IMG/VR virus record: IMGVR_UViG_3300010210_000044
Coordinates: 1 to 34,177 of that record
Reading direction: 5' to 3' (one strand)
From: a virus
Length of the DNA: 34,177 bases
In this document: positions 1-34,177 of the stretch, piece by piece
Layout of the letters: each line of letters opens with the position of its first letter
Numbering within the stretch: position 1 is the stretch's first letter
Program-made: the position numbers and the translations under genes
The notes under the pieces: model-generated
The model's database searches: none
What the model was told of the DNA's origin: nothing
Seen by the model: the letters and a program-made list of their open reading frames with translations, nothing else

Positions 1-879
1 CGCCCATGGGTATGTCTGGTACGGCCCGTTACCGAATAAATAAAAGCTGATCTCGTTGTAGTAAAAACCAATTGCTGAGGTGGGTTGCCCGCCCCCTGGC
101 GCTGTCGGCAGGGCAATGCAAAACATAGGGTAAGCGCCCGCAATGTATTCGGCCTCGAAATAGTAGGGGCCGATATCAGCACCCGGGGCGGGGGCTTGCC
201 CCTTAAGCGCTTGTGGCGTGGCCGCTGTGAGATTGCCTTGACTCAGAGTGCCGGCAGACCTCGGCTGTAGCGGCGTTAGCGTCCAGGCGTTGGCCGTGGG
301 CGTGTCGGTGCTTTGCGAGGCCGCCGACAGCCCGGTCGGCGTCCAGTGGTTGGCGTTCCCGCTGGCGTCCAGGCCAGGCGCGGTCGGGTCCGCGAAGTCC
401 AGCCGCCAGTCGTTGGCGGACTGCGGCCCGGCGTAGGCGCGGGGCACCGGCACGCCCTGCGGGCTGATGACAGAGTCGGAGCCCGGCGCCAGATCCGCGC
501 CGGCATAAAACCGCACATCGGCGATATACCCGCCAAGACCGGCACCGATGGCGCCGCCGAAGGACGCGATGCCTCCGGCTACGAGCTGGTGGTTCACCCA
601 CACGCCGCTGGGCGAGGCCTGGATTATCATCCAAGCCGCTGGATCTCGGAAAGCCGCCGCCGATCCATTCAGCGTGTCGTCGGTCGCGAAGGACAGGCCG
701 GCCAGGATTGTGCCAGCGTGCCCCAACGTGGCGCGCTTGAGCCAGCACACCAGCGTGCCGGCGCCTGTCGGGCCGCTCAGGAAGCCGGAGCCATCCGACG
801 GCAGCAGGCACGACGTCGAAACCTCGGCGCCGGGGTCACCGCACCCGCCGGCAGGCGGAACTGTCAAGAAAGGGATCAT
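1..879 (-). CDS. Tail fibre / receptor-binding protein with LamG-like and SPRY-like regions, 3' end outside window
   Basis: An open frame of 293 codons starts with ATG at 879, one base after the TGA of the upstream fibre gene, and runs off the left edge without a stop, so the protein is partial. The middle holds the pattern LDASGNANHW followed by TPTANAWTLTP, typical of phage concanavalin-like/SPRY tail proteins (Gly-Asp-x-Ser-Gly-Asn then Asp-Thr-Pro-Thr-x-Asn). The visible end (YYFEAEYIAGAYPMFCIAL, then SAIGFYYNEISFYLFGNG) looks like a SPRY beta-sandwich strand set. Being last in the baseplate-fibre order, it probably binds the host surface. The family is inferred from motif resemblance; the start is well supported by the overlap. 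Confidence 0.75.
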   Translation of the reverse strand, partial: MIPFLTVPPAGGCGDPGAEVSTSCLLPSDGSGFLSGPTGAGTLVCWLKRATLGHAGTILAGLSFATDDTLNGSAAAFRDPAAWMIIQASPSGVWVNHQLVAGGIASFGGAIGAGLGGYIADVRFYAGADLAPGSDSVISPQGVPVPRAYAGPQSANDWRLDFADPTAPGLDASGNANHWTPTGLSAASQSTDTPTANAWTLTPLQPRSAGTLSQGNLTAATPQALKGQAPAPGADIGPYYFEAEYIAGAYPMFCIALPTAPGGGQPTSAIGFYYNEISFYLFGNGPYQTYPWA

Positions 880-880
880 C

Positions 881-1858
881 TCAGGCGGCCCCCCGTTGGG
901 TGATGGCCACGTCCACAACCCCCGAGCCGTCCAGCGTCAGATAGAGGATATTCACGCCGCCCGGCTCGAGGTCCCAGGCGCCGCGTGTGACGCGATAGCC
1001 GGCGGCAAGGGTCAGGACGTGCCCACCCGTGGTGTTTTGAGTGGCGGCGATCATCATCATGCCGGCCCGGTCGGCAGCGTTGGCCGGCGCCGCAAGCGTC
1101 AGGGCCTCGGTCACGTCCAGCGTGAACACGTTGCCGGCGTCCAGATCGGGCGTGATCGTGCCCGATGCGGGCACGAGCGGTACCGCCGTGGTTGCAAATC
1201 CGACCGTCAGAGTGTCGGCGACGTCACGGCGCAGATAGCCGCCGTCGGCCAGATACGCGGCCAGGGCGGTTGCGAAATCCTGCCCGTTGAACGCGGTGGA
1301 GAAGGCGCTCATCACCTTGGCGGTGATGGCGGCGGTAAGCTGGGTGTTGTCGCCGTCGTTCCAGGTCTGGCCGCTGTCCTCGACCGCGTGCACCAGCTTG
1401 GCCTCGACTTGTGCGAGGTCGAGGGAGAGCGCAGCCTGCCCCGCGTCGCCGTCAAAGGTTACGGTGATGGCGTTTGCCGGAAGGCTGGTCCAGCCCAGCA
1501 GAAACTTGAAGAACCAGGGGGCGAGTTCGCCCCGCCACCCAAGGTTTTTTTCGGGGTCCGACCAAAGGGCAAGGAGCGTGCCGTCGGCCAAGAAAAACCC
1601 AACCTCACGGATCCAGAACTCCGGCGCGCCCTCTGGCACCATGGCCTCGACCAGCACCTCGTGAGGGCCGGTCGTGCCGCCGGCGGAGACGGACACGCGC
1701 GCACGCTCGGACTGAAGCGCCGTGGCGGAGGCTCCCGGGGCATAGCCACTGTCTCCAATCGCAATCTCGGCGATCTCGGCGGCCAGTCCGGCGCCGGTGG
1801 CAGACGCTACGGCGGCGAGGCCAGCATCGGTAAACAAGGGCGTAATGGTGGTCGTCAC
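881..1858 (-). CDS. Phage tail-collar fibre protein (P2 gpH-like N-terminus)
   Basis: 325 residues. The N-terminal 150 residues, from MTTTITPLFTDAGLAAVASA through IAIGDSGYAP, VEAMVPEGAPEFWIREVGFF and LADGTLLALWSDPEKNLG, match the tail-collar fibre N-terminal domain (DUF3751 type) that attaches P2-like fibres to the baseplate. The C-terminal half is a Thr/Ala/Gly-rich beta-structured stretch ending in ITQRGAA. The ATG lies 3 bases after the stop of gene I, so the two are translationally linked. P2 gpH is about twice as long, so the host-binding tip probably resides in the next protein (1-879). The fibre assignment is firm; the tip function is inferred. Confidence 0.88.
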   Translation of the reverse strand: MTTTITPLFTDAGLAAVASATGAGLAAEIAEIAIGDSGYAPGASATALQSERARVSVSAGGTTGPHEVLVEAMVPEGAPEFWIREVGFFLADGTLLALWSDPEKNLGWRGELAPWFFKFLLGWTSLPANAITVTFDGDAGQAALSLDLAQVEAKLVHAVEDSGQTWNDGDNTQLTAAITAKVMSAFSTAFNGQDFATALAAYLADGGYLRRDVADTLTVGFATTAVPLVPASGTITPDLDAGNVFTLDVTEALTLAAPANAADRAGMMMIAATQNTTGGHVLTLAAGYRVTRGAWDLEPGGVNILYLTLDGSGVVDVAITQRGAA

Positions 1859-1861
1859 GGC

Positions 1862-2680
1862 CTAGGCCTCCCTCAGTCTGATCACGGCGCGCGGCGCCGC
1901 GTGGGTGGATGCCGCCAGCCCGAGCGAGGCGATGGCGGTATCGCGCGTGCGGCCTCGGGCGCGCGTCCAGGACCGGGGGGCGCCATGGACCGGCGCGGCC
2001 AGCCCCAACAAGGCGACAGCGGTATCGCGCAGGCGCCCGACGCCCGACGCGGACAGGCGCGCCGCGCTCAAGGTGGCGCCGGCCAGCGTTAGGCCCGCAG
2101 CGCCGGCCCAGGACATCGCGCCCGTACCAGAGGCGACCAGCCGCGATCCGGCAGTCGCGGATGAGGCCAGACCGAGGCCGGCCCCAAAGGAGCCCCCCAT
2201 GCGGATCGCCGGATGACTGCGCACATTTTTGGCGCGCCACACGGTGTCTATGATTTGGCTCTGGCCGGTGGCGTCGAGCGCCAGGGCGGCGGCGTAGGGC
2301 TGCGCAAACGTGGTGAGCGCAAACGTGTAGGGCGCGGCTGGCGGCAATTGGTTGAACCACTCGACCAGCTCGGCCTCGGCGCCGAGTGCGGCAAGGGCGC
2401 GTTTGACGGCGCCGACCGTGCCCTTGACGCTGTGCACCGCGTAGCTGTCCGCGATCACGCGGCGGCGGGTCTCTTCGGGCCAGTCGTCATCCCAGACGTC
2501 CACGCTGCACGCCCCCGCCAGCCAGGGCAGCAGCGGGGCCGGACACCGCCACGGGTCCCAGAGCCCCAACATGGGCGCGAAATCCACGGCCTGGATGCGC
2601 GCGCCCGTTGCTGTATCGGCGGCGCGCTCCAGGTCGGTCGCGTTCGGCGGCAGCAAACCGGGGACGCTGTCATCAGACAT
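1862..2680 (-). CDS. I: Phage tail protein I (baseplate wedge), with repeat-bearing C-terminal extension
   Basis: 272 residues with the start chosen at MSDDSVPGLL, which overlaps the end of gene J by 8 bases. A longer reading to 2737 would overlap J much further. Residues 1-150 carry the gpI signature: LLPPNATDLERA, then WDPWRCPAPLLPWLAGACSVD, VWDDDWPEETRR and SVKGTVGAVKRAL. Gene I protein sits at the baseplate edge and links J to the fibre. The last 100 residues are Ala/Gly/Arg-rich and hold two copies of a unit (RDTAVALLGLAAPVHGAPR and RDTAIASLGLAASTHAAPR) that is not part of the usual family. The extension is probably a fibre-docking or spacer segment, which is inference. Confidence 0.9.
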   Translation of the reverse strand: MSDDSVPGLLPPNATDLERAADTATGARIQAVDFAPMLGLWDPWRCPAPLLPWLAGACSVDVWDDDWPEETRRRVIADSYAVHSVKGTVGAVKRALAALGAEAELVEWFNQLPPAAPYTFALTTFAQPYAAALALDATGQSQIIDTVWRAKNVRSHPAIRMGGSFGAGLGLASSATAGSRLVASGTGAMSWAGAAGLTLAGATLSAARLSASGVGRLRDTAVALLGLAAPVHGAPRSWTRARGRTRDTAIASLGLAASTHAAPRAVIRLREA

Positions 2681-3758
2681 CGCGGCCTCCCACGGTGAGG
2701 GTTGCGCCGGTGCAGAAGGCGGCTTCGGTCGGGCCAATCTCGATATCCGCCGCCGGGCTGGTCAGGTCCACGCGCTGGACGCCGGCTTGATGGAGTGCGG
2801 CAAACAAAGCGCTGCGCGTCACGTCATGCCCCAGGGCGTGCAGACGGGTAACGGTCTCGGCCAACGCGGCCTCGGCGGCGGCGACCACGGGGGCGGACGC
2901 CGGCCCGTCGTACAGCCACAGCGTGGCCGCGACGGTGTAGGGGGTGACCGTCGCGGACTGAACCGTGACCTGATCGGTCAGCGGGCGCACGTCGTCATCG
3001 GCCAGCCGGGCCTCGACCCGCGCCAGCACCGACGCGCGCTTATAGGTAACGGTGAGGGGCGCATCGGCGGGGATCGCGCCCCCTGGCAGACGGGTGATCG
3101 TCGCGGTCTCGGGGTCCCAGCGGTAATCGGTATCCAAGATCGCGCCGGTCACCACCAGATCGGTGATTGCGGTGCCGTCCAGGGGGACCGTGTCGCCGGT
3201 TAGCGTGACGGCCCGATCGGTGACGACCTCGCGCGCGGTGACCGATCCGTCCCCCTCATGGCCCAGGATGGTCACGACCACATCGCCGGGGGTTGGCGAG
3301 TGCACGGCCACATCCCGCACGCGGCCATCAGCCTCGCGCGCATGGAACTGATAGGCGCCGATGGGGCCGGCGGTGCTCAGGCCCTCCCAAGCGAGCTGGG
3401 CGCGGGCGCGCAAGGCCGCGTCGGTTTCCATGACGGCGTCGGCGGCGTCGGTGGCCTCGGTGACCGTCAGGCGCTGCACGTTCACCAGCGCGGCCAGATG
3501 GTCCAGCGTGGCGCCGCTGGCATAGGCCAACATCAGGCCGCGCGCGCCGTCGTTCCATTCGGCCATCTTCAGGGCGATACGATAGGCCACCGCCTCCATC
3601 AGCTTCATGATCGGATCGCTTTCCAGGATCGCGGAATAGTCCGGATAGCGGGCCTGAAACGTCGCCAGCACCGCCGACAGCTCGGCCTCGTAATCCAGCA
3701 CCTGGAGCACGTCCGGGGACGGCAGGTTGGACAAGTTGATGGCTGTGAATCCGGTCAT
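2673..3758 (-). CDS. J: Baseplate assembly protein J (gp47/JayE family)
   Basis: 361 residues, somewhat longer than P2 gpJ. The N-terminus MTGFTAINLSNLPSPDVLQ, then LDYEAELSAVLATFQARYPDY, SDPIMKLMEAVAYRIALKMAEWNDGARGLMLAYASGATLDHLAAL is the classic J signature. A central beta-rich region includes VTILGHEGDGSVTAREV. The protein forms the wedge of the contractile baseplate and contacts gp25/W and I. The start overlaps the stop of the gp25-like gene by ATGA, and the 3' end overlaps gene I by 8 bases, so this is a tightly coupled baseplate operon. Nothing suggests damage. Confidence 0.93.
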   Translation of the reverse strand: MTGFTAINLSNLPSPDVLQVLDYEAELSAVLATFQARYPDYSAILESDPIMKLMEAVAYRIALKMAEWNDGARGLMLAYASGATLDHLAALVNVQRLTVTEATDAADAVMETDAALRARAQLAWEGLSTAGPIGAYQFHAREADGRVRDVAVHSPTPGDVVVTILGHEGDGSVTAREVVTDRAVTLTGDTVPLDGTAITDLVVTGAILDTDYRWDPETATITRLPGGAIPADAPLTVTYKRASVLARVEARLADDDVRPLTDQVTVQSATVTPYTVAATLWLYDGPASAPVVAAAEAALAETVTRLHALGHDVTRSALFAALHQAGVQRVDLTSPAADIEIGPTEAAFCTGATLTVGGRDV

Positions 3759-4138
3759 GCCGTCACCTCGTAGCGTGCGGCCTCGAACACCGAGACGTCC
3801 CCCAGGTGGCCGCGCGGGTAGTACAGCCCGACCAACTCCAGCACCAGCCGGCCATCGGGGCCGGCGGACCGGGGCCGGATGGCCGCAAGATCAAAGCGCG
3901 GCTCGCCATACTCTCGGCCATTGATCCGACGCGGGGTGATGGCCTTGGCAACGGTGACGAACACACTCAACAGCGCGTCGGGCGTCATTGGGATATCCAA
4001 CAGGCTGGCCACGTCGGCCCCATAGCGGCGCCGCTCCACGCGCTCGCCAATGGCCGTGGTCAGGATGTCGCCCAGCGATTGCTGGACGTGCGCCCAGCCC
4101 TCCAGCCGCTTGCCCGTGGCGCGATCCATGCCGGCCAT
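3755..4138 (-). CDS. W: Baseplate protein W, GPW/gp25 family
   Basis: 127 residues. The middle and C-terminus show the gp25 pattern: QSLGDILTTAIGERVERRRYGADVASLLDIPM, then ITPRRINGREYGEPRFDLAAI, including the family's hallmark RRxYG(A/S) turn. In phage T4 gp25 and P2 gpW this protein joins the baseplate hub to the sheath and starts sheath polymerisation; it also occurs in type VI secretion systems. The start is 3 bases after the upstream stop and the end overlaps gene J by ATGA. Its presence implies a contractile sheath, whose genes must lie to the left of this window. Confidence 0.93.
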   Translation of the reverse strand: MAGMDRATGKRLEGWAHVQQSLGDILTTAIGERVERRRYGADVASLLDIPMTPDALLSVFVTVAKAITPRRINGREYGEPRFDLAAIRPRSAGPDGRLVLELVGLYYPRGHLGDVSVFEAARYEVTA

Positions 4139-4141
4139 GGC

Positions 4142-4345
4142 TCAGGCCTCGCCGGTTTTCGCTTTAGGAGCGCGGCGTGATCCGGCATCGACGGCAGGGG
4201 CCGAAGCAACTTGGATTTGGCCCGACCGGACCAGATAGGCGGCCTCTCTTTCGGTCAGGGTCACCGTTTCGCCGATCTGGCGATGGGCGCCGACGCCGTG
4301 GGTGTCGGCCAGCCAGCCGGCGCGGCTGATGGTGTAATCGGGCAT
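4142..4345 (-). CDS. Small phage protein of unknown function between PAAR and W
   Basis: 67 residues, beginning MPDYTISRAGWLADTHGVGAH and continuing IGETVTLTEREAAYLVRSGQI, with a Lys/Arg/Ala-rich tail. Short proteins with a [YF]xVxRAG[YW]L...G[ED]xVxLTxxxAxYLxxxGxI pattern are common in Mu-like and P2-like tail or head-tail operons, but I know no assigned role. The LTEREAAYLVRSGQI part is probably a small helix-turn fold found at protein interfaces. The start is 3 bases from the PAAR stop, so the gene is expressed with the baseplate genes. It could be an assembly factor or a minor structural protein. Confidence 0.75.
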   Translation of the reverse strand: MPDYTISRAGWLADTHGVGAHRQIGETVTLTEREAAYLVRSGQIQVASAPAVDAGSRRAPKAKTGEA

Positions 4346-4348
4346 GGG

Positions 4349-4645
4349 TCAGTCTCCGTTGAGGAACACGGCCGGGCTGCCGGTGGCGTTTGAGGAACCG
4401 CAGGCGATGGAATCACCCACCCGAGCCCAGGCGCGGCCATTGACGAACACGGTCGGCGATCCGCTGGCCTGGGTGCTGGCGTGGGTTTCGGGGATCGCCG
4501 GGCAGGTGTGGGGCTGCCACGGGTCGCCCACCCGGTGGGCACCGAGGCCATTGGCGAAGACGGTGAGCGATGCGCCGGCATTGGCGCGCCGCGGCCAACA
4601 GCCGTGACCGGTGCATCTGTCTGTGAGGCGGACGGCGGCGGGCAT
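4349..4645 (-). CDS. PAAR-repeat tail-spike tip protein
   Basis: 98 residues starting MPAAVRLTDRCTGHGCWP, with AGGA about 9 bases upstream of ATG 4645; a longer upstream reading would overlap gene V and is rejected. The sequence holds repeated PAAR-type turns: SLTVFANGLGAHRVGD, SPTVFVNGRAWARVGDSIACGSSN and SPAVFLNGD, with Cys and His residues (CTGHGC, HTCPA) suited to metal binding at a cone tip. PAAR proteins cap the membrane-piercing spike of contractile tails and T6SS. Placed directly after gene V (the spike), it is the expected tip of the V trimer. Family recognition is strong. Confidence 0.88.
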   Translation of the reverse strand: MPAAVRLTDRCTGHGCWPRRANAGASLTVFANGLGAHRVGDPWQPHTCPAIPETHASTQASGSPTVFVNGRAWARVGDSIACGSSNATGSPAVFLNGD

Positions 4646-4656
4646 GGCGGCTGGTC

Positions 4657-5151
4657 CTATGGGTTCAGGTCGATGCGATCGGCCTGTAGCTCCAGATGAT
4701 CGGGCGTCATGACGACGTGCGATGTTGCGCCCACACGCAGGGTTGCCTTGTCCGGCTCCAAGATCAGTTCGGTCTCTCCGACGCGCAGCACGATCTTGTG
4801 CGCGGCCTGGATGAAGCGTTCGCCGCCCCGGTCGTGGGGGGCTGGGTTGGCGTCTGACCAGCCGCCGGGGGTGATCAAGCCTTGCGCGGGGTCTCCGGTC
4901 GGGCTGACCACCGTCACGCGCTCGCCAACGGTGGGCGGGTCCCAGTCCTTGATGTCGCCGGCCCTTTGAACCCACGGGATGTCGCGGGATGGCAGGCCGT
5001 CCATGTCCACGGTGGCGACGCCGCGCGCATAGTCCACGCCGGTGATACGGCCCTCGCGCACAAGGTTCCTCACCCGGCGATCAAGGCTTTCGATGGCCGC
5101 TTCCAGCTCGGCGAAGCGCCGCGATACGGCGCGGAAATAGGCGTCGCTCAT
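4657..5151 (-). CDS. V: Baseplate spike protein V
   Basis: 164 residues. The N-terminal helix (ELEAAIESLDRRVRNLVREG) is followed by the OB-fold signature RITGVDYARGVATVDMDGLPS, then DIPWVQRAGDIKDWDPPTVGERV and SPTGDPAQGLITPG, and a C-terminal repeating beta region (IVLRVGETELILEPDKATLRV, HLELQADRIDLNP) expected to form the triple-stranded spike. This is P2 gpV architecture. The ATG overlaps the stop of the preceding unknown gene (ATGA), and the PAAR tip gene follows 11 bases downstream. Confidence 0.92.
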   Translation of the reverse strand: MSDAYFRAVSRRFAELEAAIESLDRRVRNLVREGRITGVDYARGVATVDMDGLPSRDIPWVQRAGDIKDWDPPTVGERVTVVSPTGDPAQGLITPGGWSDANPAPHDRGGERFIQAAHKIVLRVGETELILEPDKATLRVGATSHVVMTPDHLELQADRIDLNP

Positions 5152-5855
5152 GAATCCGTGACCACCGTTTCAAGGGAGTCTGCGACCGTCTGCGGGTCGT
5201 CCATCTCGTGCCCCAGGGCGGCGCCGGCGTCGTGTTCCCAGTGCGTCGGCGCGGGGGGCGTCTCGTCTTCGATTTCCGCCCGCAGCACGGCGGCCAGCGG
5301 CGCGGTTTCGGGCGTGGCCTCCAGTCTCGCCAGCAGCTCCGCCCAGATGCCGGAGGCCGCGCCCCCAGGCCGAGGGTCCGCCAGCGCGCGCACCTGGAGT
5401 TCAATCTGTCGGCCCGCGAACCGCAGACCCTGGTCGGTCGAGGCGCCGCGCACGGTGCGGACGGTGAGGACCTCCGTGACCAGAGCGCGCCATAGCCGCG
5501 ACCACGGGTCGGTCGGGTCCATCAACGCCCGCCGGATTTGACGATCCAGCAGGTCTAGAGTGCTCTCCATGCCGGCATCGGTGGCCGGGATCACCCAATC
5601 GCCACCGGGTTGCATCTGCGCCGTCACGGCACTTTCGATCACCAGCGAGAACGACGGCAGGCCGGACAACAGGTCGCCGTTGCGCGGGCTGGTCTCGCCG
5701 TCGTCGGTGTAGACCGACAGGAACGGTCGGCGCTCATCGCGCGCCGCCACGTCAATGGGCGGGATGGCGGAATCACGCACGGCGTCCCCCGCCCAGGTGC
5801 GACCGCGCAGGGCGGCCACCGTGACGATGCGCAGCGCCAGACGAGACAGGCTCAT
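5148..5855 (-). CDS. Phage protein, candidate tail terminator or neck protein
   Basis: 235 residues. The N-terminus SLSRLALRIVTVAALRGRTWAG, then DERRPFLSVYTDDGE and FSLVIESAV, with later DQGLRFAGRQIELQVRALADPRPGG, has the beta/alpha pattern of tail-completion proteins (a gpU-like or DUF3168-like fold: short strand, YTDD, variable loop, then ARQIELTV strand). Its position between the head-tail connector genes and baseplate gene V fits a tail terminator. Family identity is uncertain; the Asp/Glu-rich C-terminus is unassigned. It starts 3 bases after the previous gene and ends with an ATGA overlap to V. Confidence 0.65.
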   Translation of the reverse strand: MSLSRLALRIVTVAALRGRTWAGDAVRDSAIPPIDVAARDERRPFLSVYTDDGETSPRNGDLLSGLPSFSLVIESAVTAQMQPGGDWVIPATDAGMESTLDLLDRQIRRALMDPTDPWSRLWRALVTEVLTVRTVRGASTDQGLRFAGRQIELQVRALADPRPGGAASGIWAELLARLEATPETAPLAAVLRAEIEDETPPAPTHWEHDAGAALGHEMDDPQTVADSLETVVTDS

Positions 5856-5858
5856 GGA

Positions 5859-6248
5859 TTAGCGCGCCCCCAGGCGCAGAACGATGCGGTTGCGGTGGCC
5901 CCGGTCGATGCGGAGCACTTCGAAAGATGCGGCGTCCCGATCATCCGCCGTCAGATGGTCGCCGATCTGCACGGTGGCGACCGCCGGCCACGTATCGGGA
6001 TCGACGTGCAATTCGGCCTCGCCAACCGGGATGCTGGCCCGCCAAGAGCGCGCATCGCCGCCGCCCAGGTTGCTTTGATCGCCCTGGCCAGTGGTCAGGA
6101 CGCCGGCGAGCGGGAAGGACGGACGGGCCAGGTCCGGGCCGGTGGCGAAGTCGCCGGTCACGTGAGGGGTGACCGTGACCGCCTCGCCGAACTGCCCGTC
6201 CACCGCTTGGCGGACTCGTGCCAACCGATCCCGCCAGATCGGCGGCAT
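5859..6248 (-). CDS. Putative head-tail joining protein (gpFII-like position)
   Basis: 129 residues. The N-terminus WRDRLARVRQAVDGQFGEAVTVTPH, middle ARPSFPLAGVLTTGQGDQSNLGGG and end DRDAASFEVLRIDRGHRNRIVLRLGAR have the pattern of small head-tail adaptors: an N-terminal helix, beta strands, and a closing strand pair with VLxIDRG. Order after the major capsid gene supports a lambda FII-like connector role. Overlap with the preceding stop is one base (TGATG). The role is inferred mainly from position and size. Confidence 0.65.
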   Translation of the reverse strand: MPPIWRDRLARVRQAVDGQFGEAVTVTPHVTGDFATGPDLARPSFPLAGVLTTGQGDQSNLGGGDARSWRASIPVGEAELHVDPDTWPAVATVQIGDHLTADDRDAASFEVLRIDRGHRNRIVLRLGAR

Positions 6249-6457
6249 CAGGATTTGGCTTTCGCCGGCTCAGGCTTTGCCGGGGCCGGTTTCGGCGCCA
6301 CCTCGACCGCGAACCGGTCGCGGATCAGATGGCGGCCATAGTCGTCCGGTACCTCCACCGGCTCGTGCGGCCCGACGACCACGGGCGCGGATGTGCCGAG
6401 CACAGCGGCGGGGATCCGCAGGCCGCGCGGGCCGGCCACGGTGATGGTCTTGGTCAT
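6248..6457 (-). CDS. Small head-module protein, FI-like position, unknown function
   Basis: 69 residues, starting MTKTITVAGPRGLRIPAAVLG, with GAAAGG about 8 bases before ATG 6457 deciding this start over an upstream ATG at 6514 that would overlap the capsid gene. The sequence reads VVVGPHEPVEVPDDYGRHLIRDRFAVEV and then a Pro/Ala/Lys tail. Such small proteins, each with a P-x-EPVEVPxxYxxHLIxDRFA-like motif, follow lambda-type capsid genes in many prophages. A packaging or connector accessory role is possible, and no enzymatic feature is seen. Confidence 0.7.
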   Translation of the reverse strand: MTKTITVAGPRGLRIPAAVLGTSAPVVVGPHEPVEVPDDYGRHLIRDRFAVEVAPKPAPAKPEPAKAKS

Positions 6458-6471
6458 GGCGGGGGCCTTTC

Positions 6472-7479
6472 TCAGGTCAGCGTCAGCTTGCGCAGCACGC
6501 CGGGGCGAGTGCACAGCGAGATGGGGTTCATCTGCACTTGAAGGTGCCGGCCCTTCCCGTCAGGGCGCGCCCACTGCTTGGCGTAGAACGGCAGGCCGAC
6601 CGTGTTGACCGTCTCTTCATAGTCCGCCGGAGCGAACCGCGTGATGAACAGGTCGGGCACGCCGCGCGGCACCACGCGGGCTTCGTCGGCGGCGATGTAG
6701 GGCGCGCCGAGGTCGCTGGTCGCCTTGGCGCCGGTGCGGTACCGCTCCCATGTGGCGCCGCCCCACTCGAACGTGTCGGGCACGTCCTGACGCAGGATTT
6801 GCGCGTTGTTGAAGACGAAGGTCTCGCGCACGCTTTTGTGCTGCCACAGGGCCTTGTGGAAGTCGCGCCCGGTGAAGACGTGCAGGCCGTCATACGGTTC
6901 GTCCAACTCGTCTTCCAGGGCATAGACCACGTCCTGCCACAGGCCGGTCGCCAGCGTGGAGTCCACGTCCAATTCCAGCGACACCGCCGCCGGCACGGCC
7001 AAACCGAAACGGCTGTACAGGTCGTGCAGCACGGTGCCCGATTTGCTTGTCACAATGCCCTTGATGGCGCCGACGCGCTGGTGTTCCAGGGTCATGGTGA
7101 GGTCGCGGGCGTGGCGCTGAGCCTTGCGCTCGACCCGTTCGGTCAGCGTTTCCAGGCGGTTCTCGGCGCCAAAGGCCCGGACGTTCTGAACCTCGTCGGC
7201 AAGGATGCTGTCGTCGCGCTGGTAGTGGTCGACGTCGAACGGGATCCGCACGCGGCTTTCATCGCCCACGGTCTCGCCTGGGCCCCCACGCTCCGATGGT
7301 TCCACCAGGGACAGCTTGCCGTCGCGCAGTTCGACGGAGACGGTGGTGGTGGTGACACCATCCTCGTCGAACAGGCCGGTGGCGGAGACCTGACCGGGGC
7401 GGTAGGGCTCCTTGTTGACGGCGACGGTCAGGCTTTCCAGCGTGAAGCCATCGTCAGACCAGATATCAGGGGCGGGCAT
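6472..7479 (-). CDS. E: Major capsid protein (lambda gpE family)
   Basis: 335 residues, close to lambda gpE (341). It shows the family order: an N-terminal FTLESLTVAVNKEPYRPGQV, then RVRIPFDVDHYQRDDSILADEVQNVRAFG, TMTLEHQRVGAIKGIV, GLHVFTGRDFHKALWQHKSVRE, FEWGGATWERYR and a C-terminal YAKQWARPDGKGRHLQVQMNPI. These are HK97-fold capsid features of the Phage_cap_E family. A strong ribosome site (AAGGAGGAG) precedes the ATG by 6 bases, in keeping with high expression. It follows the decoration gene D by 12 bases. Confidence 0.96.
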   Translation of the reverse strand: MPAPDIWSDDGFTLESLTVAVNKEPYRPGQVSATGLFDEDGVTTTTVSVELRDGKLSLVEPSERGGPGETVGDESRVRIPFDVDHYQRDDSILADEVQNVRAFGAENRLETLTERVERKAQRHARDLTMTLEHQRVGAIKGIVTSKSGTVLHDLYSRFGLAVPAAVSLELDVDSTLATGLWQDVVYALEDELDEPYDGLHVFTGRDFHKALWQHKSVRETFVFNNAQILRQDVPDTFEWGGATWERYRTGAKATSDLGAPYIAADEARVVPRGVPDLFITRFAPADYEETVNTVGLPFYAKQWARPDGKGRHLQVQMNPISLCTRPGVLRKLTLT

Positions 7480-7491
7480 GCCGTCTCCTCC

Positions 7492-7875
7492 TTAGCGGGC
7501 GATGATGTGGACGGCAGCAAGCTGGGCGATCTTGGCGCCCTGCTTCGTCGCGTCATCGACGGTGGCGTGGAACAGAAGGGGCTGCGCCTTGATCTCGGCA
7601 AGCCGATGGATCACCACCGCCGTCACATCGGTGTCGGTGGCGTCCACGGGATAGGCCAGGACGGCGGTTGCGGTCTCGGCGCCCTCTTTGCCGCCGGTTT
7701 CAGCATGCGGGCTGGCCACGGCCTTGCCGGACGCGGTGACGATGCCCAGCACGGTGCCGGCGGCCAGACGGCCTTCCCCGGATGCCACGGTGACGGTCTC
7801 GCGCGAAATGGCGCCGTTGCCCTCGCTGAGCAGGAACGCCAGCGGGCGCGGGCCTTCGGTCTTGATGTCGCTCAT
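7492..7875 (-). CDS. D: Head decoration protein (lambda gpD family)
   Basis: 127 residues. PLAFLLSEGNGAISRETVTVASGEGRLAAGTVLG and later VAVLAYPVDATDTDVTAVVIHRLAEI match the lambda gpD fold (beta-tulip), which trimerises on the capsid surface to stabilise the expanded head. The ATG overlaps the end of the protease/scaffold gene (ATGA) and the capsid gene comes next, so the order C-Nu3-D-E is that of lambda. The family motif SxExxxxxSR(E/D) is clear. Confidence 0.95.
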   Translation of the reverse strand: MSDIKTEGPRPLAFLLSEGNGAISRETVTVASGEGRLAAGTVLGIVTASGKAVASPHAETGGKEGAETATAVLAYPVDATDTDVTAVVIHRLAEIKAQPLLFHATVDDATKQGAKIAQLAAVHIIAR

Positions 7876-8270
7876 CGGCTTGCCCCTCCGTTACGGTCTG
7901 CCTTGCGCGCTGCGTAGATGTCGCGGGCGCTCAGGGCGGGGCGCGCCGCAGACGGCGGGGTCCCCGGCATGGCCAGCCCAGCCCCGGCAGCGGCGGCCCT
8001 CTGGGCGGCGTAGGTCTCCGGCGACGGATTGGCAGCGGTTTCCAGGTCGGTCTTGGGCGCGGTCGCCAGCACGGCCTTGATGGCCTGCAGGTCCATGTCG
8101 GTGGTGTTGAGCAGGTGTTCGGCCAACGGTTCGCGGCCCTTGGCCTCGTCGAATGCCAGCACGTCGGAACGCCGCTTCCGGTCGGCGACCACGGCCTCGG
8201 CGGCGATCTTCGCGGGGTCGGGAGTGGCGGGGGGCGGCGTGACCGCGTCCGCCTGCGGTTGTCCAGTCAC
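7872..8270 (-). CDS. Nested in-frame scaffolding protein (Nu3-like), predicted
   Basis: Inside the protease gene the sequence AAGGAG (8282-8277) is followed after 6 bases by GTG at 8270, in frame with the protease, giving a 132-residue product starting V/M-TGQPQADAVTPPPA and containing helical KIAAEAVVADRKRRSDVLAFDEAKG. In lambda the scaffold Nu3 is made from an internal in-frame start in gene C, so the arrangement is expected for this module. The Shine-Dalgarno and GTG are seen directly; production of the shorter protein is inferred. Confidence 0.55.
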   Translation of the reverse strand: MTGQPQADAVTPPPATPDPAKIAAEAVVADRKRRSDVLAFDEAKGREPLAEHLLNTTDMDLQAIKAVLATAPKTDLETAANPSPETYAAQRAAAAGAGLAMPGTPPSAARPALSARDIYAARKADRNGGASR

Positions 8271-8969
8271 GGGCGTCTCCTTCTGTTGTGGGGGCATCAG
8301 GGCGGCGAGACGCGCGCCCGTCTGCTGGGGAGGGTCGGGGCGATGCCAGTGGCCCGCGTGCGCCAAGGCCACGATGCGCGACGGCACGTTGGCGTAGTGG
8401 CCGATGCCGCCGAATGCAGCGGGACGGGGCGCGTCGTTGTCGTTGCTGGCTCCCTCGGTTGCATCCGCGAACCCCTGAGCCACGGCATCATCAGGGCCAA
8501 GCCAAGCTTCGCGCTTCATCAAGGCGCGCATGGTTGCGACGGTCGCGCCGGTCTTGTCGGCGTAGATGGCGGCGTAAGCGTTGCCCAGCGCATCGAGGGC
8601 CTCGGCGGAGGCCCGGTGCTCGTCCGCCGTGCCCCAGGTGTATGTGCTGGGATCGTGGATCATCAGAATCGCACCGGGGCACATCACGACACGCTGACCG
8701 GCCATGGCGAGGAGGGAGGCAGCGGACGCGGCCCATCCCTCGATGACGATATCCACACCGCCCCGGTGCATGGACAGGGCGGCATGGATCGCAGCGCCTT
8801 CGCTCGCGATGCCACCGCCAGAGTTCACGCGCACCGTGGCGTGGGTGTTCCGACCGACCAGGGCCAAGGCCATCACCACGTCTGCGTGGGTGAAATGGTC
8901 CTCATCCCACCAGATCAGACCCACCGTCCCCGTCAGCACGATTTCGGTACCGTTAACCAGACAGGCCAT
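7872..8969 (-). CDS. ClpP/S49-type prohead protease with C-terminal scaffold region (lambda C-like)
   Basis: 365 residues with start at MACLVNGTEIVLTG, placed 2 bases after the preceding stop; an upstream ATG at 9035 would overlap that gene by 64 bases. The protease part shows VRVNSGGGIASEGAAIHAAL (substrate-binding loop), the nucleophile Ser in GWAASAASLLAMAG, and the His in MIHDPSTYTWG, as in ClpP-like head maturation proteases. From about residue 230 a Pro/Ala-rich helical segment follows that looks like a scaffold. The gene matures the prohead by cleavage after assembly. The C-terminal third carries its own internal start signal (see 7872-8270). Confidence 0.93.
   Translation of the reverse strand: MACLVNGTEIVLTGTVGLIWWDEDHFTHADVVMALALVGRNTHATVRVNSGGGIASEGAAIHAALSMHRGGVDIVIEGWAASAASLLAMAGQRVVMCPGAILMIHDPSTYTWGTADEHRASAEALDALGNAYAAIYADKTGATVATMRALMKREAWLGPDDAVAQGFADATEGASNDNDAPRPAAFGGIGHYANVPSRIVALAHAGHWHRPDPPQQTGARLAALMPPQQKETPVTGQPQADAVTPPPATPDPAKIAAEAVVADRKRRSDVLAFDEAKGREPLAEHLLNTTDMDLQAIKAVLATAPKTDLETAANPSPETYAAQRAAAAGAGLAMPGTPPSAARPALSARDIYAARKADRNGGASR
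8272..8282 (-). promoter_or_regulatory. Internal ribosome-binding site for nested scaffold start
   Basis: AAGGAG at 8282-8277 on the minus strand, 6 bases before an in-frame GTG at 8270, lies inside the protease gene at the junction between protease and helical C-terminal segment. Ribosome sites this good within a coding region at such a junction are unlikely to be chance and match the lambda C/Nu3 arrangement. Confidence 0.55.
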
Positions 8970-8971
8970 GG

Positions 8972-9196
8972 TCAAAATCTCCGAAGGCGGGGGACGACGG
9001 CGTACCGGGATCGACGGCCCTGGGACCGCGCGCATTCGGCCTCCAGGCGGGCGATTTCCCGGTCGAGTGCGGACGGGTCGGCCTTGAAGAACGCCACGTC
9101 CTCGCGGTCGAAGCGGATGCGGGAGGGCATTTGTCCGCTGACCAAGTCAGAGCGCAGGGCGCGCAGGGTCTCCGCCCGCGTGCAGGGGTCGGTCAT
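8972..9196 (-). CDS. Head-tail joining protein W-like (lambda gpW position)
   Basis: 74 residues: RAETLRALRSDLVSGQMPSRIRFDREDVAFFKADPSALDREIARLEAECARSQGRRSR and a basic RYAVVPRLRRF end. This follows the short-protein pattern (helix, beta hairpin, helix, Arg-rich tail) of gpW-like proteins (lambda gpW is 68 residues) that close the portal after packaging. It lies between portal and protease; in lambda W lies between A and B, so the order is shifted by one gene. It starts within the end of the portal gene (ATGA). Confidence 0.75.
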   Translation of the reverse strand: MTDPCTRAETLRALRSDLVSGQMPSRIRFDREDVAFFKADPSALDREIARLEAECARSQGRRSRYAVVPRLRRF

Positions 9197-10821
9197 GTCT
9201 TGGCGTCCTTTTTGCCCGTGCCGGTGCCGTCTTCCTCGCCGTCGGTGGCGGTGGGCGTTGCCGCCGCTCCCGACGGTCGTGGGGCGAACGGATCACCCAG
9301 GCCGGCGGCCAGGAACAAGTCACGCTCGCGTTGGCGCTGTTCCACCACGTCTTCGACCGATAGGCCGTGCTCGGCGCATTCCAAGCCGAGGTAGCTGGTG
9401 CCGTTCTGCAAGCGCTCGGTTGCCGCCTGCGCGCTCTTCTTGTCGTCGGCGGTTGGGCGGGCTGGCCCTTGCCATTCCGCCCAACAGATGTCGTCGCGAT
9501 GGGCCTGGAACGCGCGATACCCACCGCGCAGCGGGATCCGGCCTTCGCCAATCTCCTCGTCGAGCCAACTCTCGAAGATGGATTGTTTGATCGGGGCGGC
9601 GATCCGCTCGCGGCGGCGCAGCACCACCGGCCAGATGGACGCGGTTTCCATCCGCACCGACGAATACGTCGCGTCGCTGTGGTCCATCGAGAAGGCCGAA
9701 TAGGTCGTGCCAATGGCCCGCGCCATTTCGCGGCGCAGGTCAGCCGAGAACGGCAGGTAGTTGTTGTGCGGCGTCTGTGCCGTCAGCAGCTCCAGTTTTT
9801 CCCCCGGCCCCATATGGGACACCTGCCCAGCGGCACCGAAGTGCACGCCCTCGGTCGCCGCCTCCATCTTGGCGGCGAAGAAGTCCACGAATTCTCCGCT
9901 CAAAGCCGGGTCTTCCTCGGCCAGGGCCTGGATCGCCTCGAAGGCTTCGATGCTCGGGTTCGGGCTGGTGAGCGTGGCCGCGAACACCGTTTGCAACACG
10001 GCGGTGGTCAGCGTGGCGTCGCCCAGTTGTTCCGCATAGGCATGGGTGCGCATGGCCGAAGCCAGCACGGACACGCCCCGGGTGTCGTCGGCGTCCCAGG
10101 GGTCGAACACATGGATCACCTGTGGCCGACCGGCAGCGTCCCGCGCGGCATAATCCATATCCTGATCGAAGCCCGCCCGCCGTTCGCGGACTCGGTATCC
10201 TGTGGGCCTTCCGTTTTCGTCCAGCCAGACGCCCGCATGGAGCCGGCGCCACTCGTTGGTCTCGCGCACCAAGCGGTGCGGCGGGATCAGGCAGAACTTG
10301 GTGCCGGTCGTGATCCCGTACTGTGCCCGCGTCGGACGGTCCCAGAACGCCATCAGGCCGATCGCCTCGCCGTAGGCGATCTGGTGGCGCAACGCGACGT
10401 CCACCATCTGCGGCACCGTCAGCCGGCCCCGGAAATCGCACTCCGCCGGGGTCCAGGACCAGCGCCGCCAACGCTGTTCGACGAGACGCGCCCAAGCCAC
10501 CGTTTCGGCTTGGTCATAGCCCAGCGCCGACAGGTTCGGGCGGGCGTTCAGGCGCAGTTCAACCCCGACCGTATCGGCCAACACCTGATCGACCGCGCCC
10601 TTCAGCCGCCCGGAGTTCTGAATGAAATCCAGCGCCAGCGCGGCGATCCGGTCCCACGCCCGCGTCACCTCGTCCTGATGGGTCACCAGCGAGGCGGCAC
10701 GCTGGCTCAACGCCCCCTGGGCCGTATCGCGCAGGTATCGGGCCACGGGCCGGCGCGTCGTGGTGCCGGTCGGGGCCGGAGCCCGTTGGCTTCTGCCGAA
10801 CATCCGGTCGAGAAATGCCAT
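9193..10821 (-). CDS. B: Portal protein, lambda gpB family
   Basis: 542 residues starting MAFLDRMFGRSQRAPAP at ATG 10821, which overlaps the terminase TAA by one base; an upstream ATG at 11088 would sit deep inside the terminase gene and is rejected. Family features include RAWDRIAALALDFIQNSGRLKGAVDQV near residue 60, IAYGEAIGLMAFWDRP, IHVFDPWDADDTRGVSVLASAM, and ATYSSVRMETASIWPVVLRRRERIAAPI near residue 415. The portal forms the DNA-entry dodecamer of the head. The C-terminus is a Gly/Thr/Lys-rich tail. No damage is seen. Confidence 0.95.
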   Translation of the reverse strand: MAFLDRMFGRSQRAPAPTGTTTRRPVARYLRDTAQGALSQRAASLVTHQDEVTRAWDRIAALALDFIQNSGRLKGAVDQVLADTVGVELRLNARPNLSALGYDQAETVAWARLVEQRWRRWSWTPAECDFRGRLTVPQMVDVALRHQIAYGEAIGLMAFWDRPTRAQYGITTGTKFCLIPPHRLVRETNEWRRLHAGVWLDENGRPTGYRVRERRAGFDQDMDYAARDAAGRPQVIHVFDPWDADDTRGVSVLASAMRTHAYAEQLGDATLTTAVLQTVFAATLTSPNPSIEAFEAIQALAEEDPALSGEFVDFFAAKMEAATEGVHFGAAGQVSHMGPGEKLELLTAQTPHNNYLPFSADLRREMARAIGTTYSAFSMDHSDATYSSVRMETASIWPVVLRRRERIAAPIKQSIFESWLDEEIGEGRIPLRGGYRAFQAHRDDICWAEWQGPARPTADDKKSAQAATERLQNGTSYLGLECAEHGLSVEDVVEQRQRERDLFLAAGLGDPFAPRPSGAAATPTATDGEEDGTGTGKKDAKT

Positions 10822-12875
10822 TACCGCCGTCTCCACTTTGCGCGCCGCGCGGCTCGGTCTGCTGTCCGGTCTGTCGCCCGCTCTGTCGCCCGCTCTGGCG
10901 ACGGTGGGGGCGGCGCCGGTTGCGTGGCCGGGGCCTGCGGGGAAGGTTCCGTCGGCGCCGGGTCGCGGGGTCGCGCCGCCACCCTGGGCGGTCTGTCCAG
11001 CTTCACCGGCAGCGAGAGCCGGGCGGCCAGCCCGTAAACGAAGCAGTCCAGCGCCTCGTTGCGAGCGTCTGCCTCCCGCTTTCGCCACACCCGAACCGGG
11101 GTGCTGCCCTTGAGCTCGGTCGCGGCTTGTTCGCTGGTGAGCTGGTCGAAGTAATCCGCGCTCAACCCCTCGGCGGGGAAGTGAACCGCCCGGGGCGTCG
11201 GCCCGTCGCCGTCGAGGGGGATTTCAAGGCTCGCCGCGACGTAATCCTTTCCAGTGTCCACGCCGATCACATACAGCCGGTCGCCGCTGTTCTTTGTGCG
11301 GCTCGGTGTCTTGGGCCAGATCAGCCGGTTGCCGGCCATGCCCTTGCCGGCGTAGACCCGCCGCCGACGCCGTGCCCGACAGAAGGCGTGCACCATCTCG
11401 CCCCGGTGCCCGCCGCTATCGATGCAGCCGGCCTGAGCCGTCAGGGTGCGACCGTCCACCGTGTGCACGGGCTCTAGGATCAGGGCGTCCAGCCGGTCCC
11501 AGACGTCCTTTTTCGCCGTGTCGCCGTTCAGCACCTCGTGGCGCAGGACCCAGATTTCTTCGTCAGGCCCGAACCCCTGAAAGGTCACCTCGATGCGGTC
11601 GTCCTGGGTGTCGGCGCCGAACACCACCAGCCGCACCGCCTCGGGCGCCGACAGGTGGGTGTAGGGCTCGCACCGCTCGGCCAGGGCCGCCGGGTCCAGG
11701 CGCTCGACCTTTTCCTTCCAGACCTCCGCCAGCGCGGTGTTGATGAACTTGCGCATCAGCTCGGGTTTTTTGCGTGACCCGAGGTATTCTTTCACTACGT
11801 CCGCCAGCTCGTGGCGGGTGCTGTACAGCTTCGAAACCTGGAACCCCGCGTGCCCGTCGTAGGGGGCGAGGGCGCCGCAGGTTGGGCACATGGCCCGGCC
11901 CTGATCATCCCAGACCGAGGGCCGCCAATCCTGGCCGCAACACCGGAAGGGCCGCGTCTGCCGCCAGCCGTGATCGGGGGCCTCGGCCAGGGCGCGCAAC
12001 GCCCGGATCCGCTCCGACTCGCTCCAGCCGGCCCCGCAGGCCTCGCAGTGGTAGCGCACCGTATGCGGCAGGTGGTTGCCGTTTTCGTCCTTGTCCCAGA
12101 GCACCGTTTCCGGCGACCACCGCAGGATCTGGGCGTGGCCACAGTGCGGGCAGGCGACGAAGCATCGCCGCTGGTCGCTTTTCTCGTACTCTCGCCAGAT
12201 CCGGCTCGTGCTCTCGTCCGAGGGCGAGCACACCCGGATGTTTTTCTTCCTCCGCCGGAAGGTGGACGACCGCTCTTCGGCCAACGCCAGCGGGTCACCC
12301 ATGCCGCCCGCGTCTGCCGGGTACAGGTCGATCTCGTCGGCCAGCACGATCCGCTTGGGGCGGCTGGCGAGATTGACCGGGCTGTTCGCGCCGACAAAGT
12401 CCAGGGTGCCGCCGGGGTATTCCTTGTGCGTGATCGTGACCCCGGAATCGCGCGCCTTGCTGTCCGGAATCAGGCTCCGCAAGACCTCCATGGCCTCACG
12501 GGTGGGGGCGAACCGTTCCTTGCTGAAGCTCTCCGCCAGTTGCTGTGTCGGTTGCACGAACAGGATGGAGGCCGGGTCTTGGTGAATGAAATACCCGCAT
12601 GCGTTCACGAGCATCTCGGACTTGATGATCTGCGTACAGGCCACCATCGTGACGATCTGGGTGTGCCGATCCGTGATCGCCTTCATCGGCCCATAGGCCA
12701 CCGGCACCCGTAGTGTGCTCCAGCGGCCCGGGTTGGCGCTGTTCTGTCGCGCGATGACCCGGTAGGAATCGGCCCACTCAACCAGATTTAGTTTCGGCGG
12801 TGGCTTCAGCGCCTCCGCCCTGGCCTTCCGTAGCGTCGTCTTCAGACGCGAACTGTCCATCGGCGGTAAGTGCAT
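10821..12875 (-). CDS. A: Terminase large subunit, lambda GpA family
   Basis: 684 residues. Near residue 20 comes KPPPKLNLVEWADSYRVIA, then a degenerate Walker A region (ACTQIIKSEML, near residue 80) and the Walker B RIVLADEIDLYPADAG near residue 180. Zinc-binding Cys pairs follow (CPHCG, CEACG, CPTCG). The nuclease part has the metal-binding start VFGADTQDDRIEVTFQGFG and later ALDCFVYGLAA. It packages DNA and cuts at cos with the small subunit. The start overlaps the end of Nu1 by 98 bases (an alternative at Met6, 12860), an unusually long overlap here. The C-terminal 60 residues are Pro- and Arg-rich. Confidence 0.95.
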   Translation of the reverse strand: MHLPPMDSSRLKTTLRKARAEALKPPPKLNLVEWADSYRVIARQNSANPGRWSTLRVPVAYGPMKAITDRHTQIVTMVACTQIIKSEMLVNACGYFIHQDPASILFVQPTQQLAESFSKERFAPTREAMEVLRSLIPDSKARDSGVTITHKEYPGGTLDFVGANSPVNLASRPKRIVLADEIDLYPADAGGMGDPLALAEERSSTFRRRKKNIRVCSPSDESTSRIWREYEKSDQRRCFVACPHCGHAQILRWSPETVLWDKDENGNHLPHTVRYHCEACGAGWSESERIRALRALAEAPDHGWRQTRPFRCCGQDWRPSVWDDQGRAMCPTCGALAPYDGHAGFQVSKLYSTRHELADVVKEYLGSRKKPELMRKFINTALAEVWKEKVERLDPAALAERCEPYTHLSAPEAVRLVVFGADTQDDRIEVTFQGFGPDEEIWVLRHEVLNGDTAKKDVWDRLDALILEPVHTVDGRTLTAQAGCIDSGGHRGEMVHAFCRARRRRRVYAGKGMAGNRLIWPKTPSRTKNSGDRLYVIGVDTGKDYVAASLEIPLDGDGPTPRAVHFPAEGLSADYFDQLTSEQAATELKGSTPVRVWRKREADARNEALDCFVYGLAARLSLPVKLDRPPRVAARPRDPAPTEPSPQAPATQPAPPPPSPERATERATDRTADRAARRAKWRRR

Positions 12876-13332
12876 CGAGGATTTCCGTCACCTTGGTGCC
12901 CAGCAGTTCCTCGATCTCCAGCACGGACAGGTGCTCCAGATCCGGGGCCATCTCTCCCGGCATCGCCATGAGGTTGGCGCGGACGGTGGCGTACTCCTCG
13001 GCCACCAGCCGACCGACGGTGTCCACCTCGACCAGTTCGCCACGGCGCAAGGCGAGGTCCATTTCCGCAAGAGCCGCCTCCGCCGCCGTCTTGCGGCGCC
13101 GGGCCTCCTCCATATCCATGGCGTTGGTGTCGCCCGTCGCGGCGAGGGCTGCCTGTTCCCCGCGCCAGCGGATCACGTCGGCGGTGTTGTATTGACCGGG
13201 TTTGCCGCGTGATCCCTTGCGGGCCACGGGCATGCCCTTGCGCTCCCAGGCTCGGATGGTCATGGCCGAGACGCCCATGATCGCCGCCAAGTCCGTCTGG
13301 CTGACGACGCGCCCGTCTACCTTCTCGACCAT
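12778..13332 (-). CDS. Terminase small subunit, Nu1 family
   Basis: 184 residues. The N-terminal winged helix-turn-helix VSQTDLAAIMGVSAMTIRAWERKGMPVARKGSRGKPGQYNTADVIRW is the Nu1 DNA-binding domain that recognises cosB. It is followed by a charged helix MEEARRRKTAAEAALAEMDLALRRGELVEVDTVGRLV and an acidic C-terminus. Lambda gpNu1 has 181 residues, the same size. The gene heads the packaging module; the region upstream (13333-13609) is where a cos site would be expected, though I cannot point to it. Confidence 0.93.
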   Translation of the reverse strand: MVEKVDGRVVSQTDLAAIMGVSAMTIRAWERKGMPVARKGSRGKPGQYNTADVIRWRGEQAALAATGDTNAMDMEEARRRKTAAEAALAEMDLALRRGELVEVDTVGRLVAEEYATVRANLMAMPGEMAPDLEHLSVLEIEELLGTKVTEILDALTADGQFASEDDATEGQGGGAEATAETKSG

Positions 13333-13609
13333 GTTTGCCTATCCGGCCTGATATTATCAAAAGAATACAATGCGTTATGGGCGCACCGAACCGAAAGCGA
13401 ACCCGGATTTCAGAACGCTGGACCTAGCCAAATTCCGGGGCTGCGCGCCCGCGGGGCTTTGGGGGCGCTGGTACGGTCCCTAAAGCCCCTGGATCGAGGT
13501 GGGGAATACCGGCGCGACTGCGCCGGCGGGCCGGAGGCCCGGAGCCGCGCGCCCCAGAAAGGGCGCTGCGGCGAGAGAAACGAAGATCCGCCTCACGCGT
13601 CGGTCGGCG
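13333..13609. other. Intergenic region upstream of terminase: candidate late control and cos region
   Basis: No gene is seen in this 277-base gap between the GPZ-like gene and Nu1. It holds a short AT-rich stretch around 13360-13375 in a GC-rich setting, including the palindrome TGATATTATCA, and a GC-rich inverted repeat CGGGCC-GGA-GGCCCG near 13527-13541. In lambda-type phages cos lies directly before Nu1, so this gap is the natural place for cos. No lambda-like cosN sequence can be recognised by eye. Confidence 0.4.
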
Positions 13610-14167
13610 TTACCGAAAGGCCCCCGAGGTCAGGCCCTCGATCTGGCGGTTGAGTTCGGGGATCAGCACCTCTGGCACGACCCGTTCGAACGCGGCAGCG
13701 GTTTCGCCCTGGATCAGCTCGCGCGGGATGGCCGGCCCCCACAGCTTCTTGATGCGGTTGCGCTGGCCCGGCAGGCGCTTGAACACCTGCCCGCCGAGTG
13801 TGTTGACCATAAAGGTGGAGGCAAACAGCCGCCGTTTTCCCCAAGGCGAGGCCGACACGCCCCGCCGGATTGGGCGCGCGCCGAAATGCTTCAGCGGCAT
13901 GTATCCGCCGGACGATACGATTCGGGTGCTGAGGGACGTCCCGCTGGCCGGGATGCGTTCTAGGCGCCCGTACTTGATGACCTTGGCCTGCGGCACGCCC
14001 GCTTGCTTGGCGAGGGACCGCTTCACCTGGGTGTAGGCCCGCGCGCTGGTTTTGTTGAGTGCGCGGGACGCGGCCTTACGGGCCTTGGCCTCATCGCCGA
14101 GCGCGGCCAGGGCGGCGCCGAACAGCGTCAGGCCGTCGCCGTCCACATCAACGCGGATGGACGGCAT
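13610..14167 (-). CDS. Phage tail protein Z-like (GPZ family)
   Basis: 185 residues beginning MPSIRVDVDGDGLTLFGAAL at ATG 14167, with AGGAG 6-10 bases upstream. It contains KARKAASRALNKTSARAYTQVKRSLAKQAGVPQAKVIKYGRLERIPAS and later FMVNTLGGQVFKRLPGQRNRIKKLWGPAIPRELIQGETAAAFE, the pattern of prophage minor tail protein Z (lambda gpZ is also about 190 residues). gpZ acts at the connector end of the tail. Here it sits upstream of the terminase genes rather than between FII and tail genes, an unusual rearranged place. A terminator lies just upstream. Confidence 0.85.
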   Translation of the reverse strand: MPSIRVDVDGDGLTLFGAALAALGDEAKARKAASRALNKTSARAYTQVKRSLAKQAGVPQAKVIKYGRLERIPASGTSLSTRIVSSGGYMPLKHFGARPIRRGVSASPWGKRRLFASTFMVNTLGGQVFKRLPGQRNRIKKLWGPAIPRELIQGETAAAFERVVPEVLIPELNRQIEGLTSGAFR

Positions 14168-14189
14168 GGCGGGCTCCTGTTGCGCACAC

Positions 14190-14219
14190 AAAAAACCCCG
14201 CGCGGGGTCCCGGCGGGGT
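14190..14219 (-). terminator. Rho-independent terminator after the TPR gene
   Basis: On the minus strand ACCCCGC pairs with GCGGGGT around an 11-base loop, or CCCCGC/GCGGGG forms a tight hairpin, followed by TTTTTT (14195-14190). It lies between the end of the TPR gene (14584) and the start of the GPZ-like gene (14167), so it isolates the phage late operon from cargo transcription. Confidence 0.7.
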
Positions 14220-14309
14220 GTTGGACAGATGGTGTTCTGGAAAGATGGCTCTTTGGGAAGAGGGGGCGCCCGTCCTTCAGGCGCACCTCTGCCACCCCCT
14301 TGTGTCAAG

Positions 14310-14583
14310 GAAACAGCCTGTGGTCAAGGGGAAAGTGTGCACGGGTCTGGGGCCTCATCTCACGTCTTTCGCCATCCCGCGTGAGCGCAGCGCGCCTTGC
14401 GTCATCCCGACCAAGCGAAGCGCGTGGGGGGAGCTCGCGCACGGGCATGCCAGCCGAACGGTTTCAGGTCTCCTCCCGAGATCCCTCGGCTCGCTCCGCT
14501 CGCTCGGGATGAGGCAAGGCGCTCCGCTCGCTCGGGATGAGACCAACGACCCCCCGCATCATCTCGAGATCCTGACGCCGCCG
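14310..14583. repeat. Non-coding stretch with dispersed GC-rich repeat copies
   Basis: No gene is seen. The 21-mer GCTCCGCTCGCTCGGGATGAG occurs twice in tandem (14493-14513 and 14521-14541), and inverted fragments of the same motif (CATCCCGA, TCCCGAGAT) occur at 14402, 14474 and 14562. Its core (GCTCGCTCGGGATGA) recurs at 17045-17059. Such short hairpin-forming repeats are typical of alphaproteobacterial chromosomes, which suggests that this segment came from a host genome rather than from phage evolution. Confidence 0.65.
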
Positions 14584-16173
14584 TCACGACCCCGCCGGGG
14601 GGGCTGTCTCGTTCTGCATGGCACGCAGCAGGGCGGCAAGCGCGTCTCTTGTGGTTTGCGTCTTCCAGTGCGTCGGACCCAGGGCGGTTTCCTGTATGGC
14701 TAAGGCCCGCTCCAGCTTTGAGCGGGCGTCGTCGAGGCGGCCTTGATCGCGATCCACAGCGCCCAGTGCGTTAAGGGTCGCGGCCACATGCGGATGCGCC
14801 GAACCCAGGGCGGCCTCGTTGATGGCCAAGGCCCGCTCCAGCTTTGACCGGGCGTCGTCGAGGCGGCCTCGCGCGTGATTCACACCGCCCAGGGCGTGAA
14901 GGGTCGCGGCCACATCCGGATGCGCCGGACCCAGGGCGGTTTCTCGTATGGCCAAGACCCGCTCCAGCGTTGAGCGGGCGGCGTCGAGGCGGCCTTGATT
15001 GTGATTCACAACGCCCAGATTGTGAAGGATCGCGGCCACCTCCGGATGCGTCGGACCCAGGGCATCCTCGGTGATGGCCAAGACCCGCTCCAGCTTTGAT
15101 CGGGCGTCGTCGAGGCGGCCTTGATCGCGATCCACAACGCCCAGGTCGTGAAGGGTTGTGGCCACCTGCGGATGCGCCGGACCCAGGGCATCCTCGTAGA
15201 GGGCCAAGGCCCGCTCCAGCCTCGCCCGGGCGTCGTCAAGATGCCCCATCGCGTGATGCAGGCGTCCCAAAGCGTGCAGGGAGGCTGCGACGTCGGGGTG
15301 TTGCTGGCCCAAGGCGCGCTCCCGGAGGGTCAGACCGTGCATCTGCACCTCCAGCGCCTCCGGATAAAGCCCCAAAGACTCATAGGAAACCGCAAGGTTG
15401 AACTCGGTCCGTGCGGTGTTCAGGCTGTTGCGCCCGAAGAGACGGCGGGCCCCCGCGACGGCGCGCTCACAAAGAACATGGGCGGCGGCGTAGTGGCCCT
15501 TCGAATGCTCTTCGTTCGCAAGGCGGGTGATTGTCGCAATCGTCTCAAAAGAGGCATCGCCGTTTTCATCCGCCGACACAGAGCCCAGGGCCAAGGCGCC
15601 ATGCGCGATCGCCGCTCGGATATCCCCGTGGTCGATGCTGTCCGCGGCCCGTTTGGCTTCGATGTCCGCCAGGATCCACCGCGCCATGTTTAGCGACGGA
15701 TCGCAGGCAAGGGCACTCTGGGCGTAATATGCCGACAGGGTCATATGGGCCGGATCATCCGGCGCGTGGGCCAGATAATATTCTGCAAGCCAAAGGGCTG
15801 CCGTGCCCAGAGGCGGCAAGGCCTCGTTCAGCATGGCGTCGAGGAGGGTCAGGCCGTCCGAGACGGCGTTCGGATCGGCGTCCGCCGCGTCCGCCATGAC
15901 CAGGGCTTCGGCGGGCACGCGCTGGCGGAGGCCGTCAATGGCGGCGGACACCTCGCTCTGGCGCGTTTTCAGGGCCGCGATGCGCTTTTTCCGCGCCTTT
16001 ATCTCTTCGCGCAGCTCCGCATTCTTTTTTTCCTTATCCTTGAAGCCGAGACGTCCCACCCCGAAAACCAACAGGGTCAGAGTCACGACGGCGGCCATGA
16101 ATCCAATCAACTCGACGAGGACGCCATATTGGCCCCCCTCCAGGGCATCAATCAGGGCTTGGGTCAGGTCCAT
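14584..16173 (-). CDS. Membrane-anchored coiled-coil protein with seven kinesin-light-chain-type TPR units
   Basis: 529 residues from MDLTQALIDALEGGQYG; the start at 16173 is preferred over 16218 because the preceding gene ends at 16184. Residues 19-42 form a hydrophobic membrane segment (VELIGFMAAVVTLTLLVFGVG). Residues 45-90 are a charged coiled coil (ELREEIKARKKRIAALKTRQ). From about residue 235 seven units of 42 residues follow, each like GRLDDARSKLERALAINEAALG-(P/S)AHPHVAATLNALG. This is the Fis1/kinesin-light-chain TPR type, a protein-binding scaffold. No enzyme domain is visible. The array would face the cytoplasm if the N-terminal segment is the only anchor. Near-identical 126-bp DNA repeats make it prone to unit gain and loss. 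Confidence 0.8.
   Translation of the reverse strand: MDLTQALIDALEGGQYGVLVELIGFMAAVVTLTLLVFGVGRLGFKDKEKKNAELREEIKARKKRIAALKTRQSEVSAAIDGLRQRVPAEALVMADAADADPNAVSDGLTLLDAMLNEALPPLGTAALWLAEYYLAHAPDDPAHMTLSAYYAQSALACDPSLNMARWILADIEAKRAADSIDHGDIRAAIAHGALALGSVSADENGDASFETIATITRLANEEHSKGHYAAAHVLCERAVAGARRLFGRNSLNTARTEFNLAVSYESLGLYPEALEVQMHGLTLRERALGQQHPDVAASLHALGRLHHAMGHLDDARARLERALALYEDALGPAHPQVATTLHDLGVVDRDQGRLDDARSKLERVLAITEDALGPTHPEVAAILHNLGVVNHNQGRLDAARSTLERVLAIRETALGPAHPDVAATLHALGGVNHARGRLDDARSKLERALAINEAALGSAHPHVAATLNALGAVDRDQGRLDDARSKLERALAIQETALGPTHWKTQTTRDALAALLRAMQNETAPPAGS
14660..15410 (-). repeat. Tandem 126-bp coding repeats (TPR units)
   Basis: About six tandem copies of a 126-bp unit encode the 42-residue TPR units of this gene. 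Most copies share the phrase AAGGCCCGCTCCAGCTTTGA and a CGGGCGTCGTCGAGGCGGCC-like segment on the plus strand. The same unit recurs in the gene at 17276-18442, so the two loci can recombine with each other. Confidence 0.8.
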
Positions 16174-16183
16174 GGGCTCGCCC

Positions 16184-16723
16184 TCATCCGCCGTTCGAGG
16201 AGTCGCGTGGGCCGGCACCGGGAGGCTCGGCCAGCAGCGCGGCGAGGCGGTCGAGCCGGTCGCAAGTCTTCGCCCGGTTCCCGGTGTCGGCGTCGGGGGC
16301 GTCGGGGGGAAGGCGGCGCAGGGCCGCGCTCACCCGTTTGCAGGCCAGGGCCACCGGCGGGCCGGCCTCTGACAGCAGCGTTTCCAGCAGGGGGATGGCC
16401 TTTTCCACATTGCCATCCTGCCGTTCCCAGGCTGCCTGTTCGAGCGCGGTTTCGGGCAGGCGATCGCGCAACCCTGCCTCGGTTCGCTCCAGCGCCGCCA
16501 CGGCGGCTTCCAGGGGGGGGATCGTCCGATTGAGCGCGGCGCGCTCCTTGGTATGCTGCGCGATGGCCGCCTCAAGCTCTGCCATCCCCGGGCGGGCCTT
16601 GCGCCAGACCCAAGCCAGCCCCCACAGGATCATGAGCCCGACAACAAGCCACACCCCAAGCTGCACCATCGAACTCATGGCGTGCAGCCCGTTCAATATA
16701 TCGATCAGCCATTGCACCGACAT
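16184..16723 (-). CDS. Small membrane/coiled-coil protein, truncated paralogue of the neighbouring TPR protein
   Basis: 179 residues starting MSVQWLIDILNGLHAM, with a strong AGGAGG 7 bases before ATG 16723. Residues 20-39 are a membrane helix (VQLGVWLVVGLMILWGLAWV), followed by a coiled coil (AELEAAIAQHTKERAALNRTI, VAALERTEAGLRDRLPETAL) and one TPR-like helical pair (AAWERQDGNVEKAIPLLETLLSEAGPPVALACKRV). The order membrane helix, coiled coil, (R/Q)xLPxxAL is also that of the next gene, so the two are paralogues and this one lacks the TPR array. The genes are 10 bases apart and form an operon; the proteins may form a mixed membrane complex. Function unknown. Confidence 0.72.
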   Translation of the reverse strand: MSVQWLIDILNGLHAMSSMVQLGVWLVVGLMILWGLAWVWRKARPGMAELEAAIAQHTKERAALNRTIPPLEAAVAALERTEAGLRDRLPETALEQAAWERQDGNVEKAIPLLETLLSEAGPPVALACKRVSAALRRLPPDAPDADTGNRAKTCDRLDRLAALLAEPPGAGPRDSSNGG

Positions 16724-17275
16724 CCAGACGCCTCCTGCGCACGCCTCCAACGCACCCAGCCCGATCATTCATGATCACGCCAGCGTCGTCCAGACTCTTG
16801 GATGCAAACCCCCGCGTGTTGAGAGGGGGCGGGGCAGCGCCCCGCAGGAGCCACACGACACAGCTCCGCCATGCGCTTCCGCAATGCTGGGTTGCCGCTA
16901 TACGCGCCCGAGGTGCTGGGATGCCGCCGCACGCGTTCAAGATGCTGGGCTGCTGCCCAGACCCGCCTGGAGGCGATGCCTCCAGACCTCCCTTTTTTTA
17001 AAAAATGAAAGGCCAAGGCGGAAGGGATGACGCATGGGGAGAGCGCTCGCTCGGGATGACAGGGGGTGCTTTTGCCCCCTCCCAACCTCCCCCATGAATG
17101 GGGGAGGAGTCTTGGCTGGCTTTTCCACACCCTCCGCCCTCTCCCTTTTTAAAAATCCAAGGACTGGGGGTCTGGGGCCTCAGGCCCCAGCGGGGAGCGG
17201 GGCAGAGCCCCGCATCTCTTAAAGAACGGGGCGTGGGGCAGAGCCCCGCATCATCCCGAGATCCTGACGCCGCCG
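16724..17275. repeat. Non-coding spacer rich in hairpin repeats between the two TPR loci
   Basis: No supported gene. It contains the hairpins CTGGGC-TGCT-GCCCAG (16945-16960) and CTGGAGGC-GAT-GCCTCCAG (16967-16985) followed by a T run at 16993-16999 (terminator-like on the plus strand). Further hairpins are CTGGGGCCT-CAGGCCCCAG (17172-17190) and two copies of GGGGCAGAGCCCC (17199-17211, 17235-17247), with a related copy near 16835. CTCGGGATGA repeat cores lie near 17050. Several short frames here are products of the repeats. On the minus strand the 17140-17190 hairpin followed by ATTTTTA may end transcription of the gene at 17276-18442. Confidence 0.6.
16967..16999 (+). terminator. Hairpin plus T-run, terminator-like
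   Basis: CTGGAGGC, loop GAT, GCCTCCAG, then seven bases and TTTTTTT. On the plus strand it resembles an intrinsic terminator with a slightly long gap between stem and T run. No plus-strand gene ends just before it, so it may be part of a dispersed repeat rather than a working terminator for a local gene. Confidence 0.4.
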
Positions 17276-18442
17276 TCACGACCCCGCCGGGGGGGCTGTC
17301 TCGTTCTGCATGGCACGCAGCAGGTCGGCAAGCGCGTCTTCTATGGCTTGGGTGTACGGATGCGCCGGACCCAGGGCGGTTTCCTGTATGGCTAAGGCCC
17401 GCTCCAGCTTTGATCGGGCGTCGTCGAGGCGACCTTGATCGTAATCCACACGGCCCAGGGCGTGAAGGGTCGCGGCATCGGACGGATGCGTTGGACCCAG
17501 GGCGGCTTCCCGTATGACCAAGGCCCGCTCCAGCTTTGAGCGGGCGTCGTCGGGGCGGCCTTGCTGGTGATCCACAGCGCCCAGATTGTGCAGGGTCGCG
17601 GCCACATCCGGATGTGCCGGACCCAGGGCGGCCTCATTGATGGCCAAGGCCCGCTCCAGCTTTGAGCGGGCGTCGTCGAGGCGACCTTGATCGTGATCCA
17701 AAAAGCCCAGCACGTAAAGGGTCGCGGCCACAGACGAATGCGCCGGACCCAGGGCGGCCTCATTGATGGCCAAGGCCCGCTCAAGATGCGTTCTGGCGTC
17801 GTCGAAGCGGCCTAGATCGAGATCCACAAGGCCCAGCACTTGAAGGGTCACGGCCACAGACGGATGCGCCGGACCCAGGGCGGTTTCCTGTATGGCCAAG
17901 GCCCGCTCAAGATGCGTTCTGGCGTTGTCGAAGCGGCCTTGCTCGCGATCCAGAGCGCCCAGCACGGAAAGGGTCGCGGCCACCTCCGGATGCGTCGCAC
18001 CGAAATGGTGTGATTGCAGGGCCATGATCGTCTGATAGAGCCCATAGGCTTCTAAGAGTTCGCCCTTTGCATGGTGGCCCTCCGCCAGACGACGCAGGAT
18101 GTCCACGATTTCTAGCGTTTCGAGCTGCAAAACATCACGAAGGGTTTTGGCGATTTGATCCGGCGACTGTGCCGCGACATCGCGCGTATCGATTAAAGAC
18201 CCCGTGGTATCGTACTGTGATGGATCCGTATCCCGCCAATCGAGGCCGCGCAGATCGGCATGGCGGAAGTCACGGGCGGATTCCAAGCCGGTCAGGCGCA
18301 CAAGGCCGGCCACCGTTGCGTCATCGGCCATCCGAACGCGGCGCAGGAGGTCGAAGTTCGGGCGGAAGGGCCGCACGGTCGGAGTCTGCTCCTCGCCGTC
18401 AGCCGTGCCGTTCGATTCAGTGTCCGGTTTGGTCATCGGCAT
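17276..18442 (-). CDS. TPR protein with pentapeptide-like N-terminal segment, six 42-residue units
   Basis: 388 residues, starting MPMTKPDTESNG with GGAG 7 bases upstream; the start overlaps the end of the preceding gene by 26 bases. Residues 25-85 contain RPNFDLLRRVRMADDATVAGLVRLTGLESARDFRHADLRGLDWRDTD, where FRHADLRGLDWRDTD resembles a short pentapeptide-repeat module. A helical linker follows (IAKTLRDVLQLETLEIVDILRRLAEG). Then six TPR units such as GRFDDARTHLERALAINEAALGPAH. The C-terminal residues ALLRAMQNETAPPAGS-like end (LLRAMQNETAPPAGS) is identical to that of the TPR gene at 14584. There is no membrane helix, so it is probably soluble. Function unknown; it is a likely adaptor for the 303-residue partner encoded just upstream. 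Confidence 0.8.
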   Translation of the reverse strand: MPMTKPDTESNGTADGEEQTPTVRPFRPNFDLLRRVRMADDATVAGLVRLTGLESARDFRHADLRGLDWRDTDPSQYDTTGSLIDTRDVAAQSPDQIAKTLRDVLQLETLEIVDILRRLAEGHHAKGELLEAYGLYQTIMALQSHHFGATHPEVAATLSVLGALDREQGRFDNARTHLERALAIQETALGPAHPSVAVTLQVLGLVDLDLGRFDDARTHLERALAINEAALGPAHSSVAATLYVLGFLDHDQGRLDDARSKLERALAINEAALGPAHPDVAATLHNLGAVDHQQGRPDDARSKLERALVIREAALGPTHPSDAATLHALGRVDYDQGRLDDARSKLERALAIQETALGPAHPYTQAIEDALADLLRAMQNETAPPAGS

Positions 18443-19328
18443 CGCACCGCTCCACCATCAGACGGCCACGGGCCAGGATCACTTCGCCGTCCGGCGGCGT
18501 GAACCCATCCTCTCGGTTTTGGTCCTCCAACATGCGCAGGGCCAACAGCTCCTCAATCTTTTTCCGGTTTTGTTCCTTCCAGAGGTCGTCTTCTTTGCGC
18601 TGGCCCAGCGGGATGTAGGCACAGTCCGCCTTCCGCGCCCGCAGTTCGATGACAATGGCGTACGGCGCGTCTCCGTCCGGTTCGGCGTAACAGAGGGGCA
18701 CGCACGCGTCCGCGTCCGATGCGCCGGCGGGTGGCTTATTGAAGTAGCGACCGTCCAGGAAGAGGCCGTCCTTCGTGGGGTCGCCCAGTCCGTCGATGCC
18801 AACTCTCCAGCGGTGCTCAGGCGCATAGCTCACGATCCAGTAATCCCGCACCCTTTCTTGCAGACGGGATTCGGTTGCCTCGGTACTCCCGGCGATTTTG
18901 CCCTCTACCCCGGCGCTCGCACCCATAAGACCGTTCAAGAGCGCCGGCAGGGAAAACGAAGCCTTGGCGTCTGCGCTGGCCGCGCCGGAGCCCGTCGTCT
19001 GGATCGTCCGTTTGATCGAGTCCACGATTTCGTCTCGTGGCAAGACCCTCTCGTAGCGTCCGTCGCGCGCAATGTCGCAGCGCTCGCAGGTCAGGGCCAC
19101 GATGACCTGACGAAAGCGCAACGCGAAACCGAAGCCGTCCGCGTCCTGAAAGCGCTCCTCATACAGGGAGACTTCCACCTCCAGGGGCATGCGGGCAAAG
19201 GCCCCCTCGCCCTGGCGCGGGAAGAACACCTCGAGCCCCGCCGCGCGCGGCGCCGCATGGCTTGGGTCTTCCTTGATGATCCGCGCGTCGTTGAACGTTC
19301 GTTCCTTATGGGGGGGCGGAGAAGACAT
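18417..19328 (-). CDS. Unknown protein, first gene of a TPR-containing pair
   Basis: 303 residues if started at MSSPPPHKERTFNDARI (19328); a longer form from 19379 is possible, and neither has an ideal ribosome site. Visible parts are an N-terminal beta-rich region (AGLEVFFPRQGEGAFARMPLEVEVSLYEERF), ALTCERCDIARDGRYERVLPRDEIV with a CxxC pair, a low-complexity Gly/Ala/Ser helix (SFSLPALLNGLMGASAGVEGKIAGS), DYWIVSYAPEHRWRVGIDGLGD, and a charged helix (RKEDDLWKEQNRKKIEELLALRMLEDQ). I recognise no family. It overlaps the downstream TPR gene by 26 bases, so the two are co-translated and probably work together. Confidence 0.7.
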   Translation of the reverse strand: MSSPPPHKERTFNDARIIKEDPSHAAPRAAGLEVFFPRQGEGAFARMPLEVEVSLYEERFQDADGFGFALRFRQVIVALTCERCDIARDGRYERVLPRDEIVDSIKRTIQTTGSGAASADAKASFSLPALLNGLMGASAGVEGKIAGSTEATESRLQERVRDYWIVSYAPEHRWRVGIDGLGDPTKDGLFLDGRYFNKPPAGASDADACVPLCYAEPDGDAPYAIVIELRARKADCAYIPLGQRKEDDLWKEQNRKKIEELLALRMLEDQNREDGFTPPDGEVILARGRLMVERCDADDQTGH

Positions 19329-19420
19329 GGCGGAGGGCCCTCGCAAGCAACGTGTCATGGTGCGGTTGTGATGCCACATCCTGCGCGTTGAGACCAGAGA
19401 GGGTGTGATGGGGCGGGGCA

Positions 19421-19491
19421 GCGGTCGAGCCGGTCGCCTGCCTTCGCCCGGTTTCCGGTGTCGGGGGGTGTGGGGGGCGTCGGGGGGAAGG
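19421..19491 (-). pseudogene. Decayed remnant of the 3' end of a coiled-coil/membrane gene
   Basis: This stretch matches the 3' coding end of the gene at 16184-16723 (positions 16247-16316), sharing GCGGTCGAGCCGGTCGC, CTTCGCCCGG, CCGGTGTCGG and GGCGTCGGGGGGAAGGCGG with a few substitutions and small indels. It lies outside any gene, between the unknown protein and the three-gene cassette. I read it as debris of another copy of the small membrane protein gene, left by duplication or replacement at this spot. Confidence 0.65.
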
Positions 19492-19506
19492 CGGGCGAGC
19501 AGGCGC

Positions 19507-20349
19507 CTAAATGGACCGGATAGACACGTGTTCGAGGTCTAATTGCACCGCAGAAAGATACTCTTCTGCGTTTAAATCCTCAAGTTTGACAATCAGATGA
19601 CCACCAATTGTGATCCCATCAGGCGGTTTGATTTTGCTCAACCAACCTTTCGCCTCATGTCTCACCAGATCGCGCTCTTCGTCATCTGCATCCTCCGTGA
19701 GGATGAAGTAGAATGTCACCTTGTACTCTTGCGCAGACCAGCAGGGATCGGCGCTAACCCGAATCATTTGGAGTGCCCTGAGTGCAGCGCCCTCGTCCGA
19801 GCCCTTATTGTGCCTGGACACAATACGCTGCCTGAGCGGTTCCAGGGCGCGTGAAAAGGCGTCCGGGAAGGCGAACCGTTTCCGCTTCCGCGCAATGGCA
19901 CCGGCAAACGTTTGCCGATCCCGATCTGTAAAGCAGCCGCATTCTCGTTTCGCGCGGGCAATCACGCGCTTGGAAACCGTTGCCACGCGATCCAAATCCG
20001 CCGCGAGCCCGTGTTCGGCAGCGCCTGGTACATACGCAAACTGTGGCCGCCGACCAAGGTCTACCTCTTTAAGTGTTGTTTTATCCAGCTGGACTAGCGG
20101 GCAAATTTCAACAAAAGGACGCTTCTCTGCGTCTCTCAAAAGATCGCATGTCTGCGATAAAATGACGATGCCTTCCACCGGTTGAAACACGTGAACGAAC
20201 GACATCCCGGCATACTCCTCGGACGCCTCGACGTCTGCAATGTCTGCGCCCACCGCGAAATCCGTAATATCGCGAGTGAAATCACCTTGTGTCCACTGCT
20301 CCAATATGTCGTTTACAGATTGCGAGTCTAAGGCCGGGATGGTCGTCAC
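19507..20349 (-). CDS. Unknown protein with SQTCD motif, third gene of AT-richer cassette
   Basis: 280 residues from a GTG at 20349, one base after the preceding TAA, with AAGAGG upstream; an ATG at 20397 has no ribosome site and overlaps the HTH gene. The sequence starts VTTIPALDSQSVNDILEQWTQGDF. Then come GIVILSQTCDLLRDAEKRPFVEICP near residue 60, RPQFAYVPGAAEHGLAADLDRVATVSK, ARAKRECGCFTDRDRQTFAGAIARKRKRFAFPDAF, and GSDEGAALRALQMIRV. The conserved-looking [IL]SQTCD core and the DRxTFAxAxARKRxRFAFPD helix suggest a distinct domain family of unknown function, which I cannot name. GC content is visibly lower than in neighbouring phage genes. Confidence 0.75.
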   Translation of the reverse strand: MTTIPALDSQSVNDILEQWTQGDFTRDITDFAVGADIADVEASEEYAGMSFVHVFQPVEGIVILSQTCDLLRDAEKRPFVEICPLVQLDKTTLKEVDLGRRPQFAYVPGAAEHGLAADLDRVATVSKRVIARAKRECGCFTDRDRQTFAGAIARKRKRFAFPDAFSRALEPLRQRIVSRHNKGSDEGAALRALQMIRVSADPCWSAQEYKVTFYFILTEDADDEERDLVRHEAKGWLSKIKPPDGITIGGHLIVKLEDLNAEEYLSAVQLDLEHVSIRSI

Positions 20350-20350
20350 C

Positions 20351-21028
20351 TTACGCCCTCTTGCGGGTCGCGGGCCGAACGACACGGCCAGTGACATTCT
20401 GTTCTAGCACGGGCTCGTGCTTCGCATCCATTTGCGCAACCAAACCCCAGTTTGACATCTCACGTCTTTTCGACATGCCTGACGTTTGGCCCTGAAATTT
20501 TTTGGCGGCCTCCACCGCTGCGTCGTAATCGCCACGGCTGAGTAGATCCATAAGAAGCGCCCCATCTTCCACCGAAGACAGCAAAAGGGCACGATTGGCC
20601 GCAGCGTTTCCTCTGCTCATCTGCTGAACCGTCGCTGCGATACGAGACAAGCGCTCGTGATTGGCGCTGGTAATCGGCTCCCCACTTGCCCAGTTGTGGA
20701 CAGACCGCCGGCTCGTGGAGAGCAGTCCCGCAATTTGATCCCACGTCAAGCCGGTGTCTTTTCTCAGCGTGTTGACCACATCCGCGGCACGGTGTTCCTG
20801 GGTTTGTTGTTGCGTCCTAATAATAGGGGTAGGGTAGCTGACAGAGGTTGGCTCAGCGACCCACGCGTGCCTCATCGTGTCCGCTGGACATTCATGATGA
20901 TTCATCGTTCCAACAGCGAGCAGACCCATCGAAAAAGCACGGGCAACCGGTCGGGCCACGCTTTTTCCCGCAGACGTTCCTTGGTTTCCGTCATACGTCC
21001 TCGGGTGTGAGGGCGGCATCATATTCAT
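20351..21028 (-). CDS. Helix-turn-helix regulator of the three-gene cassette
   Basis: 225 residues from ATG 21028 (MNMMPPSHPRTYDG), chosen because it overlaps the upstream stop by ATGA. Residues 1-75 are variable. Residues 85-140 contain a helix-turn-helix: VVNTLRKDTGLTWDQIAGLLSTSRRSVHNWASGEPITSANHERLSRIAATVQQM, like RsaL/XRE-type proteins with WASG after the recognition helix. The C-terminal part (LLSSVEDGALLMDLLSRGDYDAAVEAAKKF) is helical, and the end is basic. It probably represses its own operon by binding the palindrome at 21831-21857. The partner genes overlap it on both sides. Confidence 0.78.
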   Translation of the reverse strand: MNMMPPSHPRTYDGNQGTSAGKSVARPVARAFSMGLLAVGTMNHHECPADTMRHAWVAEPTSVSYPTPIIRTQQQTQEHRAADVVNTLRKDTGLTWDQIAGLLSTSRRSVHNWASGEPITSANHERLSRIAATVQQMSRGNAAANRALLLSSVEDGALLMDLLSRGDYDAAVEAAKKFQGQTSGMSKRREMSNWGLVAQMDAKHEPVLEQNVTGRVVRPATRKRA

Positions 21029-21807
21029 GGGGCGCCTCCATAAGTCCGTAAGAACGTGTCCGTGACAGCCCACCTGAAGAACGCATAGCATTTCTGAGCA
21101 AGAAAATCAGCCTGATCGGCGACTGCATCTGCTTCGAATCGCGTCCGGTCACCGACCGTGAAGGCATCGATATCGAGGACCCATGATGGGGTCGGCATCG
21201 GCTCAACGACTGCGGGATCAAGGGTCGCTTGAGGAGGCAAACGACCCCACTTCACGAGAAGAGAGTAGCCGTCATCATCTATTTGGCTCTCTGTAAACAC
21301 ATGAGACGACGTTTCACCCATCCACGTGTCGAGGGTGCCGAGGATCTCTGGAATAACCATGTCTTTGATGTTTATGTTCGTTGCATCACGCACCCGATCT
21401 ATATATCTGATTCCAACTCGCTCCATCCGGGACGGCTTCACCGTACGCTGAAAGGCCGTGAGGATGTAACGCAGCCGCTCGACAAAGTCTGTCCTGCTCT
21501 TGTACACCTTGGTTTGAAGCGCGATGAAGTCTGGTGCCAACGACACCTGAAACTGTTCATCATCCGAAAAACGCCAAATAGGGACGCTCGTTTCGGACGT
21601 GCCCCCGTTAGGGTCGATGCGCATTGTTTTAATGCGATCTTCTTTAAGATCAGGGAAGCGATCACGAATGGCCTCTTGAAACGGCCCTACGAACGCGGGG
21701 TCGTTAATGGACATGATCATCGGAAATTTGACCTGGGCGAGTACGCACTCCAAGGGCGCATCCGCCAAGGGAACCTCCTTAGGTGCTGGACCGGTCAGCG
21801 GATTCAT
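21025..21807 (-). CDS. TIGR04255-family protein, first gene of three-gene cassette
   Basis: 260 residues. The pattern VPLADAPLECVLAQVKFPMIMSINDPAFVGPFQEAIRDRFPDLKED, then WRFSDDEQFQVSLAPDFIALQTKVYKSRTDFVERLRYILTAFQ and the hallmark RMERVGIRYIDRVRDA near residue 150 match the sporadically distributed TIGR04255 family, whose molecular function is not established. Members occur in scattered, mobile contexts. The AAAAGGGG ribosome site precedes the ATG. It opens an operon of three overlapping genes behind a palindromic operator. The family call rests on pattern memory; context suggests a mobile accessory or conflict-type module. Confidence 0.78.
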   Translation of the reverse strand: MNPLTGPAPKEVPLADAPLECVLAQVKFPMIMSINDPAFVGPFQEAIRDRFPDLKEDRIKTMRIDPNGGTSETSVPIWRFSDDEQFQVSLAPDFIALQTKVYKSRTDFVERLRYILTAFQRTVKPSRMERVGIRYIDRVRDATNINIKDMVIPEILGTLDTWMGETSSHVFTESQIDDDGYSLLVKWGRLPPQATLDPAVVEPMPTPSWVLDIDAFTVGDRTRFEADAVADQADFLAQKCYAFFRWAVTDTFLRTYGGAP

Positions 21808-21830
21808 GTGTGGCCCCTTTTCTCTCCGAG

Positions 21831-21857
21831 CCTCACTTTACGATATGTGAAGTGAGG
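21831..21857. promoter_or_regulatory. Palindromic operator upstream of the three-gene cassette
   Basis: CCTCACTT (21831-21838) and AAGTGAGG (21850-21857) form a perfect inverted repeat around 11 bases, and a further AAGTG half-site follows at 21862-21866. The site lies 24 bases upstream of the first start codon, in an AT-richer gap, as expected of an operator overlapping a promoter. The HTH protein encoded in the operon is the obvious candidate ligand. Confidence 0.6.
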
Positions 21858-21943
21858 CGTGAAGTGGAATGGGTGGATAGCGCATTGCAGGGTGCGGTCA
21901 CAAGGACGATATGGATCGGGCGCGGTCTGTTTCCGACGCAGCC

Positions 21944-22696
21944 TCACCCCTCCCGTTCTACGCCGAGCCGGTGTGGGTCGATGTGCCAGCGTTTGAGGGG
22001 TTGGTCCGAGAGCAGGGCCGTCAGCGCATCCAGTCCTTCAACGAAGCGGATCCAGGTGTCGCGGGCGGCGCGGCGCTCCTTGTCGCTGGGGTCCGGGTAG
22101 ACCTTGCAATAGGGGCCGTCGGCGGGCGCTAGATCCAGCAGCGTTGCCCCAACCCCGGCTGAGGGTGTCGCGGCGGGGCGGGCCGGGTCCACGGGCTGGC
22201 GCACCCGGTCGTGGGTTTCGACGCGTGGATCATAGACGCGGGCCTTGCCATTACGGGCGCGGATCGGGCTCCAGGCGGGCGGGCCCAGGTCCCACACCGG
22301 CGGGTCTCCGGCTTCGGCGTGTTGGATCACCAGCGCCAGCGCCTGAGACATGGACCCCAGCACGCGGCAATGGACCAGGGCGGCGTCATCGTCCAAGCGC
22401 GCGACCACGCCAGTGTCCGCCGCCATCCTCCCAAAGCCAGAGGTGTCTACCCGGCAGCCCAAACGCGCAATCTCGGCGATGCTGGCGCAGCCGTCGGTCG
22501 AGACCCGGCGGCCCGACGCGTGGCCGGGCGTGGGGGCCTCCAGGATGGCGCGGGCGCACTGCTGGCCCCACACCCACCGCGCCAGCCGCCACGCGGTGAT
22601 CACGGGGCGGGAGGCCGGCCCCATGACCGGGTGCGCCGTGTCCGCGTGTCCTGTGTCTGCGTTCGGGCGATGGATCGGAGGCGCACACAGCGTCAC
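21944..22696 (-). CDS. Last gene of the early operon, unknown; position resembles a late regulator
   Basis: 250 residues from GTG 22696, which overlaps the stop of the ASCH gene (GTGA); a 47-residue longer reading is rejected. Seen in it: PVITAWRLARWVWGQQCARAILEAP, SIAEIARLGCRVDTSGFGRMAADTG, VHCRVLGSMSQALALVIQHAEAGDPPVWDLG and a C-terminal KVYPDPSDKERRAARDTWIRFVEGLDAL. Helical, basic N-terminal parts could bind DNA or RNA. In lambda-like maps the gene at the distal end of the early operon is the late activator Q, so a late-gene regulator is possible; this is purely positional. No enzyme motif seen. Confidence 0.65.
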   Translation of the reverse strand: MTLCAPPIHRPNADTGHADTAHPVMGPASRPVITAWRLARWVWGQQCARAILEAPTPGHASGRRVSTDGCASIAEIARLGCRVDTSGFGRMAADTGVVARLDDDAALVHCRVLGSMSQALALVIQHAEAGDPPVWDLGPPAWSPIRARNGKARVYDPRVETHDRVRQPVDPARPAATPSAGVGATLLDLAPADGPYCKVYPDPSDKERRAARDTWIRFVEGLDALTALLSDQPLKRWHIDPHRLGVEREG

Positions 22697-23322
22697 GGCG
22701 CCACCTCTGCTGCCGACGACGGATCGCCAGCATGCGCCATCCTGGTTTGCAGGACATCGCACGCGGCCTCTAGGGCCGGGTTTGGCGTCTCGGGTTCGGG
22801 GGGCGCGTCCGGATCAATGCCCGCCGCGGCCAGAGCCTCCAGCAGGATCGCGCGACCCTCCCCCGACACATCCGGATCAAAGAACGACAGCCGGCCCCGG
22901 CATGGCGTGAACGGCAGTGCCACCGGGTCGCGCAACACAAAGCCGTATGGGCCTTTAAACCAGCGGCTTTTGCGCGCCTCCACGGTCACAGGCGAGGGCC
23001 CCCGTTGGCCATACTCTCCGCGCGTGTATCCGCTCTTGGCGCGGCGCTGCTCCTCGCTCACAGAGGGCACGCACGCGATGATGCGCACCGCGCCGATAAT
23101 GCCGCCGCGCCGCATGGTGGGGGTGACGAACCGCCGCACCCGGCGATCATCCTGCAACCCCGCATGGACCAAGACCCAGCCCGACGTGAACGAAAGCCAT
23201 GTCCGGTTTTCGATGTCTTTGACCCGCCCTTCGTCATCGCCATGGATGATCCACTGCGCATGCGGCGGACGGATCGACAGCGCCCGGGGGAGGCGGTTCG
23301 GCGTGTTTTGAGACTGCGTCAT
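22693..23322 (-). CDS. ASCH-domain protein
   Basis: 209 residues starting MTQSQNTPNRLPRALSIRPP at ATG 23322, overlapping the previous stop by ATGA. The motif ALSIRPPHAQWIIHG, then RVKDIENRTW, GWVLVHAGL, GGIIGAVRIIACV and RWFKGPYGFVLRDP matches phage ASCH domains (a PUA-like beta barrel that binds RNA or modified bases), with the invariant ENR and GWxLVHA strand. Such proteins are common in phage early operons near replication genes. The exact target is not known; a long acidic Pro-rich C-terminal tail is added. Confidence 0.88.
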   Translation of the reverse strand: MTQSQNTPNRLPRALSIRPPHAQWIIHGDDEGRVKDIENRTWLSFTSGWVLVHAGLQDDRRVRRFVTPTMRRGGIIGAVRIIACVPSVSEEQRRAKSGYTRGEYGQRGPSPVTVEARKSRWFKGPYGFVLRDPVALPFTPCRGRLSFFDPDVSGEGRAILLEALAAAGIDPDAPPEPETPNPALEAACDVLQTRMAHAGDPSSAAEVAP

Positions 23323-23753
23323 CGGGAAGCCTTTCGCAGCGCCCATTGCGCCGTGCGGATGCGGTAAAGCGCCGACCGGGTCGCGGTCCAGGCGGGCAAG
23401 GCTTCGACCGCGGCGCGCACGTCTCCGGGCAGGGGCAGGCGCGGATGCCGCCATGTGGCCAACAGGGCCTCGACACCGGCCAGCACCGCCGGCGCCGGCA
23501 GAGACCCCAAAGCCCCCCGCAGATCGTGGAGCGCCCCGGCCTCCCACCGGTCGGCCTCGGCGCGAGGCAAGCGGTGCGTGCCTCCGATCAGGTCGTTCCG
23601 CTTGCCAAAATCAAGCAACCGCCCCAAGACCTGCTCCAACGTAACGTCGTCCACGGGCGGACAGGTGGCCGCCAGTTCCGTCTCGGCAGCGGCCAGCACA
23701 TCGGCGGTCATCAGATCGGGCAGCGGATCGCTCGCCCGCCAGCTCTCAAGCAC
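23319..23753 (-). CDS. Unknown early phage protein, start uncertain
   Basis: 144 residues if it starts at GTG 23753, which overlaps the end of the replication gene by 8 bases. The same frame stays open up to ATG 23954, but that part lies within the other gene and reads as low-complexity Ala/Pro/Thr. The credible part reads VTLEQVLGRLLDFGKRNDLIGGTHRLPRAEADRWEAGALHDLRGAL and LPLPGDVRAAVEALPAWTATRSALYRIRTAQWALRKASR, mostly helical with a basic C-terminus. It sits between a replication initiator and the ASCH gene, so a helicase-loader-like partner is possible by position only. Confidence 0.6.
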   Translation of the reverse strand: MLESWRASDPLPDLMTADVLAAAETELAATCPPVDDVTLEQVLGRLLDFGKRNDLIGGTHRLPRAEADRWEAGALHDLRGALGSLPAPAVLAGVEALLATWRHPRLPLPGDVRAAVEALPAWTATRSALYRIRTAQWALRKASR

Positions 23754-24810
23754 CGTCAGCACCCACGCCGTTCGCCGCGTCCAACAGCCGATCAATGCGG
23801 GCTTGCGTGTCGTCGAGGTCGGCGCGGCGGCTGGAGCGGTAGGCGCGCCCGGCTTGTGAACGCCCGACTTGTGAATGCCCGACTGGGGCGCCGTCGCTGG
23901 CGACAAGCTGCGGGCCGGTGCCCGTGCGGCCCGTGCGGTTTGCGTCGAAGTCATCGTAGCAGCCCTCCATGATCCGGGTCGTCTGGTGGGGATCGAGTGC
24001 GAAATCCAGGTCCGCGCGCATCCGGCCTGTGCGGCCCGTCAGGACGGGACTGGCGCGGATACGGGCCAGCACGGCGTCCCAGACCGACAGGGAGCCCCCG
24101 GTTCCCCCGCACCCGCGCAGCCAGCGCTCGGCGGCGGTGCGGCGCTTGGCCGTGATGGTGCGGACCAGGGGCAGGCTTTCGTCGCGGGCCAAGGCGTTCC
24201 AGGCCTCGACCATGCGGCCCACCGGATCGGGACCGGGCGGCTCGGCCAGCGAAAACGCCGGCTGAACGACGGGTCCGGCCTCTGGGCCCCCATCGTGGCC
24301 AGCCTCTGGGCTCCCATTGTGGCCAGCCTCGGGAGCCCCCTCAGCAGCCTCAAAAATTTCATCCGCGCCCGCGTCGGGGGGAGGGGAAGAATATTGGTTA
24401 ATGGTTCTCTCTTTGTCCCGCTGCTGTCCCATTTCTGTCCCGCTGGCTGTCCCATCCGACGCCGAGCCAGCCTGAAACATCGTGTCATCACAGATCGTTA
24501 TGAGGCTTTGCCCTGTCCCGCCATCTGTCCCGGTTTTTGAAATCAGTCCCTCGGACTCAAGCCGTTTCAGGAACCGGTCCATCCGGCTCTTGGTCCAGCC
24601 GAACTTGGCGGCGATGAACCGCACGGAGTGACTCAACTGCCCCGGCGCCAGCGCGACAGAGCGCCCGGCCACCGGCACACAGCGTTCGCCCCAGGCGGCT
24701 TCGGCCATCAGCCAGCACCACACCGCGAACGCCTCGGGATCGTGAATGCCAACCACCGGGTGATGCAGGTACGCCCGCGATAGGGCGATATATCCGGCTT
24801 GATCCGTCAT
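23746..24810 (-). CDS. Phage replication initiator, winged-helix type (O/DnaD-like)
   Basis: 354 residues, starting MTDQAGYIALSRAYLHHPVVG with an ATGA overlap to the VRR-NUC gene. Residues 20-95 form a winged-helix domain (AFAVWCWLMAEAAWGER, LAPGQLSHSVRFIAAKFGWTKSRMDRFLKRLESEGLISKTG). A linker with the repeats EAGHNGSP, EAGHDGGP and EAGPVVQP (residues 158-182) follows. A C-terminal domain holds VRTITAKRRTAAERWLRGCGG and DFALDPHQTTRIMEGCYDDFD, as in phage replisome organisers that recruit helicase loaders. The linker DNA carries repeats and an AT-rich stretch that may be the origin. Confidence 0.85.
   Translation of the reverse strand: MTDQAGYIALSRAYLHHPVVGIHDPEAFAVWCWLMAEAAWGERCVPVAGRSVALAPGQLSHSVRFIAAKFGWTKSRMDRFLKRLESEGLISKTGTDGGTGQSLITICDDTMFQAGSASDGTASGTEMGQQRDKERTINQYSSPPPDAGADEIFEAAEGAPEAGHNGSPEAGHDGGPEAGPVVQPAFSLAEPPGPDPVGRMVEAWNALARDESLPLVRTITAKRRTAAERWLRGCGGTGGSLSVWDAVLARIRASPVLTGRTGRMRADLDFALDPHQTTRIMEGCYDDFDANRTGRTGTGPQLVASDGAPVGHSQVGRSQAGRAYRSSRRADLDDTQARIDRLLDAANGVGADGA
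24279..24350 (-). repeat. 24-bp tandem repeats within the replication gene
   Basis: Two close copies of a 24-bp unit (24279-24302 and 24303-24326, both CCTCTGGG...CCATxGTGGCCAG on the plus strand) and a third degraded copy encode the EAGHxGxP linker units. They lie next to the TGTCCC repeats, so they may belong to an origin region inside the initiator gene, as the lambda ori lies inside O. Confidence 0.55.
24387..24531. other. Candidate replication origin: TGTCCC iterons beside an AT-rich stretch
   Basis: TGTCCC occurs at 24414, 24425, 24436, 24448, 24514 and 24526. Intervals of 11, 11, 12, 66 and 12 bases keep the copies on roughly one face of the helix. Directly beside them, 24388-24413 is AT-rich (AATATTGGTTAATGG) in an otherwise GC-rich gene. 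Iterons plus an AT-rich unwinding site inside the initiator gene is the lambda ori pattern. The repeats also fall in coding sequence, so a codon-driven origin of the motif is possible. Confidence 0.45.
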
Positions 24811-25172
24811 GCGGATATCCTCCCCTTCAGCGGCACATCAGCATAGGCCAGGGCGTCGGCCACGGCGTCCACCGATCGGCAGACGGCGACCACAGCCCCG
24901 GCCCGCACCATGGTGGCCTGAAAAGCGGTCTGAGCTTCAGAGAGACGGCCCTTAGCCGCCTTAAGTTCGATCCCGATCAACTGGCCGTCGTAGAGAACGA
25001 ACAGATCAGGAACGCCAGCCCGCACCCCCAGCGCCTTCAGGACGCCCATTTCCCACCGCTTGCGGGTGCCGCGCTGGTTAGGCGTCGCCCAACACACCGC
25101 GTCTGCGGGCAGCACAGCAGCCAGAAAGGCCACCACGGCGCGCTGAAGGTCCTCTTCCGGGCGGGCGGTCAT
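24807..25172 (-). CDS. VRR-NUC domain nuclease
   Basis: 121 residues from MTARPEEDLQRAVVAFLAAVLP at ATG 25172, overlapping the Rha gene stop by ATGA. It has the VRR-NUC signature: AxPN-QRG-type (CWATPNQRGTRKRWEMGVLKALGVRAGVPDLFVLYDGQLIGIELKAAKGRLSEAQTAF), with the metal-binding GxPDL, the catalytic ExK (IELKAAKG) and the Gln of SEAQ. Such small phage nucleases resemble Holliday-junction-type PD-(D/E)xK enzymes. It lies just before the replication initiator, fitting a role in replication or recombination. Confidence 0.92.
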   Translation of the reverse strand: MTARPEEDLQRAVVAFLAAVLPADAVCWATPNQRGTRKRWEMGVLKALGVRAGVPDLFVLYDGQLIGIELKAAKGRLSEAQTAFQATMVRAGAVVAVCRSVDAVADALAYADVPLKGRISA

Positions 25173-25801
25173 GCGGTGGCCCTCCTGCTCAGTCGGTCTA
25201 TGATCGACAAAAGCTGACGGTCTCGGTGTTCCAGTTGGGCGATCCGACTGTGCAAGCCCGCCAGTTGCGCGAGATCGGGGGGCTGTTTCGGCGTTTGGAT
25301 TGGCGGGGCCTGATCGGGCGCAGGGCCGGGCAAGCCCAAATCGCACCACAGCGCACGGGCGGCGGCGGGGCCATGCAGGTGCCGGCACTCCGCCACCAGC
25401 AGCCGGGCGCGGTCCATGTCACGCAGGGACAACCGCGCCGGCTTGGCCGTGGGCAGTTGCCCCCAGCGCCACGCCATGAAAACCGAGATCACCTCCTTGC
25501 GGATGGCTGCCGCACGCTCGGTGCGCGACAACATGCAGACCAGTAAGGTCTGACCTTCGGTGAGGTGGTACTCGGTGAAGTCCTGGCCGCGCGACTTGCC
25601 ACACCGTGTGGCGAGTGAGCCGAAGCCCTCAAGCTCGGCGCGGTTCCGCTCAATGATCTGGCGGATCGCGCGCGGGCGCTCAAAGCCCAGCCGCTCGGCA
25701 ATCCTCAGATCGAGAATGCGCGGTTCGGTGTCGCTGGTGTCCAGATCGGACAGGGAAAGGGGATTGTGGGCAGACTCTGCCCGTGCGCCGGTCTGAGCCA
25801 T
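25169..25801 (-). CDS. Rha-like phage regulatory protein
   Basis: 210 residues starting MAQTGARAESAHNPLSL, with AAGGAG 8 bases before ATG 25801. The N-terminal 110 residues show the Rha/antirepressor pattern: EPRILDLRIAERLGFERPRAIRQIIERNRAEL, RGQDFTEYHLTEGQTLLVCMLSRTERAAAIRKEVISVFMAWRWG. A C-terminal part includes a possible coiled helix (LAQLAGLHSRIAQLEHRDRQLLSIIDRLSRR) for oligomerisation. Rha proteins affect lysogeny and phage growth in enterobacterial phages; here the target is unknown. The control region upstream carries repeated AACACTC sites. Confidence 0.8.
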   Translation of the reverse strand: MAQTGARAESAHNPLSLSDLDTSDTEPRILDLRIAERLGFERPRAIRQIIERNRAELEGFGSLATRCGKSRGQDFTEYHLTEGQTLLVCMLSRTERAAAIRKEVISVFMAWRWGQLPTAKPARLSLRDMDRARLLVAECRHLHGPAAARALWCDLGLPGPAPDQAPPIQTPKQPPDLAQLAGLHSRIAQLEHRDRQLLSIIDRLSRRATA

Positions 25802-26170
25802 GGCGTGTGCTCCTTGTGCCTTGATGGCCGGAGCATCCGCGCTGTTCAAGGCGCCAACACTCCGGGGGTTGAACACTCGGCACAAGTCGAGCCCACACGC
25901 CTTTAGCCTTGCAGCCTGGACATGCGCGTGCGGCCCCCGGAGATCGGGCATAGGAAACCCGCCTGCGGGGCGGGAACCGCTTGTACCTGGAGTGTTCAAG
26001 CTCCAGGCTTCACGGTACGCCCTCGCGGGTGCGGGTGCAAGATTGTCGTGCGCACTGCGCACGGAAGGGATGGACTCTCCCGACACGACTCGCAGAATGG
26101 ATGCGAACGCCATGCTGGTGGGGGGCCGACTCGCATTATGGGTGTGCAACTTGAGCGGAGGGAGGAACGC
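25802..26170. promoter_or_regulatory. Divergent control region between Rha-like gene and plus-strand gene, with repeated sites
   Basis: No gene. AACACTC occurs at 25856-25862 and 25872-25878 in the same direction, and its inverse GAGTGTT at 25991-25997. The last site lies within CCTGGAG-TGTTCAAG-CTCCAGG (25986-26007), a 22-base palindrome. TTGAACACTC (25869) and GAGTGTTCAA (25990) are a perfect inverted pair. CGTGCGCA-C-TGCGCACG (26047-26063) is a 17-base hairpin. Both flanking genes read away from the region, so these sites are candidates for shared operators. Confidence 0.5.
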
Positions 26171-26965
26171 GTGGGGAAAAGAGCTGGTGGGGCGCAGACA
26201 TTGCTGAACGTGCCGTTTCCCTTGGCGTTTTGTTATGTGAACCGGCATCGCCAGATTCACGACGTTGATGCCGTCATCGTGCGCGTTGAATTTTCGAAGA
26301 CTGATGCCGGGCAACCGCGCATTACTTTGTGGGGCCGCGATGCGTCGGAAACGGTGCGCGGCCCGTTGAAGAGCTATTACCTTCATCGGGTGGTCGACAT
26401 CACCGACCAAACAACCGGTGAAGTCTTTGAAGACCCCATCGCGGCCTTCTCGGATATTCTGTCCAGTCGTGGGGGCGTTCAGCCGCCGGCATGGCCAGCC
26501 GCCCGCGTGCGCTATAAGTGCACGGTTGAGTTCACGGGGCCGGACGAGTCGGCAGAGGGCTGGGCCTTTCAGGTTCCCGCCGCTTTCCGGGCAGCCTTGG
26601 ACATCATCTGGACCCAGGAAACTAAACAGATAAAGCAGTCCGACGGGTCCACCATGGCCAAGGTTGTCTGGGAAGGGTGGACGGAAGGGGCGCCGCCAGC
26701 ATTGTCCTTTTCGGAGGGGGATCGGTTCCACGCACCTGCTACGGTCGAGCGCACACGTTGGTCCCAGCAACTGCAAGCCATGACCCATCTGGTCCAGGTC
26801 AAATCGGCGCGCCCTTGTTCCGCTGACGATCCGGCGGACCATGGCGAAGTGACGGTCGCTTTGACCGAAGTCCAGGATGGCACCTTGGGAACCCCTGAAA
26901 TCCGGACCATGACCCAGGTCCAGTTTCGTGATGCGTTGAGAAGCGGGAGAATGCCAGACGTGTGA
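26171..26965 (+). CDS. Unknown protein on the opposite strand within the early operon
   Basis: 264 residues from a GTG at 26171 preceded by a very strong ribosome site (GGAGGGAGGA, ending 4 bases upstream). An upstream ATG at 26138 has no such site, and reading further upstream gives a low-quality sequence. Seen: VPFPLAFCYVNRHRQIHDVDAVIVRVEFSKTD, QPRITLWGRDASETVRGPLKSYYLHRVVDITDQTTGEVFEDPIAAFSDIL, VRYKCTVEFTGPDESAEGWAFQVPAAFRAALDIIWTQ. The first third is beta-rich, with a YYLHRVVDITDQTTGEVFEDP turn somewhat like a WYL or Sm-like barrel, but I cannot assign a family. It converges on the methyltransferase gene 20 bases away. Probably an inserted accessory gene. Confidence 0.75.
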   Translation: MGKRAGGAQTLLNVPFPLAFCYVNRHRQIHDVDAVIVRVEFSKTDAGQPRITLWGRDASETVRGPLKSYYLHRVVDITDQTTGEVFEDPIAAFSDILSSRGGVQPPAWPAARVRYKCTVEFTGPDESAEGWAFQVPAAFRAALDIIWTQETKQIKQSDGSTMAKVVWEGWTEGAPPALSFSEGDRFHAPATVERTRWSQQLQAMTHLVQVKSARPCSADDPADHGEVTVALTEVQDGTLGTPEIRTMTQVQFRDALRSGRMPDV

Positions 26966-26985
26966 CAACGCTTGAGTCAAGGTCA

Positions 26986-27747
26986 TCACGCGGCCCCCCT
27001 TGTGAGACCGTCGTTCCAGTCCTGGCCCGGTGCGCCCGCCGGCAGAGGCATGGTATGGGGGGCAGGGCTCGCCGGCGCGGGCGGAGACCCGGCGCGCTCT
27101 GGTCCTACGTCGTCGTCATAGTCGCCCCAGCGTTCCAAGCGCTTGCGTGTGCCGGGGGGGATCCAGGAGACAACCGTGGACCGCGTGGCTTCTCGATACG
27201 GCATCCACACAAGCCAGACGTAATCCGTCGCGGTGCTGGCATTGCGCAGGCACCGGCCCTTGATCATCGGCACGCGCTCGCAGAACACCAGAACGTCGGT
27301 TGGCGGATTGGTCGCAAACAGGTCGCGGTGCCGCTTGCAGCCGTGCAAGAGCACGGTGCGCACCAGCATGGCGACGATGGGGGCATGAAGCAGCGCGTGC
27401 TGAATGAACGTGGCAGCCAACCGGAAGGGAGGGTTCGTCACGATCGCGTCAACTTTGCCCGCCGGGAAAAGCGCCGGCGGCGGCGGCTCCAGCAAGAAGT
27501 CAAGACGCTGGCCGTATCCGATCTGATCGGCGGCGATGTCTGTGGCCACGACGTGACCGAAACACTCTGATAGTGCGCGCGCCATATGCCCCGCGCCGCA
27601 CGCGGGCTCCCACACCGTGGCGGTATGACGCGGCCCTAGCCAATCGCAGAACGCCCGCGTCGCCCACCGCGGCGTCGGGAAGGAATCGAGGCTGTCGTGC
27701 GCCTCGTGGCGCTGCGCCATGACGGCGTGGCTGGTGTTCTGGCTCAT
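26986..27747 (-). CDS. DNA N6-adenine-type methyltransferase
   Basis: 253 residues from MSQNTSHAVMAQRHEAHDSL, overlapping the preceding stop by ATGA. Motif X-like FPTPRWATRAFCDWLG, motif I WEPACGAGHMARALSE (SAM-binding), D of ATDIAADQIG, and the catalytic motif IV DAIVTNPPFRLA are in the usual order for an amino-methyltransferase making N6-methyladenine or N4-methylcytosine. The size fits phage orphan enzymes. No restriction nuclease lies next to it, so it probably protects or regulates phage DNA. It converges with the plus-strand gene at 26171. Confidence 0.9.
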   Translation of the reverse strand: MSQNTSHAVMAQRHEAHDSLDSFPTPRWATRAFCDWLGPRHTATVWEPACGAGHMARALSECFGHVVATDIAADQIGYGQRLDFLLEPPPPALFPAGKVDAIVTNPPFRLAATFIQHALLHAPIVAMLVRTVLLHGCKRHRDLFATNPPTDVLVFCERVPMIKGRCLRNASTATDYVWLVWMPYREATRSTVVSWIPPGTRKRLERWGDYDDDVGPERAGSPPAPASPAPHTMPLPAGAPGQDWNDGLTRGAA

Positions 27748-28643
27748 TGCCCGCACCCCGGTGGCAGCGAAAGGTATGTCGCGCGCGGGGACTGCGTTCG
27801 ATTGACGACGCCATCCGCCACCAGCGCGTCAATAGCCGCGCGGTCAAGGCCGATTTCCTCCATCACGGCGCTTTGCGCGCGACGACGGTTCATGCAGGTT
27901 TGCAGCCGCGCGGTTACTCTTGCGGCGTTGGTTCTTAGGCTCTCCGCCGCAATGCCGTGACAGGCATGCAAAGCGGACTCGGTCGGGGCCGCGAATGCCG
28001 GCGGCAGTTTCGTCGCTTTGCCAGAGGCCAGGAATGCCGCGATCTGGTCTCGCTCTGCCGCCGGGCGGTCGGCGTCCATGGTGATGATGTCGGTGTTGAC
28101 CGTGCCGACCGGTGCCGCCGGGCGCGCGTCCCGCCGCGAACACAACGGCGCAACGGAAGCCAACCGGCCAGCGGCTTCAAGCTCACTCAGCCGACGCGAA
28201 ATGCTGTTGCGACCGCGCCCCAGCCGCAAGCCCATGGCGTAAAGAGTGGCGTTAGACCGCTTCAGATGGATCAAAAGCCGGTCCTCCGCCGCTGAAAATG
28301 CGTCTCGGGTGGGCTGTCTTTGGTTGCGTCGGGTTTTCTCAGACCAGTCCGTCCACTCTCCATTCGGAAGCCGGATCCGGCGCTGATAGCCGCCGGGCTT
28401 GCTCTCGAGCTGAATAACGCCGCGCGCGGCCAACCGCTTCAGCCCAGCTCTGATCGCCTTGTCGCTGTCGCCTATGCCCGCTCGGTTACGCGCAAACACA
28501 TGATATGGCGGGAACGGCTCTCCGGCCCGCGCGCACGCCAACACGCGATCGAGCATATAGGCGTCGTCGCCAGCCAAAGCGCGCGCGGCGGCGTCCGTGA
28601 GCGGGGGTGTCAAGTCAATCTGGTCGGTCGTGTTCTGGCTCAT
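27744..28643 (-). CDS. Multi-wHTH DNA-binding protein, unknown role
   Basis: 299 residues with a strong ribosome site (GGAGG, 9 bases upstream) before ATG 28643. It contains an N-terminal winged helix (GIGDSDKAIRAGLKRLAARGVIQLESKPGGYQRRIRL), a second Myb/SANT- or wHTH-like part (FSAAEDRLLIHLKRSNATLYAMGLRLGRGRNSISRRLSELEAAGRL) and a third small one near the C-terminus (IGLDRAAIDALVADGVV). No enzyme motif. Three DNA-binding modules in one early phage protein suggest a transcription or DNA-organising factor. It precedes the methyltransferase in the operon. Confidence 0.75.
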   Translation of the reverse strand: MSQNTTDQIDLTPPLTDAAARALAGDDAYMLDRVLACARAGEPFPPYHVFARNRAGIGDSDKAIRAGLKRLAARGVIQLESKPGGYQRRIRLPNGEWTDWSEKTRRNQRQPTRDAFSAAEDRLLIHLKRSNATLYAMGLRLGRGRNSISRRLSELEAAGRLASVAPLCSRRDARPAAPVGTVNTDIITMDADRPAAERDQIAAFLASGKATKLPPAFAAPTESALHACHGIAAESLRTNAARVTARLQTCMNRRRAQSAVMEEIGLDRAAIDALVADGVVNRTQSPRATYLSLPPGCGQ

Positions 28644-28649
28644 GGTGTC

Positions 28650-28763
28650 TCACCTCCGGGCGCGATGCTGGGACACCTGCCAGCCCTGTTGAATCCACGC
28701 CTCGATCTCTCGGATCGGGATGTAGCGCACGATGCCAGAGTGCGAATGTGGTGCGGCTGTCAT
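28650..28763 (-). CDS. Small protein (37 residues), unknown
   Basis: ATG at 28763 overlaps the stop of the HTH gene (ATGA), and TGA lies 6 bases before the next ATG. The product begins MTAAPHSHSGIVRYIPIREIEAWIQQ and continues GWQVSQHRARR. The segment REIEAWIQQGWQV resembles short phage-operon peptides with an aromatic, single-helix pattern. Because it fills the gap exactly, with overlaps and the next gene's ribosome site inside it, it is likely translated. Confidence 0.7.
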   Translation of the reverse strand: MTAAPHSHSGIVRYIPIREIEAWIQQGWQVSQHRARR

Positions 28764-28984
28764 GTCTGCGCGTCCTTTGGCTCAAGCACCACGCGGTAGC
28801 CTAGCGCTTCGGCCCAGAACAGCAGGTTGTCGGCCTGCGGCATGGTGCCGCAGCGCTCCCAATTCGAGATCGCCTGATCGGTCACGCAGACGCGCTTCCC
28901 AAGTTCTGCTTGGGAGAGCCCGGCCTCGACCCGCGCGCGCCGCAGCGCTTTCACCAACGCGGTATAGTCAGACAGGGCGCTCAT
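28760..28984 (-). CDS. XRE-family HTH regulator
   Basis: 74 residues. The core LVKALRRARVEAGLSQAELGKRVCVTDQAISNWERCGTMPQADNLLFWAEALGYRVVL is a full Cro/CI-type helix-turn-helix (A-E-L-G-x5-T-x-x-A-I-S-N-W-E). It overlaps the next gene at both ends by ATGA. Being a small single-domain protein in the early operon, it is likely a secondary repressor, perhaps acting on the operators near the integrase or Rha genes. Confidence 0.92.
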   Translation of the reverse strand: MSALSDYTALVKALRRARVEAGLSQAELGKRVCVTDQAISNWERCGTMPQADNLLFWAEALGYRVVLEPKDAQT

Positions 28985-29289
28985 TCCGCTGCGGCCACGG
29001 CGGGAGACGCAAGATCGGTCGCGAGGCTCGCGATCTCGATGCGTCCGGTGGGCGCGCCGGTCACACGATCCACGCTGGACTCCGCGTGGCGCACAGCCGC
29101 GAAACCGATGCGCGACGATGCCGTACCGTCACCCACGACGCACAAGATAAGGTCTCCGGTGCGGACATACGGCGCGGCGCGGTCGAAATACCCCGGCGCG
29201 GCCACGCTTTCGTCCGGCGTCCGATACATCCAGAGCGTGAACCCTGCGGCGTAGAACATCACGTTCAGATCCTGGGGAGCGAAAGCCAT
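28981..29289 (-). CDS. Small early phage protein, unknown
   Basis: 102 residues: MAFAPQDLNVMFYAAGFTLWMYRTPDESVAAPGYFDRAAPYVRTGDLILCVVGDG, then SSRIGFAAVRHAESSVDRVTGAPTG. The pattern FxLWxYRTxDxxxxVxxxGYFxxAxxxLxxGDLI is shared by a set of phage proteins of unknown structure-linked function (beta-rich, often seen as trimeric surface or decoration proteins). Here it lies among early regulators. A 14-bp hairpin ends about 30 bases upstream of its start. Confidence 0.7.
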   Translation of the reverse strand: MAFAPQDLNVMFYAAGFTLWMYRTPDESVAAPGYFDRAAPYVRTGDLILCVVGDGTASSRIGFAAVRHAESSVDRVTGAPTGRIEIASLATDLASPAVAAAE

Positions 29290-29652
29290 CGTTAGCGTCT
29301 CCGGTTTCTCGAAGGGAAGGGATGCCCCGGCCCGCCAAGCGGACCACGGGCCGGGGCATCACCGACGCGCGCCCAGGAGGCGGGAACGCGCGGCCCGGCT
29401 GGGAACCTGACGGGAGAACGCCGGGCCGCGCGGGCGCTAGATCGGGGGATAAGCCCTCTAGCGCGTCTCTATCGGGCCGGGGATATCGCTCCCCGGGGGC
29501 GGGCCGATCAAAAGCCGGGAGTGACTTCCTCGACCTGCCGGTGTTTTTCATGACCGCCCCACGACCGGCTTGGAGCGTCCACCACATCCCGCGCGCGGTC
29601 CCGAACGCGCAGGCCCCGGTGGCAGGGGGATCAGAAGTTGGCGTGGCATGGC
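29290..29652. other. Structured non-coding stretch with four consecutive inverted repeats
   Basis: No firmly supported gene in about 360 bases. Four inverted repeats follow each other: 29321-29334/29347-29360 (14-bp perfect stem), 29387-29399/29420-29432 (13-bp perfect), 29434-29441/29457-29464 (8-bp) and 29477-29482/29491-29496 (6-bp, with an outer ATCGG/CCGAT pair 29471-29508). None is followed by a clear T run. A frame starting at ATG 29656 crosses the area but reads as low complexity and overlaps the next gene by 160 bases, so I do not call it. Confidence 0.65.
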
Positions 29653-30144
29653 TCACGCCCCCTTGCGAAGCGGGGTGACGGAGGCATCAGCGGGCGCATG
29701 CTGGCTGTCGTAGGACGCGAGCCACTGCGCCACATCCTCGGCGAAGGCACCCAGCCTGCGGCGCTGTTCGGCCAGCTCCATATGGTCAAACCGACCGTCC
29801 GCCAGATGGCGACCGAACATCGCCAGAACGTCCGACAATTCGGCGTTGAGGGCAAAGCTGTCAGGGTCCTCCGGCGCCTCTTGACGCGTGACGCCACCCA
29901 TGGCTGCCAGCGCCAGGATGTCGTTGAGCACCTGCGGCCCTAACACAGCGGCCAACCGCAGCAGCTTGTACAGGCACGGCGTACTTTCGCCGCGCCGGTA
30001 GGCGTCGATGGTGCGGCGGTCGATTCCGGTGGCAGCAACCGCGTCGTCCACCGTCATCGCTTTGCCCGGCCCGATCCGCGCCCTGATCGCGTCGGAGACG
30101 CGCTCCTGCACCAAATCGGCGGTGATATCGGTTGCGTTTACCAT
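29653..30144 (-). CDS. CII-like phage HTH regulator
   Basis: 163 residues. The N-terminal part ADLVQERVSDAIRARIGPGKAMTVDDAVAATGIDRRTIDAYRRGESTPCLYKLLRLAAVLGPQVLNDILALAAMGG is a helix-turn-helix (ATGIDRRTIDAYRRG) followed by a helical region, as in the CII-like regulators of alphaproteobacterial prophages. The C-terminal part contains SALNAELSDVLAMFGRHLADGRFDHMELAEQ, possibly for oligomerisation. In the lambda plan this position, downstream of cro, belongs to cII, which would fit lysogeny decision control. Confidence 0.78.
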   Translation of the reverse strand: MVNATDITADLVQERVSDAIRARIGPGKAMTVDDAVAATGIDRRTIDAYRRGESTPCLYKLLRLAAVLGPQVLNDILALAAMGGVTRQEAPEDPDSFALNAELSDVLAMFGRHLADGRFDHMELAEQRRRLGAFAEDVAQWLASYDSQHAPADASVTPLRKGA

Positions 30145-30177
30145 CGGATTGCGTGCCCCCTTTCGGCAGACTGAGGA

Positions 30178-30309
30178 TCAGGGCGTCGGGTCCTGGCGCC
30201 GGATCGCGTCTTTGGTCAGCCCCGCCACGCGGACGACCACGTAAACAAACAGCGCGCCCTTGAGGACGGCAGCGAGCGCGGGCAGAACGGAGGCCAAAAG
30301 GTCAGGCAT
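30178..30309 (-). CDS. Small membrane peptide (43 residues)
   Basis: ATG at 30309 overlaps the TGA of the Cro-like gene by one base (TGATG). The product MPDLLASVLPALAAVLKGAL then continues FVYVVVRVAGLTKDAIRRQDPTP, with one hydrophobic segment (residues 4-29). Overlap and position indicate it is real. Role unknown; small early membrane peptides sometimes interfere with superinfection. Confidence 0.7.
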   Translation of the reverse strand: MPDLLASVLPALAAVLKGALFVYVVVRVAGLTKDAIRRQDPTP

Positions 30310-30527
30310 CACGCGGCCTCCTCGGGGGAACACGGCGGGAAGAAGTCATCGGGTAGGAGGTCAATGCCCCGTTCGCGTGCGACTTCGAGAACGCGTGCTT
30401 GCTGTCGCGCAGGGATGTACCCGCGCTGAGACCAGCCGCTCACGGTCGTTGGGTTTCGATGCCCCAGCGCAGCGGCCAGGGATGAAACGCCACCGAATTT
30501 GGAAATCACATGCTCGGCTTGAGTCAT
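30309..30527 (-). CDS. Cro-like HTH repressor
   Basis: 72 residues starting MTQAEHVISKFGGVSSLAAALGHRNPTTVSGWSQRGYIPARQQARVLEVARERGIDLLPDDFF. The pattern FGGVxxLAxALGHxxPTTVxGWxxRGxIPAR and DFFP-type C-terminus are those of the small Cro/YdaS-like phage repressors of alphaproteobacteria. The AAGGAGGG ribosome site precedes the ATG. It opens the minus-strand early operon, facing the plus-strand CI gene across an operator region. Confidence 0.9.
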   Translation of the reverse strand: MTQAEHVISKFGGVSSLAAALGHRNPTTVSGWSQRGYIPARQQARVLEVARERGIDLLPDDFFPPCSPEEAA

Positions 30528-30543
30528 GAAAGCGCCCTCCTTC

Positions 30544-30580
30544 TACGCGAAAATATACGCGCAACGCGTAACGTGTCAAC
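30544..30580 (-). promoter_or_regulatory. Early (PR-like) promoter and CI/Cro operator
   Basis: On the minus strand TTGACA (30579-30574) and TATATT (30557-30552) are spaced by 16 bases, a near-consensus promoter reading into the Cro-like gene. The spacer holds TACGCG-CAA-CGCGTA (30556-30570), a palindrome, and a second TACGCG lies at 30544. The 12-mer AACGCGTAACGT (30563-30574) recurs exactly at 31834-31845, where the second plus-strand operon begins, so the same repressor probably controls both. Confidence 0.75.
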
Positions 30581-30617
30581 GTGGAATTTGAAAGGCACTC
30601 TTGGCGACGATGGTCCT

Positions 30618-31382
30618 ATGGAACAAGTGCCCAAAACCACGACCGGCAGCGCGCTTCGTGCGCTCTTAGCCCGAGCCGATGTCACGCTGACCCAGCTTGC
30701 GCGGGAGGCCGGCTACAAAGGCCCGTCTGGCGCGCAGCGTTACATCGAAGACGGATATTCCAAGCCTTTGCCGCCTCGTATTGCAGAGGCCGCGATGCAA
30801 TTGCTGGTGGGAAAAGGTGCGCCGCCCGTTACAGAGCAAGACATTCTGGATTTGTCTGACCGGATCCAGCAGCACATTCGGGCGCGTGGAATCGCCAAGC
30901 CTCCGCCGACATCGTCCGAATCTGTATCAACCTTGCCGAGCCATAATGTTGACATGGCTCGCATCGAGACAGATGGTATTGTCGGTGCGCGAGATACTCC
31001 GGTATACGCAAGCGCCGTTGGCGGGGCGCGAGGGCATATGATCGTCGATTTCGAACCGATTGAATGGGTGCGGCGCCCCGCGCCACTGGAAGGGGTAAAA
31101 GGGGGCTTTGCCGTCTATGTGCAGGGGGAGTCCATGGACCCAGCCTATGAGCATGGTGACATGGCCCTGATTCACCCGCACCAGCCGGTTCGGCAGGGCG
31201 ATACGGTTCTCATCCTATTGACCGACGGCAACGGCTCGCATGAGGCCATGATTAAACGTTTGGTGGTCGCGACAGACGATGTTGTGCGCCTCGAACAGCA
31301 CAAACCGCACAAGACCTTTGAGTTGCCGCGCGCCGATGTGTCGAAAATTCTAAAGGTTGTCGGGAAGTACAATCGAAGGTGA
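30618..31382 (+). CDS. CI-type repressor, S24 peptidase family
   Basis: 254 residues starting MEQVPKTTTGSALRALLAR; no good ribosome site is seen. The N-terminal HTH-like part SALRALLARADVTLTQLAREAGYKGPSGAQRYIED is followed by a linker and the peptidase-like C-terminal domain. That domain contains VYVQGESMDPAYEHGDMALIHP with the catalytic Ser (GESMDP), QGDTVLILLTDGNGSHEAMIKRL with the Lys, and an Ala-Val-Gly-Gly-type cleavage zone near TPVYASAVGGARGH. RecA-stimulated self-cleavage would induce the prophage. It faces the Cro-like gene. Confidence 0.9.
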   Translation: MEQVPKTTTGSALRALLARADVTLTQLAREAGYKGPSGAQRYIEDGYSKPLPPRIAEAAMQLLVGKGAPPVTEQDILDLSDRIQQHIRARGIAKPPPTSSESVSTLPSHNVDMARIETDGIVGARDTPVYASAVGGARGHMIVDFEPIEWVRRPAPLEGVKGGFAVYVQGESMDPAYEHGDMALIHPHQPVRQGDTVLILLTDGNGSHEAMIKRLVVATDDVVRLEQHKPHKTFELPRADVSKILKVVGKYNRR

Positions 31383-31800
31383 TGTTGCGGCGCGTGATCG
31401 GGTGCGGTGCGGGCCGTCTGGCTACCTGATTGAGGTCAACGGAGCGCACCACGAAAACAGACGCCGCTTCACGCTGGCCCATGAAATTGCGCACTTCATG
31501 ATGCACCGCGACCAAATCGGCGACGGCATTGAGGACGGCGCCCTGTACCGAAGCGAAGGGACCAGCGACCACATGGAGCGGCAAGCCAACTTCCAGGCCG
31601 CGATCATGCTCATGCCGGCGCCGCTCGTCAGGGACGCGTTCGCCAAGCACAGCCGCTCCCCTCACATCCTGGCGCGTGACTTTAAGGTCTCAGAAAGCGC
31701 GATGCGCATTCGGCTGAAGAACTGCGGCTCGGCGCCTGATCCCCGTTTCAATCTAAGCCAACCCCGCCGACCGGGGTGGGCGGGGTTTTTCGTGTCATAG
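31357..31800 (+). CDS. ImmA/IrrE-type metalloprotease, compact form
   Basis: 147 residues if started at TTG 31357, which overlaps the CI gene by 26 bases (or 132 from GTG 31402). The zinc motif HEIAH is seen in RRRFTLAHEIAHFMMHRDQIGDGI, with the family's downstream DHMERQANFQAAIMLMPAPLV. A stop lies in frame at 31351, so the usual N-terminal lobe of about 50 residues is missing. ImmA-like proteases cleave repressors; next to CI it could degrade it or a Cro-like protein. Its end overlaps a terminator. Confidence 0.78.
   Translation: MSGSTIEGDVAARDRVRCGPSGYLIEVNGAHHENRRRFTLAHEIAHFMMHRDQIGDGIEDGALYRSEGTSDHMERQANFQAAIMLMPAPLVRDAFAKHSRSPHILARDFKVSESAMRIRLKNCGSAPDPRFNLSQPRRPGWAGFFVS
31761..31790 (+). 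terminator. Rho-independent terminator overlapping the 3' end of the ImmA-like gene
   Basis: ACCCCGCC (31761-31768), a 10-base loop, GGCGGGGT (31779-31786) and TTTTT (31786-31790). It lies within the last codons of the gene, before TAG at 31798-31800, and so probably ends the CI-ImmA transcript. The palindrome lies partly in coding sequence (RRPGWAGFF). Confidence 0.85.
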
Positions 31801-31816
31801 AGTTACACATTTTACG

Positions 31817-31845
31817 TTGACGTGTATTGCGTAAACGCGTAACGT
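31817..31845 (+). promoter_or_regulatory. Plus-strand promoter with the shared operator 12-mer
   Basis: TTGACG (31817-31822) and TAACGT (31840-31845) are spaced by 17 bases. AACGCGTAACGT (31834-31845) matches the site in the Cro/CI promoter region exactly. The promoter reads into the small plus-strand operon 31893-33048. Together these suggest the immunity repressor also controls the genes next to the integrase. Confidence 0.6.
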
Positions 31846-31892
31846 TTTCCCATCACCCGCGCCCAACGGCGCACCGATGGGAGTTTCCGGCC

Positions 31893-32306
31893 ATGACCCA
31901 CCTCTACGGCATCATCGGCGGCTCGGTCCGCCTGACCGACGCGGGCCGCGACACCGCATACGACGCGGCCCGTCAGGTATCGGGCGTCACCGCCGCCGTC
32001 CTGGACGCCATCGCGGCGCAGATCGCGCCGGGATATTCCGGGTTGGCCGACCTGATCGAAACATCCCCGCGCTACCGCCCGACATTCGACCGGTCACGCC
32101 ACGGCGACATGGCCAGCACGCTAGGTCGCGCATGGGCCGGCGCCACTGAAGCGCTGGGCATGGACCGCCAGGCCATCGGCTGGCAGCCCCCGAGCATAGA
32201 GGACTTGATGCGGTGCGTAGCCGCCGACCTGAACACTCTGGCCGCGCACTTGGCCACCGTCGAGATGCGCGTGGACGCACTCGCCGGCCACCGGGGGGCG
32301 GCATGA
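31893..32306 (+). CDS. Small unknown phage protein, first gene of the plus-strand operon
   Basis: 137 residues starting MTHLYGIIGGSVRLTDAGRDTA at ATG 31893 (GGGAG 8-12 bases upstream). An upstream frame from 31827 would begin within the operator. It has a helical N-terminal half (AARQVSGVTAAVLDAIAAQIAPGYSGLADLIETSPRYR) and a helical C-terminal part (LMRCVAADLNTLAAHLATVEMRVDALAG). I recognise no family. It overlaps the next short gene by ATGA. A regulatory or recombination accessory role is possible. Confidence 0.65.
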   Translation: MTHLYGIIGGSVRLTDAGRDTAYDAARQVSGVTAAVLDAIAAQIAPGYSGLADLIETSPRYRPTFDRSRHGDMASTLGRAWAGATEALGMDRQAIGWQPPSIEDLMRCVAADLNTLAAHLATVEMRVDALAGHRGAA

Positions 32307-32398
32307 CCGCGCTGACCTGGATCGCCGAAGGCATCGCGCTCGTGATGCTGTTCGGCGTTCTCATCCTGTGGTCGATCATCGGCCACGCGTTGACTTAA
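32303..32398 (+). CDS. Small membrane peptide (31 residues)
   Basis: ATG 32303 overlaps the previous TGA. Product MTALTWIAEGIALVMLFGVL continues ILWSIIGHALT and is almost entirely one membrane helix. TAA lies at 32396-32398, 12 bases before the XRE gene's ATG. The overlap and tight spacing support translation. Function unknown. Confidence 0.65.
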   Translation: MTALTWIAEGIALVMLFGVLILWSIIGHALT

Positions 32399-32410
32399 CG
32401 GGAGTATCAA

Positions 32411-32815
32411 ATGCCAAAGATACGACGCCACACAGCCACGGCGGATGGCCCCGATCCCATCGACATTTACGTCGGCGAGCGCCTGCGTTTGCGCCGCACG
32501 ATGATCGGCAAGAGCCAGGGCCAGATGGCGCGCGCCCTGGGCGTCAGCTTCCAGCAGGTTCAGAAGTACGAACGCGGAATTAACCGACTTAGCGCCAGCC
32601 GTTTATTTGATGTTTCGCGCGTCCTGAATGTCCCGGTTAGCTACTTCTTCGAGGGCCTGACCCGCGACGCAGTGGCTGCCCGCGACTATGGCGTCTCGCT
32701 GTCAGGGTTGCCTGACCCAGTCGAGACCAGGTCAGGCGTGTCAACCGAGGACCTTGAGGTCCTGGCGGAATGGCACCGCCTCAGCCCGCCCCTTTATCGC
32801 ACGGAGAGAGGATGA
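32411..32815 (+). CDS. XRE-family HTH regulator (alphaproteobacterial type)
   Basis: 134 residues with GGGAG upstream of ATG 32411. Residues 15-80 form a helix-turn-helix (DIYVGERLRLRRTMIGKSQGQMARALGVSFQQVQKYERGINRLSASRLFDVSRVLNVPVSYFFEG), the common alphaproteobacterial XRE form with VQKYERG. The C-terminal region is short and acidic, with a helical end (STEDLEVLAEWHRLSPPLY). It sits just before the AlpA-like gene and could regulate it or the integrase. Confidence 0.92.
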   Translation: MPKIRRHTATADGPDPIDIYVGERLRLRRTMIGKSQGQMARALGVSFQQVQKYERGINRLSASRLFDVSRVLNVPVSYFFEGLTRDAVAARDYGVSLSGLPDPVETRSGVSTEDLEVLAEWHRLSPPLYRTERG

Positions 32816-33048
32816 TGCACGCGCAAGATACGGCCTCCAACGACCGGTTACTGAACCTTCGCGCGGTTCAGGATCTCACGTCCACGGGCAAATCGACGAT
32901 CTACGCGTGGGTGCGCGAAAAAGCCTTCCCTGCCCCTGTCAAGGTTGGCCCCTCCGGCACGTCGAACCGGTGGTGGGAATCGGATATCAAGGCATGGATG
33001 GAACAGTACCGACCGGCGCCGCAAGATAACGGGCCCATTGATCCATGA
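32812..33048 (+). CDS. AlpA-family regulator / excisionase
   Basis: 78 residues beginning MMHAQDTASNDRLLNLRAVQ; ATGATG at 32812-32817 gives two possible starts behind GGAGAGAGG. It has the AlpA/excisionase fold: LLNLRAVQDLTSTGKSTIYAWVREKAFPAPVKVGPSGTSNRWWESDIKAWMEQ, a winged HTH with a wing containing NRWWESDI. AlpA proteins activate integrase-linked excision. It overlaps the integrase gene (convergent) by 62 bases at its 3' end, which could link expression of the two genes by antisense effects. Confidence 0.9.
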   Translation: MMHAQDTASNDRLLNLRAVQDLTSTGKSTIYAWVREKAFPAPVKVGPSGTSNRWWESDIKAWMEQYRPAPQDNGPIDP

Positions 33049-34177
33049 GCGCGCGGCGGCGGGCGAACAGATCGCCCCGCTGGTACGCCGCCGTCAGCTT
33101 GCCTTTGGTGTGCGCCAGTGCTGATTCGCACAGGTCTTCCGGCGCGCCTGCAACCTCGGAAGCCCATGTGCGGAACGTTGCGCGAAACCCATGGGGCACC
33201 GCATCAACGTCCATGCGGCGCAGTAGCATCTTTCCGGCGTCGCGGGACAACGGCTTGCCCGCGTGCGCTCCAGGGAAAACGTATCCGTCGTCGGCCTCGC
33301 GGATCGCCCACATGCGCGTCAGGATGTCGAGCATTGGCGCCGTCAACGGCACGCGGTGCTCCATGCCGGCTTTCATGCGGTCCGCTGGAATGGTCCATAT
33401 GGCATCGGCAGTGCTGATTTCCGGCCAGCGGGCAAAGATCACCTCACCGGGACGGCTGGCTCCGAGAATTCCAAATTCGAGCGCCCGGGCGCTGGCGCCG
33501 TTCGCGGCGCGCAGGCGCGGCCAGAACGCAGGCATGTCAACGTAGGGAAGGGACCTGTGGTGCTTCGGCTTGGCAACGTCAGACCGGCGAGGCAGCGCAT
33601 GGGATAAATGCCCCTTCCAGCGGGCCGGGTTGTCGCCGGTGCGCTCGCCCAGAAACGTCGCGTAATCCAACACCGCTTCGATTCGACCACGCACGCGGCC
33701 AGCCGTCTCCGGCTTCTCAAGCCAGATCGGGCGCAGCACCGCCAGAACCATCTCGGTGTCAATCTGGTCTATGGGTTTTTGCCCGAGGGTAGGGAACGCA
33801 TACGTTCGGAGCGTCGATTCCCACTGTGCCGCGTGCTTGGCGTTGCGCCACCCTGGCGCCTTGCTCTCGATGTAGCGCAGAGCCAGCGGCTCGAAGGTCA
33901 CCTGGGGCTTCGCTTCCGCGATGCGGGCGTCAAGCGGGTCCACGCCGGCCAGCACCATCTTCCGCGCCTCAGCATGACGCTCCCGAGCGTCAGCGAGTCC
34001 AACATCGGCGGCACGCCCGAGTCCCATGTCACGCCGCCGCCCGTCGATCTGGTAGCGATAGACCCATGCCTTGTTGCCGGCCTTGGTGACGCGCAGGTAC
34101 AATCCTGCGCCGTCCGTGTGGAATCCTGGCGTATTGATGGTCTGGACTTTTCGGGCGGTCAGGCGCTTTTCGGCCAT
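32987..34177 (-). CDS. int: Tyrosine recombinase integrase, P4-type
   Basis: 396 residues. ATG is at the very edge of the window, but the start MAEKRLTARKVQTINTPGFHTDGAGLYLRVTKAGNKAWVYRY is the standard P4-type N-terminus. An arm-binding domain precedes the catalytic domain: Arg of GASRPGEVIFARW, Lys region RMKAGMEHRVPLT, HGFRATFRTWASE (HxxR), LAHTKGKLTAAYQRGD and catalytic Tyr within AYQRGDL. It inserts and excises the prophage. The attachment site should lie outside the right edge. It converges with the AlpA-like gene. Confidence 0.96.
   Translation of the reverse strand: MAEKRLTARKVQTINTPGFHTDGAGLYLRVTKAGNKAWVYRYQIDGRRRDMGLGRAADVGLADARERHAEARKMVLAGVDPLDARIAEAKPQVTFEPLALRYIESKAPGWRNAKHAAQWESTLRTYAFPTLGQKPIDQIDTEMVLAVLRPIWLEKPETAGRVRGRIEAVLDYATFLGERTGDNPARWKGHLSHALPRRSDVAKPKHHRSLPYVDMPAFWPRLRAANGASARALEFGILGASRPGEVIFARWPEISTADAIWTIPADRMKAGMEHRVPLTAPMLDILTRMWAIREADDGYVFPGAHAGKPLSRDAGKMLLRRMDVDAVPHGFRATFRTWASEVAGAPEDLCESALAHTKGKLTAAYQRGDLFARRRALMDQWARYLAAPVGTVPSMP

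Follow-up and report, generated by a model that had tools for sequence, protein, structure and literature searches.

A three-gene TIGR04255 cassette carried by a temperate phage, a possible toxin-antitoxin-type module with exchangeable partners

The cassette and its phage

The window, that is the whole stretch of DNA analysed here (34,177 nucleotides of a 34 kb virus record), is laid out like the genome of a temperate tailed phage. Three genes on its minus strand, 21807-19507 (-), follow one another in the order A (TIGR04255), B (HTH) and C (the 'SQTCD' protein), and the features of the locus are as follows.

21830..21858, no strand assigned: perfect 9-bp inverted repeat GCCTCACTT-N11-AAGTGAGGC, a possible operator, 22 bp ahead of the ATG of A
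21025..21807, minus strand: gene A, TIGR04255 family protein of 260 aa, proposed controller/sensor (NCBIfam TIGR04255 match, AlphaFold2 model)
20351..21028, minus strand: gene B, HTH protein of 225 aa, proposed antitoxin/autoregulator (ATGA overlap with A, conserved HTH core, weak HTH model matches)
20624..20776, minus strand: HTH core of B, about residues 85-135, with W96, R107, W113 and G116 invariant (family alignment)
19507..20349, minus strand: gene C, 'SQTCD' protein of 280 aa with a GTG start, proposed toxin/effector (downstream of A in 29/31 loci)
19867..20322, minus strand: predicted MazF/CcdB-like domain of C, residues 10-161 (AlphaFold2, Foldseek, VIA, hhalign)
19510..19866, minus strand: C-terminal domain of C, residues 162-280, without assigned relative (predicted secondary structure; barely covered by the fold search)

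A and B meet in a 4-base ATGA overlap, and the GTG at which C starts lies one base past the stop of B, just as an earlier sequence-only reading of this DNA had it when it described three overlapping or abutting genes. Another possible start for C, an ATG at 20397, would give a protein of 296 aa; a start near 20349 agrees better with the family alignment. The same reading had held the cassette to be lower in GC than the phage around it, and this too is borne out: GC is 0.545-0.561 across 19.5-22 kb (54-56% in the cassette genes) as against 0.65-0.71 in the flanks.

A relative of the window phage (L133), with 88% protein identity at 12778-13332, aligns with the window in pieces of which the longer ones, in the late genes and around 25.5-26.1 kb, are 76-87% identical as DNA. 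From about 14.2 to 25.5 kb of the window no similarity to this relative could be detected, which places the cassette inside a variable interval of the phage. Among annotated phage records no relative of C was found and the DNA at 8-28 kb of the window had no match; probing for sibling phages with the upstream neighbour of the cassette (21944-22762) likewise recovered no relatives.

Two large nephrocystin-3-type TPR proteins, unusual for a phage, adjoin the cassette within the same variable interval, at 14584-16218 (-) and 17276-18442 (-) (TPR_12 E 6e-87 and 1e-69), and between their genes lies one for a smaller protein, 16184-16768 (-), that matched no family. Elsewhere in the window, at 30510-31800 (+), a gene for an IrrE/ImmA-type M78 peptidase (PF06114 E 1.6e-18) comes immediately after one for a CI/LexA-like repressor, an arrangement that suggests peptidase-controlled lysogeny.

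Conservation and spread of the three genes

A tblastn search of plasmids with C returned eight records, and a genome scan added two further loci. At the eight loci inspected closely (from Chroococcidiopsis, Sphingomonas, Sinorhizobium, Rhizobium, Kocuria, Paenarthrobacter, Roholtiella and Nostoc), A and an HTH-family gene stand directly upstream of C in the same order. The order recurs in Klebsiella, Vibrio and Acinetobacter, where plasmids or phage contigs carry distant TIGR04255 matches (about 25% identity), and contigs from IMG/VR add loci L023-L025, L064 and L067. Taking all loci with enough upstream sequence, 31 in number with the window included and a few fetched twice, A precedes C in 29, nearly always with a recognised B in between; the two exceptions are fragments of C. 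The loci are spread across Alpha- and Gammaproteobacteria, Actinomycetota and Cyanobacteria, on plasmids, phages or prophages and chromosomes, and the carriers include conjugative or mobilizable plasmids as well as phage contigs. Co-occurrence of the three families in adjacent order, which the sequence-only reading had put forward as the check on its idea of a module, is thus clear, at 29/31 loci in four bacterial groups.

At several loci it is C that has decayed. In one cyanobacterial locus (L073), C is split by a TnpB-type insertion, a TnpB/OrfB-type gene at 4508-5785, and also has an internal stop, with A and B intact. On a Rhodococcus plasmid (L029), a short and divergent C-like ORF (5439-5642, with GDVF..LVQHPCAL) lies behind an intact TIGR04255-HTH pair and is cut by an ISL3 element, and in a third case (L010) C is present as a pseudogene. 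The reverse, a clear loss of A beside an intact C, was not seen at any locus in this small sample. A PADLOC 2.0 search with all three proteins gave no hits, and the annotated A-B-C and TIGR04255 loci that we read showed no consistent defence-island context.

The TIGR04255 and HTH proteins

The first gene had been called TIGR04255-like from its letters, and it is a clear member of that family: A scores 147.9 bits against the NCBIfam model, for which the curated cut-off is 30, with residues 14-255 aligned to positions 2-250 of 252. The family is NCBIfam 'sporadTIGR04255', which we take to be without described function, and we found no mention of TIGR04255 in the open-licence papers searched. The AlphaFold2 model of A (pLDDT 85.8, pTM 0.85) is a two-repeat, saddle-shaped alpha/beta fold of about 250 residues. 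It has no clear relative in the PDB by Foldseek (E above 1e-3); the best VIA score, Z 7.8 to arginine kinase, and those that follow for TBP (6-7) are values also typical of unrelated models. One viral model of unknown function is matched at E 2e-7. The parallel with toxin-antitoxin-chaperone (TAC) systems drawn below would lead one to expect a SecB-like protein here, and by sequence this can be rejected, as A matches nothing in Pfam at E up to 1; SecB is also missing among the VIA rows listed for the predicted fold, an absence that excludes nothing.

For B, family models yield sub-threshold HTH matches only (best PRK10072, E 0.0012, and PF13384, E 0.0021), and it is the family alignment, with its core SGLTWDQLAxLFxVSRRSxHxWASG, that upholds the earlier call of an HTH in the middle gene. 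No similarity to MazE or CcdA was detected. Ahead of the HTH lies an N-terminal tail of about 75 residues. A clear transmembrane anchor in this tail was considered and rejected: hydropathy is variable and mostly low, with a maximum mean of 2.26 in one relative and 1.17 in the window.

Upstream of A, a perfect 8-bp palindrome had been reported from the sequence, and the repeat is indeed present and slightly better than described, having arms of 9 bp (P=0.005 in mononucleotide shuffles). As a family feature, however, a palindromic operator has to be rejected: the relatives do not share the window repeat, and among 20 other A-B-C loci an upstream palindrome with P<0.05 occurs in only two, with different sequences. 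Self-regulation of the operon is therefore still a guess.

A toxin-type fold predicted for the third protein

Sequence searches agree with the earlier statement that the 'SQTCD' protein belongs to no nameable family, since C has no convincing match in Pfam, NCBIfam, PADLOC or PHROGs, and none to Pfam PemK (PF02452) at E up to 1. Its motifs run from a GD through a hydrophobic strand that ends in S/T-Q to a second strand, an order in which a resemblance to MazF/PemK was nevertheless seen by eye before any structure search. Three motifs are conserved in the N-terminal domain, namely W-x-Q-G-D, (S/T)-Q-x-C-D and R-x-A-F-P-D, and W19, Q21, G22, C68, D69, R158, A160 and P162 are near-invariant in the family.

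Structure prediction for the first and third proteins, which the sequence-only reading had proposed, left A without a clear PDB relative and gave a likeness to MazF/CcdB for C. The AlphaFold2 model of C, built from seven sequences, has a pLDDT of 78.8 and a pTM of only 0.53. In a Foldseek search of the PDB with residues 10-161, ranks 1-6 are all MazF, at E-values of 3e-3 to 3e-2, none of which reaches 1e-3. VIA lists only MazF and CcdB in its 50 best rows for the same residues, with Z 7.8-10 for alignments of 92-115 residues, the top one at Z 10.0 with an rmsd of 3.0 over 106 residues. As a structure-independent test, an alignment of PemK/MazF proteins from cyanobacterial genomes was compared with the N-terminal domain of C by hhalign, giving P 1.1e-4 and a probability of 57% over 107 collinear columns; the controls (the C-terminal domain of C, TIGR04255 and the HTH family) all had P >= 0.06. 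Residues 10-161 of C are accordingly predicted to have the MazF/CcdB toxin fold.

The catalytic residues of MazF, on the other hand, are not retained. Arg24 and Thr47 are essential in SaMazF (PMC4041440). Aligned with the Arg, members of the C family have K, R, E, P or D, and none of those shown has a Thr at the other position. Because the active site residues of MazF are not conserved, C cannot be called an RNase on this evidence; as modelled, it is a toxin-type fold without the MazF active site.

It might be argued from this that C has no toxin function at all, and that A-B-C serves phage or plasmid physiology instead, such as the regulation of carrier genes; the MazF catalytic pair is absent, and a fold by itself does not establish function. 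Such a role would have to be squared with the presence of A-B-C on unrelated plasmids, phages and chromosomes, with the swapping of partners for ones with PIN or HEPN genes described in the next section, and with the finding that C is the gene found broken. We consider it very improbable.

Other operons headed by TIGR04255

TIGR04255 is present in 33/386 cyanobacterial genomes and in 0/14 control genomes. As this larger survey is confined to cyanobacterial genomes, the proportions of the partners found in it are not transferable to other phyla. The HTH protein and C follow TIGR04255 at about 9 cyanobacterial loci, by our own reading of the downstream genes, and a middle protein with a short homologue of C does so at 6-7 (short C versus C by hhalign, P 2.4e-12). 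At two loci the third gene encodes a HEPN protein (Pfam E 5e-8 and 4e-7) and at two others a PIN protein (Pfam E 7e-11 and 5e-6), and there are at least four further partner sets without a recognisable domain in the second or third gene. Uncharacterised operon types are seen at L076, L077, L082 and L090; at L091, L093, L096 and L100; at L083 and L086; and at L078, L080 and L081. Judged from sequence, these uncharacterised sets are candidate new antitoxin-effector pairs. Over all the TIGR04255 loci collected, cyanobacterial or not, the distance from TIGR04255 to the second gene is exactly -4 in 31/57 loci and within 16 bases in 54/57, the latter count coming from related sequences that are hence not independent. 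The membership of TIGR04255 in a module with the HTH and SQTCD proteins thus stands as far as recurrent order goes; the protein is not tied to that pair and has several exchangeable partner sets.

A TIGR04255 operon with a different set of partners, on a Rhizobium plasmid (L027, 1147-6129), lies just behind a multiubiquitin-ThiF-DUF6527 set, which looks like a defence-type neighbour.

The HEPN-containing sets allow the middle protein to be followed on its own. A search with the HEPN-class middle domain (around DEAFDKLKxLDxxWWLD) gave 11 hits without a detected TIGR04255, in flanks of only 1.5 kb, and in 11/11 the domain stands directly before a HEPN gene. Middle proteins of this class are 198 and 215 aa long with TIGR04255 as against mostly 110-167 aa alone, and the additional residues are at the N-terminus; among the stand-alone ORFs one reaches 221 aa, its start being uncertain. 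The PIN-class middle gene found no match in 117 genomes, an uninformative result with a query of only 79 aa. In the middle proteins of all classes the first 50 residues contain 22% Ser/Thr versus 12.5% in the rest, and are the richer part in 48/52 sequences, which again are related and not independent; at about 14% the N-terminus of B in the window is a weak example of such a Ser/Thr-rich tail. The sequences give TIGR04255 the appearance of something added to an antitoxin-toxin pair.

The cyanobacterial loci L136-L146 each have a HEPN gene with one for a small protein that carries a DEAxxKLxxLDxxWWLD-type domain, and no TIGR04255; they are candidate toxin-antitoxin pairs. The usual HEPN RNase motif is R-x4-6-H, and the HEPN proteins that we read have R-N-K-A-D-Y at this site. 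As the H is missing, these proteins are toxin-type by family and not proven nucleases.

These operons also bear on how labour might be divided among the three proteins. One could suppose that A is itself the antitoxin, inhibiting C directly, with B merely the transcription regulator of the operon; the HTH is the sole recognisable domain of B, and A is the constant member of the operon, as an inhibitor could be. Yet the A family also accompanies HEPN, PIN and other unrelated third genes, which would be odd for a direct inhibitor, and where A is absent the middle domain of the HEPN class still has HEPN beside it, an indication that the toxin is partnered by the middle protein itself. We regard a division of this kind as unlikely.

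The swapping of effectors behind one conserved component, together with a sporadic occurrence on phages and plasmids and a conserved Cys-Asp motif that MazF lacks, could also suit a defence module without a classical toxin-antitoxin pair, in which A would sense phage components, B would serve as adaptor and C would be an effector with a chemistry of its own at the S/T-Q-x-C-D site. Against this, PADLOC gives no match and the annotated loci that we read do not consistently lie in defence islands, and we think it quite unlikely.

A proposed three-component module

The reading that we prefer, and hold to be by a small measure probable, is that the cassette is a mobile three-component conflict module of toxin-antitoxin type, carried as cargo by a temperate phage. 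A toxin-antitoxin-like module had been proposed from the sequence; the predicted MazF/CcdB fold of C and the TIGR04255 operons that end in PIN or HEPN genes speak for it, while the palindrome, once part of the case, is not conserved. In the proposed mechanism C would be the effector, combining a MazF/CcdB-type toxin domain with a C-terminal domain of its own, and B, the middle protein with its HTH and N-terminal tail, would resemble an antitoxin and probably also act as autoregulator. A would be a third component acting via B, binding it, probably at the N-terminal tail, and holding the B-C complex inactive. A trigger, such as the product of an incoming phage or loss of the element, would withdraw A, upon which B would fail and C would stop growth. 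The carrier might benefit through superinfection exclusion or stable maintenance. We infer the toxicity of C, its neutralisation by B, the binding of A to B and the trigger.

A logic of this kind is familiar from TAC systems, in which a constant chaperone pairs with different toxin-antitoxin families and an extension of the antitoxin creates dependence on the chaperone (PMC5105189). This dependence module can be grafted onto other proteins, even N-terminally (PMC5105189), and in CmdTAC the chaperone also senses a phage capsid protein (PMC11618068). Like HigBA-SecB, MqsRA-SecB, HicAB-SecB and CmdTAC, the operons described here have three genes, one constant component and varied toxin-antitoxin partners, a middle or antitoxin protein with a terminal extension that accompanies the third component, and a plausible link to phage sensing. 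They differ in that A is not SecB by sequence and has a predicted fold that is a two-repeat saddle of about 250 residues, in that A is the first gene, and in that the middle protein bears its surplus region N-terminally. The resemblance to TAC, an analogy, is thus in logic only.

With MazEF, PemIK (Kid-Kis) and CcdAB the cassette shares the predicted MazF/CcdB fold of C, which has W-x-Q-G-D where MazF has RGD, and an HTH gene ahead of a toxin-like gene, as an antitoxin gene stands ahead of its toxin. In contrast to these systems, C has 280 aa and an extra domain, lacks the conserved catalytic Arg/Thr and has its own Q-x-C-D, there is an additional gene A, and B is an HTH protein without detected MazE or CcdA similarity. 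A compact co-directional operon, conserved order and overlaps, and mobility on plasmids and phages are features in common with type II toxin-antitoxin systems more generally. In the open-licence literature searched we found no description of TIGR04255 proteins leading exchangeable toxin-type operons.

In its widest form, which we put forward tentatively as possible, TIGR04255 would mark a class of tripartite toxin-antitoxin or defence systems, so far unrecognised and present in several phyla and on mobile elements: a saddle-fold protein other than SecB would govern antitoxin-effector pairs that can replace one another, with effectors of MazF-fold, short C, HEPN, PIN and several uncharacterised kinds, and the phage effector would have a MazF/CcdB fold with a new Q-x-C-D active site. 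If this is true, a family known as 'sporadically distributed' gains a role as the constant third component of toxin-antitoxin-type operons, these operons would parallel TAC while resting on a different protein, and several uncharacterised last genes of TIGR04255 operons would become candidate toxins.
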